Shown: in pieces, positions 1 to 64,000 of the stretch
Layout: each line of letters begins with the position of its first letter
How positions within the stretch are numbered: the stretch's first letter is position 1
From: Pomacea canaliculata
Lineage: Eukaryota > Mollusca > Gastropoda > Architaenioglossa > Ampullariidae
Length of the DNA stretch: 64,000 nt
Assembly: GCF_003073045.1 (NCBI RefSeq)
Contig: NC_037590.1
Span: 21,354,449 to 21,418,448, forward strand
Direction of reading: 5' to 3'
Translations under genes and position numbers: made by a program
The notes under the pieces: model-generated
Databases searched by the model: none
Seen by the model: only the letters and a program-made list of their open reading frames with translations
What the model was told of the DNA's origin: nothing

Positions 1-3000
1 TCAGTCAGGAACCTGGGGATGCTTTGATGAATTCAACCGCATCGCCGTGGAGGTGCTGTCTGTCATCGCTGTGCAAGTCAAGAGCATCCAGGACGCCATC
101 CGAGATAAAAAGTCTAAATTTAACTTCATGGGGAAATAATCGCCCTCAAGCCCACCGTGGGACTGTGGATTACCATGAACCCTGGATACGCGGGAAGGAC
201 AGAGTTACCGGAGAATTTAAAGGCTTTGTTCAGGTATGGACTTCCCTCAAATGTGAGATTAAGTTAAACATGCTGCAACGTGTCGAAGGTAACATTATAC
301 AAATGGTTGGTTTTTGGTTTGATATTATTCTTAATGTTATTTTTATTTACCATGCAGGCCGTGTGCAATGGTGGTTCCTGACTTTGAGCTGATTTGCGAG
401 ATCATGCTTGTGGCAGAAGGTTTCATCGAGGCGCGTTTGCTGGCTCGGAAATTTATCACACTGTACAGCCTGTGCAAAGAACTTCTGTCCAAACAGGTTG
501 TTGTCTTACCCTTCCCCTCCTCTCCTTCGCTTATTCACTGACTTTACAGTCATTTACTATCATTCGCTGACTCAAGAAATCTTCCCGAAACGTTCAAAGA
601 CGTAAAGAACACCCATGAATGTAATCGCAATCAATTATACCTAATATCAAAGCTTCACAAATCACAATGTTATATATTCATATATGTAAGTGCTCATCAA
701 GCATATGAAGCATATTGAGACATTTCTCATTTAAACTTAGTGGACGTAATTGGAGGAGCAAAAGCATTAGCACGACAGGTAATTTGGGATGTTCAGACAG
801 AGAAATAAAGAAGAAGTCATTGATTCATCCTTGTGTACATATTATCATGTCATCTGCTGCAGGACCACTATGACTGGGGCCTTCGCGCCATCAAGTCTGT
901 ACTTGTGGTGGCCGGCGCCCTCAAGCGAGGTGACAGGGCGAGACCAGAAGATCAGGTACAGGACCTCAGCCCGGGTTTTTGCTTCAGTTCTCTTTCTTGT
1001 TCGGTAAACATAGCTGTCACACTTACTTTTATCCTCAGCCGTACTATTATGGACAACAATGGACAGCTTTATTTAACAGCTGAGGATGTTTGCTTCCCAG
1101 GTGCTGATATTTTGTTTCCCAGGTGCTGACTCTTTGTTACAGGTGCTGATGCGAGCTCTCCGCGACTTCAACGTGCCGAAGATCGTGGTGGAGGACATGC
1201 CTGTCTTCATGGGCCTCATCGGCGATCTCTTCCCGGCGCTTGACGTCCCCAGGAAGCGGGACTTGGAATTGGAGAAGAATATTCACAAGGCCACGGTGCA
1301 GGTGTCGCTGCAGCCGGAAGACAACTTTATCTTGAAGGTGAACTTTGCCAAGACTGCAGGTAGTCGGGGGTGAGACTATTGCAGCATGCTTTGGAGCGAT
1401 GGATTATAACCTTTTCTATGCCCCAACTTCTAGGAAATGTTTGCACCTCTTCAAAAGAAGTACCACAGTCGAAGATAGTTTCATTTCTAATATTTCTTTT
1501 TCAGATTTTATGCTTGGATCGCACGAAACGCCTTGAGGGATTCCGAGACTTTGGGTTATCATTAAACACGTGTGGGAATGAGGGAAAGGGGAGCAGGGGT
1601 CGGGGTCGAACCCTCTCACTCATAGTCGGTTTCTTGTGCAGTTGGTTAAACCATCCACTTTGTCTGTAACATGGTTACACTACTGTAAGCCGCGAACTTG
1701 ATTGTCTAGTGTAGTCAGCCATTCATTCCCCCCCCCCCACTTTGGTTGTGTAGCGTGCAGCTGGCGGCAGCTGGTGTCACCGCCGACCTTCGTTGTGTAG
1801 TGTGTGCAGCTGCAGGAGTTGTTCGAGGTGCGCCACTCCGTGTTTTTGCTGGGGCCGGCGGGCTGCGGCAAGTCCAAGGTGTGGACGACACTACAGCGCA
1901 CCTACAAGAACCTGGGCCGCAAGCCCACGAGCGTCATCCTGGACCCCAAGTCCGTCAGCAACGACGAGCTGTTTGGAATCATCAACCCAGCCACGCGCGA
2001 GTGGAAAGATGGTGCGTGGTCCCAGCCTTGCTTGCTGAATAACTAATGTAGCTGTATGAAGTTCATATACTACTACTAGTAATAACAGTTTGTTGTTTTA
2101 AGCCAAAATTACTCATACATACTTCTACTTCCATGTTTAAGCATAAGAGCATGTGTATCAACCGCAGTCCTTCGACATCAGATATGACCTTACCCAGCGA
2201 AAAGCCTTCGCTACAGTTCACTTAGGCCCCTAGGACTCTTGACCTTTTTACCTTTCCCGCTGAACCCTGCTGGTGGAGAGCTAACTGTGCCTGTCCTGCT
2301 GCAGGCCTGTTCGCGGTGGTCATGAGGGACCTGGCCAACATGACGGGCGACGGGTCCAAGTGGATTGTTCTGGATGGTGACATCGACCCCATGTGGATCG
2401 AGTCCCTGAACACCGTCATGGACGACAACAAGATCCTCACCCTCGCCAGCAACGAGCGCATCCCGCTGACGCCGACCATGAGACTGCTGTTCGAGATCAG
2501 CCACCTCAAGACGGCCACCCCGGCAACCGTGTCCCGCGCCGGCATCCTCTTCATCAACACCACGGACTTGGGCTGGAACCCGTGAGTTCTCGCTCTTGCT
2601 TCTGAACTTACCAGGAGCAAGTAATAAATCAAGCATTAAGTTGAATTCCACCGATTCTGAGGTTCTGTTTTCTCTTCCTTGCTTACCGTAGGGCCGTTCA
2701 GATTTCCGAAGTAGATAGAGTGTACTTGAACTTGCTGCAGATTCGTTCAGAGCTGGATCGAGAGCCGCGAGGTCCAGACGGAGAAGGCCAACCTGACGGT
2801 GCTGTTCGAGAGGTACGTGCCTATACTGCTGGATGTGCTCAAGGTGCGCTTCAAGAAGATCACCCCCATCGTGGAGATCGCGCACGTGCAGATGCTGTGC
2901 CACTTGCTGGAGTGTCTCCTGAAGCCTGAAGTCATCAACCCAGACTCTCCCAAAGAGTTGTACGAGCTCTACTTCACCTTCGCCTGCATCTGGGCTTTTG

Positions 3001-6000
3001 GTGGGGTTCTCTTCCAAGACCAGGTACTGGGGCTTGTCAACATTGTCTTGAAAGAGTAAAAGAGAGAGAGAGAGAAAGAGGGAGAAAAAGGGAGAGGTAG
3101 AGAAGGGAAGTATGGAGAGAGAAGGAGAAGTGGAGAGAAAGAGAATAAAAGAATAAGAGCGATAAAGAGAGTAGAGAAGAAGGAGAATGGGGAGAGAGAG
3201 TTTGAGGAAAAAAAGGTGAGCCTCGTTTCCATACATTCACACATACATATGCTCTCAAGGAAAGGTGAGAGGGAGGGAAGAAAGGGACGGAGGCTCACGA
3301 GCTTAGTTGCGATATTACATTGACTCCAATAGTTACTAAATGATTTTTGTCAAGTAAATTTTTGGATTCCATTGTGACCATTATCGCTATCTTTTTGAAT
3401 GAATGAATTTGAAAATTTGGAATTTCGGCTCTCTCTCTCTCACTTCCTTCTCCCTTCCTTTCTTCTTGCACTATTTGCTACTCATCTATCCTATAATCTT
3501 TCATTCTCTTTTTTTTTTTCATGCTACGGTGACGCACCCGAAAGCACCGCTCCACAAGGACGAAAATGATTATTCTAGAGGTGTTTCTGATTTTTTTAGG
3601 ACAATTAATTTTTCTATTTAGCTGCCAAGAGGTCAAATGATGGCGACATCACAAACAATTGTTGTTTTTCACTTTGACAGCTCACAGACCATCGGGTCGA
3701 GTTCACCAAATGGTGGACGACTGAGATGAAGGCAGTGAAGTTCCCGTCCACTGGCACTGTCTTTGACTACTACATCGACCCAGAGAGCAAGAAGTTTGAG
3801 CCCTGGACTAAACTCGTCCCCAATTTCGAGTTCAATCCAGATGAACCACTTCAGGCAAGGATTTCTTTTCATTTCAAAGCAGAATTAAAAATTCTGTTTG
3901 CGGAAAATCGCTTAATAGGGTCACGTTCTTCGCGCTGTTTGAAGGAGGTCATTGTCGAGTGTATCATTCACAGCCAACAATTCCAGATGTTGACAGAATA
4001 AATACATCTTATTCAAATCCCTTTGATTGGCAGAATAAAGAATACTTTTTCTTTCGTTCGTTTTTTTTTATGCCTCCTTTGTGTTTTAAGTTGCCAGACG
4101 AGTTTCACGCCCTAACTTCTCCAGGCTGCCTTCCGTGTTTTGCCCAGGTCTACTCTTTTTGCGTTGCCCTGGATTTTTTTCCCTCCCTTCGAATATATTT
4201 TTTTTCGCCTACTTGTCCCTCCCTACGTCCTTCACGCTATCCTGCATCTTTCACGATGCCAAACCAATGTTCAGCTGGTGTAACTGTTTCCCTTCATACG
4301 TTTCTCCCCATGCCCTGCGTCCTCACACTGCCCTGTGTGTTCCAGGCCACGTTGGTCCACACGGCGGAGACGACTCGCACGCGCTTCTTCCTGGACATGC
4401 TGATCGCCAAGAAGCAGCCGGTCATGCTGGTGGGCAACGCCGGGACGGGCAAGACCGTACTGATGCAAGACAAGCTGAACAGCCTGAACAAGGACGAGTA
4501 CATGATCGCCAACGTCCCCTTCAACTTCTACACCACGTCGGCGCTGCTGCAGTTGGTGCTGGAGAAGCCGCTGGAGAAAAAGGCAGGGAGGAATTATGGG
4601 CCGCCCGGAACCAGACGACTGATCTACTTTGTTGACGATCTGAACATGCCAGAGGTGAGGAGCCAGCCTTTCGTTTGCATGTTTTGACTTGTTGTTTTTT
4701 TAAATAAGCCTCTGAAAACAATGTGAGAGGGGATTAGACAGTTATTTAATCGCTCAAATGAAGTGTTGAAGTGTGTTCAGCGAACTGGAACATTGATTAC
4801 TGTGGGACTGTGACGGCAGGTGGACCAGTATTTCACGGTACAGCCGCACACCTTCATGCGCCAGCACATCGACCACAAGCACTGGTACGATCGTGTCAAG
4901 CTTTCCCTGAAGGAGATTCACAAGACGCAGTACGTGGCCTGCATGAACCCTACCGCCGGCTCCTTCACCATCGACCCCCGCTTGCAAGTAGGCGCCCTCC
5001 TCCTCCTCCTCTCGTTGTCGTTGCCATCGTTCTGTCCTCTTCCTCTACATTTCCTTATCACAGAGAATGTTTAAGTTTTAAAGCTGTAGCTCAGTGTCAG
5101 TGCAGATGTGAGACATTCTAACATTTTTCCAAACGGATCTGATTTTATTTGCCCAGCGTCACTTCTGCGTGTTCGCCATGAACTTCCCGAACAAAGAAGC
5201 GCTGATGACCATCTACTCCAGCATCCTGTCGCAGCACATGGCGCTGGCCAACTTCCAGGGCGTGGTGCAGAGGTTCGCCACCAACCTGGTCGGCGCCGCC
5301 CTCAACCTGCACACCCGCATTGCTACTTCTTTCCTGCCCACCGCCATCAAGTTCCACTACGTCTTCAACCTGCGAGACCTCTCCAACATTTTCCAGGTAA
5401 CTAGCGGGATCTTCTTATCGCCAAATATCTCTCTAACATTTGGTAGGTAGACGTTAGAATCCGCTGGAAATTTCTCCAGCACATTCTAAGCAGACATGGC
5501 AACCTGCACAAATCTGTCCGAAATTTAGTGAAGTAGACGCAGCAGCCCACGGAGTCTGTCCGCTATTTCTCCGGGTGCACGTCATCGTCTCTGTACTCTG
5601 CTCATGGGGAAGGTGGGGAAAGGCATTAAAGTAGTTCCCTCATGCATGCATGGCAAGCACAGACCTCAAGTCTCTTGAAAACTATCCGCAGGGCATCCTC
5701 TTCAGCGGCGCCGATTGCGCCAAGACTCACTGGGAGCTGGTCCGGCTCTGGCTCCACGAGAGCGCACGTGTGTACCGAGACAAGCTCGTTGACCTCGATG
5801 ACATCGTCATGTACGACAAAACGGCCAAGGACGTCGTCAAGAAGACATTTGAGGTTAGAACTGCAACTGGCTACATCAAATGTTGCGATGTGTTTGGTGG
5901 TTAATGAATTCAACGATAAATTGTAGATGTCTCTGGCAGCGTTCGTAGTGAATAACTATTATTCTTCTATTAATGTCATCATTTCTTCTTCATTTATTTA

Positions 6001-9000
6001 TTATGTTACTCTTCAGATAGATGATAGAGCAATAAGTAACCAAAACAGTTGTTCTAATTATTGCAAAGGTGTTTATTTTATAATTGCACCAAAATGAAAG
6101 CTTGGCAGCAAATATTCGCTCTTCTACATGTCTTCTTTCGCAATGTTACTAGGATGTAGACGAAGAGGTCGTGTTTAAGGAGCCCGTCATCTACTGTCAC
6201 TTCGCTCTAGGCATCGGCGACCCCAAGTACATGCCTGTCCTGAACTGGGAGAGCCTGAACAAGGTGCTGATAGAAGCCCTGGACAACTACAACGAGCTCA
6301 ACGCCGCCATGAACCTCGTACTCTTCGAGGACGCCATGATGCACATTTGCCGCATCAATCGCATCCTGGAGTCGCCGCGCGGCAACGCTCTTCTGATCGG
6401 CGTGGGCGGCAGCGGCAAGCAGTCGTTGTCCCGTCTGTCCGCCTCCATCAGCAGCCTGGATGTCTTTCAGATCACTCTGCGCAAAGGCTACTCCATAACG
6501 GACCTCAAGCTCGACTTGGCCGAGCTGTACCGCAAGGCCGGGATCAAGAGCGTGGGAATCATGTTCCTGATGACTGACTCGCAAGTGGCGGATGAGAAGT
6601 TCCTGGTTCTGATCAACGACCTTCTGGCCTCGGGCGAGATCCCGGGACTCTTCACCGACGACCAGATGGAAGAGGTGTTCAACGGCGTCAAGTCTGAGGT
6701 CAAGCAGGCAGGGATGGACGAAACGAGGGAGAACTGCTGGTCGTTCTTCATCGACAAAGTGCGACGTCTGCTGAAGGTACGATGCTCTTCTATTGCCCTA
6801 AACAGTTAAAAGAACCAGGCAGCCTCTTTTTGGTATGTGAAATTCTCATGCACAGTCTAAAAGTTCGAATGCTGAGCTTCGAGCGGAAAGGAATGTCTCA
6901 ACCTGAGGGAGGGAGGTGAGGCTGCTGATGTTATGTTGTCATTGTCGTTCCGACACAGCTTGCAGTAAAAGCAATGACATATCTCCAAACGTTCTCTTCT
7001 GTCTCGGCAGGTGGTGCTGTGCTTCTCACCTGTCGGAAACACCCTGCGGGTACGCAGCCGCAAGTTCCCTGCTGTTACCAACTGCACGTCCATCGACTGG
7101 TTCCACGAGTGGCCGGAGCAGGCCTTGATATCAGTCAGTGCCCGCTTCCTTGAAGACAACGAATATTTATCGGTGGGTAAAGCTGTCGGCCCCAGGCTCG
7201 TCTAGATTCAGCTTTGGGGTACATTCTGTCCCTACCCGTTTCTTTCATTTTCAGCAGTGCAGCTGGCACATTGAGTATGTATTAGTATGATCGTACTTTC
7301 AAAAGTCTGACCCATTGGTTTAGAAATTTCATGCTTGTGTGCCATTGAGGTTTTTAACGGACTACTGGGTTGTAGTTTCGTCTACTTTTTCGTGGACAAT
7401 TTATAGAATATGCTTTTAAATTCAGCTATTATCTACCAGTAGATAAATGTTCCTCATCCATGACAACAAAGATCTTCCGCTAACACCTTGCATCCCCACC
7501 TCCTTCTGAAGCATAGCTGTGTGACTACCCTTGTTTGCTGCAGCCTGATGCAAGAACCTGCATCTCCAAATTCATGTCCTTCGTCCACTCGTCCGTCAAT
7601 GAGCTGAGTCAGGAGTACATGGCAGTGGAGAAGCGCTATAACTACACGACACCCAAAAGCTTTCTGGAGCAGATCACGCTGTACCAGAACCTTCTTCAGA
7701 GGAAGTTTGTCGACCTCCAGGGCAGCATCACCCGTCTGGAGAATGGTTTGGAGAAGCTTAGGAGTACCGCGGCTCAGGTAACACAGTTCAGTCGTTTGTA
7801 TGAAGAGTTCTTCTCTCGCTAAATACTTGACTTCCTGTGATACGAGACATGATTACAGCGTTTAGTCTTCTTGTCTTTGTTTCTTGTAAGTCTTTATACT
7901 TTCTGCCCCGTGATAAAAGTACACATCGATTCCTTAGTATGCGAAACTGTAGCATCTGTTTGTTTGATGTGAGACCGGAGATTAACTTCAAAGGCTTTAA
8001 ATATCCCCATGTGGTTAGCTTGTATAACCGCGCTTGTTTTCAACCTTCCTAAGAAAAAACCACGTGAATGGACCTTGTACATGAACCACATCTTTCTCGC
8101 TACATATTCTCGGGCTGCTGAGCAGACGGTTGCAATCATTGGTGACACGCCCCATTTCCTTCTTTAGGTGGATGACTTGAAGGACAAGCTCGCCGCCCAG
8201 GAAGTGGTCGTGGCCCAGAAGAACGAGGACGCCAACAAACTGATCCAAGTGGTGGGCGCCGAGAAAGAGAAGGTCGGCAAAGAGAAGGCCATCGCCGACG
8301 AGGAGGAGAAGAAGGTGTCGGTCATCACCAAGGAGGTGCAGATCAAGCAAGAGGACTGCGCCAGGGATCTGGCCAAGGCGGAGCCTGCCCTTGCTGCAGC
8401 CGAGGCTGCCTTGAACACCTTGAACAAGGTATTCTTTGCCCCTCTCTGCAACTACTTTGTCTCGACGTTGTTTTGATGTTTGTTTTTCTGTCAATAGTCT
8501 TTTGAAAGTAGGAATGGAAGTACAGTATAATTATGTACTCTTTCCCCTTCTTACCCATCTCAAACCTTCACACTGAAGCTAATTACCACTGTACGCTTGA
8601 AACAAGTAAAAGAAGCTGATTGGGCATGATTCCACTGCGAAAAAAGACGAATGGAGCTGGATGGAGGTGTAAACAGTGTTGTGTAGATGATGAAACATGA
8701 ATTCGTTTCCTATTTCGTCAGAGCAATCTCACGGAGATGAAAGCTTTTGGATCCCGCCAGCAGCTGTGGTGAACGTGACCTCCGCAGTGATGTGTCTGCT
8801 GGCGCCCAAAGGGAAAGTGCCCAAGGACCGGAGTTGGAAAAATGCAAAGGCCACTATCATGTCGAAAGGTGAGCCACTGCAGGGTATCTGAATTAATTAG
8901 AAATCATTCGACGAACCTAAGGATATGAGGTGGGCAGGCGTCGAGCTAGGGACGTGATCTTCAACAGAGAAGTGTGTGATAGTATTTCAGATAGACTGAT

Positions 9001-12000
9001 AAGCTAAAGATTTTCTACAAATGTGCACTCAACATTTAATATAGCTAAGGAAGAAAAAAACCCAATAATAATTACAATGATAATTAAAATGCAGACTTAA
9101 GATGGAGAAAAATAAAAAAATAAAAAAATAAAAGGAAGAAAGGGATGATGATGATGATGATGATGATTGATTAATGATTGATGATTTTTCAGGTCGACCA
9201 GTTTCTGTACGATTTGATCAACTACGACAAAGACCATATCCCAGAAGAATGCCTGAAAGCCATAAAGCCTTACTTGGCAGACCCAGACTTCAATCCGGAA
9301 TTCATAGCCGCCAAGTCCACTGCCGCGGCAGGTCTGTGCTCTTGGGCTATCAACATCGTCACCTACTACTACATCTACTGCGACGTGGAGCCCAAGCGCA
9401 TCGCGCTGCAGGTGGCCACGGACGAGCTGCAAGCGGCGCAGGACAAGCTGAAGATGATCAAGGACAAGGTGGCGAGTCTGCAGGCCACTCTGGCCGCGTG
9501 CCAGGCGGACTTCGAGAGGGCTACAAACGAGAAAGATCCGGTGCCAGCAGGAGGCTGAGGCCACTGGCAATGTGATCTCCCTGGCCAACCGCCTGGTGGG
9601 CGGCCTGGCCTCCGAGAATGTGCGCTGGGACGCCTCCATCGGTCAGTTACGCAACAACAAGAGGATGTTGCCAGGGGACGTCATGCTGATCACGGCGTTC
9701 ATCTCCTACGTGGGCTCCTTCACCAAGAAGTACCGCCTGGACCTGATGGATACCCACTGGCTCCCCACGATACGCAAGTACTCCGAGATCATCCCCGTGA
9801 CGGAAGGCCTGGACCCGCTGACCATGCTCATCGACGACGCGGTGATCGCCGGCTGGAACAACGAGGGGCTACCCGGAGACCGCATGTCCATCGAGAACGC
9901 CACCATCCTGACCAGCTGCGAGCGCTGGCCGCTTATGATCGACCCCCAGCTGCAGGGCATCAAGTGGATCAAGCTGCGGTACGGCGAGACCTGAAGGTGA
10001 CGCGCCTCGGCGCCAAGGGCTACTTGGACATCATCGAGAGCGCTGTGACCAACGGCGATGTAGTACTACTGGAGAACATCGGCGAGGGCATGGACCCCGT
10101 GCTAGACTCGCTACTGGGCCGGAACACTATTAAGAAGGGCCGTGCCATCAAGATGGGCGACAAGGAGGTGGAGTACAACAAGAACTTCCGCTTAATCCTA
10201 CAAACCAAACTGGCCAACCCACACTACAAGCCTGAGATGCAGGCGCAGACCACTCTCATCAACTTTACTGTCACACGGGAGGGGCTGGAGGACCAACTGC
10301 TGGGCTCGGTCGTGTCCAAGGAGCGGCCGGACCTGGAGGCGCTAAAATCGGAGCTGACCCGCCAGCAGAACCAGTTCAAGATCACTCTGAAGGAACTGGA
10401 GGATAACTTGCTGGCGAGGCTCTCGTCCGCAGGCGAGGACATTCTCAGCGACACGGCGCTGGTGGAGAACCTGGAGATCACCAAGAAGACCGCCGCGGAG
10501 ATCGCCGTGAAAGCTGAGGAAGCGAAAGTCACGGAGGTGGAGATCAACACGGCCAGAGAAGGTTACCGGCCGGTGGCTGCTCGGGCTTCCCTCCTGTACT
10601 TCATCATGAACGATCTCTACAAAATCCACCCAATGTATCAGTTCTCTCTAAAGGTAATGCTACCATTTTCAAAACAAAATTATACTTTCCTGTGACTTTG
10701 ATGTCTCGTGAAAATTGTGTTGTTATTTTTAAAGCACATAGTTAAAGGACCTCTTCAAAATCTGTTTGTCTGTTTTCTCTCTCTCTCTCTCACTCTCTCA
10801 CACTCTCTCTCACACTCTCTCTCTCACACCACTCTCTCACTCTCACCACATAATACCCTACACTCACTGTTTTTTGCTCAACAGGCATTCAGTGTCGTGT
10901 TCATCAACGCCATTGACCGAGCGGAGCCAGCTGAGGAAGTCAAAGGGCGCGTGAAGAATCTCATCGACAGCATCACTTTCCTCGTCTTCATCTACACGAG
11001 CAGGGGCCTTTTTGAGAGGGACAAGCTTATTTTCATTTCACACATGACCTTTCAGGTTTGTCCTCAGACCGTGTCTGCCTTGTAGAGTTCATCCTGCTAA
11101 CCTTTCTAATCGGAAAGACTTTCTGAGTAGGTCCTCCCTCAATACCGTTACAACCCTTGTCACCACCTCGCTGTCTCTGACCTCACCAGCACGTGAACTG
11201 CGCGTAGCATGCAGAACGAATCTGCGTCCTTTTTAAGAAAGGAATAAATGATGAAGTGGGGATGAGATGATAGCATTTGCATAAATAATTAATTAACATT
11301 TCCTTTATTTAAAATGCAGTCATGTTTGGATTACTTCCTGCCATTGGGTTGTGTTTGGACTCGGTATTCTGATCTCATCATGTAACATTGTCTATGTCAG
11401 CAAGAAAATCCTAACACTGGTATTAATATTATTTTTCATGCTATAATTAGCTGGTAATTCAAATCATCTGTCTTTTAAATATTTTAAGAGCATTATTTCA
11501 CTTTTGTCAGATTCTGCTAATGACAAAAGACATTGATCCAGTAGAGATGGATTTTCTCCTGCGTTACCCAGCCAATCCAAACGTGCAGTCACCTGTAGAG
11601 TTCTTAACTCACCTGTCCTGGGGAGGCATAAAGGTTTGGTTAAAAAAAAAATAACAAAGATAGATATTGTGCATAGACTTCTTTCGAAAGATATGCAAAT
11701 GTGTGTGCTTGCGAGCGTGGGCGTGCATGTGTGTGTATATATATAGTGTGTATAAATATGTACATATTTTTAGAAAACGTATTTTATTTATTTATTTTAT
11801 TTTTTTTTTTTTTGGCATATTTTAGAAAGATCGAGAGTAGAGAGGAAACGAAGCATAAAAAACGTAGGAAGAAGTACATTTCAAATCAGATCATATCGTG
11901 TACAAGGTTTAGGGCAAGATGTCCTCCCTGATAATCGCTCAATTTGTTCTTTATTCAATGCGTCCCTCTGGGCAGACCGTTCTTTGGCTTACCGACACCT

Positions 12001-15000
12001 TTCTTACAACCACTGTCACTGACACGCCTTCAAGCTCCCCGACTGTCATGGCAGACACCTGTCCGAAAACGTTTTCCTATTGTCATGCCAGACTCTCTGA
12101 CAAAGATGAGTTCCGGAACCTCGACAAAGACATCGAGGCTCCGCCAAGCGCTGGAAGACGTTCGTGGAGCACGAGACGCCGGAGAGAGAGAAGTTCCCCC
12201 AAGAATGGAAGAACAAGACCTCGCTGCAGAAGCTGTGCATGATGCGCTGCATGCGACCTGATCGAATGTGTTACGCTGTCAGGTAAACAGACAGGTGTCT
12301 TCTCCTGCTAACCTGTCACCTGAGCTTTCCTTTTAGCACAGAGCTGTTCGATTTCCAGATTTCAGGGTTCGTTTGTACTCTTAGATGATTGTATTCTCTA
12401 AAACATATAAATAAATAATAGTAAATAATAATTCTTTATAGCTGAATATTGTTTACAGACATGTGTAAAGCCAAGGCTAATTCAAAGAGGAAAGCAAATC
12501 CTCTCCATCATGATTCTGTTTTTGTCCTGGTTTCGACGTAACTGTGTCGTTGTGACCTTTGCCCTCAGTGGCTTTGTTGAAGAAAAACTGGGAAAGAGAT
12601 TCGTGGAGAATCACTCGCTCCCGTTCGCCGTGTCCTACGAGGAGTCTGGGCCGGCAACTCCCGTCTTCTTCATCCTGTCGCCGGGAGTGGATCCCCTGAA
12701 GGACGTGGAAGCCCTGGGGAAGAAACTGGGTTTCACCACCGGCGATGGAAACTTTCACAACATCTCCTTAGGGCAAGGACAGGAGGTGGTGGCCGAAGCG
12801 GCCATGGAGCGGTCTGCCAAGGAAGGGCAGTGGGTGGTGCTGCAGGTGAGCTGGCGACGTCACCTATCAGGGTATTTATCTCTGGTCCATCTGAAGACCG
12901 TTCTCGGTGAGGGCTGAAGGTAAGGAGATCGTTATCCAAAGTATTAAGACTCACCAGGAGGTCTCATGTGTGATCAGTTGGTTTGGTTGCAAGTCTGAAA
13001 ACGGAAACAAAGAGGTATGCACGTGCCTGAGAACTCTCAACGTGTTTGCAGAACGTTCACCTGGTGGCCAGGTGGCTGCCGAAACTCGAGAAAATGATGG
13101 AGGTATACGCTGCTGAGAGCGACCCCAGGTATCGCCTGTACATCAGCGCCGAGCCGTCGGCCTCACCGGATGGTCACATCATTCCGCAGGGCATCCTCGA
13201 GTCCGCCATTAAGATCACCAACGAGCCCCCCACCGGAATGTTTGCCAACATCCACAAGGCGCTCAACCTCTTCTCGCAGGTTGAACAAGACGCACGCACT
13301 CCCTGTCAGACCTGACCACTGCAGACTGAGCGAACACACGATAGAAAAATGCTTTTCACATGACAAGGTTGCTGTGTTCAGTGACGAGTTGTGACGTTTG
13401 CCATCACATTCCAAATGTCCCCGTACCTCCTGTTTACGCCTCCCCGCTCACTGTGTGTCCTTTCTCTGTCGCCAAGGAAACGATGGAGATGTGCTCGAAG
13501 GAGCTGGAGTTCAAGAGCATCCTGTTCTCTCTTTGCTACTTCCACGCTGTGGTGTGCGAGCGGCGCAAGTTCGGCCCCCAGGGCTGGAACCGCAACTACC
13601 CCTTCAACGTGGGCGACCTGACCATCAGTGTCAGCGTCCTGTTCAACTACCTGGAGACTAGCAGCAAGGTGCCATGGGAAGACCTGCGCTACCTGTTTGG
13701 TGAGATCATGTACGGTGGCCACATCACCGACGACTGGGACCGGCGATTGTGCCGGACCTACCTGGAGGTCTTCATGCAGAACAACATGGTGAGTCCACCT
13801 GCTGCAACAAAGGGCTAGGATAGTATAAAAATATAACAGAAATATTTTTACAAGTAAAAATGTCATTAATATGTATCACAAAATGCAAGAGTTCTTACGA
13901 AGCATCACTATACCCTGTTTATGACAACAGCTGGACGGAGACCTCTTCCTTGCACCCGACTTCCCTTTGCCCCCAAATCTGGACTACGTTGGTTATCACA
14001 CCTACGTGGACGAGAACCTGCCACCCGAGAGCCCTGTCCTGTACGGTCTGCACCCCAACTCGGAGATCGAGTTCCTGACGCAGCTGTCGGAGAACCTGTT
14101 CAAGGTGGTCTTCGAGCTGCAGCCGCGGAACGCTGGAGCCGGCGCTGCGGGTGCCGTCAGCCAGGAGGAGAAGGTAGTCAAACAGGACGGGTACCCGATG
14201 GACGACGACCAATGACAGCTAGTGTCAACTTTTTATAGATGAACAAAAAAACACCACACGCACCTTAAGTAAGCATTAGAATACCAACTGGCCCCCAGAA
14301 ATGTAGCAACCTGCTGGTCTGACAAACAGGCAGGTAAGAAAGGCAAGAGACGAGAGACTTTGTCTCGATAAACTAGATACAGCGACTAGTGTCTGCAGCC
14401 TTTACATGAATTATTATGAAGTTTAGTGCCAACACGCTTCTGAAACACTTTATTTATCATAACGAACAAAGAGTTTACAGATGGTAAAATTGACTCAATC
14501 TGTCCTTCTGCAAGTTTTGACCGTTCAAGGACCTCACCCAAATAATGACATACCCTGCCTTGTATGGTCTCTGCACACAACATGCCGCAGCTGTGTCTTG
14601 TGCGCAGGTCAAGAGCATCCTCGACGAGTTTTTGGAGAAACTTCCGGATCCGTTCTTGATGGAGGAGCTCATGGGCAAGGTGCCGGTGGAAGAACGCACG
14701 CCGTACGTCGTGGTGGCTTTCCAGGAATGTGAGAGGATGAACGGGCTCACCATAGAGATCCGCCGCTCCCTCAAGGAGCTGGCCCTGGGCCTCAAGGTAT
14801 TGCTGCTTACCTCGGGGTGATGATGCCATGTGACTGAGAAATATTTACCGACATGATTACTAAATGGTTAAGGCTTATTTCTCCGGGTTTTTTTCAATTT
14901 TTATATCAAGTTTAATATGATCCAGCGCCCCTAGCAAAATACCCTCACCCTTGATTATACAGTGATACCTCGGTTCTCGAACATAATTCGTTCCGGGAAG

Positions 15001-17075
15001 ACGGTCGAGAACCAAATTGTTCGAGAACCGAAGCAATGAAACCCAAAGGAAATAATGGAAACTGGATTAATTCGTTCCAAGCCCCAGAAAATGCCTATTT
15101 ACTGGCCTAACTTGTATACAATATGTAGAAAAACATGAGTCTCAACAAGAAATAAGAAATAAAAGTGTATTTATTAAAACAAAAAAAATGTACTGTACAG
15201 TACAGTAAATTGTGTTTCATTTACTGTACCTGTACCAAACTTATGCAGGAGGGAATGAATGTGGAGGGAGGAGGGAAGGGGATGGTATTGTCACTGATGA
15301 CGTAAGCAAGGTGCGCTGGGCAGAATGAACGCCATTCGGCCAACTCGGCTCATCTCGGACGTTCGGATGTTCGAGTTCCAATATTTGTTCGAATTCCAAG
15401 ACAAAATTTTCTCGAATTTCCTGGTCGAATACCGATTTGGTCGAAAGTCAAGGCGTTCGAGAACCGAGGTATCACTGTATATTCCTGTTAATCTTTGTTA
15501 ACTTCTTTGTGCGAGAGCTCTTGAAGCTGACTGTGTGTGCGACAGGGAGAGCTTACAATCACTTCGGACATGGAGGACCTGTCCAACGCGCTGTTCATGG
15601 ACAAAGTGCCGGAGACGTGGAATAAGCGGGCCTACCCGTCGCTGTACCCGCTGGATGTGGTTCGCCGACCTGCTGCAGCGCATCCGGGAGCTGGAGAACT
15701 GGACCGGCGACTTCTCCCTGCCTGCCGCCGTGTGGCTGGCCGGCTTCTTCAACCCGCAGTCCTTCCTGACCGCCATCATGCAGCAGATGGCCCGCAAGAA
15801 CGAGTGGCCGCTGGACCGCATGGTGCTGCAGTGTGACGTCACCAAAAAGACTCGCGAGGAAATGGCGGGGGCGCCGCGAGAGGGCGCCTACGTGCACGGG
15901 CTGTACATGGACGGTAGGCGTGATGTAGAGATAACAAGAGGGTTCGGTTCAGGTCTGAGCTTTTATTTTACCCAGGCGCCGCTAGAGCAGACAGGAGCGG
16001 TGCTGGGGCGGGTTGCATGAGTGTTGCGTCTGTCATTCGTCCAGAGGATCCGTTTACCATCTGAAATCTTGGAGCATATTATGCATCAAAAGAAATGACA
16101 AATTACTTATTGCTCCTGAACCTAGCTGTTATATCCCCCCCCACACACACACACTTTTTTTCTTTCCTGTCTCGTTAATGGAAGCGAAGGTATTCAGTAA
16201 GTGACGTTTGTCCAAGATGTTCTGGCAATAAAAAAACAACTGATTGTTTTTGATGAAATCAGTCAAAGTGAATCATATTTGTAACGGCAGTCAAGCATCT
16301 CCTTTCATTTTCCACTTTACTACGCAGTTAAGGTAAATGATGCGAAGGTGTGTTCACCTGAGGAAGGTCGTTAGTCAAACAGGGTCTGTGGTGCAGCCCC
16401 TATCCTACTGGGTAATCTCCCTCTAATCGCTCGGAGTTTGCCCTGATGACAAGAATAATGCGTCACTTATGATCGCTAGACTACAAACAGAGCAGTGAAA
16501 AATCACCCTTTTATTAGGGGATTGATGGTTTACGCCGAGCCAGCAACTAAGGCGATATCAGAGATACTGCACTCCTTTACACAGACTACTTGTTAAGAAA
16601 AGTAGTGACGCAGTTGCGTCCCTTCGAAACGTAATGCTACCAGAGTGCAGCCTCTATATCTATCCTCTCTGGCTATATCACGGCAAGCCATGATGATGAC
16701 GATGATGATGATGATGATGATGACGACGACGACAAGTGTTAAAGTTCTTACCTTCTTAACCCTTTTGATGGACGAGGTGTAGTTGGCCTTCTAATCAAGG
16801 TGTTGTCCTCATCTGTCCACTTTCGCAGGTGCCCGCTGGGATTTGCAGACCAGCATGATCGCAGAGTCGCGCCTGAAGGAGCTGACTCCTCTGATGCCAG
16901 TCATCTTCATCCGCGCCATCCCAGTGGACCGCCAGGACCTGCGCAACATCTACGATTGTCCCGTGTACAAGACCAAGATGCGCGGACCCACCTTCGTCTG
17001 GACCTTCAACCTCAAGACCAAGAGAAGCCCAGCAAGTGGACCCTGGGTGGCGTGGCCATCCTCCTGCAGGTGTAG
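1..17075 (+). CDS. DNAH9/11/17-like: Axonemal outer-arm dynein heavy chain, beta class (3' portion, 28 exons)
   Basis: Microtubule motor subunit of ciliary/flagellar outer dynein arms. Exons read from protein similarity and splice sites: 1(9?)-233, 358-496, 863-955, 1143-1337, 1801-2011, 2305-2581, 2741-3023, 3681-3854, 4346-4654, 4820-4987, 5157-5396, 5692-5853, 6153-6776, 7011-7172, 7544-7777, 8168-8428, 8722-8868, 9193-10653, 10885-11055, 11511-11633, 12092-12282, 12569-12845, 13052-13279, 13477-13788, 13931-14173, 14608-14796, 15546-15913, 16829-17075. The window opens inside AAA1 (WGCFDEFNR) and runs through AAA2-AAA6, stalk and C-terminal domain to TAG at 17073-17075, after the family-typical C-terminus ending in ILLQV. 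About 7.7 kb of coding sequence is present; family members are ~4,500 residues, so the N-terminal tail and linker lie upstream. Single-base indels near 131, 8753, 8867, 9533, 9991, 12092, 12138, 15653 and 17022 break the frame, but the protein resumes in register each time, so I read them as assembly errors. DNAH9, 11 and 17 cannot be separated here. Confidence 0.93.
1560..1670 (-). repeat. tRNA-derived SINE-like fragment in dynein intron 4
   Basis: On the minus strand an A-box-like GTGGATGGTTTAACC (1644-1658) is followed about 30 bases later by a near-perfect B box, GGGTTCGACCCC (1602-1613). That is the order and spacing of an RNA polymerase III internal promoter. The stretch does not fold into an obvious intact tRNA, so it is more likely a SINE head than a tRNA gene. 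Confidence 0.4.
1801..2581 (+). other. Dynein AAA2 module (exons 5-6)
   Basis: The P-loop GPAGCGKS lies in exon 5 (about 1855-1880). A Walker-B-like stretch, [15 protein letters not shown], and the conserved [11 protein letters not shown] lie in exon 6. AAA2 binds nucleotide structurally in axonemal dyneins. The exon 5 start at 1801, after TGTAG, restores the family's V-Q-L lead-in. A later AG at 1808-1809 would drop three residues. Confidence 0.9.
3058..3215. repeat. GA-rich polypurine tract in dynein intron 7
   Basis: Roughly 150 bases composed almost only of A and G, starting as a pure GA microsatellite just 3' of the exon 7 donor and degrading outward. The apparent 341-codon minus-strand ORF across it is an artefact of this tract plus antisense exon sequence. 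Confidence 0.8.
3855..4345 (+). other. Non-canonical GC-AG intron (dynein intron 8)
   Basis: Exon 8 ends ...CCACTTCAG and the next bases are GCAAGG, so the donor is GC rather than GT. The acceptor TTCCAG at 4345 is normal and both neighbours join in phase 0 (PLQ|ATLVHT). The flanking donor bases are otherwise strong, as is usual for GC donors. The intron is pyrimidine-rich over 4040-4260. Confidence 0.75.
4346..5396 (+). other. Dynein AAA3 module (exons 9-11)
   Basis: Exon 9 carries the P-loop GNAGTGKT, then [10 protein letters not shown], and ends with the Walker B-like FVDDLNMPE. Exon 10 continues with [12 protein letters not shown] and [19 protein letters not shown]. Exon 11 holds [11 protein letters not shown] and [15 protein letters not shown]. 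All three are in frame and joined at phase-0 introns. AAA3 nucleotide state gates the motor cycle in this family. Confidence 0.92.
6153..6776 (+). other. Dynein AAA4 module (exon 13)
   Basis: A single 624-base exon. It contains [12 protein letters not shown], the P-loop GVGGSGKQS and [20 protein letters not shown] (Walker B region), ending [10 protein letters not shown] before a GT donor. The reading frame is intact over the full exon. Confidence 0.93.
7544..9560 (+). other. Dynein stalk coiled coil and microtubule-binding tip (exons 15-18)
   Basis: Exons 15-16 encode the outgoing stalk helix (charged, heptad-like, Lys/Glu-rich around 8180-8330). Exon 17 encodes the tip lead-in ([19 protein letters not shown]), and exon 18 begins with the tip and returning helix ([16 protein letters not shown], then an amphipathic helix to ~9530). 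Three suspected indels fall here: a lost C at 8751-8756, one extra base at the exon 17 donor (8865-8869) and one extra base at 9531-9536. Confidence 0.88.
9143..9186. repeat. GAT microsatellite in dynein intron 17
   Basis: A run of GAT units, then GATTGATTAATGATTGATGA, lies directly before the exon 18 acceptor at 9192 and occupies the place of the usual polypyrimidine tract. Confidence 0.8.
10776..10855. repeat. CT/CA microsatellite in dynein intron 18
   Basis: About 80 bases of CT and CA dinucleotides lie 30-110 bases upstream of the exon 19 acceptor (10884). It may act as an extended polypyrimidine tract. Confidence 0.8.
11056..12091. other. Dynein introns 19 and 20 with exon 20 between them
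   Basis: Apart from the 123-base exon 20 (11511-11633, [15 protein letters not shown]), the stretch is AT-rich intron with a short TG/TA run at 11700-11770 and a poly-T tract near 11785-11815. The exon 21 acceptor at 12091 does not join exon 20 in register; one or two bases appear to be missing or added there. No other gene was seen. Confidence 0.55.
14960..15477. mobile_element. MITE of Tc1/mariner (pogo/Tigger-like) type in dynein intron 26
   Basis: 518 bases bounded by perfect 23-base terminal inverted repeats beginning CAGTGATACCTCGGTTCTCG and flanked on both sides by TA (14958-14959 and 15478-15479), the target duplication of this superfamily. Further GTTCGAGAACCGA-type subrepeats lie inside. 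There is no transposase ORF, so the element is non-autonomous. Assignment to pogo/Tigger rests on the TIR style and TA target only. Confidence 0.85.
15914..16828. other. Dynein intron 27
   Basis: Donor GTAGGC at 15914, acceptor TTCGCAG at 16828, joined in phase 1 (MDG|ARWDLQ). It contains a GATGAT/GACGAC microsatellite at 16690-16735 and a C-run plus CA run near 16134-16152. No gene was seen in it. Confidence 0.75.
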
Positions 17076-20000
17076 ACGAGCAGCGAGCTTCGGGAGGGGG
17101 GACCTGGACGCTGGAACGAACAAATCAGACTTTTTCATTCCTTCCTTTCTTGATTTTGTACTTTGACCTTTAGACCTGGATGTCAACGTGAACTGCTGCA
17201 AGTGGAAGTCACTCAGTTCAGATGTGAACCGTTCAGTCTTCCATGACTGGAAAATGGACATGAAGCCCTAACATAACGGACTTTTAACAACGGTAAACTT
17301 TAAAACTCTGTAGGTAATTGCTCAAGTAAAGTGTTGTGTCTATCACTATGGGGCAGCAAGCTTTCGTGGGAAAATGTCTATACTGTTGCTTTGACACTAG
17401 GGAAGTATACATTTCACAAAAAATATATTACAAAAGAAGAAACATTTCGTAATTTGTATATTTTGCTGACAATTCCACCAGAAATTTATAACATAAATGA
17501 AGAATAGAGAGCTTCTTAGTTGTAATTTGAGATGATGCGAAAGTGCGAACATTTCCCCCCAGAAATAGAAACCTTCCACTGTCGAAAGATAATGTTTAGT
17601 GCCTAATCTAGGAAACTTTACATTGGCCAATCTTTATTCACAGGGAAATTAACCTTTTATATGTTGTCCATCCTCCTTTAATTATGAACTTGTATCGTGA
17701 GACACACCCGCAAAAAGTTAGGCTCACCAGACTTTACAAAAACAATTGATGTTTGCACAAAAACAGAAAACACAAAGAGACACCAAAGAACAAGAACAAG
17801 AGCTGAGAGTAACATGAATATTGATATTGCAAGAAGGGTGTGAAAAATGACTAGCATTATGGTAAAGGTTGTTAGGAGTGATGTTTACGGAAGAGGAGCA
17901 CGTTTTGAGTGCACGTTTAAAGGATTTAATAGTGGGTAGGTGGCGGATATGGCTTCACAAACTCGTGAAAATTTATACCTGTACAGTATGTCACTGCCGA
18001 CTGCACTCACTGACACAGCAGGAGCCTTGTGTGACAATACAAACAATTAAGGCCCAGCCTCGGTAAGAAAGATGATTGCTTTATGACTAGTATACGGTGG
18101 TGTGGAATCTTTTCATACACCGGAATGTTTACGAGTAGCAGCTCTTCTGCTCGTAGTGTGGATCCGCTGTTCCTAAGTCATCATTTAATGTGTGTGAAAA
18201 GAAGATCAATTAGCACTCAAAATATTCAGTAGATTGCTACATGATTGCCAGGCATGGAGGATGGGGCGAGTGATGCATCGAGTGTCGGACCTCGCCGACG
18301 AAACCGTTGTGTCGTTGACAGTAAAGACATGAAAGCCGCAGGTGAAAATCAAAACGCCGCAGACAAGTAACTAGATCAGCTCAATGATGAGGATACCAAC
18401 AATAACATGTGTCAGATAACGGACGCTCAAATTACAACAGATCCACGCTCGCGGACGAACAAACAAACACACACAGAGAAAACCATCTTCAGCATCCAAG
18501 CTGTTCACGCAAACGGACATCACCACAGGAGTCTTCAACCCAGTCTTAGAGTTGTGAGTGATGTCTGTCTGAAAACATCACTTTAGTTTTAATACATTTG
18601 TGTTATTCAATCTGAACATATTTATAATTTCGTTATTTACAGTCCGTTTCCTATTGAGACTTCAAACAAGGACCGACTTTGCTTGACATGAGAAAATTAT
18701 TGCCTCACGGTTTTTGTTTAGGGTGCGGGTATTTACTCCATGAACACACTGGTGAGAACAGAACTACCACTCTAAACAGACAGATTTAGGGCTTGTCAGG
18801 GGAGGACGGTCACTGGGTGACCCCCATTTTATTTTATTTTTATTTTATTTATTTATTTATTTTTGGTGGTGGCTCATGCCAAGGGATATGGCGGTTAATC
18901 CTTTCCTATTTAGTTAGGTCCTTTGACCGAGAAAGACGAGGGTGCTAATCCACTCTGTTTCTATTTTTAGGTTCCTCTCATCACCCCGCCATCCCCAGAA
19001 TATTTTGTATGAGAGCAGAGCAATAACTGGCGACAGGTGCGCAATTGTCGTCTGTTGCTCCTATTCACCGCAGTTAGCATTTACTGGAGCTTTGACAAGT
19101 TGCTTCGGGTGTCTAGTCTGCTCCTGCTGCTGCTAAACAGTGCTCAAACTAATAAACAGAGCTCATGCTAATAGTGTGTCTGCCTGAAAACCTGAAAACG
19201 CAAAAGAAAGTAGAAAAGTCGCAGGTAAAGGCGCAGGTGAGAAAGACAGGGACGACCACGAGACAAACAGAAGACGTGTCCAGGAAGCAAGATGCGCATA
19301 GGAAGGAATAGTTATAATGTCCATGAATTTTTGGCCACGACTTTGCATTGGGGGTAGGAATGTAGTGGCTGTGTGAGATGGATGACTGAGAGATGACGTA
19401 TGGTACGTGCCGCCTCTCTTGACGACGTGAATTACCTTCACGTACCGCGGTACATCCTCACGCTCCTCTCTCCCACCTCACCACACCCACCTTTTCATCA
19501 ACAGGTGTGAGACACGCATGTACCATCTGCTGAAACCCAGCTCCTCATGAAGCGGATTTCTGTCTTTATTATTCTGTCTAGGGGAGATGGGTCCGCGCCT
19601 GTTCCGTCTCCCTCCTGTCACGTGATGTCACGTGTTTCGTGCCACGCCCGTGGACTACAATGTTGTCATTGGCTCATAGAGCCATGTGTGTGCTTGTGTT
19701 GTGCAATTTGTTGAATGGAAAAATATTGACGAATGTTTGACAAAGTCTTTGCTTGATGGTTATGTAACAACATGGATGAACTTAGTCAACCGTAATTTTG
19801 TTCATATTTTTCCGGTTCAGAAAGCTTGGAGCATGCGTGAGTTTTTACCTTCCTCAAAACTTTCAACGCTAAAATAACAAATAACTCTCGTCATATTTTA
19901 GGAATTATAGTATTTGTCATCAGGTGTTTAAAATCAAGATTCAAGAGATTAGATGGTATATGAACTGAAAGGAGGGGAATAGGACTAGCTCACCCCTGTC

Positions 20001-20565
20001 TATCGAGGTCTTCCCCCTGCCGACCTGTCCGTGGGTGGTACCAGTCAAGGAATGAAGGGATGCTTCATCTGAGCAAAACACAAACATAATTCACATTTTC
20101 CTAACAATTATTAAATTATTATATAATTATTAAATGCTTGTCTAAGTTGTTCTAATTTTGCCTCGCTTGCTGAACTTGTGTTCAGTTGCCGGGTATGTAT
20201 TTTAACGTTCTTTTTATTTTCATCACCTGTCGTCTAGTTCCTTTGTTTTCTGTATTCTGATTAGATCGATGCGGTTGAACACAGTAATGAGTGTGATACT
20301 GCACTGTGCAAAACTTGGTAATTAATAGATGACCACATCTGAAGAATGTCCTCTTATGCTGAAACAGTGTCATGGCCTGAGTCCACACAGACAAATAAAA
20401 AGATTGTGAGGATGGTGTTGTCACCTCAACCTCGGGTCAAGGACCAAGCAATAAAGACAGATTTGACTAATTTGTTGCCGCTTTAAATCCATCTACCTGA
20501 TGACTGAATGGTCACAATAAGTGTCCTTAGGTTATTTTCGTACTGCTTGCTGCTCTCATAACCTC
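17076..20565. other. Dynein 3'UTR and CpG-rich intergenic DNA
   Basis: No AATAAA was found soon after the dynein stop, so the 3' end cannot be placed. The stretch has no ORF with protein-like composition. It holds an AT-rich TTTA repeat at about 18827-18863 and clusters of CACGTG/TGACGTCA-type palindromes near 19618-19650. No RNA gene was recognised. Confidence 0.5.
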
Positions 20566-20700
20566 TGTGTGTGTGTGTGTGAGTTTTGTGTGTGTGTGTG
20601 GGGTTGTGGTGTGTGTGCTGTGTGTGTGTGTGTGGTGTGTGTGTTGTGTGTGTGAGTTTTGTGTGTGTGTGGTTTGTTTGTGTGTGTGTGAGTGTGTGAC
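20566..20700. repeat. GT microsatellite, compound
   Basis: About 130 bases of GT repeats interrupted by GAGTTTT and GGTTGT units. On the minus strand it is translated as His-Thr repeats, which creates a false long ORF reaching 21254. Confidence 0.9.
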
Positions 20701-22440
20701 GCTCTATTCGTCACTTCAGAGTCTGAGAGTGCTTTTCTGGATGGTGTGTTATTTATAGTAACCGTCTCTCTTCCCTTTCCCCAACCAACCCCGTCGGCGA
20801 AGGTTATCGCCTTTTGTGGAGAGTCGGCGACGTGACACACCTGACATGAGTTGTGGCATGACTGCTGGCTCGTCCGACAAACCGGAGACGAGTGACGTTT
20901 CCTTCTCCGTGACGCCAGGTAGGAGCCGCGGTCATGGCTGCGCCAGCCAGTGTCGGGGTGGTGGTGGGTTGGTGTGATGGGCAGGATAAAGGAGAGGCCC
21001 TGTGGCGATGCTTGCGGCAGCCACTTGGCTGCAAAGGTCGGTCGCCTAACGGACAGCGTCAGATAACCGCAGTCTGGAAGTCTGTAGAGGAGGATAACCA
21101 CAGGACTGGTTCCAATCCGCTGACTGAGCAGGAGGAAAGGAAAGAAGGCGTCAGGTAAGTTTGATCTCTCATTACCCTTTGTTAACCAGATAAAGGCAAG
21201 AAATGGTGACCAGCACAGGGCATCGTCGGTCACCAACCTCACGTGATCAGGCATGGGTATACATTATCGAGGGTTTAATTTTTTTTTTTTTTTTTTTTTT
21301 GTCTTTTGGAAAATGGGTTCTAATTGGGCACAGCTGACTGAACACAGCTTTGCCAACAGTAAAATAGCAGTCTTTTGTAAACATCAGTTCTTAGCCCACA
21401 ATTCTTTCGCTGGCAAAAACAAGGGCATCACTACGGAAAGTTCACACGCATCAAACTCCTAAAAATATTGACACGACATAGGTTAAATTAGAAATATATT
21501 AATTACACAGTCAGACAAGCAGCAAAATTGTGAAATCTTAATTCTAGGTATATCACGTTGCTCGTTGCCCGCTACCCATCTCTCTGTAAATCTGCTCTGA
21601 ATTAAGCCAGAGTTGACAAGGGTTGATCACCCACTTCATTTATTTAATGCTCGTTACTTCCAGAGGCAATGAAAGAAAGAGTGGGTGAGTGAAAGAAAGA
21701 AAGGGTTGACCGAGACTTGTCTCCTCGGACCTGCACAACCAGAGGGCGTCCATAGGTGAGACAAGTCAGGTGAGACAAGACCCCGGGATAGCGACAGCGC
21801 AGTACAGTAGCCTTGACACAGGCAGACTGGACAAGCCCCGGTGTGACAGGTTAGGACAGTTCAAGGATTTTGTTGTCTTGCATGTTTACCTCAGGCTGGT
21901 TACAAGTTTAGGGGGTTCTGACGGATGATGACAACAAACATTTGCTGTTTATGACTCGGGGACTGCGCGAGCTGATATAGTATGTATAGCTAGTCACGCC
22001 CCACCATTTTCTTCTGTACTTTAATTCTTTTACTCTCTCCCACACACACATAATATGATTTGGTACCAAAATGGCTTTTTTATGCTACGATGGAAACGAT
22101 GAAGACTTACACAGTAATTAAAAGTGTGTTCTTGCGCATCACGTCCATGACCTCGTGTCTCTGGCATCTTCTTTCTCTCGTCTCATTACATGATGTGGTT
22201 TATGCACATCGCGGTCTCGAATTTAATTTGTTTTAATGTTTCCCGCAAGGCTGGTCTCCGGTTCATCTGTCACTCTCGTTTATTCATTACTGTGACGTCA
22301 CGCCGGATGTTCTTATTAGTGGCGCACGCGAAAGGCAGTTACGAGCTTTATTACAGCCTGTCTGCTCCACTCAGGTCCGCGGCTAAAAATAGTGCGCGCA
22401 CGGAAGTCATGCATCGTCTGTAACGACAAGCTGTCTTTCC
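20701..22440. other. Intergenic DNA without a recognisable gene
   Basis: Moderately GC-rich with a poly-T run at 21280-21300. Short ORFs here lack domain signatures and plausible splice contexts. Nothing functional can be supported. Confidence 0.5.
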
Positions 22441-22445
22441 TACAA

Positions 22446-22745
22446 TACGTCTGTGTGTGTGAGATGTATACATATTTTGTGTGAGAGAAATTGTGTGTGC
22501 GTGAGAGAAAGAGAGTTTTTTGTGAGAGAGGGAGAATTGTGCGTGTGTGTGTGTGTGAGAGAGAGAGAGTTACAGATGTGTCCGTAAGATTCTGTACGTG
22601 TGCTTTTGTGCGTTCGAGACATATATATATATATCTTGTGTCTGCATTTGAGGGAAAGATTCTGGCTGTGTGTGTGTGAGAGAGAGAGAGGGGGGTGGGC
22701 AGTGTGTGAAAGATTAATTGTGTTTGTGTGCACGCGTGCAGATTT
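22446..22745. repeat. Degenerate GT/GA microsatellite block
   Basis: About 300 bases alternating between GT runs, GAGAGA runs and an AT run (22621-22634), with spacers of 10-30 bases. Both strands show low-complexity pseudo-ORFs. Confidence 0.85.
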
Positions 22746-23225
22746 GTGCATACATGCCTGATTTTGTATATGTGTGTATCTTTCCTGTTTTATATTTTAA
22801 ATTTTTTTAAATTTTGATATCCGTTTTACAAATTTTCCGAACATTCCTTTATATTCGTCAGGTCATATCAACTGTTTCTAATTCTGGCCAGAAAGTTCCT
22901 GATAGGGGAGGTAATGAAGACGGAGACGGAAAAAAGGGAGAGGGTGGGAAGCAAATGACAGACTGGGGCAAACATAGCAACTTAACACATGGATCATTCT
23001 AGAGAAAAAAATTATGATTGGGTATAACAGGCTTTTTTTTTTTTAAAGTGAAACAATTGGTGATTGTATTGTGGTGATTCGTGGAATGTGACAGTGACGT
23101 GGGCTATTTCAGAAAAAGCCGCAGAGACAAACGACCTGAGTTTTCATTTCACCTCCAGCGCTTTGTGTACAAACTGCACTTTTTACAAGCCTGTCACTTC
23201 AGTGTCAGTCATCTGCAGCATATAA

Positions 23226-23239
23226 GCGCCACCTAGCGG
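23226..23239 (-). promoter_or_regulatory. CTCF-like site
   Basis: The minus strand reads CCGCTAGGTGGCGC, one mismatch (A to G at position 3) from the bilaterian CTCF core CCASYAGRKGGCRS. A motif match only; binding is not shown. Confidence 0.35.
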
Positions 23240-23741
23240 CGTTGACAAGAAGACAGACGTGGATTATCGCCGCCACCTGGACAAGGGAGGTCAGGCAGTG
23301 TTACGTCATCTGTCATGAACTTCCGTCGTCATCAAGCTGCCTTTGTTCTCTTCCCTAGCGGAAGTTGCGATTGTTCTCCCTTGCAGTGCGCGCGCAGATT
23401 TAGACGGCTTCCTGGAGACTGTTTTTTTGCTACCTTTGGTTGAGGGCCTCAGATGGAAAGAAAAACTGCTCTTTCCGCCTTGTCAGTCATCTGTTCTTTC
23501 TCTCTTCGTTGCTTTTTCTCGTCTATCCTCTATTCTCTGTCTCTCTCTTGTCTGCTTGTCTGCTTGGCTGTTTGGTGGGAAAGTGTTTCAACCTAGAGTT
23601 GATTTCGCACTGCGGGGAAAGGGAGAGGGGGGCGTCAAGAGAAAAGCGGAGTACCCGGAGAAACACATACGTGGGAATAGGCGGGTGAGTGTGTATGAGA
23701 GAGGGCAAAAGTCGGGTGAGCGAGTCAGCTGGTGACCCCTT

Positions 23742-23798
23742 TCCCTCGGACGAGTTAGGCCCATCCTTCTACCCGCATCATTCGTCACACTTTAACCC
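23742..23798. repeat. Dispersed repeat, copy 1
   Basis: CGAGTTAGGCCCATCCTTCT followed by a C/G-rich spacer and CATTCGTCACA recurs at 31146-31191 in the same orientation with few differences. It is probably part of an uncharacterised interspersed repeat family. Confidence 0.6.
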
Positions 23799-24736
23799 GG
23801 TTAACATCTCTCTCTTCCGTGTGTATTTTCTCCATTACTTATTTGTAAACTTATTTCCTCTTTCCACCAGAGTTTCCTATCTTTTTTTTTTTTGTATCTC
23901 AAGTGTTCTCTTTCTTTTCTTCTGTCCGCTTTCTCCGTCAATCTGGTCTGTCTTCTATTTCCCCACCCCATGGTAAGTAGTATTTTCGATGTGCCTTGTT
24001 CACCCAGCTGTAAAACTCAAGGAACTGTCCACAGAAAGATCTGAACGACAGATGTCAGTGGATATTAGTGAATGGATTCGTTTGAACTGTGAAGGCCTCA
24101 ACCTATAGACGAGCAGGAAACGTGTTTATTAGGCGTATCCTGACTTGGTGATGTTTTCATGTTTATATCTAGAGAACAGAAGGCGGTTATTTACCCAGAT
24201 TTGAAGAAACAGTATCTTGCATTAAGATCGACCAAATCATTAGAAAACAATTAGTCATTTGAACAAAATTTTTTATGTTCGCAGTAAAGATCACTATCAG
24301 GGCAAAGGTACACATGTAGTAACATAGGTTGACAGAAAAGATTACGATCACCCAAAACCCATGTACCTATCATAAAGGTCAGAGTTCAAGTACGATATTT
24401 AGAGTATCTCCTGAAAGATTTTTTTTTTAATCTACACAAGTAGATGTTGATGTGTTGGTCGAGACGAACTAACATCAGCTTTTATCGGTTTGTAGACTGA
24501 CAGTGAAAAGGTTCAAAGTTCCATCATTGCTCTCCCTCCCTGTGCGAAATAATCTGCAGGTGGAAGCACTTCCCTTTCAATCCCCCCAACCAGCTTTACG
24601 TTCATCTAGAATGTTCTCTCTTTTCGCGATCACGTGATCGTAATCTGTGCTTGAAATTGTCGTCTGTGTTCAGCTGACGTATTAAATCTGTATTAACTGT
24701 CCCACAACCTAACGGCGCACTCTGCACATTTAAGCA

Positions 24737-24750
24737 CCGCCACCTGGTGG
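24737..24750 (-). promoter_or_regulatory. CTCF-like site, perfect core
   Basis: The minus strand reads CCACCAGGTGGCGG, matching CCASYAGRKGGCRS at every position. It lies 1.5 kb from the similar site at 23226-23239. Weaker relatives occur near 35390 and 40708. Confidence 0.4.
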
Positions 24751-27700
24751 CGACAGGCGGCAAGCGATGTTAACCACGGCGATGTAGGTCACGTGACAGA
24801 CAGGAAGGCCGGTCAGCCAGAAGGCACGCAGACAAACATTTGTGACGGCACGACACTGTTTGTGACTGGCCCAGCCTTAAACATCGAGACTTTGTTCGCT
24901 TCATCAGATGTTTTCTACAACCAACGATGTCTGGCCACCGCTCCTTCTCAATATGGAAGAAAGAGAGAGCGGGAGCCAGATAATGATGATGATTGAAATC
25001 TTTATTTCACGAGGGTGGTAGGATCAGCAAACCAGTTAAAGGTGGCTGCAACAGCTAGCTCCTATGCACAAAGTAAGGATTGGGTGTCCTGGGTTCAGAT
25101 CTCGTCTCAGGTACGCTCCTCTTTCTCTGTACGTGGTGTTTGTTTACAGGACCAGCTGTTTACCGTGATATATCCATAGCTGCTGACTCAACATAAAACA
25201 TCTCAACCCCTCGCCCAAAAGGTATTTTTAACTTCTACAATGATGAAAGGCATAACATAAAAAGAGATGAAATGGTGGGAAAATAAAATTCAATGGTAGT
25301 AATTCTTTCTTCATATTTCAGACAAAAGGGGTGAATAGAGAGTGCAATTGCGAGAGAGAAAAAGAAAGAACAAATCATCCATTGTTTAAACCCCAGATTT
25401 ACGTTTCTAGAACGCCAGTTTTCCACGCAGAAGAAAATCCCGCTTTTGTCCGATCGGAAACAGCTTGTTGACAAAGTCGTGTCTGTATGCACAGCAACCA
25501 AAGAGAGCCCAGCAGCTCCCTCCGAGGATGTTTTCCTTCCAAATCTCGTGCCACCACCTGTTCCCTTTCCTCTGATACCGCCTGGTGGAGTACAGTTACC
25601 CTTGACCCGCCACAACTTTCGTAAATCGACCTGCAGTACGTGAGATGACAGTCGCTGGGAATTCAAATAATAAAAAAAGGCCTACAGCCTGACCTTTATG
25701 GCGGCGGTGTTTTTTTTTTTTTTTTTTTGAATAACATTCATTCACAGCCATGATGCATGAAGCCAAACGCCAATGAGGTCAGCCCAGATTTTGGACTCGC
25801 GTCCTGTGTATTGCTGCGCGTCAGCCAGCGTGCGAGACTCGGGTTTTCTTTCCATTGCGCCGGCAGAAAACGTAACACCAGCCTGAACAAGTTCACAGAC
25901 ACACACACAGGCCCTGTATCCTATCCCAGTGCAGCTTCGTGTTCACACCGTCTGTACCTTCTCGCCAACACAACCCTTTCTTCGGTTTACGGTTGGAGTA
26001 AACTTTTGTGGCCGCTTGCATAGATATACATACCGTCTACTCACGTTCGCTCGGAATCTGTCGAGCTGTGACGACGAGGTGATGATGGGGGAGTAAGAGG
26101 ATTCAGGCCACTGGTGGTGTGAAGGAGTTTAACTTTCCTGGAACGAGGATGTAGAGGAGAGATTTACAGAGTCTGGAATTGGTAAGGTGAGTGTATCGTG
26201 ACCTCATGACCTCGTGACCCCCTTGTTTGATGTTGCATTCAAATGCTTTGGCCAACGTTCTTTTTTGAGTTGGAATAGTTGTGTGTAGGTGTGGCTCGTG
26301 TTTGAAGTGACTCAATGGAGTTTGGTTTAACTCTGTGTGTGTGTGTGAAGTATTAGTAATGTGTACGTGTGTGGAGAGAGAGAAAATGATATTTTAATTG
26401 ACTTCAAGCTACAGCAAGGGTGTGGGAATCCGCTCCAATCGACAGGTAGGTCATGTAATGTGGTTTGACAGCATTACACATTACAAACAAGAAGCGGAAC
26501 TCGTTTTGAACTGTCCATTCACAGCACCTTGCCAACCATGCGTCAAACTCTCTATTTTAAATACATGGACACTCACAGTCTCCTATATACCTACATACTC
26601 AAATACCTCCACACAACAGTATAAATATTTCTACATACTTTACACTGTCCCACAATCCCACCCACACCCTTATTATACCTTGCACTTCCTCCCTCCGCCA
26701 AAAAAACCCACCCTGAGTAGCAGATAGGTTAGTTTTTAATTTAACATATTCTAGTCAACAGGGAAGAATCTGAGCTATTAATTTCTCAGCTATAATGACT
26801 GATATAGCTACACAAACTGCCATTCTTCCATGTCTTTTCATAAACTGTTAGGAGCAAAGCAGAGTGGAGAGAGAGAAAGTGCTAGCTATATATATATAAC
26901 GTACCTAGAAACACTACCTTGGATACCGAGTCCTGACTCACAGGCATGAAGCTTGGTATTTGTTTTCCAATACTTTTCTCATGAGAACATGTATTCAGGT
27001 GTATCGTCATGTTTGTGTGTACGTGTCTCTGTGAAAGAAAGAAAGAGTGGAGGAGTAGAGGGAAGAAAGAAGAGCAGGGTCCCCTGCTCAGTTTGTACAG
27101 GGTTGTGGAGGTTCAGGACTGACTGTTCACTCGAGAACAGATGTCTGGCAGTCTGTGGTTGCTGCCTCGGTTCGGTGCAAGAACATAACCGACTCGGGTG
27201 TTCTGTTGCTGCCATTCCACGGGTAGACGTGAATAAAACTCAGCTGCCGTGTGGTGCGTGCGAGCACGTGCATTTCCGTTAATACTGTTGACAGCACACA
27301 TGAAAAAGCAAAGAGAAAAGTAGATGAAACAAGGGGCACAACACGAGATACACGGACATTTAATTTGCAATGCTGAGATGGGTTCTCCAAGTTGTTGTTG
27401 TTGTTGATGTCTAGTGTTTACATTCCATAAGTAGTTTTGTGGCAAATTCTTCACTGTCGGTCGTGTTCAGGTCGTTGGTCATTTGCTTCGACCTCGATAC
27501 CGGAGTTAAAATGTCAGTTGTTTTGTTGTGTTTTGGGGGGTGTGGTGGGGGTGGGGGATGTTTCATCAAAATAATTGATTCTGTGCGCATGACCATTATG
27601 GCCACCCCTCGTCTGGCTCTGGGAAATTACCATAATTACAGCATTTATACTCTGCGAGAGGAAAACTAAGTTGTTCAGCTACTTCACTGCGCAAAATAAC

Positions 27701-30280
27701 AGAATCAAATAAACGGAATACACGAACACTTCCAAAGATAACATATTGTAGACCTGCAATATTTGAAATATAAAAGGAAATACTTTTGAAAGGAGGAGAA
27801 AATTTTGAAAAGCAAATCCCCCGTGAGGTTCTTCGCTCGGTGTTAATGCAGCATACGTCGGCTTTTCGAAACAGCATAATTCTTTGATTAAAAAAAATTT
27901 CTGGGTGGACACTAAGCTTTGCTGAACTGACATTTCTGAACGCAAAAGAGAAGCAGGTCTAGTGAGTGCATGGGTATTGTTTGAGGAAGGAGCGCAGTCA
28001 CAGTAACAGTGAGCTGTGAGGTCGTAGGTCGCGTACCTCAGTAGGACCGGGAAAACACTAATTCTCCTGTTACTAGACAGCTGTCTAAACAATCTTTTTT
28101 TCCTCTCCTTCTTCCATTTCTTCCGTGCAAACAGGAAAACACGCATACGCAGCACACACACGCATCGTTCATGCTCAGCATGTAAAACAGCGAATGTCTT
28201 TTGTGTTGACAGCGTGTTCAGACACAATAGCACGCACGTTACCTCCACATAAACTAAGGTTAACAGACGGGGTGAAGTCGTGTTATGACTTTTTCCTCCC
28301 ATGTAAACAAACCCACCTGTTAGGTCAGTGACCCGAACTACGTCACATCACAGGGGAGGTAACTGCCACGGTCGAGTCGCCCAGACGGTCAGCTGATTGA
28401 GAGAGAGAGAAGGATGGCACAGAGGTCGAAAGAGTTTGAGAGTGGTGGAGGGAAGAGCTGCTGGAAATGCAGCTAGAACAAATGTGTGGGGCTGGAAATA
28501 TCTTTTGTAATACGCAGAGGGTCTGTACAAGTGTACGACCTCCCTGACAGCCAGACAACAACAACAAATGAATGGATTTGTACCGGGTTTACAGAAAAGG
28601 CGACCACATTTACATCCAAAACAAGCTAGACACAGTGGTCACGGGTGCGGGACCTACATGTGGTGTGGCAGTGACTCACAGTTTCACCTGCTTTGCGGAA
28701 CTAACCCGATGTAGTGCAGGAGGGTGGTCGTGCAGTAAGGTCGGGTACATGGTGCGGAATGTATTGTAGAGACTGTATGAAACGTGTTTAAAGCTAATGT
28801 TGCTGGGGAACGAGTTTCTGGTGTACATGTGGTCAGTAAACACTACAGAGGACATGATGGGGCTTCAACACTGAAAAGAAGAAAAGAGAGATACTCTGTG
28901 ATAGCGCCCACCCACATATGCAGAGTAAAAGACTAAAATAAAATGATAAAGTCGCGAGGAATTGGAACATAAATATTTGTTGCAGTAAAGTGCTGTTGTA
29001 CTGTTTGTGCAGTGGATTGTTTTGTTGACGAGATGCTTAGCTTGACTCGCTGACTGCGTAGAGACTGATAACCGAGCAAGTGGGTCGCCAGTCTCTTCCC
29101 TCGGCCCGCCTCTCGACAGGCGCCGCTATATATTCACATCGACCGCCAGCGTGTCGTCGATTTTCTCTACGAACGACATTCCATTCTGTAGCAGGACAAG
29201 AGGAATCAGTAGACTTGAGAAGATATATCCTGCATGTTTGCGGAAGCTTTACAGGTGAGAATATCCACAGGTAATTTCGGTTTATTTGAGATGATGATGA
29301 TGATGATTGTGGTTGTGGTGTGGCATTGAGATAGTCGATGAGAACTCGAGGATGTCGACGATGTGGATATTTATGAACTGATAAACTCTTGCTTACAGCA
29401 TCAGTGTTTCAAGGGCGTCTTTCGGAAATTCTCGTGTCTTCTCGTAGCATAACCGTCTCCTTGACATCATTCTCGTTTTCTGCACGAGACTTCAGCGTGG
29501 TTTGTTACATCTGCTTCCTTGTGTACGTCACATGTTATCTGAAATCTGCTTACAACGTTTTAATGCCGTTGTGACCTAAACCGTCCAGAATATGTCCCTC
29601 TACCTGACACCTGTCCGCGGATACTGCTCGCACACTAAGGGCGTGACATAGGTGGACCTGTTACTTGTCATTCTTGTCTTCCTCACCTGACTTACCGCCT
29701 GTCACACTTATTTACCGCTTACCTTACTTTTGCATGCGAGTCCGTTATGTTTTATTTCTATTCCTGACAAAATGCTGAAATATGCTATTTCTAGATAACA
29801 TGTAACGTTGATATTAGGGGCAATTTTTATATTACCTGCCCTCTTGATCGTGACTGTCATGAACCAGCCTGGTTCAAGGCCCTGAACAAGGGCCGAGCTG
29901 GTACTCAAACTTTAAAGAGTCGGACAATGGTAGGAATGTTTATCTTCCCGGCATTAGCTGAATCCTGGTAATCGCGGCCACTTGCGTAAGGAAGACCGCA
30001 GTCATTGCTTGAAGGGTACTTCCGGTACTTGAAAGACGGGTACACTGAGCCCTGAGAACAGGGTTTGTTTTCGGTGCCAACGACTGGACACCTGTCCTGA
30101 ATGAGGGAGCTAGACGGGTGTCGTAACAGTCGGAGGTTGATGTGGCCGACCGTGAGAAAGAGGGACGGTAGATAGGTCATAGGTATCTGAGTATAGCGCA
30201 GGGGGGATGTGGTCACTTGAGTCAAAGGTCGATAGCGTCACAAGTTAGATGGAGCTCAGAGGGGTCACGTGGTCTTATAG

Positions 30281-30770
30281 CAGGGGTCTCAAACTCGCGG
30301 CCCGCGGGCCAACTGCGGCCCGCAGGCCAAAAGTTTGCGGCCCCCACCTCAATATCAAAGTTTCATGTTAGTGCGGCCCGAGTTTGATACTGTTATATCT
30401 TCTCCTCTCTCGCTCCTTAGTCTGCAACTTCCAGTTTCTGTCAACTGTCCTCTGGATGGTCCGGGCGGGTGGCCATAATTACATTTCTCTAGTCAGTAAC
30501 TATATTTTCTTCAGTCTTCTATATCTGCTGTATTATTATTATATTTTCATTTTCAATTTATTTATTTATTTATTATTGATTGATTTAATTTTTCTTATGA
30601 ATTGTTAATTTATTTTTATTTTTAACACAAAAATAAGATGAAAAAATAAGACATTTGATAACATTGGAATGTTTTTGTAAGAGCTTTTCTTGTGGAAAAC
30701 CTGATGCGGCCCGGCCTCATCCAGACTCTGCCTCCAGTGGCATCCGGGTAAATTGAGTTTGAGACCCCTG
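30281..30770. mobile_element. hAT-type non-autonomous element, 490 bases
   Basis: Perfect 16-base terminal inverted repeats (CAGGGGTCTCAAACTC) flanked by 8-base target duplications, TCTTATAG (30273-30280) and TCTTATTG (30771-30778), 7 of 8 identical. The ends are rich in GCGGCCCGCGGGCC-type palindromes and the middle is AT-rich (TTTA units). There is no transposase. TIR style and TSD length are those of the hAT superfamily. Confidence 0.9.
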
Positions 30771-30778
30771 TCTTATTG

Positions 30779-32311
30779 TATATAGGCTCGGACAGAGATG
30801 TCGAGGCTTTTACCTCGTGTTCCAGCAGAGACGTCGCTCTGAGTGATTTTCAGTCGCAGGCAGCAGGTCTGAGACAGGCAACCCCGTTCTGTTTAGAACG
30901 TATGACTACCTGCTGGTTGTATAGAGGGGAGAGTGCGGTGCAAGTAAGAGGCTGGTTCTCATTAAAGACAAGCAAAAGAGCCAACTGACCGCGTGTCCGG
31001 AGGTATGTCTATATTGCCGTAAGACCTACTTATCTTCCAAATGTACAATTCTGTAACTCTCGACTTCCCGACCTGATGCCGGGTCGCTTTAAGTAGTTAT
31101 ATGCATGTTCGATTTTATATCATATTTCACATCAACCTAATTTCCTCGAGCGAGTTAGGCCCATCCTTCTCCTCGCCTCATTCGTCACAGTGACCAGAAC
31201 AACTTTACAGAAAAAAGATCAGAATAAATCCTTCATCTGCTTTATTTCGCGTTTTACCAGTGATCAGTGAAGGGGAAGCCTGTTTTAGTTTCTGTGCACC
31301 ATGCCGTAACATTTCACAACCTTATTTTTAAAAATATTTAGGTGAGCTTCAATTTTTAGAAGATCTCCGCGACCTGCAGGTTAGGACAGGTGAACAAAGT
31401 GAACAACTCCTTTTCGTTCAATGTTCGCAGTTCATTCCTAAAAGCCATCCTGAATGAGCTTTTTCTTCGTGACTAGGGAATGCCGGGTAGTTTATTAGAT
31501 GAAAGTAATTTTTAAAATCTGAGCGAAGAAGTCTGTTTTTCTCGCGATGGGTTAGGCTTACAGTAAACAGTAAACTAAACTCACTCTTATAGCAGTGGCT
31601 CACTTGATAACCTCAGATACCCTCAAAGCCCCCGCACTGCATCTTGTCTCCATTGACGTCATATCTAACCGTTCAGGTTTTAGACCAATGGAAGTTGATA
31701 TTTTTCTCTTTTAAAAACAGCTTGGCGCAGTTTTGTGACGCTCTGCCTCATGGGAACAGACTCGTCTTGTTTTTCTCTCTACTCCGTTCCTCTCATCAGG
31801 CCAAGAAGACGATAACTCTTTTACTCTGTGTACAAACAAGGCTTGTTTATGACATATTTTTAAAAGATAGTGGACATGTGACTGCAGTGGATAAAGGGGG
31901 ATTGGTGCATGAGATATTTTTTCGGTTTGTAAAAGTGTAGGTAGGTTTTATAATGTGCTATGAGCCTGACTGGTTGGGGAACAGCTCATCGTAACTTTTC
32001 TGATTATTACTATTAAAACGACAGCACTATGTTAATTAACCTGTCAACATATTTGAATTTAGTTCCATTTCTAACTCAAACTAGTCAATACGGGTATCTT
32101 TGTGTCGTGTCGGTAAAAAATCAGTAAGAAATGTGTCGGCCTTTAAGGGCACACCTGTACAAACTAAGTTTAAGTAGACTCTGATTAAGATTTGTGGCGA
32201 GCTGACACGTGTGAGTTGTGCAACGTTGTTATGTCATATCAAAGTTCTTGTTATTCCAGGGAAAAAACACCAGTTACATTGTTTGCATGTTTCTTTAGTG
32301 CTACGGGACTT
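30779..32311. other. Intergenic DNA
   Basis: Outside the dispersed repeat at 31142-31195, no gene, RNA or clear repeat was seen. The ORFs are short and without recognisable features. Confidence 0.5.
31142..31195. repeat. Dispersed repeat, copy 2
   Basis: Direct-orientation partner of the 23742-23798 copy. The shared core is about 45 bases at roughly 90% identity by eye. The flanks are unrelated, so it is not a segmental duplication. Confidence 0.6.
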
Positions 32312-32410
32312 CAGTGGTCACGTGGTGACGTACTCCAGACTCTCAGTGGTCACGCGGTGACGTACTCCAGACTCTCGGCGATCACGTAGTGACGAGGCCA
32401 CGTCGTCTGC
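32312..32410. repeat. 32-base tandem repeat, ~3 copies
   Basis: Two nearly identical 32-base units (32312-32343 and 32344-32375, one G/A-type change) are followed by a diverged third unit. Each unit contains GGTCACGYGGTGACGTACTC, that is TGACGT (CRE half) beside CACGTG (E-box), the latter intact only in the first unit. Confidence 0.8.
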
Positions 32411-32884
32411 AATCGCGTAGTGACGAGTGGACCTGTGGTCTTATGTAACGAATGTATGACGTGTTGCTTAGCGACGTTAGCTTTCAGTTATCAGGTATGG
32501 GCTTGCATTAGCACCTTGTCTCTGTCAGTGTAGTAAATCTCCAACTTTATCGGCGGCTCGGCTTTAAATTCTCTTTCCTGTTTCCTCCCCTGACCCCCTC
32601 CAACAGCACTGCTTTAAATTATTTCATTAGCTTTTGGCTCATGCCTTTCCAGTTTATTGCCTTGTCCGTTATGGAAATGGTTTTAGAATTTAATTAAAAG
32701 TAAAGTCACTACAGATATGCGGGGCACAGTAAACGATTTCACGTGACCTGTCGTGTTAATAGTAAAATGGTAATGGACGTCTGCAGTAAAGTATCTGTAA
32801 ACCACCCCACGTATTCAGCTTACGGAGGTACAAGAACTGTTTTCACTAGTGTGAGAGAGAGAGAGGATTTGGGCAATAAGTTCC
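32411..32884. other. Intergenic DNA
   Basis: No gene or repeat recognised; AT content rises toward the hAT element. Confidence 0.5.
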
Positions 32885-32892
32885 CTGTAGAA

Positions 32893-33079
32893 CAGGGGTG
32901 GGCAATTAATTTTCCCAAGGGGCCGCATGAGAAATTGGGATGGTTTTAGAGGGCCAGACTAATATAGTTAACTCAGTTTTACCCAATACTGTATATATAG
33001 TATATATACTGGCGGCGGGCCGGTCGGAGACAGGAGGCGGGCCGGATCCGGCCCGCGGGCCGGCCTTTGCCCAGGTCTG
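32893..33079. mobile_element. hAT-type MITE, 187 bases
   Basis: Ends CAGGGGTGGGCAA and, on the opposite strand, CAGACCTGGGCAA (10 of 13 matched) are flanked by perfect 8-base duplications CTGTAGAA at 32885-32892 and 33080-33087. The interior has GCCGGATCCGGCCCGCGGGCC-like palindromes. It belongs to a different subfamily from the element at 30281. Confidence 0.9.
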
Positions 33080-33087
33080 CTGTAGAA

Positions 33088-33360
33088 GGACCCACGACGC
33101 ATTAACATAGGTTTCCATGGACGCTATGACATACACTGTGAAACCGGGAAAAAAACATAAGATAAGCTAAGACTTTATTTGTCCCAGAGGGCAATTTTGG
33201 TAAATAATCTGAATAATCTGAATCCTTACCCAAACCGTAACCAGAACTCAATCCCTAACCATAAACCCAAATCATATCCATCACCCAAACCCTAACTGTA
33301 ATCATAACCCTACTTCTGGCCCTTTTTTTCCGTATAAAAAAATTGCATGGCGCCTTGAGA
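33088..33360. repeat. Retroposon 3'-end-like fragment and CCCTAA-like degenerate repeats
   Basis: 33151-33200 on the minus strand reads CCAAAATTGCCCTCTGGGAC then AAATAAAGTCTTA, resembling the hairpin-plus-AATAAAG ends of CR1/L2-type retroposons. It is followed at 33228-33312 by degenerate CCCTAA/ACCATAA-like units that resemble weathered telomere-type repeats. Confidence 0.35.
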
Positions 33361-36000
33361 TATCCTGGCGTTATTTGTTTCCCCCATGGCTTTGGTTTCG
33401 TGTGGACGAGCAAATAATGGCAGAGAAGATGATGAAAAGGCTGCAGCGACTCCTGAACGCAGCTCAGCGACAGTCACGCTACCTGTTTATAAAAGCCGTT
33501 TATCAGAGACCAGTTGACAGATTTGATTTATCGTTACGCACGAGCAGGCACAGGGTGTTGGTGACGCTGTAACAGTGCGGTGAGGTCAGGAGAGAGGCTG
33601 GCAGGGTCACAGACTCTGTTAGTCACTGCCGCCTGATGTGCCACGTGGTTCTCCTCCTGACCTTCGGACCGTCGACGTTCGGACGCACCTGTCGGCCTGA
33701 GCGGCTTTGCTGGTCTTGGGAGTCGTCCATGTCGTTGGAAGAGGACATAATCGCAGCGTTATCCCGAAAAGATCAGCGAGACAAGATAACCTTCTTAATA
33801 CGCAAGAGATATAAAGTCGTCTGGACGGCGACAACATTAACCCTGGAAATATTTATGCAACAGGGATGCGACAAACATGTAAATAAGTATAAACAGCAGC
33901 AACATGTTTGCCCTGAAATGAAGTTCTAGTGTCTCTTTGATTGTGTTTCTGTTAGTTTGGTAGCCGGACAGGTGACGGTGTAGATTGTGGAATATGACAA
34001 ACCTCGTTGCTGCTGTCGGAAGACAACAGCTCCCTGCATCACCTGCAGCTGTGACGCACTTTATCGGTCGTCCTTGACCTGTTGCCTTCCCGTTCTGAAT
34101 GACGTTGTTGCACTGTTATCTGCTGGTTGGCATCACGGCGATGACATGATGTGTCGCTGAACGGGGCCTGCCGCCCGCTGGCACCAACCGATGCGATCGA
34201 TGTCAAAGGTCACACGGTGGAAACCTTGACCTGACAAAGTGCGTCCAACTGTTACTGAGAGCGTGCTCAACAAGCTTGCGACCTGCCTGCCAACCTCCGA
34301 AACAGTTTTCTTTCATCGGGAAGTCACTGTAGACAAGCCCAACCTCCTGTCCTGAACCTTCTTTGAGCAGATTCTGAGTGTTGGGTAGTAGCATCCTGAA
34401 TGGTTTGCGGTTTGTTTTGTTGTTTTGTTTGTTTTGTTTTGTTTAATTGTTTTTGTTTGTTTGTTGTTGTTGTTTTGTTTTTTTTGGCAGATATCAGTAG
34501 ATATAGGCGATATAAACTGTCGCGTGTCAGACATTTTCCTGTATCTGCGTATCTCTCAGCGCATGGGACTCACGGCTATTATTAGAAAGGCAGCTTACAG
34601 CAGACGACGTTTGACGTCATAGTCCAGGCTATTTTTATCCGGCTCCAGAGGGAAAGGTCGAGGCCTTTTTTTCGCTGACTGTAGCAACACCTGACGTCAT
34701 GCCCATGTTACGTCACGCGTCGTCTGCTTGAGTGCTGTCTGCTGCTTGTTGTAGCAATGGGAGTGCGCTGTTCATTGCCCTTTCCAACCCTGTTCACAGT
34801 TTGGCGCGAAAACATTCACGCGCTGTAGCGTCACGTGGGTGTTGTGGGCGCTGGCCATTGGTTCCAGCCCCTGGGAGACTATGATACAATGTGCAAACCC
34901 CTGAGAGTAGCGTCTCTCGGTGCATCTTCCTAAGATGATGAGAGGAGCGGGTGGTTTTTAGAAAGCGGTGAGAAAGGAAGGGGCCGTGGTTTGTACAAGA
35001 ACCAGGAGTAACCACCAGGATCCAGTGGGAATCCAAGGGGCTGTTTAGTGACCACTGGGGTCTGTGTGAGACGGGAGAGGCTGACCGCCGTGGGTGAGTG
35101 CGTGATTCTTGATTATCAGACGAGAGGCTGCGCATATCTGTGTGTGTGTGAGAGAGAGTTTATGTTTACTCTGTGCTAGGGTTAAAATTTAATTTGCTAA
35201 GCGAGGGGCTGTAATAGAGCACCCCATTGGTTGTTGATTTAGAGATGTGTCTGCCGGCGGGTAGCGCTCTGAGCACGCACCCTGTTTTGTTGACTCAATT
35301 TTGGAAGGACAACTCAATAGGGTTACATCAGGTCATAGCTATAGGTGGGTCTTGGAGGGAAGTTTTTTTTTTTTGTTTCATGCTGAAGCCACCTAGTGAC
35401 AGTCGTTCTTTTGTTTTCTCCAAAGCTTTTTGTACGCGTTTTTGACAGTTTTTGCAGTTAGTTATTGTAACGTACCGTTACTGGCCCTGTCGGCAATGTT
35501 CTACATTATGCATCAGTCATTCTAGGCATTCTAACCCACACACCTATTACAACAGATTTCAATACCAAGGTTTCAAACTTATATGATAAGAATATAATTA
35601 ACAGAGTGCAAATATATTACAAGGGAAGATACTTTACAAGCTTCCATAGGTAAGCTCAAACTAGCTTCTGGCTTTTTCGCTATGGTGCTGGTTCGCTGAT
35701 AACATCCCAATATCACAAAAGATTAAGTTCCCAACTGGCGTGATGACTTCCCACTTGTTTATATCTCGTTCATCAAAGTTTCACACTGTCATTCTAATGC
35801 AGTCACTCTAAGTTAACGTCCACTATGTTGTTGTGCCTACAGTCATGTTTGAAAGTTCACAACCGCAGTCTTATAATTTTTTATAATTCAGGCAGTCCTG
35901 TGTAAAAGGATTCTGTCATTAACTGAAAGCTCCCTTCTCCCCACCCGACGACTTTCTGTCGCCCCGTCCCATAAGTGCACGCTACAGAACCCACGCCAGA
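33361..36000. other. Intergenic DNA
   Basis: Several TGACGTCA/TTACGTCACG palindromes lie near 34692-34720, and T/G-rich simple sequence (TTTTGT units) at 34410-34480. No ORF is convincing. No RNA gene was seen. Confidence 0.5.
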
Positions 36001-36390
36001 AAATGTGAGATGCCCAGACTAGACTTAGCTTTCTCACTCCTCCTACTTGTTCGTTTCCTGTGTCGGGGGGATGTTGATAAAACAACAGCTGAACGCGAGG
36101 GGTGCGCCCGAAATCACTACCAAAGGCGTGTTGTGGAAACAATATCTCCCCTGGCCGTACGTCCGCGCGGCCGTCCAAACGTCAGGTGTCGGACGAAGTT
36201 GACACCGACACTGGACACCGGGCAGCGAGATGGTTGCGCGCTAGCGCAGGGAATGTGCAGCTTGGCCCGCACCGCACATGCATGTTTTGATCCCGTTTTA
36301 ACTACAGAAGTCGACCATTTGGCCTAAACCAAGCAACCAACAACTAAACACCCAACAAAAAGACAATGGGTTAGAAATTACATTTTCTAC
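36001..36390. repeat. Gap-flanking duplication, copy 1
   Basis: Aligns by eye with 36955-37290 on the far side of the N run, sharing blocks such as CCCGAAATCACTACCA, CCGTACGTCC, GGCAGCGAGAT, TCGACCATTTG and ACATTTTCTACA in the same order. Copy 1 is longer; copy 2 lacks many single bases. Confidence 0.8.
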
Positions 36391-36833
36391 ACACTCCCTC
36401 CTTCCGGGGGGAAAAATTGTGCCTGCTTAAGGCCACTAATTTTTCAAAAATACAAATCCATACATATAACATGACGTCTGGAAATGAATTAGCATTAGTT
36501 CAATTAAAAATCCAAAAACAGCTTGGTAAAATCATTACACTAAGATCTGTTCTTAAATGAATAAAGCCACCAGTATACAATTACAGCAATTGAACATTAT
36601 TAAAAAGAAAAAAAGTTTAACTTTTACCACAAAACCAATCACCCAAACACCTCAAAAAAAGATGCGTGTTGCAAAGACTAACTCTACATAGAACCATACT
36701 CCTCTCGATAAAAAGTGTTGCGTTTTACCAGCGTGTTCAGCAATCTGGTTTCGTGCAGTAGCATGCACTTTCTCAACCAATTGCTACCACTGCGGCTTTT
36801 AACCCACCTTCAAGCCGGGTTTCACATAGGGGT

Positions 36834-36933
36834 NNNNNNNNNNNNNNNNNNNNNNNNNNNNNNNNNNNNNNNNNNNNNNNNNNNNNNNNNNNNNNNNNNN
36901 NNNNNNNNNNNNNNNNNNNNNNNNNNNNNNNNN
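36834..36933. other. Assembly gap, exactly 100 N
   Basis: A 100-N run, the conventional placeholder for a gap of unknown length. Translations across it are meaningless. The flanks duplicate each other, so the gap may be negative (overlapping contig ends). Confidence 0.99.
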
Positions 36934-36954
36934 CGATTTCTTCGGGCGAATTCC

Positions 36955-37290
36955 ACCTCGACCACCCAGAAAAGTAAGTTCTTTCACTCTCCCTACTTGT
37001 TCTTTCCTTGGTTTTACCCCGCCGGAGAGGTGGCCCGAAATCACTACCAGAAGCCGTGAACAATTATTCCCCTGCCGTACGTCCACGCGCGCCTCCACGT
37101 CAGTGCTCAGACGAATGTTACACCACACTACACCGGCAGCGAGATTTGTCGCGCTAGCCAGGGAGATGTGCAGCTGCCGCACATGATGTTTATGTCCCTT
37201 TTACTACAGAATCGACCATTTGTTCTAACAAGCAACCACAACACTAAACACCTCACAAAAGACATGGTAGAATACATTTTCTACAGTTAT
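36955..37290. repeat. Gap-flanking duplication, copy 2
   Basis: Degraded copy of 36001-36390, in which most differences are missing single bases. It looks like a low-quality contig end carrying the same locus. Confidence 0.8.
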
Positions 37291-37632
37291 CATCTTTGTC
37301 GCCCTTGTCATCTTTTTTCATCCTAACTTCTTACATTCTTCGTATCCTCGTGTGATCTTGTCAACCTCGTCCTGGTTCTTGTCGTCGCTGCCTTTCTTCA
37401 ATTTCTTCCCCTCTTCTTCTTTGCCGTTTACGCGTGGGCGGAGTTTCAACCGTTTTACGTTTTGTTCTCCCTTCATTTCTTCGTTCCGTCAGATACTTTA
37501 ACCTCCTTTCGCTCACCTGCTCTTCGTGTATATAAAGTCACTACCCCAGTCGGGCAATGAGGCCTGGAAACGGAGAATGCGTGCGGTGCGTGTGTGTGTG
37601 TCCGCGCGTGTACTTGGGTGTATATGGGTGTT

Positions 37633-37959
37633 TTATGTGTGGAAGAAGTGTGTGGAATAACGGTTTATATTACTGCCAACGTGATGCAGAGCTTCACGAA
37701 CCACACGCAGTCTGTCGGGGCTGATGAGCGCTTTGATACTGAGTAGGCTGTAATAACCTTCTTCAAATTTATGCTTTATAATTTCTAGGACTCTGGCTTG
37801 CGCCTGCACCACCGCTCCCTGAATCTCATCATAGGCTAATAGCTGTAAATTGCCTGGGAACAGTTCCACCCTGACTGTATCTCTCAGCACCACGGGATAT
37901 CGGTAAACATTAGGAGCCGCTTTCTGTTGTTTCACTTTCAATGTTTTAAAAAAAAGCAT
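37633..37959 (-). CDS. Unexplained ORF, 108 codons
   Basis: A minus-strand ORF of fairly protein-like composition (TVRVELFPGNLQLLAYDEIQ, then Ala/Gln/Lys-rich helical stretches, VVREALHHVG). Unlike the chance ORFs nearby it is not low-complexity, has mixed hydrophobic/charged periodicity and few Cys. I do not recognise the family. It could be an exon of an unannotated gene, a decayed transposable-element protein, or chance. No confident splice partner was found. Confidence 0.25.
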   Translation of the reverse strand: MLFFKTLKVKQQKAAPNVYRYPVVLRDTVRVELFPGNLQLLAYDEIQGAVVQAQARVLEIIKHKFEEGYYSLLSIKALISPDRLRVVREALHHVGSNINRYSTHFFHT

Positions 37960-40900
37960 GCGCGAATGTTTTATATTACCAAATAATGCATCACAGAGAT
38001 GTCGTTCAGACTTCTTGTATTCCTATTGCCAGTGTACTCTTTTTTTTGTTATAAGCAGGTAACACGCAGTCTGCCATCAATCAACATCTTGCCAGCTGAG
38101 TTGCCACTAGTCAAAACATCGGTTTGTAAATCACTGATTGTGGTTGTAAGTCCTGACGATGCATACCCAGGCAGTATACAAAAAAAAAAACAAAAAAAAC
38201 GTGTAGCGTTTGAATTTAATATATATATCGGTTAATCTATGCTGTGTTTCCAAGGTTAGTTTTCGCTTAAGTCTCCCTCTTGGCATCTGATAAACCCATC
38301 TTTCTCTCTATTGGGATGAAGCAATTCCGAAAATATCCAAGAGTAGAACAGCTTAAAAAGTGGGAGTAGAGTCCTCCCTCCTCCCACCGAGGAGCCATAT
38401 TTATGAGAGAACACCTCCATGCTGGAATTCCACGTTACCCTGGAAGACGGCCAGAGATCCTGTCTCTCTCATTACATGCCTTGACAGTAGCACAGAGAAC
38501 AGAGCGTTCTTGTTTTTCGTTTTAAAAGTACTTCGCCTAAGCTGAGCTAATGTTATTGTTGATGCCTTGCTGACCTGGACCATGATGGTTGCGTAAAATA
38601 GTCACGTGATTTACATAAAACAGTCATGTGAGATGGAGGGGGTTTCCAATTTTCTGACGTTTAGCGCATCAACATAAAAATTGTGTTGGGGGGATGGGGA
38701 GGTGGCGAGTCAGTTACAGAGAGCTTTTAGTTCACTCACTCTGGGCACTATAGGATGTAGAACATACAGTGGCACTAGAATGCTTTACATTAAACCCCAC
38801 AAACATCGTGTTACGCGAAGACTGTACCCTGTCCAATAAATGAAACATTAAACGTTACATAACGGCCATGCGAAGAACACACGTCACGTTTTTTGTTTAT
38901 TGTCTTTTATTTTGTGTTAATTTGTTTGAGTTTTTTTTTGTTTTTTTTGGTGTGTTCGTTTATTTGTATTTCTACTTTTTTTACGTTCGTTCGTTCTTCT
39001 GTTCGTGATTTGTTTATTTATTTTTTGTATGCCTTTCTTTGATTTGTTCGCATGTTCTTTTTTTATATGTGAAAGACGTCTGAAGCTAGCCTTGAAATAA
39101 GCAATATCCAGCGTAACGTGATACACGTGCAGAGCGAGGTCACACGGGATAAAGCTGTCGTTGAGAGGCTCAGCGCAGGTGCTGCCTCCTGCCACGTCAT
39201 CACGTGCTCCTTGCTTACGTCTGCACCTCACTGTCACTTAGGACCAGCGGTGGTGCCACAGGGAGGGAGGGTGAATGACAAGAACAAGAGGTCTTCTGCA
39301 TTTGAAATACCCAAACCGTCTCTCTCCTTATCCGCGGTCGTTCTTTTTGCAACCAGCGTTTTCTGGGCACACTACGATCTGGAGGAGATCTACGACGAAA
39401 CCTATCTCTCTGTGCATCCAAGACTCGTGCGTGCATGCACAGGTGTGATTTAACCCACCACGTCGCTTCTCATCATTGGAAAAGACGTGCACGATCCGTA
39501 TTCTCTGTATCTCCTTCTGTCTGATTCTTTCTTACTATCTCTCTATTTTTTTAGAAATTTAAGCAAGCCTGTTCTTCTGCCACTTAATTCTCAATACGGG
39601 GGCTTTGTTGCCGTGGTGCACTCATGTCGTCGTATAAATAAATAATCTGATTTACTGAGCTATGTCTACTGCTCCACGCTAGTTTGCCAAGATCCAGGTC
39701 TGGACTGCTTGTGCTCACGCTTACTTCCTGGTTCTCAAGGGTAAAGAGCCTAATTGTGACCCGTGAGGTAACTTCGGGCACCGTGTCAGCGGTGTCACCG
39801 TGACAATACTTGGAGAATTTGGTTTACTGTACTCACAAAATAACTTAGATTGCCTATTATTCCTGTCCTTGCTGGAACAAGCTGTATCGATACACTGTCA
39901 GCTGTGTCGAGGTCATAAAGTCAAAAGTTAGCACTCTTCGCCACTGTAGACCGAGTTCCCTATATCCTCAGACACATTCTTTTCCAACACATTTCCTCTC
40001 ATCACTGCTCGACCGTATCCGCCAAAGACACTTCTTGCATCAGGTGGATGCACACTGACTGTAAGGGTGACCCACGGCGCTACGACAGCGTCTACATTAT
40101 CACGGGATCGATAATCGTTCGATGTCACAGACATCACGTGTGCTGCGGCCGTTTGTTTTTACTTTCGAAGTGCGGGAAAATCAGGGCGCTGTAGATGTCG
40201 CTGCTGTCACGCGGCGCCCCAGTTACGTGACAGTACGTGAGCCGGATGATATCGCATGTTGACAAGTCGATGTTTCAGCTTGGGTCGTGTTTACAACATT
40301 ATTAACAAAATTATGTTTGTGGATTTTCCAGTAGGTGTATTTAGGGTGGCAGATTATACCTGTATTCTTTCATTCTTTTTTCTTTCATTTTCTTTTATTC
40401 TTTATTTTTTTCATGTCTTTTTTTTTCCATCGTGGTATTCGGGCTATCAACATGAAGTGCATATATAAAAAGTATGAGATGTATCCTCGAAGTCACCAAG
40501 ACAGCGATGAAATAATTTACACACCCGAATTAAAGTGCACTTATTCGATAGCCACTTCTCGATCCGGATTGTTAAGATGCTGGGGATCAGGCTGAGGTGG
40601 CCAGCCTGACTGCGATGTCTCGTGAAGAGTGGAGGAGTGTTGTTGTTATTGAGTTAAGTGGTGCTACTCTAACCTCTCTTGATGCTTGTTGATCCACAAT
40701 CACGAACGCCACCTCGTGGGCACTTATTCGGGGAAAGACAATTTATGACAGCATCATCCTTCAGCCAGTGTCTGCATCGTGACTGTGAGTGTGGTGACAT
40801 TGGGTCGAGGGCGACAGGTCCTCCACCATGGAGCGTGCTTGTGTTACTACTTGGGGATTATATAATTTTATGGTCTATAGTATACAGTTGTAAGCTGAAA

Positions 40901-41300
40901 AGGCCATGAAGATTTTGTATCTTTTCTTTCTTTTTGGCTGCAAGAAAATGTTGGCGTTAGAACCACATTCTAGCACACACATTCTGGTATAATGTAAATA
41001 GTCCACCATAACCAGTCCCAACATTCATTTCTAGTCGGACATTTTCTCCCCACTTTATAATCTCTGCCACTATCTTCCATCCCTAGATAGCACACTACTT
41101 AACTGATCGGTAAATCTCAATTTACGAACTGTTGTAGATCATACACAGCAGGCTAACGGCACTGAGCCAAGAAAACAAAAGTAAGAGAGCGATCACCTGT
41201 AACCTGTACTGTTGTTGCTGGCGTTATCTGTCAGGCGCGAAAACTCTGTCTGGCAACGCCCGAATTGTGGCACCTGACTTTTACCTTCTGTCTCTTCGCC
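37960..41300. other. Intergenic DNA upstream of the tail-anchored protein gene
   Basis: T-rich simple sequence lies at 38925-39060 and a TTTCTTTT tract at 40370-40430. A 5'UTR exon of the downstream gene is expected somewhere here, since 41281-41300 looks like a splice acceptor, but it could not be placed. Confidence 0.45.
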
Positions 41301-41309
41301 AGAGTCTGA

Positions 41310-44300
41310 ATGGTGCAAGCTGCTCAAGAAAGACCAGCCAGCAAGCAGGCAGGTGGGCGAGCGGGTGTCGGGGACAGCGCCGTGTCCCATGCCTACACCA
41401 TGGTCACCCAGATGTACACCGTGAACGCCGGCATGCCCAAACAGAAGGCCCCCAGGTAAAGAATTTCTTATTCCAGGTGTGCCTGACGGTGCGAGAGTTA
41501 TGCTGGTTCTCAGAGTAAATGAAAGTGCCCTGTATCTATGCATGTTTGAATGGGTTTGTTTTTCATCCATTGATGAGAGAGGAAGGTGGCCGTCAAGCTG
41601 ATCAATTTTTTTTTCTAATTTCTGTAACAAAAACAACAAAACAATACAGCAGTAGACAATTGAGTACACTCGAACAAGCCATGAGAATCTTGAGGATAAA
41701 CCTTGTATACAGTTTCCAGTGTGCCCGTTGCTTGTAAGAGAAAGCAGTCTATTTATATGTATGGGTTACTTTGACCTCGCCTGGACGGAGGTCACGTGGA
41801 GACAAGCAGCTGTATCTCAGCTGACAAAAGATTGTCCGTAGCTGCGTGTGTAGTGTTGCAGCAGCTGCTAGCGACGGTCTGCATCCGGCCTTTGACGTCA
41901 TGATGCTCGCCGTATCCAGTGGCGACGATGCGGCAACGTCGCACGTACACGCTCTCGTCAGCTCGCGCGCATTCGTGCACGTACACACGTTCGTACACGT
42001 TGGAATGCCACATGACCACCAGTAAAACTTCGTTTGTGATCTTCGGCCATCACGTTCATGCTTCAAGCGCAGGGGACTGTGGGTAAACTAATGGATGTAC
42101 GTTATGGGTGAAAGCAACACCTTCCATGAAAACATCACCGACATATTGCAAGGCTCGCCCGTCAGTCCACGAAGCAGGATGAGCTTATGATGATGAACAG
42201 CGCTCACCCTTGCTCCGAGAGGATTACGCAGCCGCTTGCCGGCTTTTGGTTGATAAGGACAGTATCCACACATGAAAGAGCAGAGACCTAATGGTCGTGC
42301 ATCCTGTTGTGTATACAGTGGTAACTGCTCTCTCATAAGGTCGAATAGGCAGATTCATCCTAGTGGTAATTGCCACGCCACAAGCTCTGATAGGCATATT
42401 CATACGTTGCACAGTGCTCGAGGATGTTGCCGGTCCATTTTAATATTTCTAGTATCATCAGATGGTTCAAAACTTTATGACGTTTAACAAGTAAAAAAAA
42501 AAAAAAAAGAATTTTGAAGAGGTTTAGCCTGTGTGTTTCGCTGGCACTAGAAGTACGTCAGCATGTTGGTGCAGTGAAAAGCCATTGACGGCAATGTCTG
42601 TTCAACTTTGTTTTAAAAATAGTTTTTCCGGTTATCTGCCAAAGACACATGAAAGTTCTACCAACTTCCGATTGGATTAATGTGTGAAAGTACAGAATGT
42701 AAACATCGCTTCGGTTTTGTAAGTACAGATTTTTTTCCAAATAACTTTAGAGCATAATGTCAGGAGTAACTAAAGAAATCAGATACAGAAAGCAGTAGAG
42801 AACAATGACGCTTACACAACAGCTTCCCGTTGCTAGGCAGTCACAGCAGCTAATTATTATGTGAGTAGTACTCACAGTCTTACAGTCCAGCCGATCAGAG
42901 AAACAAGAAAAATTAACAATGAAATAGAGTGAATAAAATTAAAATATGCAAGTCCAGCAAGTCCTAAAACAGATCAGTGCTAAGTAGTATTCAAAGAATA
43001 CTCAAGCCGTGTCCTCGTTTCGGTACAGCGTGGATTGTACAATTTACAATATGGAGTCGAGTGTACAGTGTACAGTGTGGAGTCGAGTGTACACTGTACA
43101 GTCGAGGTTCCTATGAACAGGACGTATTGATCTGACAAGTGCTCACACAAGCAGCTTACGTAAAGCCCTCGTTTAGTTCCAGGGACTCAGCCTCGGTTGA
43201 CGTGCGAACATTTGATCCCCATCCAGATTACCCGTTTATTTTCATACTGGGAAGGCGCGGCCATCAACACAGAACTTGTACGTGCAGGGCAGAGAAAATG
43301 GGGTTTAGTAACGACAGCGTGGCACAAACCATAAATATTCGTCATGCGGAAACAGTTGCCAGTGCCAGACTGAGGTATTGGTATGAGAAGGCTGATGAGA
43401 AGGGCAAAGAATGTGATAGCAATGTTAGCTTTAGCTTATAATGCAAAGCATAGCCACAGATTGTCTTCCAGTCCGGTTAATGTATTTACGAGCGGATCTG
43501 TTAGTTTCTGGCAAGAAGAATCTGTGAGTCGTAGAGTCAGGGTCGGGGATCGATTTTCGCTTCAATCTCTACAAATATATTTTTCTGTGCGCGCGCGCAT
43601 GTGTGTGTGTGTGTGTCGTGTGCTGTCTGTGCGTGCATGCGGGCTGAGCGTGCGAGGAAGTGTCTGAATGGCGTCTCATCTGAGCTGTAGCAACAAATGA
43701 GTATTTACAACTATTGATCGTTGAGATAAAAGGCGGGTTGTTATCAGCCAGAGTAGAAATAGCTGACCACCACCGTGTCTATGGTTCATGCGCAACGCTG
43801 TGGTAAGAGACTGGTAGCTGTAGTTTAAGTGTCCCTCTGTGTGTGTGTGGGTGGTTATATGATTGCATTGTACATATCACGTGATTTCTACGAAAGCTGT
43901 GAGCGCACGTTGGTGCATATGAACTTAGCAACAACAAAAGCAGCAAAATGCTTGGATTGGTTTGTTTGAAATGTTGCTGTCTTCCTCTTATTTTTGTCTT
44001 TTTATTTATTTATATATCTCTCTTTCCTCCATCTGCGCCTCTATTAAGTACTTCAGTTGTGAACAAACCATTGGTGAATTCTATTCTTACAGTTTATTTG
44101 GCTTTCCGGGTCTGACACTCTCGCCGATCCCGGAGAGTCCCGAGACCGATTCCCTCCTCAACCACAAGGAACGCAAGGTACCCGAGCAGGAGAACACCAT
44201 GTGGCTGGAATCAGAGACCTCCAGCCAGCTTGACGATCGGATGCCCAGCAAAACGCGAAAAGATTCGTTGACACCCCCGCAGACACCATCGGCGTGTGCC

Positions 44301-44462
44301 GTCAACGTCCACGTGGTGCAGGCGACTTTCTTCTCCAAGGACGCTCCTATGACATCCCAACAGCGCCGTGCACATCTCTGCAAACTTTCGCTGTTCGCCT
44401 TGTGCGGTTTCGTGTTCGTGGCGGGAATCATCTTGTGGATCCTTGTCCCAACCTTCACCTAA
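41310..44462 (+). CDS. Two-exon gene for a 171-residue C-tail-anchored membrane protein
   Basis: Exon 1 is 41310-41455 (ATG preceded by in-frame TGA at 41307-41309; donor CCCAG|GTAAAG). Exon 2 is 44093-44462 (acceptor TTCTTACAG, stop TAA 44460-44462). The join is in phase 2, creating Ser49, and the two parts read as one ORF of 171 codons. The N-terminal ~145 residues are hydrophilic, with Pro/Ser/Thr-rich likely phosphorylation stretches (LSPIPESPETDSLL, DSLTPPQTPSA) and a basic QQRRAHLCK just before the membrane. Residues ~147-167 (LSLFALCGFVFVAGIILWILV) form one hydrophobic segment, leaving only PTFT after it: the layout of a tail-anchored protein facing the cytosol. There is no signal peptide. 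I do not recognise the family. The acceptor-like CTTCGCCAG at 41292-41300 suggests a non-coding first exon upstream. A long 3'UTR follows. Confidence 0.7.
43050..43112. repeat. Short tandem/palindromic repeat in the intron of the tail-anchored protein gene
   Basis: GGAGTCGAGTGTACAGTGTA is repeated about 28 bases on as GGAGTCGAGTGTACACTGTA, with internal GTACAGTGTAC/GTACACTGTAC palindromes. Confidence 0.65.
43588..43660. repeat. GC/GT microsatellite in the intron of the tail-anchored protein gene
   Basis: A GCGCGCGC run followed by GTGTGTGT and scattered TG units; alternating purine-pyrimidine, so potentially Z-DNA forming. Confidence 0.75.
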
Positions 44463-45880
44463 GTGCTGCCCACTTCCCAGTGAACATCATCGTGTAGAAC
44501 TTGAGGACCTCAAATCTTCGATGGACGCTGCAGCTTGTATGGAACAAACTACTGGCTTCTTGTCACTCAGTTCATGCTGTGCACGATACCAACCAGAAAA
44601 GCTGCAGCAATCGTGCTTACATCCTTCACGCCTCGAAAGATGAACTCGGGGAAAGAAGGAAGAATTCTTACCCACCTATTACGGAGGTCTGTGCATCCTA
44701 CTGGCTGCAGGCACCATATAACCCAGGATTAATTATCTTACACTTAAAAAAACTGTCGTCGGTTGACTTGTTGTGTATATATTTTTTGCGTTATTTAAAA
44801 CTAAAAATCAAGAGTTTAAACGGACAGGTTAGACGTTTCTTCCAGGTGTGTTGACGTCGTTACTAGTCCTTCCCCATCTTCCAACTGTCACCTCAACTGT
44901 TCGTCGTGCCACAAATCCTGTCACACACTGTGTGGGTGGAGGGGGAGGAGGAAAACTGTAAGAGCACACCCAACATTTTTCGCAGTTTAAAAGCATACAG
45001 CTGAAGTACTATTCCTTGTAACGGGGAATGGGATCTATAGATAATGATGTATTTCCGAGTATTCTAACGACCAGAACACGCTTCTTCCATCGCCTCACCC
45101 GAACCAGCCGTCGGCTTTCTGCGTGTTATTCATTATGGTGGTGAAAAAAACAAACAAAAAAAAACCGCTTCCTTTAAACCCTTTCAGATTGAGAATCTCT
45201 GAGAAGAGACAGCAAGTGCAAGTCGATTTCGATGGTGGACTGGGAGTGGAACATATTAGTGCTAGTCGTTCAGAAAATGTAAATTTACTGTTCACACAGT
45301 GACGAAAGCACAGTCGGCGTTTTTACTATTTTTTTTTGTCGTTCTTTCAACGCCTCCACAGTCCTTCCTTCTTGATGTACTGACACTTATTCGACCTGCT
45401 TTAAGCAAGATGTTTACTAGGATGTACTGCCGATGGCTGGATCCCAACATTAATGCAGTATCTGCACCTGTAGCCCTGTGTTCATCCTTTGCCGTCTGAG
45501 TTATGCACTTTACTGTAAAGGGAGGGGTGGAAGCCTTAAAAGCCTGGAATTCGTACAAATAATAAAATCTCCACAGAGATCGACAAGAACTACGTGTATA
45601 TGTGACTACCTATCGCAGTCATCATCCCCCCATTGTTTTTACCTTCATGGTCATAATTTTTTTTTCGTTTGCATTGCTATAACCAGTATAAGGAGGCCTT
45701 TTGTGTACAAGAGTGTCTATACCTATGTGAATGGAGTAGCACTTCTGTACTTGGATTTCGAAAGCGCCTATTCGTGAATCGTAAGTGTAGAGTACTGTAG
45801 TATACTGAAGCTTCAAGCCTTTTATGTTGTGCAAATAGCCCGTTATACATGTACAATAAAATATAAGCTGTGATCTCATG
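44463..45880 (+). other. Probable 3'UTR of the tail-anchored protein gene
   Basis: No coding sequence. AATAAA signals occur at 45561-45566 and 45855-45860. The second is followed by T/G-rich sequence (TGTGGTGTGATACATGTGTTTC), so cleavage near 45875-45890 is plausible. Confidence 0.45.
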
Positions 45881-47200
45881 AGGAAAAATACTGTGAATAA
45901 GCTGTGGTGTGATACATGTGTTTCTTTTTAAGCTTTAAAGTTGAAGATAAAAATTTGATAAACATTAAAAAAAACAAACAACACAACAACACTCGTTTTC
46001 GTTTCTTGTCAATGTGAGTTGTGTTATTGAAATCTCTGGGTCTTAAAGGACTATAAAATTTTCATATCTTTCAGTGAATATATTTTCCTGGCTTTCATCT
46101 CGAGAACATTGAAGGTAGAAATAGGGGGTATTCTCCCAACAATTGTAGTCCTTTAAGACACCAAAGGGATCATGTACACTGACCATAACCAGAAAATACT
46201 TGTTTGATGTTGGTGATGGATGTAATGCTCTGTGTACGAGGAAGCCGTTACACGCTGCTCCTTGTTTCATCACAGTAGGTGCCATGCTGTGCCCGTTGAC
46301 CGTCTGCTGCGGTAAAACATTAAACAACAAACGAGGAACGAGAGCCGGAAATTACTGCGCACAGCGGAAGTGATATGGGTAACAGCGTTAATCCTGTCGT
46401 GATTATCTCTGTTAAAATGACTCTAATCTTAAAAGAGTGATCACGAGCCAAGCACGAGCATGCCCTTGTTACAACCTTAACCCTTGCTCTAGACGAAAGT
46501 TTTGTTTTTTAAAGGACGGGCGGGACGAAAACGAATATAGAGGAGGCCATGAAATGATTTAAACACCTTCAGGTCTTGTGCGCTATACGTGACGCCTTAA
46601 AAAGCTTTCCAGTAAATTTTTATGTCTGGCTTATGGTCGGCCGAACTGCATAACGGCTGAGGCCATGGACGTGGATAGGTGGACTGATGACTCCGAGACC
46701 AACGAGCCTCTTGCCTCTATAGTTCTCCGCTGTTAGTCATGGCGAGGATTTAACATGAATGCAGAAGAGTAAGCATTTGACTAAACCGGAAGCGCACACC
46801 AGCCTCGTTCTAATAGTTGAAGAAAAAATCGTCTGCAAGCAGTTGTGCTGAGAAGTCACAGAGTGAAGACGCTCACCCTGAGTTCTCCATTTCGCATCTC
46901 AGAGGCAACAACATACCCTCGCTTCTCAACATACCGCTTCTCGAACTCTGTCCCAGTTAATGTTTTGTGGGGGTCAGTACACCGTAGTTCATTTTCCCAT
47001 ATCTTCTCGAGCCACCCTTACGTTTTCTCATACTTTACATCTGACACAAGTGAAACATATGAAACATATTTCTGATCGAGTGTCTTGACCATAGAGGTCA
47101 TTGCTACTGATATACGCTGATGTGCATATGCATAGCGCAATAGTCGACAACATAATAGTTGACACCCATCTCCAAGTTCAACCACAGATTAACTTTTTTT
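45881..47200. other. Spacer between convergent genes
   Basis: No gene recognised. CpG is still frequent up to about 47.1 kb, then falls sharply. The + strand gene at 41.3 kb and the - strand gene ending at 49.0 kb converge on this spacer. Confidence 0.5.
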
Positions 47201-49022
47201 TTTTGCGTCCCACCAATGTGGTGGTAAATGCATAAAAACATTTTAAATCATGCGCAAAAAGCTGTTATACAATTCATGAAAGTTTCTTGTGCCTCCTGAC
47301 ATTCTGGAAATTGATATGCATAGCATGTCTTCCGTTTACACAATTTGTCTTCACCAATAAAGCAATTAAAATATTAGGAAGCTCTGTAAAGATAAATGTG
47401 CTATCCTAAATCTGAGAATCAGTGAATAGATATGTAAATAAATATTAATAATTTTACAAAGTCAAAAAATAAATTAATTGGATATTTTTCTCAGTTTTGT
47501 GTCTTGTAAACCACAGAATAAACTTCCCCAAAAAACCTCATAAATTAATGGATGTGGTTCTGACTAGAACAAATAAAGACATTGAATGACACACCAGAAT
47601 AAAATTTATGAAATATTTCTAATCATTCTGCATGTGCATTAACATTTTAGTGTAGACATACAACAAAACCACAGGTACAGTTCTATTGGCCATCGTTGAC
47701 TGGGAGAGAAAAAAAGTACAACAAATCCAATTCAGGTAGTCCCACCTCCATAACACCCTCAATAAAAGTAGACAGTAATGAAATGGGGTTTTGGGAGAAT
47801 GAAATGGAAAGGGTGGAATGGCAGAACCCAGACCTACACCAACTTTGATGAAATTTAAGATAGAAACAATTCTTCTGCTTTTTCAGTAGAGAAGGTTCAG
47901 TCTTTGGGATCCAGAATTCTGCATAATATCCCTGGGGTACTTCACAAAGCACACACCTATAATAACATTATTTTAACTATACAGGAATCATTAAAATGGA
48001 TTGGGATTTTTTTAATGCCTAGTTTAACCCTTTCACTGCCAGGCTTTCCCACAGTAGGTATTTCAGTTGAAACTTGAGTTTCATTTTCCCCAGACAAGCA
48101 AGCTGAAAGTGGACAATATTCAAAGCCAGTGTACAGATTGATAAGCATTACTGCAGTAGTCTACTCAGAATTCAATATGCATCGACTCCAGCAATGGCCC
48201 AAGAAAGCAACAACTGTCAACTAAGGGAGTGAGAGAGACTGTTAATTAGCTTGAGGCTTATTAAGCCAAGATGACATCTTGTATTCAAGGTCAAATCTTA
48301 CAAAAATAATTTAAATACTAAGGCAAGCTACAGCAGTGTTGGAAGAGGGTTAACATTTAATATCATGCTATCCTTCTCCCTCTTTTAAAACACACATGCA
48401 CACAAGTGCACGCACACACAAACACAATCTTGCTTTAGAATCTTGAAGCCAAATGAGCTGAAAGATAGGGCAAAGATTGGAATTTAATGCATTCTAAATC
48501 TGATCAAGAGAAGATATTTCCTGTACTTAATAAAAGTACAGTTTCAATAAGAACTTAACCACATGACCAGTCTGAAGATATTTACAATTTCTTGTTCATG
48601 TAATGTAAAATGTTAACAGAAAATAATAAAAAGGAAACTTCAATACAGCTTTACAATGCAGTTCATGATGAATACTATACAACTTCATCTCTATCCCATA
48701 CACATGCTCCTGCAATTGTGAATTATCTTTGTCTTAAAAATCTCTTATTCCCCCTCAAAAAACATACCCCCACCCAATCCACCCCATTCATAAGCATCTA
48801 ACTTTGTTGCAAATAATAATTTGTCAACCCAAATATAAGCCCAAGACATCATCTACCATCTGCAGAAGCTAACCAAAGCATTGTTCCCAAACACATTCCA
48901 TTAATTAAAGAATTAAAGGCGACCATACTCCGAAGGCTGAGACGAGGATGGGATAGTAACTAGCTAAGAATACTTTTACAGATATTGCACGAATCTGCAG
49001 GGAGCCCTAGTGTGCAGTTTCC
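47201..49022 (-). other. CpG-poor, AT-rich flank; probable 3'UTR of the zinc-finger gene
   Basis: The composition is continuous with the introns of the minus-strand gene upstream, and no independent ORF is convincing (the 89-codon ORF at 47683-47952 has no recognisable features). No unambiguous minus-strand AATAAA was identified, so the transcript end is unknown. Confidence 0.35.
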
Positions 49023-49557
49023 TCAGTGTATCATGCTCTGTCCTGTAAGACTGGCCTGTGCAAGCATGTGGATGGCATTGAGATCTGCTTCTGTCAAGGC
49101 AGAGGGATCTCCAGTCAGACACTCCACTTCATACTGCACAGGTTCATGTTGCAAAAGAATTTCTTGTCCATGTGCAGAATGCACCAGCTGTATTGGCTGT
49201 CCATCGGCTGACACTGTCACTGACACTGGGCCATGAGCGCTTGCCACGCTCATGATCCGTGCAGCATGTGGCGGATGAATGTTATGATGCACAGCTTGCA
49301 GATGTTGAGAAACAGATCCTCCAACAGGCAGGTGTATAGCTGCACGAGTTGGAGTGTGAGTCAGGATGTGTGCAGTTGTGATGGCTTGTGCACCTGCGTG
49401 ATTAGGAGTCTGGAATGAGTCCAAGCTGGAAACTGTATGCTCACTGAGACGGGAGGTTGCCTGCTGGGACTCAACATCTGTCCAGTGCACAATGTTGCGG
49501 GGCAGTGTCATCCGTGCCTGTAGACATGATCACCGTGGTAACACTAACTTGGTCTTT

Positions 49558-49588
<31 letters not shown>

Positions 49589-49590
49589 TG
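49023..49590 (-). other. PolyQ and conserved-looking C-terminal tail
   Basis: After finger 6 comes KPKKRTPKP and a CAG run encoding 11 Gln (49558-49590). A frame change at 49505-49525 then leads into a 160-codon tail (His/Ser/Thr/Val-rich; SVTVSADGQPIQLVHSAHG, ALTEADLNAIHMLAQASL) ending at TGA 49023-49025. The tail's length, rich composition and lack of stops show it is coding in the second frame. Confidence 0.75.
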
Positions 49591-52500
49591 TGGCTTGGGT
49601 GTTCTTTTCTTTGGTTTTATCTTCTCTGTCTCGGGGTTCCACTCTGCATGGCTGGTTAGGTGGGAGTTGAGATATTCTTTGCGAAAGAAACTCTTGCTGC
49701 AGTATTGGCACTGGTATTTCCTTATACCTGTGTGAGTCTGCTCGTGCCTTTTTAAACTCCCTGAAACCACGAATGATTAGTTTCACAATTATTCCTGCAA
49801 AATTTTATTTGCTCAGCATTTCCTAGGAAATGTGCTACAAAATACTCCCACTTCAAAAAAAAAAGAAAAAACCAACAAAAAAAAAAAGACCCCAAAAAAC
49901 CTCACAGGTCTTTCGTGATTCTAGGACAAACTATGCGTATCAGGAAGGTGAAATTTCTATTGGTGCTGGAATTAATGAACCAGGAGCTGAACACTTACTT
50001 GCTGCAGTGAACATTTTTCCACACTGATTGCACATAAAGACCTTGGGCATGGTTGGGTGCTTAAATTCCTTATGCCGATTGAGACGGTGTTGGTAGTAAA
50101 TGTGCGCCCACATGTGTCACATGATACTGGAGTTCCTCGGCCAGTCGCATGAGCTTTCAGGTGGTAACGCAGAGAAGCACTACGGAAGAAGTCTCGGCCA
50201 CACTGGTTGCATCTGACAAACACAGCAGAAAGGTAATAATACTGACCTATGCTTAAGAACATCTATATTTATAGAAAACTAAGGTACATTTGAAATTCTG
50301 AAGGTACAGCCTAACCTTTTATCATGACACTCCTCATTCCAAATGTGTGATTAAACAAAAAAGTAGAAATATTACACCATTTCCATTCTGCTCAATATTC
50401 TCAAGCATTCAGGGACCAGACTGCTTAATTAGCCATTTGGTTAATGAAATAGCACGCCATAAAGCTGAGCCCTAGGGTGTAACTGTAAAGTAAATGTATT
50501 TGCACTTTAAAGTGCCAGGACACTCACAAGTATGGCCTTATGCCTGTATGCTTGCGCATGTGAATGCGCTGGCTCTTGCGGTTGGAGAAGGACTTGCTAC
50601 AGATGTTACAGCTGAAAGGCTTGATGCCTGTGTGCTTGTACAGATGAACTGTAACAAAGCATTTATGGTAAGACACAAACTTCTTTGGGATATAAAAAGC
50701 GACATCTAAAAAAAAAGTCTTTTAGTGCACATTTCCTGACCTAGAAATGGATGCTGCAGTCTTCATTTGCTTTGTCATCTAACTAACAATGCCATTAACA
50801 GCCACTCTTTGTATATTTGTACATTTTATGATAACTAACTTTAAAACTGTTTCACAAATTCAATATGCAGACAAGCAAATGGTAATCAATGGATCGCAAG
50901 TACAAAAGCTTCCCACAGATTTGTGACATACTATCTAGGTAAGCACATCTGGGATCTGGCACACAATGCTATGAGTGACCAAGATCAGCGATGGTTGGGA
51001 GCAAGCACTTCTGGCAATATAAAACATTCTGTGTTATATGCAAACTTTTCATAGCCTGTGGGAAATATAAGAGCATAATATGCTGCACACTCTTCTGTAA
51101 ATTAAGAGACCAATACATTGCTTCTCATCCATTAATCATTTTACTTTGACCACCACTGTCTCCTGCTGGTCCACTTACTTTTAAAGGCAACATCTCCCTT
51201 GACATTACGGCCACAATGGTCACACTTATGCCTGGTTTTTGCTTTCCTGTTGGACACTTGTGAAAATGCTGCTGCTGCTGCTGCTGTTGAGTTCCATGAA
51301 GATGCTGGAGATGCCTGAGTCTTTTCAGTCCTGTCTTTTCCTTTGTCCTTCTTGTTTTGCAATCCTCCCATCTTATCTGAAAACAATAAGCGCAATTAAA
51401 AGTTACCTTTTTCAGGAATTAATGGATTTTTTCCACTTACCTCTACTACTGTTCAATTCTTCTTTTAAAAGGAAATCAACAATCCAAATTTTTAAAAATC
51501 CAAATGCCAAAGATATTAATAGAACATGCAGTTCAAATAAATGATACTTTTCCCCAGATTGACATACTTAAAAATTCTCTCCTTCTTACCTACAATAGCA
51601 GCAACAGCTTTCCCAACTGTCTCATCTTCACGTTTGCTGGCAGAAGAAGCAGGAGGTTCTGTGGTAACACATACTTCCTCTCTGTTTTGAGGAGATTTGT
51701 CAGTTTTGCTGTTTGCCCTGCCAATGTTCTTTGGGTCATCCAAAGGTTCTCCTGAATTGTCTGTCATCTCTGTTTGCTGATTTTCTTTCCCTAAAAATGT
51801 TAATATATTAGTCACAGCCATGCTACACCAACTGGTAAACTCAACATCCTAGACATCAACTTCAGCTTGCTGTTTTAGGCAAAAGACAGTTAACCTCAAG
51901 TGTTACTCAGGCTTAACACTGCACCTGTGGTCTGATCAGGTTACAGAAAAATGATCAGGGCTAACAGTTTATATGTAAAACTCCAAACCCAACAGAAAAT
52001 CATTTTTAATTTTCCAAGTTTGAATACTGTTTGGGGTCATGTCAAAGAAGCTAAGACATAGTGCAAAACTATTGTAAGAAAGAGATAAGAAAAATGGATG
52101 ACAAAAAACTGCTATTCCATATGACGTTAATACACATCCTTGTTACTTATTTACATGAGGAATCTATCTTTGGCAATCCATACTTGTGATATCTGCTGTG
52201 GTAATTCAGCAATATGTCTATCAACACCATCATAGCTTCAAGATCACAAAGTGTTGTGCTTCCATTATTGTTTTAAATGAACCAAATACATGATTTACAA
52301 TTTCTTTACCCAGCTGTTTTTTTTAGGCATTTTCTAGCTTTTTTTTTCTAACACTCAGTAGAGATCAACAAACACTTATATGTTGTTGTATGATAATGGT
52401 ACCATAGCATATCTATGCCATGGAAACATTAAAACATATGCATTAATGAGCTCTGATTCATTGGCATTATAAAAGGGTAGAAATTTAAAAACAAAATTAA

Positions 52501-55500
52501 ACTACTCATGTTCTGAGAATATGAAATTGCTTAATACTCCTCTTGTATTGAGGTCTGTTGTAACTGGGAGGAAAAACACTGCTGATATACAAAGACATTT
52601 CTAAAGTACTGATAGCAAAACACTAAAGATATTATTTTCCTACCTGAATTACTAACAATTTTGGAATAGACACATTCTGGAATCTGCAAAGCAAAGAACA
52701 AAATAAGTAAATAAAGGAGTATATTAAATACACTAAATTAATATCTAATTATGAGTTTCACAGATTCAAGCAAGTTTACTGTATACTTCAGTTACATCTG
52801 TTTAAAAATATGCTAAAAAAATTGCCATGCTCTTCATTACTAGAACAATTCTCAAATATCTATGCACATGCTACATAGCAGCACAAAAATAAAGCAACAG
52901 CACCATACCCCTTGTCTGAAGTATCTGCAGAATTTTTCCACTCGTTCTTGTATCAAAGGGTTGCGATGTTTGACAGGTGCAACAGCAACTGAATCAGCCA
53001 TACAGCAAGTACCCATATAAAGTAAAACATCATAGGTCATGCCACACCAAAAGAAGTTTCTCCGCAGCTTGGCCTGAGTATCTTGCTGGCTAAGATGGTT
53101 TTCTTCCTCTTGTTAGTTTAAACAAACAAAAATGAAATTTTTATCGTAAATTATATTTCTTTCCGACTGACCAGATGACATGACCATTGGAGATAAGCTA
53201 CATTTGCTCTTTAACTATCAAAAGTTGACTTCCTAATGGTGAGCTATCACTTGTCGGGCAGGTGGGATGCTCCACTGGTCAGGTAAGAAACAGACCTGAG
53301 AATGAGACAGCTAACAAACTGACACCAAAGCCAGGACCAAGAGGTTCTACCTGCAGCATGCACACCTGTAACCAGAAAATATCCATCCACCTCTGAATGT
53401 TGTATCTCACAAGCTGTGATACTTGGTCTTCAGCATCACCCATCGCCTGTCTCCAGAACTGCAGCAATTCAAACATGACCTTGGGAAAGAAGGTCAGCTG
53501 CAAAATTTGTCCCATCAAGTGTCGGCACTTCTACTCTAATGAGCTATGGACAAAAGAGAAGGCTTCCATCCAAATTATCAATGCCCAGGTCATAGGCAAA
53601 CAGACCCAGATACTGCAAGTAAGAAAGCTCATCCCTAGCTGAATAAAACCGTAAGAGGGCTGGTGATCTGACTTGTGGGCATTGATCAACCAACCTACAT
53701 CTTTAAGAATAAAGAGACAAGTATCTTGGTTATGACAGAGAAAGTTCTAGAGCCATTTAAAGCTAGTTACATTTGCACCAGGCAACGAGAATTGCCAATT
53801 TTCAGGCACACAGCAAGAAAAGTCTGCACACCAGGCATTTTCTAGCTCACAGGGAATCAATTTTAAATGGTTAACAAGTGAATGTTGCTTATTTACTTCC
53901 GATGGTTTGTCAAAGGTCAAGGAAGAAACAAATAGCTGACTGAAATCTATTTTTCTAAAATTGCTTAACTAGTTTTTATTAGCTGAATAACAATGGATAT
54001 ATGGAAATTGAAGCTTAACTTTTTCTTCTTTACTTTTTTTGACAGATCAAGTATCCATTCACTTCTGTAATAATAAAGGCATAAGTCTGAAACCTATAAC
54101 CTTCTGCCCCTAAAATCAAGTACAATAACCAGAAAGCCACAAAGTCCTTCCAGTTACATGCTAGATGCCATGTGAAGAAATAGTTAATAACTGGCATTGA
54201 GAAGGGTGTATTAATAAGCTGCACTACAGAAATATTAATCTATGCTTTACTCCTCACGAGTCATTGGAGACATTTATGCCTGGAACTCGAGTATATTGTG
54301 TTCAAACACCTGCGAACGAAAAATTAAGAAACCATAAATCAAACTCAATTTTAAAGAGCACTTCTTACAGTATTCTGCATCAAATCATTCACAAATTTGT
54401 TACCAATATGAGCAGTTTTGATAGCCTCCTGCCGGAGTTTCTCAGTTAAAAGAATCTGACGTGGTTCAGCATTGGGCTTGGACAGGGGTTTGTAATACAA
54501 TGACCCATTGATAATGCAATAGGACTTGGCCTGATGCCGAATCTGCTCCTGCTGCTGCTTGGCTAAGGAAGCTGGGAAGGTGCCATCGGTCAAAAACTGA
54601 ATCAAGTCGCTATAGCTATTCTCCTCCTCCTCATCCTGGAAGATGAAGACAAGCTTGAAGTCAGTGTACAGGAGAATATGGGAAGTAAAATTATACATAA
54701 AAATAAAAGTCGCTAATAAACAAATCAGAAAAATCTATAGACGACCATTATTAAGTGTAATTCAACTTGAGATGTGAGTTTAATTGTGCACATTGTTACA
54801 AACCTTTTTTATTTTAAACATTTGGATAGAAAGAAAGGAGAAGGTGGGTGGATGGCAAGTGATTTGCAGGGGGATGCATGGGTGTGAACATCTCATGATG
54901 ACTGCTTGTCTCTGCTGTAACTGCATCATTGAGAGATTATACATGTATAAACCGTGATTGTTAGAGCTGAGGCCATTCACTTATTCCCTTTTGCTGTTAT
55001 TTGAGGTTATTCATTTCTGCAGTAGACTTGCATTCTTCACTTTGTATGCAGTAAACAACTAAATGCAAATTAAAAAATAGGTATATTTTGATGAGTAGTA
55101 CCATAAAATTGGAACCTGAATTATTGTCAGAACAATTCTTTTCTGTCAAGGCTTTTCTTTCTATGTTTCTATGTCTGTTGGTGTGTCAGAACTTGCTGAG
55201 GGTAGGAAGCATTCAGGATAAAGATTGTTGCCAGTGTTCTTTTATATTGGAGGTCTGGGTCTGACGGAGAGGGTTTCAAAGAGGATATTCAAATAGACTG
55301 TAATGCAAGATTTTGTTTAATGGGGGTGAGGGGGATATAATTTTAATACATCTTAATGTACATCTGTAGATTAATCATTTTGTTGTTTGCTGAATAATTC
55401 CTGATATTATATTTCTTTAAATCAGCTTCTGATATATCTTCTCTAAAAGAAACTGCAGAGTGTGTGGTGTGTGAAACACCCTTATATTCTAATGTTCATT

Positions 55501-58500
55501 TACACATTTTTTTTTCAACCAGCTTTATCCATTCAAGATGACAATTTGTATGGATATACTGAACAAACAACATTCTCTGCGCATTAATACTTTATATACA
55601 TATTTTTATATTTCTTTAAACAGATTAAACTGAGAATATGATCACTGTTGTGAAGCATTTACTGCCAATCAGTTGTACATAGACTGTAACAATTCCTCCA
55701 AGCAAGAATGTAAAATTTAATTTCTATTTACCTCTGACATGTGAAAATCATTGTCATCAATATAAATGCCACCCAAAGACAGGACTTTTAACTTGCTTGA
55801 GGCGCGAAACGCTGCTTTGTTGCGCCGAGGGTTGTCACAGACACATTCTGGGCAGGCATGGATATAAGCATCCAAGTCAAGGCTCATGCCTTTCCAAAAC
55901 ATTCATGTCCAAAAGGTGTTTCAGCATTCTGACACGACCCACATGATCTTCTGTAAACAAAAACTGAAAATACTAAATGTTACGACTTACCTTAAAACTT
56001 GAGATGACTTGAGAGGTTTATGGATGAAACTTTTTAGGTTATGGCAAGATTACTTTGCATTAAGCCTTTTTCTTCTTAGATTTAGAAAGCACATTCAGTT
56101 TACTGCACTATCAATCATGCATGTCAAGTACATTTTAAATGAACTATTCTAAATTTCAATTTGATAAACAAAAACACATGCACTGTTATCAGTAACTGTA
56201 CCTATGATTAAGACTGCCAATGCCCATGTTTATTAAGATAGATTATGCATGTTGAAGCATACACAGAGTGCTTTTTATCCAAAAACGTTAGTTAAGCAGA
56301 CATTAAATTCCAGAAAGGGGATAACTTGTGATCATGTACTACTTGCAGCCTATGTAAAGATCTCGCTTAAAAAAGAATGTACATAAAAACAACCACACGA
56401 AGTACTTAAAAGGATCACAAAACCTACAGATCTATTCACCTTTTCCAAGCCTGGTTTGGTTGTGTGAAGTAGGCATGAAGATTAAAAGAACCCAACCGTG
56501 GAGATTTCTTACAATATATTCCTAGTTCTTAATGATTTTAAAATTAAGCATTAATTCTTAAAAGGAAGGAAAGAGTGTCTGTACCTCCTCTGACATGTGC
56601 CTTTCTCAAAAGACCAAATCGCGCCTTCTCCTTGGTGATGATAAGACGACCTGTAGCTTTCCCAACAAGACCATAAAGTTTTCCTTCCTTCAAGGCAAGG
56701 GTTTCTCCGAGCCGCCTAATGGCACGCTTAAAGTCGACGGTTACATGTGGAGGATAAGTTCCTTGCTCCTTGTAGCATTTGATTACTAAGTAGTAGGTAT
56801 CCAAATCCAGCTGTTTATTATATGATAAAAAAAAATTTAATGGGACTTTTACTTCCAGTCTTGACTATGTTGTAACATTTCTTCTTTTTTTGGTTTTGCG
56901 GGACAGGAATTGGAGGAAGGAGGCACAAAGAAATATACATACAGAAAATCAAAATTTTAAATTATATTTTGCAATTTAAAATAGTGTATCTAGACAAAGT
57001 ATAAGTAACATGTGAACTTGAATTCATTCTTCAAAGCAAATCAAAATTGAAACCCAAAGTTGTTGCAAGAATACAAAATAGCATTACTTCCTAGTCTGTC
57101 CTGAATTTTTGATATAAATTTTTAATTTCTTTTAATGGACTGTTCTAGATTAAAACTGTTAAGCATGATTTTATTTATGAAATTATAAAGGGCTGCACTA
57201 AAATGACAACTCTGATCAACCACTGTCATTGTTGCCATTGCTGCCAGCATGCACTACCATACACATAGCATAGAATCTATAGTTTTAGCCTCTTTCCCAA
57301 TAGAAGACACTGATGTTTATGAATGTTGCAAATAGCACATAATTACTTGTACACTTTAGTGAATCAGCATCCTGCAGTGCACCCATGCTGTTTATCTAAA
57401 ACTAATTTTGAATTTGAGCTAGCTTTTATTTAAGCCTTTTATTTATGTAACCATTATCACATTTGCTATGTGCTTAACCTTTCATCAAATTCACATTCCC
57501 TGCTTTGCCAGGTAAAGAAAAAAAATATACCTGTTCAACCGAGTTAATCAAGCCATCAGATGGAGATTCTTTGCACTCGACAGCTACAGATGCTTTGGAT
57601 CCCTCCACGCGCACTTTTGGAGGTCTACCTCGTTTGCGTTTTTCCGGCAGTGCTGAAGTATTTAAGACACGGCAATCATCTGACTGTGAAATAGGTTCTT
57701 CTTTCTTGACCTGCAGTTCAGCTCTGGCTTTGTATGTAAGAGTTCTTTTACGGTTAGAGGAGCGAGTAACCATTGTTGGAGCTGTCTTGACTTTACTTCT
57801 CACTGATGAGTTGCTTCCTGGTTCATATGTTGCATCTGTAACAAATCCCAAGGGTTAACAAACTTATGACTCACATCTGAGGATGCAAATAAATCATATA
57901 AATGTGGACAAAAGCAGGTAAACAAAGATTTTAAGATGGCATGCAGCCAGTTTTTTTTTAAACGTTTAAAATGTGTTCAGTGCCTTGAGTTTTACCATGG
58001 TCTTCTTCGTCACCAAAATCACTGGCATCCTCAAAGTCATCTTCTGTGGCCCCATCATAAACAATATTTTCAGCACTTTCTTTCTTGTTAGCCACTTCTT
58101 CTGTCTCTCCCCTTTTCTTGCTGTTTGGCAGATGGCTGATTCTAATGATAGCAGAATCATCAAAGGTTACCATATCATCTCCTGAGACAGGTAAAGCCTC
58201 TAGTTTTACTGTGGGGAGGAGGTCAAGATTTAAGTCAGATACTTGTGAAGACTGCAGAGCTGCAGAGGTTCTGAGACCCCCATAGGCTGCCATTAGAAGT
58301 TCCACAGTTTGTCTCTCTTGGTCTTCGCTCAGCTGTACTTCTGAGGCACAAGAGCCAACCTCTTTGTGGCTCAGTTTATCTGGAAACCGTGGTTCCCTAG
58401 ATTTAAATGAGAACTCTCATTATCATTGATTCCAACTAAGACTAAGCCAAAGATTAATCATTGTTAATGTTTGGAAATACATGCAATAGAATGGAACTGC

Positions 58501-61500
58501 TCTCTCGTTACAGAATATCCTTAATTAAAATTACTTTCTCTAAAAATTCTGAGCTCTGTAACATTTTTATCAATTCCTGGAAAACAAATTAAATACCTTA
58601 TCGTTAAAGAAAGACATTTTATAATTTATAACAATAAGTTACCTGCCAAATGTCACAAAAGCTGGAGTATAATCAACTTCAGGTGAAAGAGATGTGCGAA
58701 GTGGCATTAAGAATACCTCAAGGCATTTGTCCCACATCTTTGGATAAGACTTGACAAAACGATCCAAACTTTTCTCCACTCTTTTCCAACGTTCATCTAC
58801 CACAAACAAATAATTCTACAACTAAAAGAGTATTTACAGATATTTCTCAGATTAAAAGTAGTCTTCAATTTCTTTGATCTTTAAAGTCAGTGATTTTTTG
58901 ATGATGCCTAGGTTTCCTCTAGCCTTTGTGTGTTCTACATTGTATTTTGTGTGGAGATGTAAAGCACTTTGAGCCTGGTTTCAGGGATATAGTATCATAT
59001 ATTCACTGTTACAGTATTTACAATATTGACTTTTTAGAATCCACATCTGCTGCAATTTTCCAATAAGAATAAATTTTGTTCTTTCACCGTTATCATGCAA
59101 TATGAGATAACATTAAGAGTTTTGAACTAGGTTACAAATTTAATCTTTATGGTTAAAAAAAGTGTACACATCATAAAGGGTAATGTAATGCAATCAGATT
59201 ACTTGGACATATAAGTTTGATGCACAGACTGAGAGAACATATCCACAGTCTGCTTGTCTGTATTACACTCTTTAACACTTTTCTTTATGATTTCATTAAA
59301 AAAAAATATTCAGGTCTCCAACTACTTAAATCAGTTTCATGACCAGCCAGAACACTTACTAAACACACCCCATCATTCCAGCAGATATATAGAATCAATA
59401 TAATGAATGTTATATTTATTTAAATACTGCCAGTAAATGTGTAAGTGACATCAAAGAACTGCTTAAAAATTACAGAATGTGAGAGCCCCAAAAATAATGA
59501 CCTCTAAAAACACAGCAAACCCACTGCTTCACTTCTATAAGGATTGTCTCTGGCATCTTTGTTTAATATAAACCTACCAGCAGAGTTTGCTATTTGTGAA
59601 AGAAATGTTGGAGAGATGCTAGCCAATTCAAGATCCTGCATATTAATGTAAAGATATATATCCTTTGTAGTCCGATTCTGTTGCAAGCACACCTTGTCCA
59701 TGACACCATATCTGAAAACATTTAAACAATGTTACAATAAACAGAATGATAGGTACTCTTAACACTGCCTTTTCTTCTGTGCCATTATTCCATGTGAATA
59801 TTAACATATTTTCTACCTTTTCCACAGGTATTAATTTTGCATGACAGCAACAGTCCATGCTATGCCCCAAATATTCACAAAGCCTTTATTTAGGATATTT
59901 ACCAATGATTTGCACATTATGTTTTAGCACTGTGCATACTTGACAAGCAAAAGTGTCAGCAAACACAAACACAAATTCTGTAACAAATGTTGTCCAACAT
60001 TTTCTGCAAACTGTTCTTGATTTTGGATGGGTCTGCTCTTGAAAATACGTACACACTTTAGGAGAAAATCAGATCCATACAACTATAAATTTAGCCAAAT
60101 TATTCTGTGATATCTTTAATATACCTCCACTACCTGCATATGAGATTGAGTATGAAATGTGTGAGCGTAGCTGAAGAAATCGTCTCAATCACGGTGGCCT
60201 CAGGAAACTGGGAAAAACTGTCCAGAGCAACAGCCACATAAACCTGCTTCCTTCCAGTAGCATAGGGTCCAAATACCTGGATCTCAACCTGGATAAAAAA
60301 AGGTGATGATGCAAGTTACAAACCCAAATTTTATGATTACCACACTTTTTACAAATTAATTTTAATAAGAAGACTCTAACATGTTATCAGAAGAATACCA
60401 CCTTCAGCAAACAAAATGATTATTCAAATAAACTGTTTGCTTTGATTCTTTGAAATTTAATTCTGTTGCAAACATCCACTAAATAAATCTCTTGTCTTTC
60501 TGGCATTTTATTACTTTCTGCTTTTATAGTTTCAGTCTTATCAAAGAATCAATAATGATTAAGTAATTAAGATAAGCTGTACAGCAACAAATTGCATATA
60601 AATTTACTTATCAAAAAGAAAAAATTACAGCTAATGTGAAAATATTACAATATTTATTGAAGAAATAAACATTAATTTCAAGATACCTTTTGCCAGAAGT
60701 GATTTGTGGTCTCCGGTGACACAAACAAAACATCCATTTCAGTTGTCATCTCCTGTTCTTCTCCCAATTGATTGTCATAGCTCCCATGTTTGGCAAAGTG
60801 ACCCATGGCGGCACTAGGTCCCCGCACACCACGTGAGAGACAGTCAGTACACTTGTGGAGAATTTTGCGCACCAAATTAATGATACCCACCCAATAGTAT
60901 TCTGAAGATAAACGCTCTACAGTTTTCTCCATACCATAGTGTGTACCTGTGGAAATAGTTCCAAATATTTATGTTATATTTAGATATTGTAAAATGTGAT
61001 CATTAACATGAAAGTTTTCCTTATTAAAACTATGTATAAATAACCTAATGTTAGCTAGTCAGTACTTCTGGCTATCTCTTTTTTTTCTATTTTGTACTCA
61101 GCAAATAAATTATTTAAAGTTAATCTCTCAATATTATATAGTAACTGCATGGATATTCCATTGCATAAATAATTTAAATCTGTGTAGATATTGTGAATAG
61201 ACAAGTTTTAGTAACTGTTTTATTCACACAAAGTTAGGCATAGGGAATGAGTTTTCAATTCTGAAACTTCAATACCGCTTTGGAGGGATCGAGACACATT
61301 AGTGTTTGTATCGTTTTTAACTTTCATAAACAACTGACATACATAACCAGTAAAATCTCCTGACTGAATTCCATTTAAAATTCACACACGGTCCTGTAAC
61401 AATGTTTTATTTACAATTTATTGCAACATACTTTTAAGGATTTGTAATGAAATAAACTAAGGGGAACATTTATTTTGGGGGGGACCACAAATTCGGCCAA

Positions 61501-61870
61501 GATAGCACATCAGTGCGCGACCGGTGTAACCCAGCTTTGACCTACCGTCATCCCCAATGTGGCACTTCATTACTGCTTCATGCTTTTCTTCGTCTGTGCA
61601 GCAGCACTTTCTGAGAATCTGTGTATGATCTGATTCATTTTCTGGAGTTTTTGTTGTTTCTTCGTCACCCTGAATGTTTATGGATCGTTTTGGACGTCCA
61701 CCAGTATAATAAAGCTGTCCATCTATAACTTCAAAGGTCTTAGACCGCTTGCGCACCGCTCGGCGATCCACTTTTTTACAGTCTTTAGGAAATGTGCCAT
61801 ACTGTAAATACTGACGAACAATATTTAAATTGTTACGAGTTTTGCATTCGTTAAAGACCTGCGCTGACAT
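49023..61870 (-). CDS. Triple HHCC-integrase-finger / AT-hook / C2H2 zinc-finger protein (17 exons)
   Basis: Exons in transcript order: 61870-61546, 60946-60687, 60288-60134, 59711-59578, 58796-58643, 58396-57996, 57835-57531, 56810-56585, 55950-55732, 54635-54404, 53108-52909, 52683-52644, 51790-51590, 51376-51179, 50648-50528, 50212-49999, 49760-49023. All junctions are GT-AG and phase-compatible. The ATG at 61870 is the first after an in-frame TAA. The product, about 1,373 residues, reads: HHCC unit 1 with remnant integrase core (~1-343), acidic segment, AT-hook (~545), HHCC unit 2 (~580-726), HHCC unit 3 (~727-870), linker, six C2H2 fingers (~1000-1190), polyQ, and a Ser/Thr/His-rich tail ending SMIH. 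Probably a nuclear DNA- or chromatin-binding regulator. Three indels (55896-55902, 50086-50093, 49505-49525) interrupt conserved sequence and are likely assembly errors. The units resemble vertebrate GIN1, and ZBTB11 combines one such finger with C2H2 fingers; I know no protein with three. Confidence 0.85.
49648..51230 (-). other. Six C2H2 zinc fingers (exons 14-17)
   Basis: Fingers begin CDHCGRN (split by intron 14, completed by HLYKH), CNICSKSF, CNQCGRDF, CDTCGRTF, CNQCGKMF and CQYCSKSF, each with C-x2-C and H-x3-4-H, and TGIKPF / TGIRP linkers of the TGEKP type. Finger 4 is interrupted by a one-base deletion at about 50086-50093, after which HRLNRHKEFKH continues the finger. Classical fingers of this kind usually bind specific DNA. 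Confidence 0.88.
51590..52683 (-). other. Linker exons 12 and 13
   Basis: Exon 12 (40 bases, 52644-52683) is the shortest in the gene. Exon 13 (51590-51790) encodes a polar Ser/Thr/Glu/Lys-rich, disordered-looking segment. Phases fit on both sides (phase 1 introns). No domain is recognised. Confidence 0.65.
52909..54635 (-). other. HHCC unit 3, degenerate (exons 10-11)
   Basis: Exon 10 repeats the lead-in (DGTFPASL, YCIINGSLYYKP, QILLTEKLRQEAI) to the first His (TAHI). Exon 11 gives EENHLSQQD, NFFWCGM and then GTCCMAD: H-x5-H-x29-C-x2-A. The fourth ligand is Ala, so zinc binding would need the adjacent second Cys or be lost. It opens with an acidic DEEEEN run. Confidence 0.78.
55732..56810 (-). 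other. HHCC unit 2 (exons 8-9)
   Basis: Exon 8 repeats the unit lead-in (EQGTYPP, RAIRRLGETLALKEGKLYG, RLIITKEKAR) up to the first His (KAHVRG). Exon 9 supplies DHVG, then FWKGM and ACPEC, giving H-x5-H-x29-C-x2-C with all four ligands present. One extra base at about 55900 breaks the frame between MN and FWKG; removing it restores exactly the 29-residue spacing of unit 1. The lead-in is closer to vertebrate GIN1 in style than units 1 or 3. Confidence 0.8.
57531..57835 (-). other. AT-hook exon (exon 7)
   Basis: Contains KRKRGRPPKVR (57619-57650, residues ~542-552), the canonical RGRP core of an AT-hook that binds the minor groove of AT-rich DNA, preceded by basic RSSNRKR, a likely nuclear localisation signal. 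It lies between HHCC units 1 and 2. Confidence 0.8.
57996..58396 (-). other. Acidic linker exon (exon 6)
   Basis: 133 codons with no known domain. It contains SEDQERQTVELLMAAYGGLR, then a run of Asp/Glu (EDDFEDASDFGDEEDHG) at the exon end. Such acidic stretches are common in transcription factors as interaction or activation segments; the role here is not shown. Confidence 0.7.
58643..61870 (-). other. HHCC unit 1 plus inactivated integrase core (exons 1-5)
   Basis: Exon 1 carries the usual lead-in (YGTFP, then FEVIDGQLYYTG) and the first ligand His104. Exon 2 gives His111, then 29 residues to Cys141 and Cys144 (KCTDC), with YYWVG in between: a complete H-x6-H-x29-C-x2-C finger as in Gypsy integrases. 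Exons 2-5 continue with a recognisable integrase core: WQKVEIQVFGP, VALDSFSQFPEA, YGVMDK and finally WDKCLEVFLMPLRT and VTFGR. The first two catalytic Asp positions are Gln (VEIQVFGP; CLQQN), and the region with the catalytic Glu is shortened, so strand transfer is not expected. The intron-split, LTR-free state shows a domesticated host gene. Confidence 0.8.
58915..59010. repeat. Retroposon 3'-end-like fragment in intron 4 of the zinc-finger gene
   Basis: Contains TGTAAAGCACTTTGAGCC followed by GGATATAGTATCATATA, a motif pair often seen at the 3' ends of L2/CR1-like elements and their SINEs. No other part of an element is recognisable. Confidence 0.3.
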
Positions 61871-62650
61871 TATTTGTGTAAACGCCGCGGGGAATGTTAC
61901 AGTTGTTTAAGTAGGTGTCGATGCAACAAAGGCCACCATATTGCAAGGACCCGGATAAGAAGCGCTAACTGGGGTTATACAAATTTGTCCCGGAATAGTC
62001 AGAAGGACGAGTACGAAAACCTGGGAAAGACGTTGCCTTTATCTTAAACTACAGAACCAACTTAGAGATATGAAATGTGATTATATCAATTTCTCATTCA
62101 TCTCTTGCGATTAATGACAGGCGAAACTGTTCTATTCATCGTCAAAAATGTTTTCCGCTTCCTTCACTTCCTCAGACACTGAGACACGTCCGTTGTAATG
62201 GTAGTCCTCGGTTGTGTGCAAAGGTGAGAGTCTTTTTACTGAGTTTTTGAACTGGGCAAATAGGAAACAACCATGTTATCTATATTTTTAACTATTTTTC
62301 TTTTTAAATCCCAGTGCAGTTACGGAGTTTCCTAAATAAACAATAATTCGGCGTTTTTCTTCATAAAAAAGAGCATATTATAGTTTATGTCTCAGAATGT
62401 CCATAATCCTTTGAGGACCACGATCTCTGTTGCCCGGCTACTGACCCTAATAGTTTAACAATAACTAATCAACATTGTAATAATGAGTGGTACAACGCTT
62501 CTTGAGCTGTATATAGTCGGTTACTTTATTTTGCCCAACCAAGTTGAGGGTGGCCCCCATTGATGCAGCGTCCCGACATGGTTACAACCTGGCAGCAAGT
62601 GATGACTTCTCAGGATTCAAGGGACAAGGAAACCTTATTGCTAATGTTTA
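61871..62650. promoter_or_regulatory. CpG-bearing upstream flank / promoter region of the zinc-finger gene
   Basis: CpG returns here (for example the CGCCGCGG at 61883-61890 and the GGACCCGGATAAGAAGCGC at 61949-61967) after 14 kb of depletion. There is no TATA box in a convincing position. On the + strand, TGTGCAAAG|GTGAGAG at about 62216-62231 resembles a first-exon donor, so a divergent transcript is possible but unsupported. Confidence 0.35.
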
Positions 62651-64000
62651 AATGCGCGCTTCTTACTCAGCTTCGAAGACCAGCATTTGTAGTCTTCAAA
62701 GATCCCCAGTGACGTCCTTTTGGAGTTATCTATTTCCTAGCTCACAGATCAAAAGCCAATGGTTGCTAGGTTGTCATCGGTCCCTGAGCCAGCAGCGAGG
62801 GCTGAGAGCAAGAATTGACAAGCACATAGACACTTTCCTAACTCGATGCATCACACATCTCATAAGCGCATGTATATGTATCACAAATGTTTAAAAAAAT
62901 TACTTTCACTGTAAAATATTTTTCAGGTATTCTGCATTACTTTGTCCTTACACTCGCATACAGCAGTACATAAAAAACTAGTGAACATATTGTGTTAACA
63001 TATCACGACTTTATTTCTAAATATCAGTACCACCAAAACAATTATAAAATAACTAACATGCATGAAAAGTAAAGTGTTCACGAAGTGGCTATGGAGCATT
63101 TAGTGAAAATCATGCTTGCATAGCTTTACACTTAAAAACACTTTTGCAAGCTCAAGAATGACATGCTCGAACAACACTGCTGTTTGGTCTGCAGATGTCT
63201 AAAAAGCAGGACACAAAGTTATTACATTTGTTTAAAAAGCTTATTGACTATTTAGAACAGGTACAATGGTAAATTTTCAGAACTGAAGATATTGTACAAT
63301 GAACCAAAGCAGACTATATTTTTTTGGAACCCCTTCAAAGCTGTTTGTGCAATACCTCACACAAAAATACAAAACCAAGTGGGTACACACTAAATTTAAA
63401 AATAATCACTTTTATGTATTGAAAAGACTGATGAAAGAATAGGGGATAGAAAAGCAAAGTCTACAACCATGACTAAAAGGAAAGGTACATGTTAAAGGAT
63501 CCCATAGCCTGGTGACTGAACATTAGTGATCCACATCTCGGGCACTAACAATCTGTCCATGATACTTCCCCTTTCACTACAAACTATTAAAGGTAAGACA
63601 AAGAAACACCCTGAAAATAGAAATCAAACATCTGAAATGTTGGAAAACAGCAAGTTAGACAATGAAGTTTGATCATTCATATCCCTGATAGAGAAAAAAG
63701 CAAAATTGAACATAGTTCATTATTTATTGTTATTCAAGCTTTTTATTCTATGCTTGTTCCCATTCACATTTATTCAGTAAAAAGCAGGCACATCTATTAC
63801 AAAAAATTTGGCAATTTAGCTGTTGAATGTTGGTAAATGGTACTCCTGGTCTCTTGCAGTTTTATGTACAGTATTTTTTTAATCAGCTCTTTGTTCTATT
63901 TCTTTAATTTAAACTGCCTCAACAACTAAAAAGGTCAATAGGAACACTATTCATAACATTGTCTAAATGTTTTCCTCATCTCTCCCCTCTCAATTCCCAT
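62651..64000. other. CpG-poor AT-rich DNA, possible 3' end of a further minus-strand gene
   Basis: No coding sequence recognised. Minus-strand AATAAA (plus TTTATT) occurs at 63011-63016 and again near 63722 and 63738. With the low CpG this would fit the 3'UTR of a gene lying to the right of the window. Confidence 0.25.

Follow-up and report, generated by a model that had tools for sequence, protein, structure and literature searches.

The window analysed here, a stretch of 64,000 nucleotides of the Pomacea canaliculata genome (contig NC_037590.1), carries a gene that appears to encode one protein combining three integrase-type HHCC units, a degenerate integrase catalytic core and an array of six C2H2 fingers. 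The explanation that we rank first, and regard as probable, is that of a host gene derived from a YPYY-bearing integrase (as found in Ginger1 transposons and some Gypsy elements) and now encoding a ZBTB11-like chromatin regulator. Fusions of domesticated integrases with C2H2 fingers are a known kind of protein; what we call new is the tripled N-terminal module. No paper on such a protein was found among the literature matches listed, subscription papers lying mostly outside the search. To that extent, we found no description of the architecture, as a previous reading made from the sequence alone (hereafter the sequence-only reading) had suggested.

The gene was modelled on the minus strand, with its ATG at 61870 and its stop at 49023; it comprises 17 exons, and all introns have GT-AG ends (Table 1). 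Its start, end and exon count are those of the sequence-only reading, and the single protein then proposed is backed by predicted mollusc proteins that align with it nearly end to end. A protein search with residues 1-900 of the model returned seven proteins, all of the same family, the closest being from caenogastropods: P0001 from Batillaria (59% identity over 97% of the query), P0002 from Littorina (54% over 96%), P0003 from Babylonia, a second, partial Batillaria copy (P0004), P0005 and P0006 from Haliotis, and a second, incomplete Littorina copy (P0007). With P0008 from the bivalve Solemya and P0021 from Haliotis rubra, the relatives total nine, all of which are gene predictions. In the parts of the alignment examined, they share a succession of parts that runs from unit 1 through the core and a linker to units 2 and 3, and then through a further linker to the six C2H2 fingers and the conserved C-terminal motif, except for P0004 and P0007, which are incomplete. 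The same domain order, which the sequence-only reading had proposed to seek in other molluscs and annelids, is predicted in four other gastropod genera and in a bivalve.

Table 1. Parts of the gene, in window coordinates
Feature	Position	Strand	Content and evidence
Exon 1	61546..61870	-	Start codon; unit 1 lead-in YGTFP...KTF...GQLYY, YPYY/NED-like when compared by eye with the YPYY motif described in PMC2836005; first His
Exon 2	60687..60946	-	Unit 1 second His, YYW-x-G, C-x2-C (H-x6-H-x29-C-x2-C), then linker; Integrase_H2C2 E 1.1e-9
Degenerate integrase catalytic core (exons 3-5 and start of exon 6)	58340..60288	-	Protein residues about 192-358; first few residues at end of exon 2
AT-hook-like KRKRGRPPKVR, in exon 7 (57835-57531)	57609..57641	-	Sequence, by eye
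Exon 8	56585..56810	-	Unit 2 lead-in and first His; phase 0 to phase 1
Exon 9	55732..55950	-	Unit 2 second His, FW-x-G, C-x2-C; frame break near 55900; Integrase_H2C2 E 1.4e-7 when joined
Exon 10	54404..54635	-	Unit 3 lead-in and first His; phase 0 to phase 1
Exon 11	52909..53108	-	Unit 3 second His, FFW-x-G, Cys-Cys, without C-x2-C; Integrase_H2C2 E 8.3e-8
Exons 12 (52683-52644) and 13 (51790-51590)	51590..52683	-	Poorly conserved linker
Six C2H2 fingers (exons 14-16 and start of exon 17)	49640..51376	-	Profile and motif; frame break near 50090
Conserved motif at the C-terminus (VQYEVECLT...LTEADLNAIHMLAQAS), with the stop codon	49023..49139	-	Alignment; exon 17 = 49760-49023, frame break near 49500

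A single locus of the gene was found. When the Pomacea genome (440,159,624 bases in 24 contigs) was searched with P0004, 15 matches were obtained with 70 of 71 candidates scored; seven lie at the gene locus, and the other eight are weak and fall on the core (E 7.7e-7 to 5.6e-4, 21-26% identity). Therefore, no second locus was found in this assembly by that search, including the second copy type known from Batillaria and Littorina.

All three units exceed the curated cut-off (25.5 bits) of the Integrase_H2C2 profile (PF17921) in the window, unit 1 scoring 38.7 bits, unit 2, scanned after joining across a frame break, 31.9 bits and unit 3 32.7 bits. The lack of a profile match in units 2 and 3, which had been named as a possible objection to the three-unit reading, is thus not observed. 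Furthermore, among six of the nine relatives that were scanned, five (P0001, P0002, P0003, P0005 and P0008) display three such stretches in one predicted protein and P0007 displays two. Several details had to be revised. The spacing from His to Cys, previously given as exactly 29 residues in every unit, is 29 in units 1 and 3, but in unit 2 only if exon 9 is joined without missing residues. A script count gives 30 for unit 2 in six of eight gastropod relatives; P0003 and P0007 carry a doubled His, so that the spacing is 29 from the second His and 30 from the aligned first one, and that of Solemya is 28. Likewise, the Cys pair attributed to every unit takes the C-x2-C form in units 1 and 2, but unit 3 has CC followed by M-A. 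The fourth zinc ligand of unit 3 is absent from all eight gastropod sequences that reach it (the window and seven relatives) and is retained in Solemya (CVVC); all four ligands are present in 8/8 complete units 1 and 10/10 units 2, the window being counted. With this ligand lost in gastropods, one unit or more may have ceased to be a standard zinc domain. Finally, the HHCC fingers are indeed repeated, but unit 1 is not a lone finger: it is the N-terminal part of an integrase, with a dead core next to it. Unit 1 reads HX6H X29 CX2C near the N-terminus, which matches the ZBTB11 motif given in the available text of PMC5384227. Most units, judged by eye, show a YPYY-type sequence (F/Y-P ... Y/F ... 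Y/F) before the H2C2 part, from which unit 3 of Solemya departs; according to the available text of PMC2836005, which defines this motif, it is also found in some Gypsy integrases.

The sequence-only reading mentions neither the degenerate core between unit 1 and the AT-hook nor the three frame breaks. In the window, the core scores 18.2 bits against the rve profile, under the cut-off of 32.6. A single-sequence match to the PDB recovers the PFV integrase with an E value of 2.7e-5 for the whole query, the core stretch scored alone being weak (i-Evalue 0.019). The predicted fold, for which the homologous part of P0004 was used in the structure comparison, is that of an RNase H-like retroviral-type (rve) core. 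The positions of PFV D128 and D185 (which we take to be the numbering of the catalytic residues) are occupied by Gln in the window, and that of the catalytic Glu by Asp. The first catalytic position is Gln in 6/6 aligned rows, and the second is not Asp in any of the nine aligned rows (by eye). Judged by these residues, the protein lacks the catalytic D, D and E of an active DDE integrase or transposase, and the core is dead.

The three units resemble one another beyond chance. Unit-versus-unit alignments scored above all 300 shuffles in 12/12 comparisons (window, P0001, P0005 and P0008). Each unit corresponds to one exon pair (1-2, 8-9 and 10-11), in which a phase 1 intron separates the codons of the first and second His, in unit 1 as in the others, and whose end falls on a phase 0 boundary; the beginning is likewise in phase 0 for units 2 and 3, whereas unit 1 begins with the start codon. 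This phase pattern, read in the Pomacea genome only and with the three frame breaks allowed for, marks the units as duplicated exon pairs. When 27 units were placed in a tree with four rows of Gypsy-like sequences as outgroup, single clades that include Solemya were obtained for unit 1 (90/78) and for unit 2 (96/96); unit 3 forms no resolved clade, and the Solemya unit 3 branch is very long. The grouping of the three Solemya units in one clade was rejected (p-AU 0.00016); a sister relationship of Solemya units 2 and 3 (p 0.08) and a single clade of units 3 (p 0.40) were not rejected. From this tree and these AU tests, the three-unit design is most likely older than the split between bivalves and gastropods.

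The AT-hook previously reported corresponds to an RGRPPK stretch that does exist in exon 7. Inspection by eye recognises it in the window and in P0001-P0004 but in no other relative, there being no similar stretch in the aligned Haliotis, Solemya or P0007; it is weak, Pfam AT_hook being listed for P0003 alone (E 0.049, below the cut-off) among the relatives scanned. The six C2H2 fingers were counted as announced in the window, the fourth being read through a frame break, and also in all eight relatives whose C-terminus was available, with Pfam zf-C2H2 matches. The linker before them (linker 3) shows 11-38% identity with relatives, and the C-terminal motif 53-89% with the eight relatives reaching that far. 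The absence of a BTB domain also agrees with the Pfam matches, none of which is BTB at E <= 0.1 in P0001, P0002, P0003, P0005, P0007 and P0008, or at E <= 10 in window pieces 1, 2, 3 and 6; no BTB was thus found between HHCC and C2H2, where ZBTB proteins have one.

C2H2 fingers contact bases at the standard positions -1, 2, 3 and 6. Finger 5 reads ARSR and finger 6 REYS in the main lineage, which comprises the window and its relatives from Batillaria, Littorina (copy A), Haliotis (three sequences) and Solemya; finger 2 reads NKSI in the same gastropods and CKTI in Solemya. Fingers 2, 5 and 6 carry other letters in Babylonia P0003 and Littorina B P0007, which form the second-copy lineage. With the letters of fingers 5 and 6 unchanged, the main-lineage proteins of clam and snail may bind largely similar DNA, at least under these two fingers.

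To our knowledge, GIN1/GIN2 consist of a single module without a C2H2 array, and we know of neither a tripled N-terminal module nor a C2H2 array in PFV and Ty3 integrases. The structures of the latter resemble the snail protein in NED and NTD (PFV) and in catalytic core folds, but these are enzymes of a virus and of a retrotransposon. Among vertebrate proteins, ZBTB11, as described in the available parts of PMC5384227, PMC12062965 and PMC11290676, is a transcriptional repressor that likewise combines an N-terminal integrase-type HHCC finger with a C-terminal C2H2 array; however, it pairs a single HHCC unit with a BTB domain and has 12 C2H2 fingers, whereas the snail protein has three units, a dead core, six C2H2 fingers and no BTB found. 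The same portions of PMC5384227 report that HHCC residues of ZBTB11 are required for TP53 repression and that its rescue is not abolished by deleting the N-terminus or the C2H2 fingers. By analogy, ZBTB11 is the nearest functional precedent. Of the BTB-integrase-zinc fusions in a survey of TE-domain fusions, 808/828 belong to Chordata, and 'mollus' does not occur in the available main text of this survey (PMC12062965). The vertebrate GIN1/GIN2 were domesticated from Ginger1-type (YPYY-bearing) elements, a putative source of the snail protein too, and share with it an HHCC finger, a core and a multi-exon gene, GIN1 being reported to retain the residues needed for integrase activity (PMC3424704, PMC2836005, available text). 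Imagin, from malacostracan crustaceans, is derived from Ginger1, under purifying selection, and similarly displays YPYY, H2C2 and a core that has lost DDE residues; it differs by its single module, its described architecture without a C2H2 array, its reported location in oocyte cytosol and its crustacean lineage (PMC12863088, available text). Yeast Spt10, a fungal putative acetyltransferase, is described in the title of a reference in PMC5384227 as a transcription activator whose DNA-binding zinc finger is homologous to the integrase of foamy virus. In the available main text of a survey of metazoan TE-derived transcription factors, an rve signature is reported in some CENPB and HTH-Psq factors, and the terms 'H2C2' and 'C2H2' are absent (PMC10027918).

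In the explanation ranked first, the N-terminal half has retained the integrase N-terminal extension, zinc domain and RNase H-like core but not the Asp residues of catalysis, and two further duplications within the gene have tripled the N-terminal module of two exons. The C2H2 array would select DNA sites, and the integrase half, like the N-terminal domains of integrases in an intasome, would pack against partner subunits and duplex DNA, leading to assembly on chromatin. The effect would most likely be repression, in the manner of ZBTB11. Nuclear DNA binding, multimerisation and this direction of regulation are what we infer for it; the sequence-only reading had proposed that the repeated units could multimerise or read several partners. 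A factor of genome defence, in which the integrase-derived modules recognise Ginger/Gypsy ends or integrases that the C2H2 array or the assembly then silences, would fit the descent from an integrase and would have abundant targets (at least 150 Integrase_H2C2 matches in the Pomacea genome); we consider it unlikely, as contact letters of fingers 5 and 6 that are equal in Solemya and the main gastropod lineage are more in keeping with fixed targets in the host than with an arms race; those of the second-copy lineage have changed. It is likewise improbable that the H2C2 units and the dead core only form a scaffold binding protein partners, the N-terminal half making no DNA contact: the dead core and the persistence of unit 3 despite its lost ligand point that way, but the four ligands kept in every complete unit 1 and in every unit 2 do not. 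A bolder version of the regulator, which we hold to be quite unlikely, is a 'dead intasome', in which three NED+NTD modules and the dead core would mimic in one chain the multi-subunit integrase contacts holding two DNA ends, the C2H2 array aiming them at host sites so that two DNA segments are paired or looped.

The reading frame of the gene is broken three times in the window, in exon 9 (net +1 or -2), exon 16 (net -1) and exon 17 (net +1 or -2), each at or next to a short single-base run, the positions being approximate. The predicted proteins of the relatives stay open across these sites in the alignment. An exon for an axonemal dynein heavy chain in the same window (9.2-10.7 kb), examined as a control, contains two frame changes, and its pieces placed side by side align full length with an entry for dynein axonemal heavy chain 9 (E 5.3e-215). 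Since the breaks lie at or beside one-base runs and the dynein exon is affected as well, we take those of both as probable assembly indels. Three breaks within 4123 coding bases could also betray a decaying pseudogene, but this is very unlikely, given such indels, intact splice sites and a model without in-frame stop outside the breaks. Furthermore, identity with Batillaria is 67-86% in folded parts and 89% in the C-terminal motif versus 28-45% in linkers and tail; the corresponding values for Solemya are 24-50%, 54% and 13-20%. Conserved domains set between variable linkers are what purifying selection acting on the domains would be expected to produce. That separate genes or a transposon were wrongly joined, the blocks being independent insertions, might be suspected from the introns, the frame breaks and the predicted nature of the relatives too, but has a negligible probability in view of the identical order in four other gastropod genera and a bivalve, the intron phases shared by all units and the failure to find a second locus.

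If the chromatin regulator reading is true, the gene would be an old molluscan example of a zinc-finger regulator made from an integrase, with an architecture unlike those of ZBTB11 and Imagin and with internal exon duplication of the integrase N-terminal module. A clam with the same design suggests that this domesticated product of a mobile element has been maintained in molluscs from before the divergence of the clam and snail lineages. As its units differ, two having all ligands and one having lost a ligand in gastropods only, the snail protein would serve as a natural test for the function of integrase N-terminal domains once freed from catalysis, whether they bind DNA, each other or partners, and the same question applies to ZBTB11, GIN1 and NYNRIN.

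A second copy of the integrase-C2H2 gene is present, as predicted proteins, in Batillaria (P0004, partial) and in Littorina (P0007, incomplete), and the tree of units groups the Babylonia protein P0003 with these second copies in unit 2, the second integrase-type H2C2 module. As the contact letters of the C2H2 fingers (positions -1, 2, 3 and 6) are altered in both P0003 and P0007, the second copy looks, from the sequences compared, like a duplicate that would have acquired new DNA targets. A search of the Pomacea canaliculata assembly did not find a second copy of the gene.

Features located in the window, with strand and basis of assignment
Feature	Position	Strand	Basis
Axonemal dynein heavy-chain gene, DNAH9/17 type	~2.2-17 kb	+	type from the exon at 9.2-10.7 kb; extent beyond this exon judged by eye from open frames
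CTG/CAG repeat encoding 11 Gln, exon 17	49558-49590	-	sequence
C-terminal motif VQYEVEC...LTEADLNAIHMLAQAS	49139-49023	-	comparison with relatives
Unit 3, ligand-loss part	53108-52909	-	ligand comparison with relatives

The dynein exon that gives the type of this gene changes frame twice, and this points to indel errors in that part of the assembly. The window also includes a run of N (~36830-36940), read as X in the translated open frames.

In the alignment of relatives, the glutamine run varies in length or is missing. The C-terminal motif displays 53-89% identity with the eight relatives that reach that end and may be an interaction motif; the Pfam scan of piece 6 of the window gave no match to it at or above the cut-off.

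The fourth zinc ligand of unit 3, the third H2C2 module, is absent from all eight gastropod sequences that reach the site, despite retention of the CC pair, whereas it is present in the bivalve Solemya. This loss, found in gastropods and not in Solemya, provides a natural experiment on the purpose of unit 3.
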